From assembly GCA_009930275.1 (NCBI GenBank), contig RZYP01000017.1, positions 1 to 32,228 of the forward strand: a DNA stretch of 32,228 nt, written 5' to 3'. The DNA is from Negativicutes bacterium (GTDB lineage: Bacteria; Bacillota_C; Negativicutes; Acidaminococcales; Acidaminococcaceae). A model generated the notes under the pieces. The model was not told the DNA's origin. It did no database searches and saw only the letters and a program-made list of their open reading frames with translations. Below, piece by piece: positions 1 through 32,228 of this stretch; position 1 is the first letter of the stretch; each line of letters starts with the position of its first letter. The position numbers were made by a program, and so were the translations under genes.

Positions 1-642
1 GGGGAGAGCTGTGCCGGTACCCATGAAAATTGCATCATAACCTTTTTCAAAAAGGTCGTCGACATTCATGTCAGGCCCAATCAAAGTTTCTGTAACAATT
101 TCCACACCCAGTTTTCTCAAGATGTTGATTTCGCGTCGAACAACGTCTTTTTCCAGACGGAATTCCGGAATCCCGAAAAGAAGGACACCGCCAGGCTCAG
201 GCTGCCCTTCAAAAATCGTAACGGCAAAATCCATTTTCGCCAAGTCTCCGGCAACGGTCAAGCCTGCAGGACCGGAACCTATGACCGCAACTTTCCCCCT
301 TTTGCCGGTTGAGGGGGGGACAGGGTTGAGACCGTATTCGTGAGCGAAATCAGCAATAAACATTTCCAGGCTGCCAATGGAGATGGCAGCGTTCTTTTTG
401 GCTAGGATGCAATGAGCTTCACATTGTTTTTCGTGGGCGCAGACACGACCGCAAATTGCAGGGAGATTGCTTCTCTCGGCAATCGTTTCGTAAGCGGTTC
501 CTATATTGCCTTCGCCGAGGGCACGGATAAATTCCGGAATATTGTTTTCAATAGGACAACCCGTGCGGCAAAGAGGGCGGGAACAATTAAGACAACGTTT
601 TGCTTCTGTAATTGCCTCCTGCATCGTCATTTTTTTGCTCAT
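1..642 (-). CDS. gltA: Glutamate synthase (NADPH) small-subunit-type / NfnB-type oxidoreductase, partial (C-terminal part off the left edge)
   Basis: The first 214 codons are present; the gene continues past position 1. The N-terminus has the two cysteine clusters of the GltD/GltA iron-sulfur domain (CLNCSRPLCRTGCP at about residues 17-30 and CGRVCAHEKQCEAHC further on). An FAD-binding GSGPAGL follows, then the conserved GGVLLFGIPEFRL segment. The family transfers electrons from NAD(P)H through FAD and 4Fe-4S centres. It serves glutamate synthesis as the homotetrameric type, or electron bifurcation as NfnB. The ATG at 642-640 overlaps the cysE stop by one base (TAATG), with GAGG seven bases upstream, so translation is probably coupled to cysE. 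No nfnA-like gene lies upstream, which favours the GltA reading, but the two cannot be separated by sequence alone here. Confidence 0.85.
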   Translation of the reverse strand, partial: MSKKMTMQEAITEAKRCLNCSRPLCRTGCPIENNIPEFIRALGEGNIGTAYETIAERSNLPAICGRVCAHEKQCEAHCILAKKNAAISIGSLEMFIADFAHEYGLNPVPPSTGKRGKVAVIGSGPAGLTVAGDLAKMDFAVTIFEGQPEPGGVLLFGIPEFRLEKDVVRREINILRKLGVEIVTETLIGPDMNVDDLFEKGYDAIFMGTGTALP

Positions 643-1352
643 TATTTTACCTCGTTTTCAGAGCTTTTCTCTTTTTCGTTTACTTTTTTTTGCAGGGTCA
701 AAACCATTTTTTCGAGTCCCTTCAAACGGCTTTCAAGCAGTTTGATGTCATCAGACATTCCGGTTTCATATTCAGCAACCGGATCCGGCAGTACGTCATG
801 ATTGAGATCAATGCCGCCATCAGGGGTTACTTTTTTGCCATTTCGAGTTACGACGCGTCCAGGAATACCGACAACTACGGAATTGGGAGGCACCTCGTGA
901 AGCACTACGGAACCGGAACCGATTTTGGCATTGTCACCAACAGTAAATGAGCCGAGAACTTTGGCGCCACTGGCAACTACAACGTTGTCGCCGATAGTTG
1001 GATGACGTTTGCCTCTTTCTTTACCGGTGCCTCCGAGTGTTACTCCTTGATAAAGAGTAACGTTAGCGCCGATTTCGGCTGTTTCACCTATGACAAGGCC
1101 CATACCATGATCTATGAAAAGACCTGGACCGAGCTTGGCACCGGGATGGATGTCGATGCCCGTCAGAAATCGCGAGAATGTATTGATGAGACGGGGCAAA
1201 AGTACCCAACCGCGCTTATATAATTTATGTGCGATACGATGAAGCCATATGGCGTGCAAGCCCGGATAGCACAGCGCAACTTCCAGCTTCGATTTAGCCG
1301 CAGGGTCGCGCTGCATAACGACTTCAATATCTTTTTCTATTGTGTCAAACAT
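642..1352 (-). CDS. cysE: Serine O-acetyltransferase CysE
   Basis: This 236-residue protein acetylates L-serine with acetyl-CoA, the first step of cysteine synthesis. It has a short N-terminal helical domain followed by left-handed beta-helix hexapeptide repeats. The active-site segments GIDIHP (Asp67) and IDHGMG (His82) match the Asp/His dyad of the family, and the CoA-site segment [15 protein letters not shown] is present. The C-terminus (about 190-230) is a charged helix resembling a coiled coil. The ATG at 1352 is preferred over one eight codons upstream: GGAAAGGA lies about seven bases before it, and the family usually begins MFDTI. The gene is first in a two-gene unit with the gltA-like gene. 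No T-box is seen; the leader is only about 45 bases. Confidence 0.93.
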
Positions 1353-1404
1353 GAGAGAATCCTTTCCTTGGAACAAGAATAATGAGGATGTTCCTTAAGC
1401 TATA

Positions 1405-1433
1405 ATTTTATCATAGGGCAATATAAAAGACAA
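1405..1433 (-). promoter_or_regulatory. Putative cysE promoter
   Basis: On the minus strand, TTGTCT (1433-1428) and TAAAAT (1410-1405) are separated by 17 bases, about 45 bases before the cysE leader ends. The leader also contains an inverted repeat, GGAACA at 1370-1375 and TGTTCC at 1389-1394. That repeat could be an operator or a leader hairpin; its function is unknown. Confidence 0.55.
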
Positions 1434-1547
1434 TTAATCGACCTTGTCGTTTTTAGAGTGTGCTAATTTCAAAATGCGCACTTTTATTAAAGATAAAAAA
1501 GTAATGCAGGTAAAAGCATGCAGGATTTTGTCCGTCAGCGGCGAATT

Positions 1548-1553
1548 TATAAT
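1548..1553 (+). promoter_or_regulatory. Possible -10 element for the M20/transporter operon
   Basis: A consensus TATAAT lies about 54 bases upstream of the TTG start at 1607. The -35 region at the right distance is poor (ATTTTG with a 17-base spacer). The rest of the 1434-1606 gap holds no gene. A short GTGTGC / GCGCAC hairpin near 1458-1481 is the only other structure. Confidence 0.35.
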
Positions 1554-1606
1554 ATCGGACTTTGCAGGAAAGCTAAAAGCTGGTCACGACTTTTTACGGA
1601 AGAGAG

Positions 1607-2926
1607 TTGTCTAAAACGGATATTAATGAAATGAAAAAAAGAATTTGCGCTGCAATTGATGCCAATGAAAGTAAAATTGTAGCTTATGCGAAGGATGTTG
1701 CCAAAGATCCGGAATTAGGTTTCAAAGAAACGAAAACGGCAGCTAAGATTGCGGCAATTTTCGAGGAGCTGGAAATAGAATATAAATCAGGCCTGGCCAT
1801 AACAGGGTTGAAAGGAAGGCTGCAGGGAGGCAAGAAGGGCCCTACAGTTGCCATTTTGGGCGAGCTTGATGCGATAGGCTGCCCGGACAGCAGTGCGGCT
1901 GATCCATTGACCGGAGCTGCTCATGCTTGCGGGCATAATCTGCAAACTGCGGCAATGTTGGGCGCAGCATACGGTTTAGTCAAGTCCGGAGTTATGTCGG
2001 AGTTGGCAGGTGAAGTGGTGTTTTTTGGTGTTCCGGCAGAGGAATACGTGGAGCTTGCTTACCGCAAAAAGCTGATTGAAGAAGGCAAGCTGCATTTCCT
2101 GCATGGCAAGGGTGAACTTATCTACCGCGGCGAGTTTGCGGATATCGACATGGCGATGCAGATTCATTCCGATAAGAATATGCCTGAAGCAACAGTTTCC
2201 ATTGGACAGTCAAGCAATGGCTTTATCGGCAAGACTATTCAGTATGTTGGCAAAACTGCTCATGCCGCCGATGCCCCTGATCAAGGCATTAACGCCCTGA
2301 ATGCTGCAATGCTCGGAATAATGGGCATTAATGCCTTGCGGGAAACCTTCAGGGAAAAAGATGTCATAAGAGTGCATCCGATTATAACCAAAGGCGGAGA
2401 CTTAGTTAACTCCGTGCCCGCCGACGTCAGGATTGAAACCTATGTCAGGGCGAAGACCATGGACGCGATTGATGCCACCCAGGCCAAGGTGGATGCTGCT
2501 TTAAAAGCTGGTGGCGATGCTGTTGGTGCAAAAACAATCATCGAAACGCTGCCGGGACAATTGCCGTTGGTCTGTAATGCAGCAATGAATGAATTATTCG
2601 TGGCTAATGCCAAGCTTGTCAATCCCGAAGTTGCGGTCAAAGATGCAGGTCATTTCAGCGCTTCCACGGATATGGGTGACGTTTCCCACCTGATGCCGGT
2701 TATTCATCCGTTTATCGGAGGAACAAACGGCCTTTTACATACAAAGGATTTCTGCGTTGTTGATTATCGTGATGCAGTGCTCTTGCCGGCAAAAACCTTC
2801 GCCATGATGATCATTGATCTTCTGGCAGATGAGGCAGTAAAGGCAAAGGATATCTTAGAGGGGTATAAGCCAATTTTATCCAGGGATGAGTATGTGAAGA
2901 AATTGGATGGGTATTTTAACAAATAA
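1607..2926 (+). CDS. M20-family metallo-amidohydrolase (AbgB/aminoacylase-like)
   Basis: A 439-residue zinc hydrolase of the M20 peptidase/aminoacylase family, expected to cleave an amide bond in a dipeptide or N-acyl amino acid. Visible motifs are GELDAI (85-90), HACGHN (106-111), the catalytic-base region PAEE (143-146), MQIHSD (His187) and late metal-ligand regions around STDMGDVSH and GGTNGLLHT. A dimerisation-domain insertion fits the middle section (about 200-310). The start is TTG at 1607 with GGAAGAG just upstream; the next ATG at 1631 has no good ribosome binding site. Two membrane-protein genes follow closely, suggesting import and hydrolysis of one substrate. There is no signal peptide, so it is probably cytosolic. 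The exact substrate cannot be read from sequence. Confidence 0.88.
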   Translation: MSKTDINEMKKRICAAIDANESKIVAYAKDVAKDPELGFKETKTAAKIAAIFEELEIEYKSGLAITGLKGRLQGGKKGPTVAILGELDAIGCPDSSAADPLTGAAHACGHNLQTAAMLGAAYGLVKSGVMSELAGEVVFFGVPAEEYVELAYRKKLIEEGKLHFLHGKGELIYRGEFADIDMAMQIHSDKNMPEATVSIGQSSNGFIGKTIQYVGKTAHAADAPDQGINALNAAMLGIMGINALRETFREKDVIRVHPIITKGGDLVNSVPADVRIETYVRAKTMDAIDATQAKVDAALKAGGDAVGAKTIIETLPGQLPLVCNAAMNELFVANAKLVNPEVAVKDAGHFSASTDMGDVSHLMPVIHPFIGGTNGLLHTKDFCVVDYRDAVLLPAKTFAMMIIDLLADEAVKAKDILEGYKPILSRDEYVKKLDGYFNK

Positions 2927-2940
2927 AAAGGGGGAAAAAA

Positions 2941-3741
2941 ATGAAGAACATTAAACTTCATGCTTTGGTTCTGGGTCTCATCATTATAGCAGAACTAATA
3001 GGGGTGGCTAAGTTCAAGGTAGGAGTAGGAACAATTGTTTTATTGCCTATGCTTTATGCACTAGTTATCGGTATTTTTTTAGCGCCGAAATTTTTGAAAG
3101 TAGTAAACCAGAAAGACATGGTTGACGCGGGCTCGCTGCTTGGCATAACTTTGATGCTCCTGATGGCGCGCTACGGCACGCTGGTTGGTCCGACCCTGCC
3201 AAAAATTATCAGCGCCGGACCGGCTTTGATTTTGCAGGAATTTGGCAATTTGGGCACTGTATTGCTTGGTGTCCCTATCGCTATGTATTTTGGCTTAAAA
3301 AGAGAAACTGTTGGTGCAGCACACTCGATTGCGCGTGAACCGAATGTGGCTTTGATTGGCGAAAAATTTGGCCTTGATTCAGCTGAAGGCCGCGGCGTAA
3401 TGGGCGTCTATATCAGCGGTACGGTTTTCGGTACGATCTTTTTCGGTATTATGGCTAGCATGGCAGCCGCTTACCTTCCTTTCCATCCATACGCTCTGGC
3501 TATGGCAGCCGGTGTTGGCAGCGCTAGTATGATGACTGCCGCCGTTGGTTCTTTGAGCGTCATGTATCCGCATATGGCCGAGCAACTGGCAGCATTTGGC
3601 GCCGCCAGCAATATGCTTTCAGGATTGGACGGACTTTATATGAGTTTGTGGCTTGCTTTGCCTTTGACAGAAAAACTTTATAAGCGTATTTATCATTTTA
3701 AATACGGAGAATGGCCAAAAGGGGAGGATGCTGCAAAATGA
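2941..3741 (+). CDS. DUF3100-family integral membrane protein (probable transporter subunit)
   Basis: A 266-residue, strongly hydrophobic protein with roughly seven or eight membrane segments. It carries the conserved HSIAREPNVALIGEKFG loop and a small-residue-rich AAGVGSASMMTAAVGSL segment near residues 190-208. These are features I associate with DUF3100, a family without an assigned substrate. The ATG has AAGGGGG about seven bases upstream and lies 14 bases after the M20 hydrolase. The 3' end overlaps the next membrane gene by four bases (ATGA). The coupling suggests that the two membrane proteins form one complex. A transport role is inference from topology and neighbours. Confidence 0.8.
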   Translation: MKNIKLHALVLGLIIIAELIGVAKFKVGVGTIVLLPMLYALVIGIFLAPKFLKVVNQKDMVDAGSLLGITLMLLMARYGTLVGPTLPKIISAGPALILQEFGNLGTVLLGVPIAMYFGLKRETVGAAHSIAREPNVALIGEKFGLDSAEGRGVMGVYISGTVFGTIFFGIMASMAAAYLPFHPYALAMAAGVGSASMMTAAVGSLSVMYPHMAEQLAAFGAASNMLSGLDGLYMSLWLALPLTEKLYKRIYHFKYGEWPKGEDAAK

Positions 3742-4193
3742 ATAAATACACGCTGACGGAAACGCTCATCATTTTGGTGATTGTTGCAGTATTATCTTTA
3801 GTAGGCAATACTTTGGGCTCAAATAATGGTTTAATAGAAGCTATACCCGGAATGTTGATTTTGATTTGCATAGCTATCGTAGGTATTGCCATGGGCAGGT
3901 ACTTACCAGGCGGCATACCCGGTGTTGCTTATGTAGTAACCCTAGCCTGTATTCTTACCTACCCAGGAGTTCCTGGAGCTGATTTCATTAATGCTTGCAT
4001 GAAAAAAGTCGGATTTCTTGCACTTTGCACACCTATTCTTGCTTACGCGGGTGTTTCCATTGGGAAAGACCTTGACGCCTTTGCACATTCCGGCTGGAGG
4101 ATTGTAGTGTTGTCCTGCATTATTTTTGTAGGAACTTATTTTGGATCGGCCGTTATCGCCCAGATGATTTTGAAATCAATGGGTCAAATTTAA
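3738..4193 (+). CDS. Small five-helix membrane protein, partner of the DUF3100 protein
   Basis: The 151-residue protein has about five hydrophobic helices (residues 8-22, 35-51, 59-73, 85-102 and 115-140) and very few charged residues. I do not recognise a named family with certainty. The ATG at 3738 overlaps the upstream stop (ATGA), with GGGGAGG ten bases before it; a longer in-frame reading from 3711 would be internal to the upstream gene and is rejected. Position, size and coupling suggest the second subunit of a two-component carrier that feeds the M20 amidohydrolase. An intrinsic terminator 13 bases downstream ends the operon. Confidence 0.75.
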   Translation: MNKYTLTETLIILVIVAVLSLVGNTLGSNNGLIEAIPGMLILICIAIVGIAMGRYLPGGIPGVAYVVTLACILTYPGVPGADFINACMKKVGFLALCTPILAYAGVSIGKDLDAFAHSGWRIVVLSCIIFVGTYFGSAVIAQMILKSMGQI

Positions 4194-4205
4194 AATTTGT
4201 TTATT

Positions 4206-4247
4206 ATAGGATTGTCTCAATAAAAATTGGACAATCCTATTTTTTTG
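4206..4247 (+). terminator. Intrinsic terminator of the M20/DUF3100 operon
   Basis: An 11-bp perfect stem (ATAGGATTGTC at 4206-4216 pairing with 4230-4240) with a 13-base loop is followed by T6. Confidence 0.92.
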
Positions 4248-4319
4248 CCGTAAGCGGCAGGATTAAGCATAAAAAATATGTTTAGAAGCACATGTAAATT
4301 ATTTGTGATAGCAGTTTTA

Positions 4320-4348
4320 TTGAAAAATAAAAGAAAATAAGATAAAAT
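4320..4348 (+). promoter_or_regulatory. Promoter of the 4383 gene
   Basis: TTGAAA (4320-4325) and TAAAAT (4343-4348) are 17 bases apart in an A-rich context. The start site would fall near 4355, 28 bases before the ATG. Confidence 0.65.
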
Positions 4349-4382
4349 TAACTTTAGTTTAGTAAACGGGAGGTTATTGTTA

Positions 4383-4853
4383 ATGGCTGAAAACAAAATT
4401 TTAGTAGCTACGACATTCCCAAGCGTAATTCATAATAATGAAGTTTGCGATGAGATAGTGAAGTGGGGAGCTGCTAACGGATATCCTGTAAAAAAAGCGA
4501 AGTTGATTAATACTTTGGAGGCTTATGTTGGCTTTACGCCAGAATACATGATTGTAGCGAGACGTAAACCTCCTGTGCCTGGCGGCTGGGACGTTACTGT
4601 GGAAAAGTACGAACCGGAAACCAGAATAATCCCGGTTAACGTCAAGATTAAGACGGACAGTGAAGGCAATACAATTTACGAAATTAACAAGTTTATTGTA
4701 AAGATGATGGAAGAATATCGCAAAGAAGGCCTGGACATAGAAGTCAGTGAAGCTTTTTCAGAAGTCTATGGTTCTTCTGTTCGTGATTTGCGTTGTACCG
4801 GCCACACTATCCTTGTCGATGGTTTCGAAGAGTTTATTGAAAATATGCGTTAA
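4383..4853 (+). CDS. Conserved-looking hypothetical protein, function unknown
   Basis: A soluble 156-residue protein beginning MAENKILVATTFPSV. I do not recognise its family. It is a mixed alpha/beta protein with no signal peptide or membrane helix. It has two cysteines, one near residue 23 (NNEVCDE) and one near 136 (RCTGHT), and a basic/proline patch, RRKPPVPGGW, around residues 60-69. The ATG at 4383 is chosen over the TTG at 4377 because GGGAGG at 4368-4373 is nine bases from the ATG but only three from the TTG. It stands alone between its own promoter and a strong terminator, so it is a regulated single-gene unit. Confidence 0.75.
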   Translation: MAENKILVATTFPSVIHNNEVCDEIVKWGAANGYPVKKAKLINTLEAYVGFTPEYMIVARRKPPVPGGWDVTVEKYEPETRIIPVNVKIKTDSEGNTIYEINKFIVKMMEEYRKEGLDIEVSEAFSEVYGSSVRDLRCTGHTILVDGFEEFIENMR

Positions 4854-4860
4854 GAAACTG

Positions 4861-4896
4861 GACCCGCCGGAGGATCAAAGGCGGGTCTTTCTTTTG
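4861..4896 (+). terminator. Intrinsic terminator after the 4383 gene
   Basis: GACCCGCC (4861-4868) pairs perfectly with GGCGGGTC (4880-4887) around an 11-base loop, followed by a T-rich run. Confidence 0.92.
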
Positions 4897-4953
4897 TAAA
4901 AAAATGCGGGATAAGATTGATTCTTAGCGGTTTATAACTGCCTGCAAGTGTTT

Positions 4954-5003
4954 GTGAAAAATGTTCACTTTTGCTTGTGGAAAATGGAAGTATCATATAT
5001 AAT
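4954..5003 (+). promoter_or_regulatory. Promoter of the DUF1934-argS unit with an adjacent dyad
   Basis: TTGTGG (4975-4980) and a perfect TATAAT (4998-5003) are 17 bases apart. Just upstream is a small dyad, GTGAA (4954-4958) and TTCAC (4964-4968), which could be an activator or repressor site. The start near 5010 leaves a leader of about 180 bases. That leader holds one weak GGAG/CTCC hairpin with a T-rich tail (about 5107-5129) and no recognised riboswitch. Confidence 0.65.
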
Positions 5004-5189
5004 AAATAAAGAAATTTTGTCTAACTTTTGGTTTTATAGATAAAAAAGAGCTTCTTTCCTGGAGTTAAAGGCTTGTGGAAAGTTATAAATTACAAAGAAT
5101 TATTTCGGAGGGCTTGCTCCTTTTCTTTTCAACATGGTTTTCGATGATGAAAGGGTGGCAGGCTTCTCGCATTATACGGAGTGAAAAAC

Positions 5190-5609
5190 GTGCAGCGAGT
5201 TAAGATTACGATTGATAGTCAGGCCAAGGGCCTGAATGCTGCGGATCGTCTGCAAACGATTTTTTCCGGGCAGATGGCTGGGCGTGGCGGCAAATATTAT
5301 GTGGTTTATGATGAAAATGCCGATACTGGCTTGGAAGGCACTAAAACGACTATTAAGTGGGATGAAAAAAGCATAGTCATCATACGTTATGGTCAACTGG
5401 AGCACAGGCAGGAGTTTGCTCAGGGTCTCGTTGACAACAGCCTTTACAAAACGCCTTATATGGCTATTCCGGTTGTTGCCAGGACGAAAAGCATTAATGT
5501 TGCTTGTGAAAACGGCATTTGGAAGCTGCATGTAGAATATAGCACTGAAATAGGGGGGGATACCCCTAATGATATCTGCTTGGAGATAGAGATTGAGGAG
5601 GAAAAATAA
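5190..5609 (+). CDS. DUF1934 (YwiB-like) beta-barrel protein
   Basis: A 139-residue protein matching the DUF1934/YwiB family in size, in the alternating strand pattern and in its position immediately before argS, as in Bacillus. The family is thought to adopt a small calycin-like beta-barrel; its biochemical role is unknown. The GTG at 5190 is preferred over an in-frame GTG at 5181: GGAG at 5178-5181 is eight bases before the former and directly overlaps the latter. The stop is one base from the argS start, so the two are co-translated. The gene ends in a cluster of acidic residues, EIEIEEE. Confidence 0.85.
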   Translation: MQRVKITIDSQAKGLNAADRLQTIFSGQMAGRGGKYYVVYDENADTGLEGTKTTIKWDEKSIVIIRYGQLEHRQEFAQGLVDNSLYKTPYMAIPVVARTKSINVACENGIWKLHVEYSTEIGGDTPNDICLEIEIEEEK

Positions 5610-5610
5610 G

Positions 5611-7269
5611 GTGAACATAAAGGAAATATTAGCGCAGAGCATTAAAGAAGCGGCTTGTAAAGCAATTGTTAAAGGAACAATTAAAGAGGGCGAATTACCG
5701 GAGGTGGTTTTAGAGGTGCCGCCTCAAAAAGAATTTGGTGATTTCGCAACAAATTTTGCTATGCAGGCAGCTCGCAGTTTGCGCTGTAACCCAAGGGTGG
5801 TTGCTCAGGCTGTAGTAGAAAACCTCGATTGTGCTTATATAGATAAAACAGAAATTGCTGGCCCTGGTTTCATCAATTTCTATTTAAAGCAGGATTGGAT
5901 TTACACTCTATTGAGCAGTATTCTCGCGCAGGGCGATGCTTACGGTGATTTAAAGCAGGAAAATCCTGAAAAGATCCAGCTGGAATATGTCAGTGCTAAC
6001 CCAACCGGCCCGCTGCATGTTGGACACGGTCGTGGCGCCGCAGTGGGAAGTGCTTTGGCTAATCTGATGAAGGCGGCTGGCTATAATGTGACCCGCGAAT
6101 ATTATATCAATGATGCCGGTAACCAGATTGAAAACTTGGCGGCTTCCGTCAATGCCAGATACTTGGCTTTGTTGGGAGTGGAATGCGAATTCCCGGAGAA
6201 CGGATATCATGGTTTAGATATTATTGATACTGCTAAACGTATAGTAAAAATCTATGGCGACAAGTTCCTGCAGATGGAGGAAGAAGAACGTCTGCGTGAG
6301 TTCAAAACTTTGGCGTTAAAAGAAAAATTAGCCGCTTTGAAAGAAGATTTGCAAGCCTTTAATGTTGATTTTGATGTTTGGTTCAGTGAAAAAACTTTGC
6401 ATGACGAGAACTGCATCAAAGCTGCGTGTGATTTTCTGATGGAACGTGGTCACATGTACGCAAAAGACGGCGCACTATGGCTGAAATCAACAGAATATGG
6501 TGATGATAAGGACCGCGTTGTTATTCGTGAAAACGGAGTGCCAACTTATTTGGCGGCAGATATTGCTTATCATAGGAACAAATTCGAACGGGGCTTCGAC
6601 CATGTTATCAATCTTTGGGGTGCAGATCATCACGGCTATATTGCACGCATGAAGGCGGCGGTCGGATCTTTGGGTTATAAGCCTGAACAGCTGGAAGTGC
6701 TGATTCTGCAAATGGTCAGCCTCTACCGTAATGGTGAACTAGTTAAAATGTCCAAACGTACAGGCCAAAGCGTTACCTTAAATGAGCTGATTGAAGAGGT
6801 AGGCACTGATGCCGCACGCTTCTTCTTTATTATGCGCTCTATTGACAGCCAGCTCGATTTCGATTTGACGTTGGCAACGGAAAAATCAAGTGATAACCCT
6901 GTTTATTATGTGCAATATGCCTATGCCCGTATTTGCAGCATTTTAAGGCAGATAGAGGAAGAAAACACTGTTGTCAACCTGAAAGCATCGCTGACGCCTT
7001 TGACAGCGGAAGTGGAAATTGACCTTATAAAAAAGCTGGGTGAATATCCGGAGTTAATTGCTTCAGCTGCAAGAGAACGGGTCCCGCATCGCCTTCCTCA
7101 CTATGTGTATGAATTGGCAAGCTTGTTCCATTCTTTCTATAATCAATGTCGTATTTTGGGTGTAGAACCCGAAGTACAGCAGGCAAGGCTGCTCCTGGTA
7201 ATTGCTGTTCGCAGGGTTTTACTGCACGCCCTTAATATTTTGGGTATTTCAGCACCTGAGAGAATGTAA
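5611..7269 (+). CDS. argS: Arginyl-tRNA synthetase
   Basis: A 552-residue class I synthetase charging tRNA-Arg. The N-terminal additional domain (about 1-100) is followed by the Rossmann catalytic core with HVGH (136-139, the HIGH motif) and KMSKR (379-383, the KMSKS loop). The C-terminal DALR anticodon-binding helical domain ends in MLGISAPERM-like family sequence (here NILGISAPERM). The start is GTG at 5611 with GAGGAGG nine bases upstream; a longer TTG reading from 5593 lies inside the DUF1934 gene and overlaps that ribosome binding site. No terminator separates it from pyrG 64 bases downstream. Confidence 0.96.
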   Translation: MNIKEILAQSIKEAACKAIVKGTIKEGELPEVVLEVPPQKEFGDFATNFAMQAARSLRCNPRVVAQAVVENLDCAYIDKTEIAGPGFINFYLKQDWIYTLLSSILAQGDAYGDLKQENPEKIQLEYVSANPTGPLHVGHGRGAAVGSALANLMKAAGYNVTREYYINDAGNQIENLAASVNARYLALLGVECEFPENGYHGLDIIDTAKRIVKIYGDKFLQMEEEERLREFKTLALKEKLAALKEDLQAFNVDFDVWFSEKTLHDENCIKAACDFLMERGHMYAKDGALWLKSTEYGDDKDRVVIRENGVPTYLAADIAYHRNKFERGFDHVINLWGADHHGYIARMKAAVGSLGYKPEQLEVLILQMVSLYRNGELVKMSKRTGQSVTLNELIEEVGTDAARFFFIMRSIDSQLDFDLTLATEKSSDNPVYYVQYAYARICSILRQIEEENTVVNLKASLTPLTAEVEIDLIKKLGEYPELIASAARERVPHRLPHYVYELASLFHSFYNQCRILGVEPEVQQARLLLVIAVRRVLLHALNILGISAPERM

Positions 7270-7318
7270 GTATATTTTAAAAATGAAAATTAGCGGCTGA
7301 TAAGTGCCGTAAAACTAG

Positions 7319-8941
<1,623 letters not shown>

Positions 8942-8944
8942 AGA

Positions 8945-8992
8945 AAAGAATTAAGGCAGGTGCTTCGGCAACCTGCCTTAATTCTTTAGTTT
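8945..8992 (+). terminator. Intrinsic terminator of pyrG
   Basis: A 17-bp perfect stem (8945-8961 with 8971-8987) caps a nine-base loop containing CTTCGG and is followed by a T-rich tail. The stem is flanked by A-rich and T-rich runs and may work in both directions. Confidence 0.93.
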
Positions 8993-9041
8993 TCTGCGGT
9001 CAGAGATTTAATGAAGCCTGGGCAGAGACATGCGAGTTAGT

Positions 9042-9071
9042 CTGTCATTATTTTAACAGTTGGAGTATAAT
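9042..9071 (+). promoter_or_regulatory. Putative sppA promoter
   Basis: A perfect TATAAT (9066-9071) is preceded by CTGTCA (9042-9047) with an 18-base spacer. The start near 9078 gives a leader of about 50 bases. Confidence 0.5.
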
Positions 9072-9126
9072 GATGTTAAACATGCGGCTGAGTTCGGCAG
9101 TGTAGATTTTTTATGAGGTGAGCGAA

Positions 9127-10062
9127 ATGTTGAAGCGTATTTTTATAAGTTCGATATTATTGCTGGCGGTATTGTCTTTTGTTGTTTCGTTGTTGGGCGG
9201 CAAGAACAACGATGAAGCTATGATGCAGATAAGCAGCCGGGTAGCGGTAATAAGGATCGAGGGGCCGATAATGTCCGGCGAGGCAACAGATGGCCTCTTT
9301 GAAGGTGATGTTGCCACAACAGGAAACATTATGTCGGAGTTGCGTTTGGCAGCCAAGGACAAGAGCGTTAAAGCAGTGCTTTTGCGCATCAATTCTCCGG
9401 GCGGCAGTGTGACCGCGGCAGAAGAAATAGGACGTGAAATAAGAAGATTGAAAGAAGAAACTGGCAAACCCGTTGTTGCTTCAATGGGGGATACCGCGGC
9501 ATCTGCCGGCTATTGGCTGGCTGCCTGCAGCGATAAGATATATGCCAATTCCTCTACTCTTACGGGCAGCATAGGTGTATATATTCCCTACATGAATACT
9601 GAAGATCTCTATAAAAAAATTGGTATTTATGGAACCAAGATCAAGAGCGGTGAATTCAAAGACATTCTTTCTAATGAGCGCCCTATGACTCCGGCAGAGA
9701 GAGATCTTCTGCAGAAAATGGTCAACGAAATGTACGACCAATTTGTTAATGTCGTAAGCGAGGGCAGGAAAATGCCGGTTGATAAGGTCAAGTCTTTGGC
9801 TGATGGACGGGTTTATACGGGCAAACAAGCGAAAGAACTTGGGCTTGTAGACGAAATTGGAAACTATTACGACGCACTTGATGCAACCGGCGCAATGGTT
9901 GGCATAGAAGGAACGCCGGAAGTCAAGGAATTCAGAAGGCAGAAACCATGGCAATCCATTTGGGGAGCCAGGATATCAGAATTTGTTTTTGGGAGGATAA
10001 CCGAGAATCTGACCAACCAAGGTCGTACTTTGCAGATGCAGACTCCGCATGCTGAGGGGTGA
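9127..10062 (+). CDS. sppA: Signal peptide peptidase SppA (S49 family)
   Basis: A 311-residue membrane-anchored serine protease of the short, Gram-positive S49 type. Residues 5-24 form a single N-terminal membrane anchor. The catalytic Ser lies in DTAASAGYW (Ser126) and the general-base Lys in GEFKDI (Lys178). Their 52-residue spacing equals that of the Ser147/Lys199 dyad I recall for Bacillus SppA. RINSPGGSV (88-96) is the conserved oxyanion-region loop. It degrades membrane peptides such as cleaved signal peptides. The ATG at 9127 is chosen over GTG at 9118 because GAGGTGA lies about five bases upstream. The stop is six bases from the next start, so they form an operon. Confidence 0.93.
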   Translation: MLKRIFISSILLLAVLSFVVSLLGGKNNDEAMMQISSRVAVIRIEGPIMSGEATDGLFEGDVATTGNIMSELRLAAKDKSVKAVLLRINSPGGSVTAAEEIGREIRRLKEETGKPVVASMGDTAASAGYWLAACSDKIYANSSTLTGSIGVYIPYMNTEDLYKKIGIYGTKIKSGEFKDILSNERPMTPAERDLLQKMVNEMYDQFVNVVSEGRKMPVDKVKSLADGRVYTGKQAKELGLVDEIGNYYDALDATGAMVGIEGTPEVKEFRRQKPWQSIWGARISEFVFGRITENLTNQGRTLQMQTPHAEG

Positions 10063-10067
10063 TGACT

Positions 10068-10634
10068 ATGAGACGAAAAACCTTTGATGTTTTGTTCGAA
10101 CCTAAGCAGGCGATGGCAGAACTTGTCAAAAAGCCTACGATGTGGCGAAGCTTATTTTATTTTGTGATAAGTGCGGGTGCTTTTACAGGCGTCATAACAA
10201 ATGTGATTTTCGCCGACCAGACCATTGCTGTGCGGCTGGCCATTTTGGCAGGCCTGTTGCTGGTCAAAATCGTGAGCTTGGCTTGTTACGGCTGTTTTTT
10301 GCATGGCCTGAGCGATATTTGCGGCGCGCCTGGCGGCGATATCCGCAGTTTTCTTTGCATTCTTGGTTTCACGGCTTTACCCTATTTAGTATTAACTCCG
10401 CTTGCACTTCTGGGTGTCAGATTTGGCGGTGTGTGGCTGCTCTTAATTCCGATAGCGTCTTTGCTTGGCCTTATTTGGTGGTTTTTCTTGGTGGTGAGGG
10501 CGCTGCAGGTTGTATACCTTATTAATTTTTTCAGGGCAGCTGCGATTGTGGCCTTCAGCTTGTTCTTGCTTATAATTATCATGACGATGCCGTTTTATCT
10601 TGGTACCAAGATGATTACTTTGAAGTTGGGCTGA
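10068..10634 (+). CDS. Yip1-domain integral membrane protein
   Basis: A 188-residue protein with about five hydrophobic helices after a short cytosolic start, MRRKTFDVLFEPKQAM. The pattern (Phe/Pro-rich N-terminus, small-residue helices, FTALPYLVLTPLALLG loop) fits the bacterial Yip1 family of unknown function. Possible starts are GTG 10059, ATG 10062 and ATG 10068. The last is preferred because GAGGGG at 10054-10059 is eight bases away, but ATG 10062, overlapping the sppA stop, is not excluded. Co-transcription with sppA suggests a membrane-quality role, which is inference only. Confidence 0.72.
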   Translation: MRRKTFDVLFEPKQAMAELVKKPTMWRSLFYFVISAGAFTGVITNVIFADQTIAVRLAILAGLLLVKIVSLACYGCFLHGLSDICGAPGGDIRSFLCILGFTALPYLVLTPLALLGVRFGGVWLLLIPIASLLGLIWWFFLVVRALQVVYLINFFRAAAIVAFSLFLLIIIMTMPFYLGTKMITLKLG

Positions 10635-10640
10635 TTTCCC

Positions 10641-10679
10641 TTGCACAAAATTGTATAAAGTGTAATAATTTAATATAAA
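10641..10679 (+). promoter_or_regulatory. glpX promoter region (two overlapping candidates)
   Basis: One candidate is TTGCAC (10641) with TAATAA (10663-10668), spacer 16. The other is TTGTAT (10651) with TATAAA (10674-10679), spacer 17. The second is slightly better spaced; both place transcription 45-60 bases before the gene. Confidence 0.5.
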
Positions 10680-10732
10680 TTGTTGATTGCTTGGCAAGAA
10701 ATGTTGTTAAAACCTAGAAGGAGTGTTAAATA

Positions 10733-11695
10733 ATGAACAGAGAATTATCAATGGAATTTGTTCGGGTAACTGAAGCTGCTGCAATAGCATGCGGCCATAG
10801 CGTTGGACGAGGAGATAAAAACGGAGCTGACCAACTGGCAGTAGATGCCATGAGGAAAATGTTTGATACTGTCAATATCAGCGGTACAGTCGTAATAGGC
10901 GAAGGTGAAATGGACGAAGCTCCAATGCTTTACATTGGCGAAAAAGTCGGTTGCGGCGGACCAGAGGTTGACATCGCTGTTGACCCTGTAGAAGGTACGA
11001 ACCTAGTGGCCAAGGGACAGCCAGGTGCTATCGCTGTTATAGCCATTGCCCCCAAAGACTGTTTGCTGCACGCGCCGGATATGTACATGGATAAGATTGC
11101 TGTCGGACCGCGTGCCAGAGGCTGCATTGATATTGACGCGCCTGTTAAGGAAAATTTGGAACGTGTGGCCAAGGCACTTGAACGCGGTGTCAAGGATTTG
11201 ACAGTAGTAGTTCTTGACCGTGAACGTCATCAGGGCATTATTGAAGACGTGCGCAGAGCAGGTGCAAGGATTCAGCTTATTACCGACGGTGATGTCAACC
11301 CTGTTGTCAATGCAGGTATAGAAGGTACCGGCGTTCATATGTATATTGGCAAGGGCGGTGCACCTGAAGGCGTACTGGCAGCTGCTGCGATTAAATGCCT
11401 TGGCGGTGATTTCCAGGCAAGGCTATGTCCCGAAGATGATGAACAGGTGGCACGCTGCCTCAAAATGGGTATTGGTGATATTAATCGCGTACTTACTTTG
11501 GACGATTTGGTGAAAGGTGACGACTGTATGTTTACCTCTACCGCCATCACTGACTGTAATTTGCTTCAGGGACTTAATTACTTCGGCAACGGCGTACGTA
11601 CTCATACCATTTCCATGAGGTATCAAACAGGTACCGTTCGTTTTGTTGATGCTGTTCATACCTTTGACAGGAAAAATATTGAGATCAAGCTGTAA
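10733..11695 (+). CDS. glpX: Class II fructose-1,6-bisphosphatase GlpX
   Basis: A 320-residue metal-dependent phosphatase of gluconeogenesis. GEGEMDEAP (56-64) and DPVEGTN (84-90) are the metal and phosphate-binding motifs of the class II (GlpX) lithium-sensitive phosphatase fold. The length is typical. The ATG has GAAGGAG nine bases upstream. It has its own promoter and is followed by a terminator-like hairpin. Some GlpX enzymes also act on sedoheptulose bisphosphate, which cannot be judged here. Confidence 0.95.
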   Translation: MNRELSMEFVRVTEAAAIACGHSVGRGDKNGADQLAVDAMRKMFDTVNISGTVVIGEGEMDEAPMLYIGEKVGCGGPEVDIAVDPVEGTNLVAKGQPGAIAVIAIAPKDCLLHAPDMYMDKIAVGPRARGCIDIDAPVKENLERVAKALERGVKDLTVVVLDRERHQGIIEDVRRAGARIQLITDGDVNPVVNAGIEGTGVHMYIGKGGAPEGVLAAAAIKCLGGDFQARLCPEDDEQVARCLKMGIGDINRVLTLDDLVKGDDCMFTSTAITDCNLLQGLNYFGNGVRTHTISMRYQTGTVRFVDAVHTFDRKNIEIKL

Positions 11696-11731
11696 GGCTT
11701 AGAACTTGATATTTTTGATAGCAAGATTAAG

Positions 11732-11764
11732 AAGGGTTTTGGCTTTTGCTGAAGCCCTTTTTTA
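11732..11764 (+). terminator. Terminator-like hairpin between glpX and mfd
   Basis: AAGGGTTTT (11732-11740) pairs with GAAGCCCTT (11751-11759), including two G-T pairs, and a T run follows. It ends only 27 bases before the mfd start. Confidence 0.75.
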
Positions 11765-11790
11765 ACGTATTAAGAAGGCGAAGGATAAAA

Positions 11791-14700
11791 ATGCGGAATG
11801 AGCTTATTTCTCTTGTACAACAAATAAATAGTGTGCGCGAAGCGGGCTGCGCGCTTGCGGCGGGTGCCAAGGGCTTAAACATTTATGGCTTAGCAGATAC
11901 TCAGAAAAGCTGTTTTTTAGTTGCCTTGGCAGGCCTTCGCAAGAAGAACGGACCACTGGTTTTTCTGCTGCCCGGACGCGATGAGGTTCGCAATTTCAGA
12001 CGCGAGCTTAATTACTTTTATCCTGAGCAAATGATGCAGGAACTCTATCCTGATAACCTGACGAGGATAAAGGCGGACGCCAAGAGCCAGGAGGTAGCCG
12101 CTGAACGTATTATGGCGTTGCGATCTATGCATGATGACGAATTCGGCATAGCTTTTGTGACGGCGGAAGCTCTGCTGCAGAAGCTTCCAGCCGCGGACTG
12201 TATTTTCACACATAACCTGCTTGTCAGGGTGGAAGAAGAAGTGGAACAGGAAAAACTCATTGCCAGCCTCGTCAAAATGGGCTACGAAAGAACGGAGCAA
12301 GTCGAGGCTTTGGGACAGTTTTGCCTGCGTGGCGACATCATGGACGTCTATCCGATCAATGAAACAGACCCGGTACGCATTGAATGGTTTGATAACACCA
12401 TTGACTCGGTGCGTAGTTTTGATATTAAAAATCAAAGGGCTTTGGAAGTCAAGGATGTTGTGGAAATAGTATCGCTGGGCATAGCCGAAAAGGCAGATTC
12501 TGCCAGTATTTTTGACTATCTGTCGCCAACAGCGACGGTAATAATGGACGAGCCGGCGAAAATTTTCGCAACACTGCATAACCTTTTCGACGAAAATCCT
12601 CAGGATGAGGAACGGCTGTTAAACCCTGGCGAACTGGAAAAAGTTTGTGAAGAACAGGGCTGTATTAGCGTTTCAGCTTTGCCGCATCGTTTTTTTAGCG
12701 ATGAGCAGGTAATTGCTATGCCAATCAGGGCAATTGCCCCATATAACAGAAATATAGACCTTTTAACAGATGATTTAAAAGGTTGGCTGGCTGAAGGGAT
12801 TTCCCCGCTCATCATGATGAGTAGCAGCGACAAAGCAGGCAATATCGTTGAAAGTTTGAAGGGAAGGGGCCTTCCGGCTATTTATGTCAGGGAGGGTAAA
12901 CTTCTGTTCCCAGGCAAAATCAGCGTATTTTCCGGAGAATTGGCCGCTGGTTTTCGTCCATGGGGTGAGTCCTGGCTACTCCTGAATGAAAATGATATTT
13001 TCGGTGTGCAAAAGAAAAGAAGGCTGCGCCATAAACAAAGCGGAGCGAGGATTCAATTTTTTTCCGAAATCAAAGCTGGAGATTATGTGGTACACGCGGT
13101 TCATGGCATAGGCCGTTATGTTGGCGTGGAAACTTTATTGGTGGGGGATGTCCATCGTGATTATCTCCTGCTGATGTATGCTAATGAGGATAAACTGTAT
13201 GTTCCGGTGGAACAAGTCGGCCTTTTGCATAAATATGTCGGTACCGAGGGGCAGGCGCCGCGTTTGTCGCGGATGGGCGGAGCCGATTGGAAACGTATAA
13301 CCACTAAAGCCAAGGCGGCAATAACTGAACTGGCAACAGAACTCCTGCGGCTTTATGCTCAAAGAAAAATTGTTGCCGGCTATGCTTTTTCTCCTGATAC
13401 GGCCCTGCAGAAAGAATTTGAGGCAAGTTTCCCCTTTGAGGAAACACCGGACCAATTGCAGGCCATTGATGATATTAAGAAAGATATGGAAAAACCCACG
13501 CCTATGGACAGGCTTCTTTGTGGCGATGTTGGTTACGGCAAAACGGAAGTTGCCATCAGAGCCGCTTTCAAGGCCGTAATGGACGGCAAACAGGCAGCAG
13601 TTTTGGTACCGACCACGGTGCTGGCTCAACAGCACTTCATGACTTTCACGCAGAGGATGGAAGGCTTCGGGGTCAATGTTGAATTGATAAGCCGTTTCAG
13701 GACGCCCAAGGAGCAGCGTGAAACCTTGAAAAAATTGCGTGACGGTCAGGTTGACGTTCTTATCGGTACGCACAGGATTTTACAGGCTGACGTGCAGTTT
13801 GCAGATCTTGGTTTACTGATTATTGACGAGGAGCAGCGCTTTGGTGTTGGACAAAAGGAAAAAATCAAAAAGTGGACAGTAGGGGTAGATGTGTTGACGC
13901 TGTCGGCGACTCCTATTCCCCGCACCTTGCACCTTGCACTGGTCAACGGCAGGGATATGAGCATCATTGAATCGCCACCGGAAGACAGACTACCTGTAGA
14001 AACCTATGTGGCTGAATATAACGAACATATGATAAAGGAGGCCCTGGAAAGAGAAATTCGGCGTGGTGGAAGGGTTTACTACGTGTTCAACAGGGTGCAG
14101 GGACTGGAAAATTTAGCGCGTAAAATAAGACAGCTAGTACCGGGCATATCGGTGCGCATTGCCCACGGCCAAATGCCGGAAGAAATGCTGGAAGATGCCA
14201 TGATCGGTTTTTACGAAGGTAAATTCGATGTACTGCTGAGCACGACTATTATCGAGAATGGGCTTGATGTGCCGCTGGCCAATACTATCATTATTGAAGG
14301 GGCTGAAAACTTCGGCTTATCACAGTTATACCAGATGAGGGGCAGGGTAGGAAGATCCTCCCGCCTTGCCTATGCCTATTTTGTCTATAAGCGCAATAAG
14401 GCTTTAAGTGAAATTGCAGAAAAAAGGCTGCAGGCAATCAAGGATTTTACCGAACTGGGGGCAGGCTTCAGAATTGCTATGCGTGATCTGGAAATACGCG
14501 GAGCAGGCAATCTTTTGGGAGCACAGCAGCACGGACATATAGCCGGCATAGGCTTTGCAGCCTATTGCGACCTGCTGGAAAAAACTATTATGCAGATGAA
14601 GAACGGCCAGCCTTTGACAGAGGCTGAGCCGGATCCGGCGCTGGAAATAGATGCTGATGCCTACATTCCTGACGATTACATAGACAATCCACGCTATAAA

Positions 14701-15072
14701 CTTGAACTTTATCGCCGGTTTGCAGAATTAGAGTACAAGGACCGGGAAGATCTCATGGATGAGATTATTGACCGTTTTGGCAATCCGCCTGAACAGATTG
14801 TTACGCTTTGGAAGGTTGCGGTTATCAGAAGCTTGTGCCGGGAAATAAAAATTATTGGCATAGTTGTAAAACAGGGTGAAATCCGTATTACTTTTGCTGA
14901 ACACACTCTGACAGATCCCGAAGGAATAATGGCAGTCATACGGGAGAACGGACCTTATATTAAATTCAGGGGCGGGACGCAGTCACAATTAATTCTTAAA
15001 ACGACCAAGTTGAAAACAGATCCTTTGACTTGGCTTGAAAAGACTTTATTGCGCTTCATAAAGCAGGAATAA
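11791..15072 (+). CDS. mfd: Transcription-repair coupling factor Mfd
   Basis: A 1093-residue ATP-dependent translocase that removes stalled RNA polymerase and recruits UvrA. Domains in order are the UvrB-like N-terminal region (1-about 340), the CarD-like RNA-polymerase-interacting domain starting GDYVVHAVHGIGRYVG (about 430), and the RecG-like motor. The motor shows Walker A GDVGYGKTE (about 577-585), DEEQ (about 678), LSATPIPRT and motif VI QMRGRVGRSS (about 848). The C-terminal TRCF domain is complete. The ATG at 11791 has GAAGGA five bases upstream. An in-frame upstream start at 11746 would lie in the glpX terminator and is rejected. Length and motifs are all normal for the family. Confidence 0.97.
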   Translation: MRNELISLVQQINSVREAGCALAAGAKGLNIYGLADTQKSCFLVALAGLRKKNGPLVFLLPGRDEVRNFRRELNYFYPEQMMQELYPDNLTRIKADAKSQEVAAERIMALRSMHDDEFGIAFVTAEALLQKLPAADCIFTHNLLVRVEEEVEQEKLIASLVKMGYERTEQVEALGQFCLRGDIMDVYPINETDPVRIEWFDNTIDSVRSFDIKNQRALEVKDVVEIVSLGIAEKADSASIFDYLSPTATVIMDEPAKIFATLHNLFDENPQDEERLLNPGELEKVCEEQGCISVSALPHRFFSDEQVIAMPIRAIAPYNRNIDLLTDDLKGWLAEGISPLIMMSSSDKAGNIVESLKGRGLPAIYVREGKLLFPGKISVFSGELAAGFRPWGESWLLLNENDIFGVQKKRRLRHKQSGARIQFFSEIKAGDYVVHAVHGIGRYVGVETLLVGDVHRDYLLLMYANEDKLYVPVEQVGLLHKYVGTEGQAPRLSRMGGADWKRITTKAKAAITELATELLRLYAQRKIVAGYAFSPDTALQKEFEASFPFEETPDQLQAIDDIKKDMEKPTPMDRLLCGDVGYGKTEVAIRAAFKAVMDGKQAAVLVPTTVLAQQHFMTFTQRMEGFGVNVELISRFRTPKEQRETLKKLRDGQVDVLIGTHRILQADVQFADLGLLIIDEEQRFGVGQKEKIKKWTVGVDVLTLSATPIPRTLHLALVNGRDMSIIESPPEDRLPVETYVAEYNEHMIKEALEREIRRGGRVYYVFNRVQGLENLARKIRQLVPGISVRIAHGQMPEEMLEDAMIGFYEGKFDVLLSTTIIENGLDVPLANTIIIEGAENFGLSQLYQMRGRVGRSSRLAYAYFVYKRNKALSEIAEKRLQAIKDFTELGAGFRIAMRDLEIRGAGNLLGAQQHGHIAGIGFAAYCDLLEKTIMQMKNGQPLTEAEPDPALEIDADAYIPDDYIDNPRYKLELYRRFAELEYKDREDLMDEIIDRFGNPPEQIVTLWKVAVIRSLCREIKIIGIVVKQGEIRITFAEHTLTDPEGIMAVIRENGPYIKFRGGTQSQLILKTTKLKTDPLTWLEKTLLRFIKQE

Positions 15073-15074
15073 GG

Positions 15075-15103
15075 TATACATATATTTTTTGCTGCTTTAT
15101 AAT
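15075..15103 (+). promoter_or_regulatory. Putative promoter of the flippase-mazG operon
   Basis: TATACA (15075-15080) and a perfect TATAAT (15098-15103) are 17 bases apart. The start would be near 15110. Confidence 0.5.
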
Positions 15104-15131
15104 TAAGAAAAAATAGAAAGGGGTAACCGCA

Positions 15132-16739
15132 GTGGTGAAGGACAAATTTTTACGCGGAGCGCTGATTTTAACAGCAGCCGGTCTGATGGTTAAGATTATA
15201 GGCGCCGTAAACCGCATACTGCTTTCCAGATTGTTGGGCGGTGAAGGCATTGGACTTTATCAGATGGCGTACCCCGTTTATTTGTTGATGGTTTCCGTTT
15301 CCTCAGCTGGCATACCGATAGCAATCTCCATCATAGTGGCTGAAAAAGTAGCGAAGAAAGATTATGTTGGGGCAGGAAGAATATTTCGGGTTTCGCTTGG
15401 TCTCATGCTTGCTACCGGTATTGTTTTTGCACTTGTTTTATATGGCCTGACAGGCTTTTTGATTGAAAATAATATAATCCGCGACGAAAGAGCTTATTAT
15501 GCTCTGCTAGCACTAACGCCGGCTGTTTTCTTCGCGACCATTCTGGCCAGCTTCAGGGGTTACTTCCAGGGCCATCAGATGATGACGCCGCCTGCAGTTT
15601 CCCAGATATTGGAACAGTTCGTCAGAGTGGTCACCATGGTCGTTCTGGCGTACTACCTTCTGCCTTCCGGGCTGGAATATGCTGCGGCTGGTGCCGCTTT
15701 TGGCGCTGTGCCCGGTGCTGTAACCGGCTTAATAGTCCTGTCATATTTTTACGCAAAGTATCATAGGCTGTGGCAGCAGCTGCCAGTTACGGATTTATCC
15801 GCCAAGGCGGAATCCGTCAAAGAAATTGCCGTTCGTCTGGTTAAATTGGCGTTGCCGGTTTCCGCCGCGAACATTATGCTGCCGGTAGTAACCGGTATTG
15901 ATATGCTGCTTATACCGGGCAGGTTGGAAGTGGCGGGCAACTCAGTGGAACAGGCAACGACTCTTTTTGGTTATTTTGCCGGTATGGGCCTGCCGCTGGT
16001 TATGTTGGCAACAATCCCGACAGCTTCTCTGGCGGCAAGCATTGTGCCAGCCATTTCGGAAGCACATGCTCTGCAGAATCTTGAGGCCATTCGTAAAAAG
16101 TCTTTGACAGCGATTCGTCTTTGTTTCTTAATAACATTTCCGGCAGTAATCGGCATGTCGGTTTTGTCAGAACCTATTTCGCTTCTTCTATATGGAACAA
16201 AGGCTGCGGCTTCTTCCATAGCCCACCTTGCCCCGGCTATTTCCCTTTTGGGAATGCATCAGATCACGACCGGTATGCTGCAAGGTATGGGTATGACGCT
16301 GATACCGATGTTCAATATGATTATCAGCACTATTTTGAAAGTGTATCTTGTCTGGCAGTGGACGGCTATTCCAGAGTATGGCATCGTCGGAGCGGCTTGG
16401 GCGACCAACATCAATTTCGGTTTGGCTGCGGTATTGAACCTCTTTTTTCTTTTGCGCTATTCGACTTTCACTTTTCCTTTAAAGACGGCTATCAGGATTT
16501 TGGCAGCGGCACTTTTGATGGGGACGTGTACTTTAGGCGCTTACGCGGAAATAGTAAAGCATATTCAAAGCAATGTCGCCAATACTATGTTGTCAATAAT
16601 AAGCGGCGGACTCATTTATTTTTTCGCACTTGTTTTCAGCGGCGAGGTTAATGCGGCAGAAGTCGAAAAAATACCGTTGGCAGGTAAACCTTTGGTTAAG
16701 ATTTTCAAAAAAATATATGTGATGAGGGATGAAAAATGA
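15132..16739 (+). CDS. Oligosaccharide flippase of the MATE/MVF superfamily (YabM/SpoVB-like)
   Basis: A 535-residue polytopic membrane protein with about 14 hydrophobic helices. The N-terminal signature (LILTAAGLMVKIIGAVNRI, then LGGEGIGLYQMAYPVY) is typical of the SpoVB/YabM polysaccharide-export branch. The family moves lipid-linked cell-wall precursors across the membrane. Its place between mfd and mazG matches Bacillus yabM rather than spoVB itself, so a sporulation role should not be assumed. Two adjacent GTG codons (15132 and 15135) follow an AAAGGGG ribosome binding site. The stop overlaps the mazG start by four bases (ATGA), so the two are translationally coupled. Confidence 0.88.
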   Translation: MVKDKFLRGALILTAAGLMVKIIGAVNRILLSRLLGGEGIGLYQMAYPVYLLMVSVSSAGIPIAISIIVAEKVAKKDYVGAGRIFRVSLGLMLATGIVFALVLYGLTGFLIENNIIRDERAYYALLALTPAVFFATILASFRGYFQGHQMMTPPAVSQILEQFVRVVTMVVLAYYLLPSGLEYAAAGAAFGAVPGAVTGLIVLSYFYAKYHRLWQQLPVTDLSAKAESVKEIAVRLVKLALPVSAANIMLPVVTGIDMLLIPGRLEVAGNSVEQATTLFGYFAGMGLPLVMLATIPTASLAASIVPAISEAHALQNLEAIRKKSLTAIRLCFLITFPAVIGMSVLSEPISLLLYGTKAAASSIAHLAPAISLLGMHQITTGMLQGMGMTLIPMFNMIISTILKVYLVWQWTAIPEYGIVGAAWATNINFGLAAVLNLFFLLRYSTFTFPLKTAIRILAAALLMGTCTLGAYAEIVKHIQSNVANTMLSIISGGLIYFFALVFSGEVNAAEVEKIPLAGKPLVKIFKKIYVMRDEK

Positions 16740-18190
16740 TTATGGGCAGTTTGACGATTGTTGGTTTAGGGCCAGGAAGTGCGGGATACCTGTCTTTAGA
16801 AACAAAAAAGTCGCTTGAAGACGCAGGTAAAGTAATTCTGCGCACTGCGATACATCCTACAGTGTCAGAATTGGGAAAAGAGCAGATGGAATTTGTCAGC
16901 TGCGACCATTTTTATGAAGAAGGAAGTACTTTTGAAGAAGTTTACAATAAGATAGTCGAATATGTTTTGACGGAAGCCGCTGACAAAAACATAGTTTATG
17001 CTGTTCCCGGCAGCCCTTTGGTGGCTGAGCGTACAGTGGTTTTGCTGCGCGAAGCATGTGCGGCAAAAAATCTTCCCCTGACAATACTGCCTGCTATGAG
17101 CTTTCTTGACCTGGCCTATGTTAAGTTGAATCTGGATCCGATTACAGGTCTTAGGATTGCCGATGCCGCAGACCAAAAGGCTCTTGCCGAAGCCGGAAGA
17201 TATCCGTTAATCATAACCCAGGTTTACAGCAAAATGGTTGCTGCCGAACTGAAACTCAATCTTATGGAAGTAATGGACGATGAGGACGAAGTGTTTTTTA
17301 TGCGTAATCTCGGCCTGCCGGATGAAGAATTCAAAAAGGTCCCTCTTTTTGAGCTGGACAGGCAGGAAAACATCGATCACTTGACAACAGTTTATGTGCC
17401 GGTTGCCGGCCAAGGTAAAATGGATTTGAAGCCTTTGATTGACGTCGTTAAGACTCTGCGCGAACCCGGTGGTTGCATTTGGGACCGTGAACAAACGCAT
17501 GGGAGTATCCGCAAGGGCTTGGTAGAGGAAACCTATGAATTGCTGGAAGCAATCGATAATAATGATATTGCCGGCATGCGGGAGGAACTGGGGGACGTCC
17601 TGCTGCAAGTGGTTTTTCACGCACGTATCGCCGAGGAAGACGGACTCTTTACCATGCAGGATGTCATCAACGATATCGTGGAGAAATTAATCAAGCGCCA
17701 TCCACATGTTTTCGGCACAATTGAAGTGGGCGATTCTGAAGAGGTTATTCGCAACTGGGATAAAATCAAGGCTAGTGAGAAAACAGAGAGAACCTCCGTG
17801 TTGGATGGGATTTCTCCCGGTCTGCCGACACTGATGCGTGCCTACAAACTGCAGGGAAAGGCAGCCAAAGTTGGTTTCGACTGGCCGAACGCAGAGGATG
17901 TTTTAGCAAAAATCAACGAAGAACTGCAGGAATTGTCAGAAGCAATAGATGAAAACGATCATGACCACATCGAATGGGAGCTGGGAGATGTGCTTTTTGC
18001 CTTAGCTAATTATGCCAGACATTTAGGCACAGAGCCGGAGACAGCTCTTAACAGGGCAAACAACAGATTTATAGAAAGATTCAGTTACATCGAGCGCGAG
18101 GTACTCTCTTCAGGTAGAGCCTGGGCGGATTTTTCGCTTGTTGAACTGGAAAAATTGTGGCAGGAAGCAAAAAAAAATAAAAAAAATTAA
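16736..18190 (+). CDS. mazG: Tetrapyrrole-methylase-domain / MazG nucleotide pyrophosphohydrolase fusion (YabN-type)
   Basis: A 484-residue fusion. Residues 5-220 form a tetrapyrrole-methylase-like domain (GLGPGS at 10-15, PGSPLVAERT at 91-100), whose substrate in this fusion is unknown. Two MazG domains follow. The first has EETYE (264-268) with EELGD (283-287), the metal-binding EExxE/ExxD pattern. The second (about 395-435) repeats it as EELQE with WELGD. MazG hydrolyses NTPs, including non-canonical ones. The ATG overlaps the flippase stop and has GAGGG seven bases upstream. The gene ends in an unusual A-rich run encoding EAKKNKKN. Confidence 0.94.
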   Translation: MIMGSLTIVGLGPGSAGYLSLETKKSLEDAGKVILRTAIHPTVSELGKEQMEFVSCDHFYEEGSTFEEVYNKIVEYVLTEAADKNIVYAVPGSPLVAERTVVLLREACAAKNLPLTILPAMSFLDLAYVKLNLDPITGLRIADAADQKALAEAGRYPLIITQVYSKMVAAELKLNLMEVMDDEDEVFFMRNLGLPDEEFKKVPLFELDRQENIDHLTTVYVPVAGQGKMDLKPLIDVVKTLREPGGCIWDREQTHGSIRKGLVEETYELLEAIDNNDIAGMREELGDVLLQVVFHARIAEEDGLFTMQDVINDIVEKLIKRHPHVFGTIEVGDSEEVIRNWDKIKASEKTERTSVLDGISPGLPTLMRAYKLQGKAAKVGFDWPNAEDVLAKINEELQELSEAIDENDHDHIEWELGDVLFALANYARHLGTEPETALNRANNRFIERFSYIEREVLSSGRAWADFSLVELEKLWQEAKKNKKN

Positions 18191-18314
18191 AAAAATAGCA
18201 AAAATACTGGCTTTCAAGCAGGAATAACGCAAATAATAACGAATTATAGGCTTTAGTTGGGAATGTACTTAGCTTAGGCACCGTACAAATAAAAAAATCA
18301 AGGAGGATTTTATT

Positions 18315-18596
18315 GTGAACAAAAGTGAATTGATTGCAGCTGTCGCAGAAAAGGCCGGGATGACTAAAAAAGATTCTGAAAAGGCAGTAGGTGCTTTGCT
18401 CGAGACTATTAAAACTACTGTTGCAAAGAAACAAAAAGTACAATTGATTGGTTTTGGTACTTTCGAACCTCGCGTTCGTGCTGCTCGCACTGGTAAAAAT
18501 CCACGTACAGGCGAAGCTATTAAAATTGCTAAAGCCACAGTACCTGCGTTCAAAGCCGGAAAAGCATTTAAAGACGTAGTTAACAAGAAAAAATAA
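18315..18596 (+). CDS. hup: HU-family DNA-binding protein
   Basis: A 93-residue histone-like protein that binds and bends DNA as a dimer. The signature [15 protein letters not shown] (46-60) and the KNPRTGE arm tip (61-67) are intact, and the length is canonical. The start is GTG at 18315 with a perfect AGGAGG eight bases upstream. It lies after mazG, separated by a 124-base gap for which I could not define a convincing promoter. That gap is preceded by phased A-tracts. A strong terminator follows, so it is probably a highly expressed single-gene unit. Confidence 0.97.
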
Positions 18597-18622
18597 TATT
18601 TGATATTTTTCTTGGATATGTG

Positions 18623-18656
18623 CAGCCTGTTGGGAAACTGACAGGCTGTTTTTTTT
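18623..18656 (+). terminator. Intrinsic terminator of hup
   Basis: CAGCCTGT (18623-18630) pairs with ACAGGCTG (18641-18648) around a ten-base loop and runs into T8. Confidence 0.95.
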
Positions 18657-18661
18657 ATTTA

Positions 18662-18690
18662 TGCACAAACAGTAATGGAAATGGTATACT
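18662..18690 (+). promoter_or_regulatory. Promoter of the divIC-like gene (extended -10)
   Basis: TGCACA (18662-18667) and TATACT (18685-18690) are 17 bases apart. A TGG immediately before the -10 box makes it an extended -10 promoter. The start is near 18697. Confidence 0.6.
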
Positions 18691-18724
18691 GTATGTATTA
18701 AATAAGCGGAGCGTGAGCAGGAGA

Positions 18725-19036
18725 ATGGCAAGGGAAAAACGTCGTATCAATGGTTTTAAGCTATTGCTGCTATTTATAGCCGTGTGCTTTCTGATTGCTT
18801 TGGCCCATAAGGAATACAGGATTTACCAAGTAAATAGAGAATTGGAAAATACCCGTCAAAGAATTGAAAACTTAAAAGGCGAACAAGAAGCGTTGGAAGT
18901 AGAGCGTAAAAAGCTGGATGATTTGCACTATATAGAAAAATTAGCCCGTGAAAAACATAATATGGTCGGCAAAGACGAAGTACCACTGTTCATCATTGAA
19001 GAAAAAGAAACGCAAACAACGAAAAGGAAACAGTAA
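18725..19036 (+). CDS. divIC: Septum formation initiator protein (DivIC/FtsB family)
   Basis: A 103-residue bitopic membrane protein of the cell-division FtsL/DivIC/FtsQ complex. It has a basic cytosolic start (MAREKRR), one membrane helix (residues 11-28) and a coiled coil (about 31-70). The family motif YIEKLAREKHNMVGKDEV (69-86) follows. The position before the S1 protein matches Bacillus divIC. The start is uncertain: AGGAG is only one base from the ATG at 18725. The in-frame GTG at 18713 likewise has CGGAG one base before it. The longer reading from 18620 overlaps the hup terminator and is rejected. Confidence 0.88.
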   Translation: MAREKRRINGFKLLLLFIAVCFLIALAHKEYRIYQVNRELENTRQRIENLKGEQEALEVERKKLDDLHYIEKLAREKHNMVGKDEVPLFIIEEKETQTTKRKQ

Positions 19037-19049
19037 ATTGTTTTTCCGG

Positions 19050-19079
19050 TTGACACTTGTTTGCTTCGAAGGTTATAAT
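19050..19079 (+). promoter_or_regulatory. Strong promoter of the S1-domain protein gene
   Basis: Perfect TTGACA (19050-19055) and TATAAT (19074-19079) boxes are 18 bases apart. The start is near 19086. Confidence 0.85.
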
Positions 19080-19121
19080 TAGTCGCAAGAACAAAAATTA
19101 TAAGGGGGATCATTGATCTTT

Positions 19122-19535
19122 ATGGCTCTTGAAGTAGGCGCTATCGTGGAAGGCGAAGTTTCCGGTATTACAAATTTTGGCGCTTTTGTGCAGTTGCCGG
19201 AGGGAAAAGTTGGCCTGATTCATATTTCAGAGGTATCTAATGTTTATGTCAAAGACGTCCATGACTTTTTGAAAGAAAAGGACAAAGTGACGGTCAAGGT
19301 TTTGTCGATAGACGAAAAGGGCAAAATCGGCTTGTCTATCAAGCAGCTGATGCCGCCGCCAGCACCAAGAAAACCTATTGAACGTCGCCCGGTGACACCA
19401 AAAGTGGCGCCGACCATTACTTTTGAAGATAAGATATCACGTTTCTTGAAAGATAGTGATGATAGATTGCTGGATTTGAAACGGAATACTGAATCAAAGC
19501 GCGGTGGTCGCGGTGCTAGCCGCAGAAATGATTAA
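19122..19535 (+). CDS. S1-domain RNA-binding protein (YabR-like)
   Basis: A 137-residue protein with one S1 domain (residues 4-75; GITNFGAFVQLPEGKVGLIH and VLSIDEKGKIGLSIKQ are diagnostic). A proline/arginine-rich linker follows, then a basic, glycine-rich tail ending RGGRGASRRND. It is likely to bind RNA or the ribosome; family members in this position are YabR-like. ATG 19122 fits the family start MALEVG. AAGGGGG is 13 bases upstream, and a TTG at 19113 is closer at four bases. A GATC-ATT-GATC hairpin between them could shorten the effective spacing, so the start remains ambiguous by three codons. Confidence 0.88.
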   Translation: MALEVGAIVEGEVSGITNFGAFVQLPEGKVGLIHISEVSNVYVKDVHDFLKEKDKVTVKVLSIDEKGKIGLSIKQLMPPPAPRKPIERRPVTPKVAPTITFEDKISRFLKDSDDRLLDLKRNTESKRGGRGASRRND

Positions 19536-19548
19536 ACTATGAAATGTT

Positions 19549-19581
19549 GGGCACTTCTTTTGGAGTGCCCGTTTTGTTTTT
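19549..19581 (+). terminator. Terminator-like hairpin between the S1 gene and tilS
   Basis: GGGCACT (19549-19555) pairs with AGTGCCC (19564-19570), followed by GTTTTGTTTTT. The tilS ribosome binding site begins at the very next base. Confidence 0.85.
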
Positions 19582-19591
19582 GGGAGGCATT

Positions 19592-20977
19592 ATGGCTAAA
19601 GAAACGATCAGCCACAAACTGGAACAGCTTTTAAAGAATCAGAACCTGTTTCCACATGGTGCAGCGCTTATAGCAGCCTGTTCTGGTGGCGCTGATTCTT
19701 TGGCGATGACCTCTTTGCTCCAACAAGTAGGGCAGGAGAAGGATTGGCAGGTCTTTGTCTGTCACGTACAGCACCATTTGCGGGGCGATGAGGCTGAAAA
19801 GGATGCCTTATTTGTGGAAAATTTTTGTCACGAAAGGCATTTGCCTTTTATCAGGGTCGACGTCGAGGTTCTTCCTTTTGCTGAAAGGAACAGGCTTTCT
19901 GTTGAAGAAGCAGCCCGTAAGTTAAGGTATAGTGCTTTAAAAGATCATTGTCAGAACTTGGGTGCTGTTGCCATCGTTACAGGGCATCACCAGGATGACC
20001 AGGCTGAAACAGTATTGCTTAATTTGCTGCGAGGCGCTGGCAATAGAGGGCTTCGGGGCATGCAGGTGCGTAATGGCTTGCTTGTAAGACCGTTTTTGGC
20101 AGTATCAAGAAGTGAAATGGAAGAATACTGCCGGGAGCAAGGCATAGAATGGTGCACCGACAGCAGCAATGAATGTATCGACTATAGGAGAAACCAGATC
20201 AGGAAAGAACTGTTGCCTATGCTGGAAGAGTATAACCCGCAAATAAAGCGGGCTTTGGCGAAGACAGCTATTATGGCAGGACAGGACCAGGAATTTTTGG
20301 ATGCGCTGGCTGCCGATTATCTTTCTAAAAATGCAAAAAAGACAAAAACAGATTATAAGCTTAACGTAAAAGAATTTGCCGCACTGGCACCGGCTCTTGC
20401 TGCAAGGGTTCTGTTGCTTGCTTTTTCCGAAGCTTTGGCGAAAGAAGACTGCCAACTTGAAAGTAAGCATATTGAGGCTTTGATACGCCTGGTAAAGGCT
20501 GGCCGCAGTGGCTCAGTTCTTGCCTTGCCCGGAGGACGGGCAGAGTATGCCTACGGCTTTTTGACAATCAGTAGACAGGTGGAATCGGCTGAAACACATA
20601 AATTTGCAGAACAGTTGTCCGTGCCAGGGAAGATGAGACTGCCTGACGGAAGTCTTTTAAGTGTAGACGTTGTAGTAGGGGATGAACCGGAAGCTGCTAA
20701 AAACAAGGCAGTGTATCCGAGAAGACTGGTTACTGGTATAATAGAAGTACGCAACAGAGAAAATGGTGACCGCTTTCGACCAAAAGGCAGCGGCGCCAAG
20801 AAACTTAAAGAATATCTGATAGATAGAAAAATGCCGAGGGCAGAACGCGAGCAACTATTGTTGGTATGTGCCGGCAAAGAAGTATTGTGGTTGCTAGGCT
20901 GGCAGTCGGCGGGCTGGAAGGAAGATAAATCTTTTCAGGAATGGTTGCTTTTTGAAATTTCAGAGGGAGGAAAATAG
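19592..20977 (+). CDS. tilS: tRNA(Ile)-lysidine synthase
   Basis: A 461-residue enzyme that converts C34 of the CAU-anticodon tRNA-Ile to lysidine so that it reads AUA. The N-terminal PP-loop ATPase has SGGADS (31-36), and GHHQDDQAETVLLNLLRG is a conserved substrate-site segment. The C-terminal TilS substrate-recognition domain contains EVRNRENGDRFRPKGSG. The ATG at 19592 has GGGAGG four bases upstream; an in-frame upstream reading from 19544 runs through the hairpin and is rejected. The stop is one base before the hpt start, as in the conserved tilS-hpt-ftsH cluster. Confidence 0.96.
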   Translation: MAKETISHKLEQLLKNQNLFPHGAALIAACSGGADSLAMTSLLQQVGQEKDWQVFVCHVQHHLRGDEAEKDALFVENFCHERHLPFIRVDVEVLPFAERNRLSVEEAARKLRYSALKDHCQNLGAVAIVTGHHQDDQAETVLLNLLRGAGNRGLRGMQVRNGLLVRPFLAVSRSEMEEYCREQGIEWCTDSSNECIDYRRNQIRKELLPMLEEYNPQIKRALAKTAIMAGQDQEFLDALAADYLSKNAKKTKTDYKLNVKEFAALAPALAARVLLLAFSEALAKEDCQLESKHIEALIRLVKAGRSGSVLALPGGRAEYAYGFLTISRQVESAETHKFAEQLSVPGKMRLPDGSLLSVDVVVGDEPEAAKNKAVYPRRLVTGIIEVRNRENGDRFRPKGSGAKKLKEYLIDRKMPRAEREQLLLVCAGKEVLWLLGWQSAGWKEDKSFQEWLLFEISEGGK

Positions 20978-20978
20978 A

Positions 20979-21521
20979 ATGCATAAAGATATAAAACAAG
21001 TTTTATTTAATGAGGAAGAAATCAGACAGCGGGCTAAAGAATTAGGCGAACAAATCACCAATGATTATGCCGGTCAGCAACTGGTCGTGGTTTCTTTGTT
21101 GAAGGGTGCTGTTTATTTCACTGCAGAATTGACAAAAAATATAGACTTGCCGGTACGACTTGATTTTATGATTTCGTCATCTTATGGCAATGACACAGTC
21201 AGCGCAGGCAGCATAAACGTTATTAAGGATCTCGATGAGAAAATCGCTGGTAAGCACGTTTTAATCGTCGACGATATAATTGATACCGGCTTGACTTTGG
21301 AAAAGATTGCCAAATTGCTGGAAATGCGGAATCCATTATCTGTGAAGACAGCCGTTTTGCTGGATAAGGGTGCCCGCAGAGTCAATGAAATGAACGCTGA
21401 CTATGTCGGCTTTGCAATTCCCGATGAGTTTGTAGTAGGATATGGGTTGGATTTTGCCGGGGACTACCGTAATCTGCCTATCATAGGTATTTTAAAACCG
21501 GCTGTTTTTGCTAAGAAATGA
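20979..21521 (+). CDS. hpt: Hypoxanthine phosphoribosyltransferase
   Basis: A 180-residue purine-salvage enzyme forming IMP or GMP from the base and PRPP. The PRPP-binding motif VLIVDDIIDTG (94-104) and the flexible-loop SSSYGN (66-71) are intact. The ATG at 20979 has GAGGGAGG eight bases upstream, inside the end of tilS. The tilS-hpt-ftsH order is widely conserved in Firmicutes. The length is typical. Confidence 0.96.
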   Translation: MHKDIKQVLFNEEEIRQRAKELGEQITNDYAGQQLVVVSLLKGAVYFTAELTKNIDLPVRLDFMISSSYGNDTVSAGSINVIKDLDEKIAGKHVLIVDDIIDTGLTLEKIAKLLEMRNPLSVKTAVLLDKGARRVNEMNADYVGFAIPDEFVVGYGLDFAGDYRNLPIIGILKPAVFAKK

Positions 21522-21527
21522 ATATAC

Positions 21528-21556
21528 TTGTTCTCGAAAATAGATTAGTGTATTAT
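21528..21556 (+). promoter_or_regulatory. Putative ftsH promoter
   Basis: TTGTTC (21528-21533) and TATTAT (21551-21556) are 17 bases apart, about 45 bases before the GTG. Confidence 0.6.
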
Positions 21557-21601
21557 TATAAAATGTGATAGCTGAGAAAAAATTGGAAGGAGGGCTTTTT
21601 T

Positions 21602-23569
21602 GTGGGCAAATTTTTTAGAAATGTCAGCTTTTATTTGCTGATTATCATAGTTGCCATCTGGATTATTGAGCATTATTCCGCTAATAGCGTCAGTAAAACG
21701 GATATTTCATACAGCAACTTTATAAAGCAAGTGCAGCAAGATGACGTTAAACGCGTTACTATTGTGGAAAATGTCATCAGCGGCAAATTGAAATCAGGCG
21801 CTGATTTTACCACAATCGCTCCAAATGACCCGGAATTAATTAATACATTACGCAAACATGATGTCGAGATTAAGGCGGAATTGCCGCCACAACCACCATG
21901 GTGGATGACGATTATTTCTTCTCTCTTGCCGATGCTTCTGATAGTCGGCATCTGGTTCTTGTTGATGCAGCAGAGCCAGGGAGGCGGGGGACGTGTAATG
22001 TCCTTCGGCAAAAGCAGGGCGAAGATGTATGGGGATGAAAAAATTAAGATTTCTTTCAAAGATGTAGCCGGAGCCGATGAGGCCAAGCAAGAGTTGGAGG
22101 AAGTAGTTGAATTTTTGAAACAACCAAAAAAATTCAACGAATTAGGCGCAAGAATACCTAAAGGCGTATTATTATTCGGACCGCCTGGAACGGGTAAGAC
22201 ATTACTGGCTAAGGCTGTTGCCGGCGAGGCAGGAGTACCTTTTTTCAGTATCAGCGGTTCTGACTTTGTAGAAATGTTTGTGGGCGTGGGCGCTTCGCGT
22301 GTCCGTGACTTGTTTGAACAGGCCAAAAAGAACGCACCCTGCATCGTCTTTATCGATGAGATAGATGCCGTTGGCAGACAGAGGGGAGCAGGACTTGGCG
22401 GCGGGCATGATGAGCGCGAACAAACCCTGAACCAGTTGCTCGTGGAAATGGATGGTTTTGGCGCTAATGAAGGCATCATAATGATAGCAGCAACAAACCG
22501 TCCTGATATTCTTGACCCGGCTTTACTGCGTCCAGGCCGTTTTGACCGCCAGATTGTGGTAGATCGTCCGGATATCAAGGGGCGTCAGGATATTCTAAAG
22601 GTGCATGTTAAAGGAAAGCCTGTCGCGGCAGATGTTAATTTGGGAGTTCTGGCACGAAGAACGCCTGGTTTCACCGGCGCAGACTTAAGCAATTTGGTCA
22701 ATGAGGCGGCTTTGCTTTCCGCAAGACGTAATAAGAAGAAGATTACCATGTCGGAAATGGAAGAAGCTGCAGAGCGAGTTATGATGGGGCCAGAGCGCAA
22801 GAGCCGTGTAATCAGTGACAATGAAAAGAGGCTGACGGCTTATCATGAGGGCGGTCATACTCTTGTCGGCATGCTTCTTGACCATACTGATCCGGTGCAC
22901 AAGGTTACTATTATTCCGCGCGGGCGTGCGGGTGGCTATACGTTAAGCCTGCCTAAAGAGGATCGTTATTATGCTACACGCAGCGAGTTACTTGATGAGC
23001 TTAAGCTTCTCCTGGGCGGTCGTGTTGCTGAGGCAATTGTTCTTAATGAAATTTCCAGCGGCGCCAGCAACGATTTGCAGCGGGCGACCAGTTTGGCCCG
23101 TCAAATGATCTGTGAGTACGGTATGAGTGATAAGCTCGGAGCCGTGACTTTCGGTCATCGTCAAGACCAGGTTTTTCTGGGCAGAGACATTGGCAGAGAT
23201 AAAGATTATAGCGAAGAAGTCGCAGCACAGATCGATAGTGAGATTCGCAAATTTATTGACGAGGCTTATCAGGAAACGGTTGAGCTTCTGCAAAAGCATA
23301 TTGATAAATTGCACTTAATTGCTGAAGCTTTGATTGAACGAGAGACTTTGGAAGGATTTGAAGTCCAGCAATTGATGGATCATGGGAAAATACTTCCGAA
23401 GGAAGAAGTACAAAATGAGCCTCCAAAAGAGGAACCAGTTCCCATTGATGAGGAACCTGCATCACCGGAAGAGAATTCAGAAGAAGTTAAAACCGCTAAA
23501 GATGTATTGCGGCCAACGGCTGAAAAACCAGGTGCAGACCTGGCGCACCCGGTAACACCGAAAGAATGA
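21602..23569 (+). CDS. ftsH: ATP-dependent zinc metalloprotease FtsH
   Basis: A 655-residue membrane-bound AAA+ protease. There are two membrane helices (about 8-24 and 103-124) with a small extracytoplasmic domain between them. Then come Walker A GPPGTGKT (193-200), pore loop FVG (226-228), Walker B VFIDEID (249-255) and the SRH region [20 protein letters not shown]. The zinc site is HEGGH (415-419), with a downstream ligand region [11 protein letters not shown]. Most homologues read HEAGH; HExxH is still satisfied. The C-terminal 50 residues are Pro/Glu-rich and probably disordered. The GTG start follows GGAAGGAGGG by seven bases. Confidence 0.97.
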
Positions 23570-23578
23570 ATTAAAGAC

Positions 23579-23619
23579 AACGGAGATTACCTTGTTTAAA
23601 CAAGGTAATCTCCGTTTTT
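23579..23619 (+). terminator. Terminator of ftsH, a 38-bp perfect palindrome
   Basis: Positions 23579-23616 read identically on both strands, with no unpaired bases by complementarity (centre TTTAAA). A T run follows. Such a long perfect stem is a very strong intrinsic terminator. Confidence 0.95.
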
Positions 23620-23624
23620 GCAAC

Positions 23625-23653
23625 TTGACAACAGGTTAACCTATTGTTATCCT
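23625..23653 (+). promoter_or_regulatory. birA: birA-bioY promoter
   Basis: Perfect TTGACA (23625-23630) and TATCCT (23648-23653) are 17 bases apart. The start near 23660 leaves a leader of about 24 bases. Confidence 0.72.
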
Positions 23654-23664
23654 AAGGATAACAT
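23633..23664 (+). promoter_or_regulatory. Putative BirA operator overlapping the birA promoter
   Basis: GGTTAACC (23634-23641) is separated by 14 bases from GGATAACA (23656-23663). This resembles the BirA box as I recall it: TTGTTAACC-like and GGTTAACAA-like half sites about 14-16 bases apart. It covers the spacer and the -10 box. A second perfect 19-bp palindrome (23645-23663, centred on 23654) overlaps it. Confidence 0.6.
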
Positions 23665-23683
23665 AAAAATGGAGTGTGATGAA

Positions 23684-24676
23684 ATGCGCAAGCGTATTCT
23701 GGAAATTTTGCGAAACCGCGCCCCTGAAGCTGTTTCCGGCGAAGAACTGTCGGTCTTGTTGGCGGTGTCCAGGACGGCGGTTTGGAAACACATCCAGGTT
23801 TTAAAAAACAGCGGTTATATAATAGAATCTGTGCCGAAAAGAGGTTACATACTGCAAAGCGCGCCCGATAGCCTTCGACCTGAGGAGGTTGTTACCCGGC
23901 TGCGAACAAAATGGCTTGGCAGCAGCATTAACTATGATGAATCCGTAAACTCTACGAATGAAGTAGCGAAAAGGCTTGCCAATTCTGGGTGCGAAAATGG
24001 TTTAGTCTGCATAGCCGAGGAACAGGTAGGAGGCAAGGGTAGACTTGCACGCGGCTGGTTTTCACCTTATGCTGGAGGTATTTGGTTCTCTGTGGTTTTA
24101 AAACCACCATTCATGCCATCAGAAGCATCCAAATGCACACTTTTGGCGGCGGTGGCGGTTGTGCGTGCCATCTATGAATATACCGGAGTGAAAGCCGGTA
24201 TCAAGTGGCCTAATGACATCCTGATCGATGGCAAAAAGCTGGTTGGTATTTTAACAGAGATGAATGCCGAGTTTGGGCACATCAACTACATTGTTATCGG
24301 AACCGGCATCAATATTAGTATTCCAGCCACGGATTTACCGGAGGAAATCAAAGAATCAGCTATTTCCCTTGCTGATGCAACCACGATGAAAATCAATCGG
24401 GCGGAGCTTTTGGCTTTGGTTCTGAAAAATATGGAAGAGTTTTATGAATTAGCCCTAACCGAAGGTTTCGGTCCCGTTTTGGAAGAATGGCGCTGGTGGT
24501 CGGTTACTCTTGGCAAAGAAGTTAAAGTGGTTGCTCCTAATGAAACTTACATAGGCAAAGCTTTGGATATTGACGATGACGGTCTCTTGATCGTAGACAG
24601 GGGCGGCGAAACAGTCAAGGTAATTGCCGGAGATGTTTCCATCAGAGCCGCACAACCAGAAGGGGGAAAATATTGA
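23684..24676 (+). CDS. birA: Biotin-protein ligase / biotin operon repressor BirA
   Basis: A 330-residue bifunctional protein. The N-terminal winged HTH (about 1-62, with SRTAVWKHIQVLKNSGY as recognition region) marks the regulatory type rather than a ligase-only enzyme. The catalytic domain contains the biotinyl-AMP loop GGKGRLARGW (about 116-125) and KWPNDILIDGKKLVGIL (about 173-189). A C-terminal SH3-like domain follows. It biotinylates carboxylase carrier proteins and represses biotin genes. The ATG at 23684 has GGAG nine bases upstream; the earlier ATG at 23669 lacks a site. The stop overlaps the bioY start region (TTGA). Confidence 0.95.
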   Translation: MRKRILEILRNRAPEAVSGEELSVLLAVSRTAVWKHIQVLKNSGYIIESVPKRGYILQSAPDSLRPEEVVTRLRTKWLGSSINYDESVNSTNEVAKRLANSGCENGLVCIAEEQVGGKGRLARGWFSPYAGGIWFSVVLKPPFMPSEASKCTLLAAVAVVRAIYEYTGVKAGIKWPNDILIDGKKLVGILTEMNAEFGHINYIVIGTGINISIPATDLPEEIKESAISLADATTMKINRAELLALVLKNMEEFYELALTEGFGPVLEEWRWWSVTLGKEVKVVAPNETYIGKALDIDDDGLLIVDRGGETVKVIAGDVSIRAAQPEGGKY

Positions 24677-25245
24677 CAATGCAGTTGCGTAATATGATGT
24701 TGGCAGCTATTTTTGCTGCCTTTATGATTATAAGTTCTTATATCGTTGTACCAATCGGTCCGGTTCCCCATACTTTGCAGCCTTTAGTCGTATTGCTTAG
24801 CGGTATTTTGTTAGGCCATAAATGGGGTCCAATCAGCATGATTGTTTGGATATTGCTCGGTGTTCTGGGGCTACCGGTCTTTAATCAGGGACAGGCCGGT
24901 GCGGTAATGCTCATCGGTCCTACAGGCGGTTTTATCGTTGGCTTTGTCGTTTGCTCCTGGCTGGCAGGCCTTCTTACTGAAAGAAATCTGCAGTCCGGTT
25001 ACGTCAAAACATTTGTATATTTGCTTGCTGCGCTGATTGCGGCCTACATTATTGGCTTGATTGGTTTTAAACTTAGTTTTCAGTATTTCCTGCACAAACC
25101 AATGACTTGGGAAAAATCAGTTCTTATTGCTATTGCACCTTTTCTGCCTTTTGATATAATTAAAACAGCTATTGCATCCTATGTCGGAGTAAAAGTACGA
25201 AAGGCATTGATTGACACAGGTCTTTTTGTGATGGCAAGAAAGTAG
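24673..25245 (+). CDS. bioY: Biotin ECF-transporter substrate-binding protein BioY
   Basis: A 190-residue membrane protein with about six helices. The [16 protein letters not shown] and [12 protein letters not shown] segments are characteristic of BioY, the S-component that binds biotin for an energy-coupling-factor transporter. No A/T components are in the window, so it would share a general ECF module encoded elsewhere or act alone. TTG at 24673 lies six bases after GGGGG and overlaps the birA stop. An ATG two codons later (24679) is the alternative. Co-transcription with birA places uptake under the same biotin-responsive control. Confidence 0.93.
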
Positions 25246-25280
25246 TCTATTTAATTTACCACCTGTGGGGAGGAAACAAA

Positions 25281-26054
25281 ATGTTATTAGTAATCGACGT
25301 GGGAAATTCAAACATCGTAGCCGGTGTTTATCAGGATAGTGAGCTATTGGTTCACTGGCGGTTTTCCACCGATAGATCCAAAACAGCAGATGAGTATGGT
25401 ATTTTGCTTAGCAGTATGTTTGGCTACAGCCATGTCAGCATGACCGAGGTTACAGACATAATAATTTCCAGCGTAGTGCCACCGCTGCTTGTACCATTGA
25501 GCAGAATGTGCGAACGCTATTTTGAAATAGAACCTATGATTGTAGGTCCCGGCCTTAAAAGTGGATTGCAGCTCCGCTATGAGAATCCCAAGGAAGTTGG
25601 CGCCGACCGCATAGTAAATGCTGCTGCTGCATATGAAAAATATAGGGATAAAGGGCCACTGATTATCGTTGACTTTGGAACAGCAACAACATTTTGCGCA
25701 CTGCTGCCAACCGGTGAGTACCTGGGAGGCGCAATTGCCCCGGGCATAGGTATTTCGACGGAGGCTTTGTTCCAAAAAGCGGCAAAGCTGCCGAGAATTG
25801 AACTCATTACCCCAGGAACCGTGATCTGCCGCAATACGGTAAAAGCTATGCAGGCAGGTGTAATTTACGGGTTTGTCGGACAGATGGACGGCATTGTCAG
25901 CAGAATGATCAACGAACTTGGCGGCAAGGCCTTCGTTATTGCTACAGGTGGTTTTGCTAATACTATAGCAGCTGAGTCCAAGCTTATAAATGTTGTTGAG
26001 CCGTTCTTGACGCTGGACGGCTTGAGAATCTTGCACGAACGCAATTCTAAATAA
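25281..26054 (+). CDS. coaX: Type III pantothenate kinase CoaX
   Basis: A 257-residue kinase of the ASKHA fold performing the first step of coenzyme A synthesis. DVGNSN (6-11) is the phosphate-binding loop with catalytic Asp6. GADRI (about 107-111) and DFGTATT (about 131-137) are the other signature motifs. The ATG follows GGGGAGG by seven bases. The 35-base gap after bioY has no terminator, so it may be transcribed from the birA promoter. The ftsH-to-coaX neighbourhood is conserved in Bacillus, with birA-bioY inserted here. Confidence 0.96.
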
Positions 26055-26058
26055 TAAT

Positions 26059-26085
26059 AAGGCCCGCTGAAGCGGGTCTTATTCT
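26059..26085 (+). terminator. Terminator-like hairpin between coaX and dusB
   Basis: AAGGCCCGC (26059-26067) pairs with GCGGGTCTT (26072-26080) around a TGAA loop, with one G-T pair. The following ATTCTG tail is a poor T-run, so termination may be partial. dusB starts at 26102. Confidence 0.6.
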
Positions 26086-26101
26086 GTGTTTGAGGTGAAC
26101 A

Positions 26102-27079
26102 ATGAAACTCGGGAAGATTGAGTTGGAAGTTCCTTTGGCGTTGGCACCTATGGCTGGCATAACAGACTTGCCCTTTCGCGTGATCTGCCGTGAATTGGGC
26201 AGTGCTTTTACAGTGTCGGAAATGGTTAGCGCTAAGGGACTATTATACAAAAATGTAAAAACATTTGAGATGCTGCGCATTGACGAGGGCGAAAGGCCAA
26301 CGGCAATTCAGCTTTTTGGCTCAGATCCACACGAGTTGGCGAGAGCAGCCAAAACTGTTGAAGCTGCAGGAGCTGATATAATTGACTTCAATATGGGTTG
26401 TCCTATGCCTAAGGTTGTCAATAATGGCGATGGTTCGGCCTTAATGAAAAATCCGGAGCTAGCTTATGAAATCCTGGCACGCATGAGTGATGCTGTTGCT
26501 GTCCCTGTAACCGTGAAATTTCGTTCGGGTTGGAGTGATAACAGCATCAACGCCGTGGAAATTGCCCAAAAAGCTGAAAAGGCAGGAGTTGCAGCCGTCG
26601 CCGTCCATGCAAGAACCAGGGAGCAGTACTATACGGGCAGAGCGGATTGGTCAGTTATCCGCGACGTTAAACAGGCGGTAAAAATCCCTGTTTTTGGCAA
26701 CGGCGACATTAAAAGCGCAGCTGACGGAGAGCGCATGTTGAATGAGACCGGCTGCGACGGGCTGATGATAGGGCGCGGAGCTGATGGCAACCCCTGGATT
26801 TTCGCCGAGCTTAGAGCAATGCTGCTCGGAGAAGAGGCGCCTAATCCACCCGATCTTCAACAAAGGTTTGCGATGGTGATAAGACATCTCGAAATGCTGA
26901 TTGAATTTAAGGGTGAAAGAATTGCCGTTAAGGAGATGCGTCGTCATATCAATGCCTATATTAAAGGATTGCCGCATTCGGCTGAGTATAGGGCAAAGTT
27001 TAACCAGATAGAGTCAGAGATCGACTGCAGGAATATGCTGGAAGAATATTCGGCAAAGATAGCGGCACAATTTCTTTAG
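26102..27079 (+). CDS. dusB: tRNA-dihydrouridine synthase (DusB-type)
   Basis: A 325-residue FMN-dependent TIM-barrel enzyme reducing uridines in the tRNA D-loop. APMAGITDLPFR opens the barrel. Catalytic Cys100 lies in MGCPMPKV. KFRSGW, the VHARTREQYYTG segment and the FMN-phosphate region NGDI / IGRGADGNPWIF follow. A C-terminal helical tRNA-binding domain is present. The ATG at 26102 has GAGGTGA three to five bases upstream. It occupies the Bacillus dusB (yacF) position upstream of lysS, but here four genes intervene. Confidence 0.95.
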   Translation: MKLGKIELEVPLALAPMAGITDLPFRVICRELGSAFTVSEMVSAKGLLYKNVKTFEMLRIDEGERPTAIQLFGSDPHELARAAKTVEAAGADIIDFNMGCPMPKVVNNGDGSALMKNPELAYEILARMSDAVAVPVTVKFRSGWSDNSINAVEIAQKAEKAGVAAVAVHARTREQYYTGRADWSVIRDVKQAVKIPVFGNGDIKSAADGERMLNETGCDGLMIGRGADGNPWIFAELRAMLLGEEAPNPPDLQQRFAMVIRHLEMLIEFKGERIAVKEMRRHINAYIKGLPHSAEYRAKFNQIESEIDCRNMLEEYSAKIAAQFL

Positions 27080-27116
27080 GTCAAGGTTATTTACGGACAG
27101 AACGGCTAACTTGCTG

Positions 27117-27145
27117 TTGAGAATACAATATACTTATGCTAAAAT
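27117..27145 (+). promoter_or_regulatory. Promoter of the regulator / AAR-like operon
   Basis: TTGAGA (27117-27122) and TAAAAT (27140-27145) are 17 bases apart. The start site would be near 27152, inside the inverted repeat described separately. Confidence 0.72.
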
Positions 27146-27147
27146 AG

Positions 27148-27170
27148 AGTGTGCACAAACTGTGCACACT
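27148..27170 (+). promoter_or_regulatory. Perfect inverted repeat with two TGTGCACA palindromes, probable operator
   Basis: Arms AGTGTGCACA (27148-27157) and TGTGCACACT (27161-27170) are separated by AAC. Each arm contains the 8-bp palindrome TGTGCACA (27150-27157 and 27161-27168), 11 bp apart, which is one helical turn. The repeat sits on the predicted start site directly upstream of an HTH regulator gene. The following TTTATTTT also allows a terminator reading for dusB. Confidence 0.7.
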
Positions 27171-27197
27171 TTATTTTATGGATAGAGAAGGCGGAAT

Positions 27198-27728
27198 ATG
27201 GAACCTATACGTATTGGCGATAAACTAATCAACAAAAATAAAATTCATCAACAGATAGATGCCATGCTGGATTTAAGGATGCAGGGATTTTCACAACAGG
27301 AAGTTGCCAAGGCCTACGCGACTGATAGAGCCTTTGTTTCCCGTGTCGAAAGCTTGGGAGAGATCCGCAAAGGCGGCAGAGTGGCTTTAGTTGCCTTTCC
27401 CATCAGTAACAAGGAAGAGATTCTGGCACTGGCGGCGCAGGAAGGTATAGAGTTTTCAGTTGTTTTCAGTGAAAAAGAACGCTGGGCATTTTTAAGGGAT
27501 AAAAGCGGGGTACAGTTATTCAATGAGGTAATGACTATCGTCGCCAAACTCCGCGAAAGCGACGTGCTTATAGTCGCGGCTTCAAATATGAGAATAAATC
27601 TTGCGGAAGCCATCGTGGACAAACATGTTATAGGTATAACAATGGGCGAGTCACCAATTGAGGAAGATAAATATCTTGAACCGCAGCTAATAAAGAACAT
27701 TATGCAGAAAATTAAGAAGGTGCCATGA
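27198..27728 (+). CDS. HTH transcriptional regulator, first gene of the AAR-like operon
   Basis: A 176-residue protein. Residues about 20-50 (LRMQGFSQQEVAKAYATDRAFVSRVESLG) are written here as positions only in part: QGFSQQEVAKAY is the first helix pair and RAFVSRVESLG the recognition helix of an HTH. The remainder (55-176) is an alpha/beta domain (GGRVALVAFPI, DVLIVAASNMR) that I cannot assign; it may sense a ligand. The ATG follows GAAGGCGG by six bases. The stop overlaps the next gene by four bases (ATGA). With the operator-like repeat at its own start site, autoregulation is likely. It is not a recognised classical family (TetR, GntR, LysR). Confidence 0.82.
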   Translation: MEPIRIGDKLINKNKIHQQIDAMLDLRMQGFSQQEVAKAYATDRAFVSRVESLGEIRKGGRVALVAFPISNKEEILALAAQEGIEFSVVFSEKERWAFLRDKSGVQLFNEVMTIVAKLRESDVLIVAASNMRINLAEAIVDKHVIGITMGESPIEEDKYLEPQLIKNIMQKIKKVP

Positions 27729-28639
27729 GCGTGAAACATGTGGTAAGCATCAGTTTAGGTTCAAGCTCCAGGGATGCAGTGGCCCAAGAGAATTTTAACG
27801 GCGAAATCGTCCATATTGAAAGACGCGGCACCGATGGTGATAAGGCAAAGGCCAAGAGATTATTTGAGAGTTATGATGGCAAAGTTGATGCTATTGGTTT
27901 GGGTGGAACGGATCTATACATTTTTGCGGGAGGCAGGCGTTATACCTTTCGTGAATCCGCAAGGCTTATCGGGACAGTTCGCCAGACGCCTGTCTTGGAC
28001 GGAAGCGGTTTGAAAAATTCTTTGGAACGCATTGTGATTGCAAATTTGGAGAAAAAGGGTATAATTAATTTTTCGGGGAAGAAAGTTTTACTTGTTTGCG
28101 GTGTTGACCGTTTCGGCATGGCCGAAGCTTTAACAGCTGCGGGGGCACGGGTTACCTTTGGCGATTTGATTTTTGGGCTGGGTCTTGAAATCCCGGTTTA
28201 CTCCTTGAAGGTGTTGTCTTGGATTGCCCGGGTTGTGGCGCCTATCATTACCAAAATGCCGGTAAGTTGGTTTTACCCTGTAGGCACAGAGCAAACAAAG
28301 AGATTAGAGCGTTATCCGAAATATTTTGCAGAAAATGAGATCATCGCCGGTGATTTCCATTTTATTCGCAAATATATGCCTGAACAAATGAGTGGGAAAA
28401 TAATCATTACCAATACGGTTACGCAGCGGGACAGGGAACTGCTGGAAAAAGCAGGTGTCGCCTGTTTGGTAACTACAACGCCTAATTTTAAAGGGCGCAG
28501 CTTTGGTACAAATGTTTTGGAAGCGGCCTTGGTCTCGCTTGCCGGTTGTCACGAAGCCTTGACGGCGAATGAGTATGAAAAAATGCTGGAGAAATATGAT
28601 ATCCAGCCAGGAATAGAATATTTTAGTGTAAAGGGGTAA
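27725..28639 (+). CDS. Conserved protein of unknown function (family often labelled 'quinate 5-dehydrogenase')
   Basis: A 304-residue soluble protein. It begins with a strand pattern, VVSISLGSSSRD, followed by GTDGD and GLGGTDLYIFAGG (57-69), and has a central Rossmann-like segment, KVLLVCGVDRFGMAEAL. Then come TFGDLIFGLGLEIPVYSL, AGDFHFIRKYMPE and NTVTQRDRELL. I recall similar Firmicute proteins carrying the automatic name quinate 5-dehydrogenase. The catalytic Lys/Asp pair of true shikimate or quinate dehydrogenases is not evident, so that name is doubtful. It overlaps the regulator gene by four bases and lies five bases before the AAR-like gene. A partner or accessory role to that reductase is inference. 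Confidence 0.8.
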   Translation: MSVKHVVSISLGSSSRDAVAQENFNGEIVHIERRGTDGDKAKAKRLFESYDGKVDAIGLGGTDLYIFAGGRRYTFRESARLIGTVRQTPVLDGSGLKNSLERIVIANLEKKGIINFSGKKVLLVCGVDRFGMAEALTAAGARVTFGDLIFGLGLEIPVYSLKVLSWIARVVAPIITKMPVSWFYPVGTEQTKRLERYPKYFAENEIIAGDFHFIRKYMPEQMSGKIIITNTVTQRDRELLEKAGVACLVTTTPNFKGRSFGTNVLEAALVSLAGCHEALTANEYEKMLEKYDIQPGIEYFSVKG

Positions 28640-28644
28640 GTTTA

Positions 28645-29730
28645 ATGGAAAAGTTCGCATTTGTCCTTCATCCGCTGGTGGTTGATGATTTTGCACGCAA
28701 ATTCCCAATAATGCGCTACCTGCCGGACTCTTGGATCGAAGGTGCGATGAGAAATGTAAAAGCTTTTAAGATTTCGCATATTACCGGAGTCCGTTCACCT
28801 TATGCCGAAGCTGAAGGGTGGTTTATTGCCTGTCCGCTTACAGCCAGGCAGATGGTCACTTTGCCGGAAGAGTATGTAACCGGTAAGATAATTGAAGCTT
28901 GTCGCCTCGCTCAGGACTTAGGGGCAAAGATTGTTGGTTTAGGGGCGTTTACGTCGATTGTTGGTGACGCTGGTATTACTATTGCCAAAAATGTAGACAT
29001 CGCTGTGACCAGCGGCAATAGCTATACCGTAGCGACAGCGCTTCAGGGGACAAGAGAGGCAGTGCGTCTGATGGGCAAGGACTTGGCCTCGGCACATGTG
29101 GCAATTATCGGCGCAACAGGTTCAATTGGATCAGCTTGTACAAAAATTTTGGCGCGGGAAGCACGGGATATTACTTTGGTGGCCCGGCATCAAGAACGAT
29201 TAGAAGCTTTGGCTGCGGAAATGCGTCCGCATGTGAAGGGGCAGCTAGCTACTTCCGGTGATGTCAAAAAAAGTTTAAGAGACGCTGACGTTGTGATTAC
29301 TGTAACAAGCGCCGTTGACTGCCTCATCGAGCCAAAAGATTTGAAAAGCGGTGCCGTTGTTTGCGATGTTGCCCGCCCGCGCAATGTTTCACGCGAGGTT
29401 TCTGTGGCGCGCAAAGATGTTCTCGTTATTGAGGGCGGTGTTATTCATGTGCCTGGCGATGTTGATTTTGGTTTTAATTTTGGCTTTCCGCCCCATATGT
29501 CTTATGCCTGTATGGCTGAAACTATGATTTTAGCTTTAGAAGGGCGTTATGAGAATTTCTCTCTGGGCAGGGATTTGTCTATCGAGCAAATTGATACTAT
29601 TGCGGATTTAGCTAAGAAACATGATTTTCAGCTAGCTGGCTTCCGCAATTTTGAGAAACCTGTAACCGAAGAAGAAATCGAATCAATTCAACAGTTCGCA
29701 AGTGTGGGGCTTAGTGCGCGAAATGCCTAA
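28645..29730 (+). CDS. Homologue of cyanobacterial long-chain acyl-ACP reductase (AAR-like), NAD(P)-dependent
   Basis: This 361-residue protein aligns by eye with cyanobacterial AAR over most of its length. LGAFTSIV (99-106) matches LGGFTSII, and SGNSYTVA (123-130) matches TGNTHTAY. The Rossmann loop GATGSIGSA (156-164) matches GATGDIGSA, with LVARHQERLEAL after it. EGGVIHVPGDVDF (263-275), YACMAETM (287-294) and EGRYENFSLGR (299-309) also match. Cys289 sits where AAR has its acyl-thioester cysteine (Cys294 in Synechococcus). AAR reduces fatty acyl-ACP to aldehyde with NADPH. Substrate and product here are unproven. AAGGGG lies eight bases before the ATG. Automatic names such as shikimate dehydrogenase would reflect only the Rossmann fold. 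Confidence 0.8.
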   Translation: MEKFAFVLHPLVVDDFARKFPIMRYLPDSWIEGAMRNVKAFKISHITGVRSPYAEAEGWFIACPLTARQMVTLPEEYVTGKIIEACRLAQDLGAKIVGLGAFTSIVGDAGITIAKNVDIAVTSGNSYTVATALQGTREAVRLMGKDLASAHVAIIGATGSIGSACTKILAREARDITLVARHQERLEALAAEMRPHVKGQLATSGDVKKSLRDADVVITVTSAVDCLIEPKDLKSGAVVCDVARPRNVSREVSVARKDVLVIEGGVIHVPGDVDFGFNFGFPPHMSYACMAETMILALEGRYENFSLGRDLSIEQIDTIADLAKKHDFQLAGFRNFEKPVTEEEIESIQQFASVGLSARNA

Positions 29731-29733
29731 AGG

Positions 29734-29772
29734 TTGACAATGACTGCCCAAAAAATTATAATTGAGGGCAGT
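29734..29772 (+). promoter_or_regulatory. Consensus greA promoter inside a dyad
   Basis: Perfect TTGACA (29734-29739) and TATAAT (29757-29762) boxes have a 17-base spacer. ACTGCCC (29743-29749) and GGGCAGT (29766-29772) form a perfect inverted repeat centred exactly on the -10 box. Confidence 0.88.
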
Positions 29773-29810
29773 GAATATACTGAAATTTTTAATAAAAAGG
29801 GGCAAAAATA

Positions 29811-30284
29811 ATGGCGGATAAAGAAACAATTCTTACGGTTGCCGGCTTACAAAAGTTAGAGGATGAACTGGAAACCCTTCGTTCTGTCAAACGTCAAGAA
29901 GTTGCTGAAAGAATAAAAGTTGCGATTTCCTACGGTGATATAAGCGAGAATTCTGAATATGACGATGCAAAAAATGAACAAGCTTTTGTTGAAGGCAGAA
30001 TAATTGAACTGGAAAAAATGATCCGTACCGCAAAAATCATTGATAATACTGCGGTTAGCAGGGAAATTGTTACTTTGGGTTCCAAAGTAATTGTCGAAGA
30101 CATGGAATTGAAAGAACAGGAAACTTATTTTGTTGTAGGTACAACTGAAGCAGATCCTACTGAAAATCGTATTTCTAACGAATCTCCGGTTGGCGCCGCC
30201 ATTATCGGACAGAAAGTCGGCACGGAAATCAATGTTCCTACACCTGCTGGCGGCCTTTTTTACAAAATCGTCGCTATAGAGTAA
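29811..30284 (+). CDS. greA: Transcription elongation factor GreA
   Basis: A 157-residue factor that stimulates transcript cleavage in backtracked RNA polymerase. The N-terminal coiled coil (about 1-80) carries the conserved acidic tip GDISENSEYDDAKNEQ (about 42-57). The C-terminal FKBP-like domain ends SPVGAAIIGQKVG and related family sequence. The ATG follows AAGGGG by eight bases. It has its own consensus promoter and probably reads on into lysS, 42 bases downstream, a greA-lysS arrangement common in Firmicutes. Confidence 0.97.
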   Translation: MADKETILTVAGLQKLEDELETLRSVKRQEVAERIKVAISYGDISENSEYDDAKNEQAFVEGRIIELEKMIRTAKIIDNTAVSREIVTLGSKVIVEDMELKEQETYFVVGTTEADPTENRISNESPVGAAIIGQKVGTEINVPTPAGGLFYKIVAIE

Positions 30285-31844
<1,560 letters not shown>

Positions 31845-31881
31845 GAACTCTTCATATTGAATTTAAAAATAATTTCTATCT

Positions 31882-31907
31882 ACGGCACCGGTTTCCGGTG
31901 CCGTTTT
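31882..31907 (+). terminator. Intrinsic terminator of greA-lysS
   Basis: A 10-bp perfect stem (31882-31891 with 31895-31904) with a TTT loop is followed by T4. It is GC-rich (CGGCACCGG) and therefore strong. Confidence 0.93.
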
Positions 31908-32083
31908 GCTATTTATTGCATGTTTGTTCCCGATGTTGCGAACAAATACTCTTAATGAACCATAATAATACGGATTATCTCTAAAGTTGATAGAAAAGCC
32001 GAGGATAAAAGCGAATTTGTGATAATGTTTGCGAAAAACGCGTAAAAATGGCTTAAGAAGCCTGAATACAGCGGAATACTGGT

Positions 32084-32112
32084 TTGCGTTATGTAAAACG
32101 AAGTGATAATAT
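32084..32112 (+). promoter_or_regulatory. rRNA-type promoter P1
   Basis: TTGCGT (32084-32089) and TAATAT (32107-32112) are 17 bases apart. CGAAGTGATA immediately around the -10 box is repeated in P2. Confidence 0.65.
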
Positions 32113-32177
32113 ATAAGAGCTCCACTTGAGGGGCTGGTATCAAGCGAAAGACTTCAAAAAGTTTTTCAAGAAATGTG

Positions 32178-32206
32178 TTGACAAGGTCAATGCGAAGTGA
32201 TACTAT
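32178..32206 (+). promoter_or_regulatory. rRNA-type promoter P2
   Basis: Perfect TTGACA (32178-32183) and TACTAT (32201-32206) are 17 bases apart. A short GC-rich GTCGCCGC follows at the start site. The CGAAGTGATA block matches P1, 94 bp upstream. Confidence 0.8.
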
Positions 32207-32228
32207 ATACAAGTCGCCGCTGAGGCGG

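Follow-up and report, generated by a model that had tools for sequence, protein, structure and literature searches.

We describe a three-gene module in which a probable regulator and its presumed operator accompany a predicted thioester reductase, and which we interpret, with about even confidence, as a route from thioester to aldehyde to amine, probably for building lipid. In relatives of the module the operator precedes either an aminotransferase or an alpha-oxoamine synthase that usually comes with a dehydrogenase, a pattern that points to amines as the common product. A literature search restricted to titles and the beginnings of abstracts yielded no description of the gene trio, here termed P1, P2 and P3, or of its operator motif.

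Locus, operator and distribution

The module was analyzed in a 32,228-nucleotide stretch of DNA from a Negativicutes bacterium (the window), where P1, P2 and P3 are three same-strand ORFs between dusB and greA-lysS. This layout confirms both the three-gene module and the position that the initial annotation had proposed for it. The same annotation had endowed the operon with a dedicated promoter. A sigma-70-like match is present on the forward strand at 27117..27145 (TTGAGA, 17 nt, TAAAAT, with TG before the second hexamer; 10/12 in a consensus scan), but it does not constitute proof, because the scanned stretch contains eight promoter-like sites against 5.5 expected. The greA-lysS genes are themselves directly preceded by a perfect sigma-70 consensus (TTGACA-17-TATAAT, 12/12) at 29734-29762.

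P1 (27198..27728, forward strand) encodes a 176-aa protein that is probably an HTH regulator; it has a C-terminal domain and resembles Tfx remotely. Its earlier designation as an HTH regulator is supported by weak HTH matches in P1 and its orthologues, which in P1 are joined by weak matches to the Tfx family; a PDB sequence search with P1 returned no significant match. Directly 3′ of the second promoter hexamer lies an inverted repeat, AGTGTGCACA-AAC-TGTGCACACT (27148..27170, not assigned to a strand), which is the presumed P1 operator. Its arms match at 10/10 positions, and the window holds no second site at ≤1 mismatch. The repeat is common to the regions upstream of P1 in relatives, and in 49 of the 52 related loci the motif, at ≤1 mismatch, lies between −200 and +60 relative to the P1 start. 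The 1.21 Mb of fetched loci, which were picked around the module and include some from a repeated genome, contain 72 matches versus none in one shuffle. At zero mismatches, one site each was found in 10 of 30 module genomes, invariably upstream of P1, and none in the other 20, with a reversed control returning one; in two loci with no P1 nearby (L025 and L029) the motif lies upstream of P3. Conservation thus identifies 27148-27170 as a site, and on sequence grounds P1, probably a repressor, would bind this repeat and control its own operon.

A search of a species collection returned at least 596 matching stretches, at least 551 of them with a P3 relative. The titles of the best 80 loci, which were kept for analysis, name Negativicutes, Moorella, Thermoanaerobacter, Carboxydothermus, Peptococcaceae and others, and their neighboring genes include greA (70 loci), lysS (68), dusB (67), P2 (63) and P1 (53), with contig ends cutting many loci. 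The 199 genomes from the phylum of a Sporomusa relative were searched, revealing P3 or a fused form in 134 at E ≤ 1e-15, and P2 in 154 and P1 in 127 at E ≤ 1e-8. As recounted from genome rows, P2 accompanies P3 or a fusion in 132 of these 134 genomes; the two P2-less genomes (G059 and G177) have only the fused form. Gene order was counted from listed places only (available for P2 in 147 of 154 genomes), and where these places allow, 113 of 124 genomes have P1 ahead of P2, at most 400 nt apart, and 94 of 106 have P2 ahead of P3.

Several features of individual loci were recorded alongside these counts. A 320-aa gene with an HTIEHAxIR-like motif occurs in 24 of the 80 loci (e.g. L030:3471-4433, L024:3424-4398 and L047:2771-3736), occupying the dusB-P1 interval in those viewed and lacking from the window; it gave no Pfam match in three cases tested and no NCBIfam match in one. 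Two loci titled Acholeplasmataceae (L001 and L002) have P3 sequences 85-93% identical to that of the window, which otherwise matches Acidaminococcaceae, and their titles look wrong. A locus titled Armatimonadetes (L029; P3 identity 64%) shares the same coaX-dusB context and is perhaps mis-binned.

The probable reductase P3 and P2, its relative by predicted fold

P3 (28645..29730, forward strand) encodes a 361-aa thioester reductase of the AAR/PigE/TamH class. The resemblance to cyanobacterial AAR put forward in the initial annotation holds for fold, dinucleotide loop and nucleophile. The loop GATGSIG (residues 156-162; 29110..29130, forward strand) aligns with GATGDIG at AAR 162-168, and the alignment check proposed for Cys289, the predicted acyl-accepting nucleophile (codon at 29509..29511, forward strand), places this residue on AAR Cys294 and finds it invariant in all 39 P3 sequences of an alignment chosen for spread (A1). 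The three phosphate-binding residues of AAR (R189, R193 and R314) are retained in part: R181 and R309 are invariant (39/39), and position 185 is K in 17 relatives, R in 12, P in 6, A in 2 and something else in 2.

Unlike AAR, P3 falls below the cut-off of the AAR model TIGR04058 (132.4 bits against 449.7; 2.2e-38), has Arg244 in place of AAR Tyr247 in 39/39 relatives, and was not seen with aldehyde deformylating oxygenase (ADO) in its relatives. In line with the lack of ADO remarked on initially, none of the 25 module genomes searched has a match over the PF11266 cut-off, with one match below it. A control run of TIGR04058 at E ≤ 1 matched 12 of 14 controls and is uninformative on Thermus and Deinobacterium. 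According to the accessible part of the AAR literature, Tyr247 lines the acyl tunnel; with Arg244 in its place, P3 may act on a different acyl chain than AAR does. The NCBIfam PigE model matches residues 38-353 of P3 (8.1e-66; 222.9 bits against a cut-off of 850), with P3 covering one half only. By analogy with AAR, PigE and TamH, P3 would probably take an acyl group, presumably fatty, from ACP or CoA onto Cys289 and reduce it with NADPH to an aldehyde.

P2 (27725..28639, forward strand) encodes a 304-aa protein that belongs to no Pfam family and whose relatives are called ‘quinate 5-dehydrogenase’ in databases. Its predicted fold comprises two domains and is closest, among solved structures, to AAR and to the terminal reductase domain (TAD) of the carmabin pathway; the latter belongs, by its PDB name, to an amino acid adenylation domain protein and is 19% identical. 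A PDB sequence search with P2 gave no significant match. Thr262-Asn263 (28508..28513, forward strand), at the start of helix 262-273, is invariant in the 46 P2 sequences of an alignment chosen for spread (A2), from which the L021 P2, containing one stop codon, was excluded. Judging from the order of secondary-structure elements, not from residue-level superposition, this helix may correspond to P3 helix 288-299, which begins at Cys289. Profile-profile comparison, run once with one L119 ORF added to the P3 set by eye, produced no sequence match of P2 with P3 or AAR; the likeness seen is one of fold.

Operator-linked aminotransferases and oxoamine synthases

In some relatives, a class III aminotransferase is coupled to the module by fusion, by adjacency or by a shared operator. 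Of the 199 genomes, 31 have the P3-type match within a reading frame at least 853 aa long, and the four fusion frames tested all contain the class III aminotransferase domain PF00202 (4.5e-92 to 8.7e-102). Relatives of the window module thus include fusions in both orders, three of those tested having the TamH order (TA-TR) and one, L107, the PigE order (TR-TA). P3 is homologous to the reductase half of PigE (prodigiosin) and TamH (tambjamine); unlike in those enzymes, the reductase of the window is a separate gene that stands with P1 and P2 at a housekeeping locus. The fusion is directly preceded by P1 in G033, G078, G116 and G201, and P2 precedes it in G133. P3-type matches were also found in 17 plasmid records, and in 13 of these the matched stretch carries the annotation of a class III aminotransferase; none of the plasmid records searched for P2 contained it. 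Between coaX and the reductase fusion, some loci carry consecutive, similar-looking ORFs of about 580-625 aa, three in L097-L099 and two in L100, together with an ATPase-like ORF.

We scanned 44 genomes, most of them picked for split components, at ≤1 mismatch and found 41 operator sites in 26 genomes, against four in the reversed control. The genes downstream of these sites are P1 in 21 cases, an aminotransferase in 17 (13 fused, 4 free) and P2 in one; two sites have no assigned gene, and for one of these an aminotransferase begins about 540 nt further downstream. In G099 P3 comes 38 nt behind a free aminotransferase under the operator, and G135 has a separate P3-type gene behind the fusion. 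No site at ≤1 mismatch precedes the fusion in 14 of the 27 fusion genomes searched. The best match of the free aminotransferase is the PigE model (4.6e-157), with putrescine aminotransferase also matched.

The free enzyme recurs at 59-66% identity in 12 of the 24 other genomes among the first 25 module genomes, including both Moorella genomes, neither of them M. thermoacetica, which carry P3 and an aminotransferase 65-66% identical. At ≤2 mismatches a site precedes the aminotransferase in four of the 13 genomes having it (G003, G013, G023 and G024), and no such site was found at the aminotransferase genes of Moorella, Thermoanaerobacter and Carboxydothermus. Among the Negativicutes searched, only Pelosinus has a PigE-type aminotransferase, with an operator-like site of N3 spacing within two mismatches. 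The best aminotransferases of nine other Negativicutes and of one record titled only Bacillota are 45-49% identical, lie nearer to putrescine aminotransferase in the two cases scored, and showed no motif just upstream in those fetched. A tree of 35 aminotransferases, built with no outgroup and weakly supported at depth, supports no conclusion on the Negativicutes enzyme. In the Negativicutes loci L219-L226, a putrescine-aminotransferase-like gene is often followed by ORFs that appear, by eye, to encode a 144-148-aa SRPBCC-like protein and a membrane-protease-like protein. Some relatives place an aminotransferase, free or fused to the reductase, under the same operator, and a PigE-type class III enzyme would convert the aldehyde to a primary amine.

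A second class of operator-linked enzymes is found among the 22 genomes in which P2 is present and the reductase was not detected. These genomes, together with G175, in which a contig end truncates P3, were scanned at ≤2 mismatches. The motif was found in 21 of the 23 genomes, and single sites at this level are weak, because the 63 sites compare with 18 in the reversed control. We read 17 regions containing 21 sites, of which one was a P1 site and the other 20 were non-P1 sites selected as the best of their genomes. An alpha-oxoamine synthase gene begins about 20-130 nt after the operator in 14 of the 22 P2-only genomes, the site having one mismatch in G060, G100, G136, G161, G166, G170, G193, G197 and G218 and two in G072, G110, G143, G172 and G198. 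A TDH-like zinc dehydrogenase follows the synthase in 12 of these 14 genomes. The synthase is nearest to serine palmitoyltransferase and BioF (PDB 3a2b, 1.3e-95); it belongs to the serine palmitoyltransferase/BioF/Kbl family, yet it scores below every curated cut-off shown and its partner is the TDH-like dehydrogenase. The pair of synthase and dehydrogenase would also yield an amine.

Class 1 or class 2 synthases occur in 21 of the 22 P2-only genomes; in the remaining one (G202), a site precedes an aminotransferase cut by the contig end. Class 1 synthases (57% or more identical to that of L230) are present in 11 of the 22 P2-only genomes and, of the 132 that have P2 together with a reductase, in G026 alone, where the P3 match is partial and at 33%. 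This makes the mutual exclusion of synthase and reductase strong for class 1. For class 2 (55-100% identical to that of L241), found in ten other P2-only genomes, exclusion is only suggested, because such synthases also occur in G112, which has P3, and in G066, which lacks P2, and because they were looked for only among class 1 matches and not in all 199 genomes.

In G124 (L236:3672-8142) the motif appears with 0, 2 and 2 mismatches before fabZ-type (FabA/Z-domain) and FabH-type genes, in a fatty-acid synthesis run whose later members are NMO-family (FabK-like), acyltransferase, reductase and ACP genes. Given these three copies, fatty-acid genes may be among the targets of P1 in that lineage. 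A copy of the motif also precedes an FlK-type thioesterase gene near the synthase operon in G197 (L241:6027-6425) and G170 (L242:5907-6365), the FlK-type domain having been tested in L241 only.

Fate of the aldehyde and the amine-lipid interpretation

An alternative to a lipid product is that reductase and aminotransferase act together on a non-fatty acyl or aminoacyl thioester, giving rise to a diamine or polyamine, or to a small molecule that serves as a signal or secondary metabolite. The substrate that PigE reduces is proposed, in the accessible text of one study, to be a thioester made from 2-octenoyl thioester (PMC8341465), and both the match of the aminotransferase to putrescine aminotransferase and the presence of Arg244 in place of the tunnel tyrosine are consistent with this alternative. 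We consider it rather unlikely: the serine-palmitoyltransferase/BioF-like replacement and the motif before fabZ-/fabH-type genes in one genome fit lipids better, and we noticed no cluster for secondary metabolites in those operator regions that were examined.

The role of P2 bears on any such scheme. P2 is the constant core of the module, and a stand-alone P3 was never seen without it in the 199 genomes searched, so that P2 would either work alongside the reductase as its partner or carry out the step that follows on the amine. The first option, in which P2 and P3 form one heteromeric reductase with P2 as a catalytically dead subunit of AAR fold, is compatible with an amine product, and we regard it as doubtful.

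It seems less probable still that the aldehyde becomes an alcohol, or that the module is an overflow or redox valve, with the amine link a lineage-specific extra. P3 does occur without an operator-linked aminotransferase in most Negativicutes searched and in Tepidanaerobacter, and in Fervidicola an ORF resembling, by eye, an iron-type alcohol dehydrogenase adjoins the module; nevertheless, the P3 genomes examined showed no alcohol dehydrogenase under the operator, and the dehydrogenase that shares the operator in P2-only genomes comes after an amine-forming synthase. The supply of fatty aldehydes by P3 to plasmalogens or other ether lipids, as initially proposed, is very unlikely and finds no support here, for even though P3 has an AAR-like fold and residues and many anaerobic bacteria have plasmalogens, the accessible text describes two reductase genes that turn diacyl lipids into plasmalogens (PMC9702350), a route that would need no free fatty aldehyde; the PlsA-associated domain PF09989 is found in 24 of 25 module genomes (in frames of 980-1483 aa in 12), which implies that plasmalogen-type enzymes are already present, and no ether-lipid gene is among the operator-linked genes of the regions examined.

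Under the amine-lipid interpretation, the common output would be an amine used in lipid, and N-glyceroyl alkylamine phosphoglycolipids are the best named candidate, as they hold a primary alkylamine, the product class predicted for the module. An N-glyceroyl alkylamine lipid class reportedly dominates the lipidome of several Bacillota, going by the title of a 2025 study by Bale et al. Under the operator we saw neither an acyl-activating gene nor one for glyceroyl transfer.

In the accessible portions of the literature, TamH (TA-TR) acts with TamA to convert a C12 acid to an amine (PMC9594044), and amine formation by PigE on a pyrrole precursor is reported in cell lysate and not with purified enzyme (PMC8341465). 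N-glyceroyl alkylamine phosphoglycolipids are described, in the text available, as containing a primary alkylamine in Thermus, Meiothermus and Deinococcus (PMC3398001, PMC3035268) and as a chemical marker of the Deinococcus-Thermus lineage (PMC3035268); the portions of the sources on these lipids that we consulted name no gene for the amine. M. thermoacetica appears with N-glyceroyl alkylamines in a published table (PMC13274423), and module and lipid co-occur in Moorella at the genus level only. For T. wiegelii and F. ferrireducens, which carry P3 and an aminotransferase, the portion of that source available lists only iso-diabolic acids, in a column limited to these and related compounds (PMC13274423). 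With no alkylamine listed for these two P3-bearing species, the lipid link is to be taken as a lead.

Taking these results together, we tentatively propose, at somewhat less than even confidence for the proposal as a whole, that P1 and P2 mark an unrecognised long-chain-amine regulon of anaerobic Bacillota, in which a thioester reductase with a PigE-type aminotransferase and a serine-palmitoyltransferase-like synthase with a dehydrogenase are interchangeable front ends, the product is the amine of N-glyceroyl alkylamine lipids or similar aminolipids, and P2 is a new enzyme acting on this amine. If true, this would identify candidate genes for the alkylamine part of N-glyceroyl alkylamine lipids, together with a regulator and an operator, and would assign a role to the conserved trio of the dusB-greA-lysS locus, which carries unrelated database names (quinate 5-dehydrogenase, NAD(P)H-binding protein). 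It would also reveal two non-homologous enzyme sets under the control of one switch.
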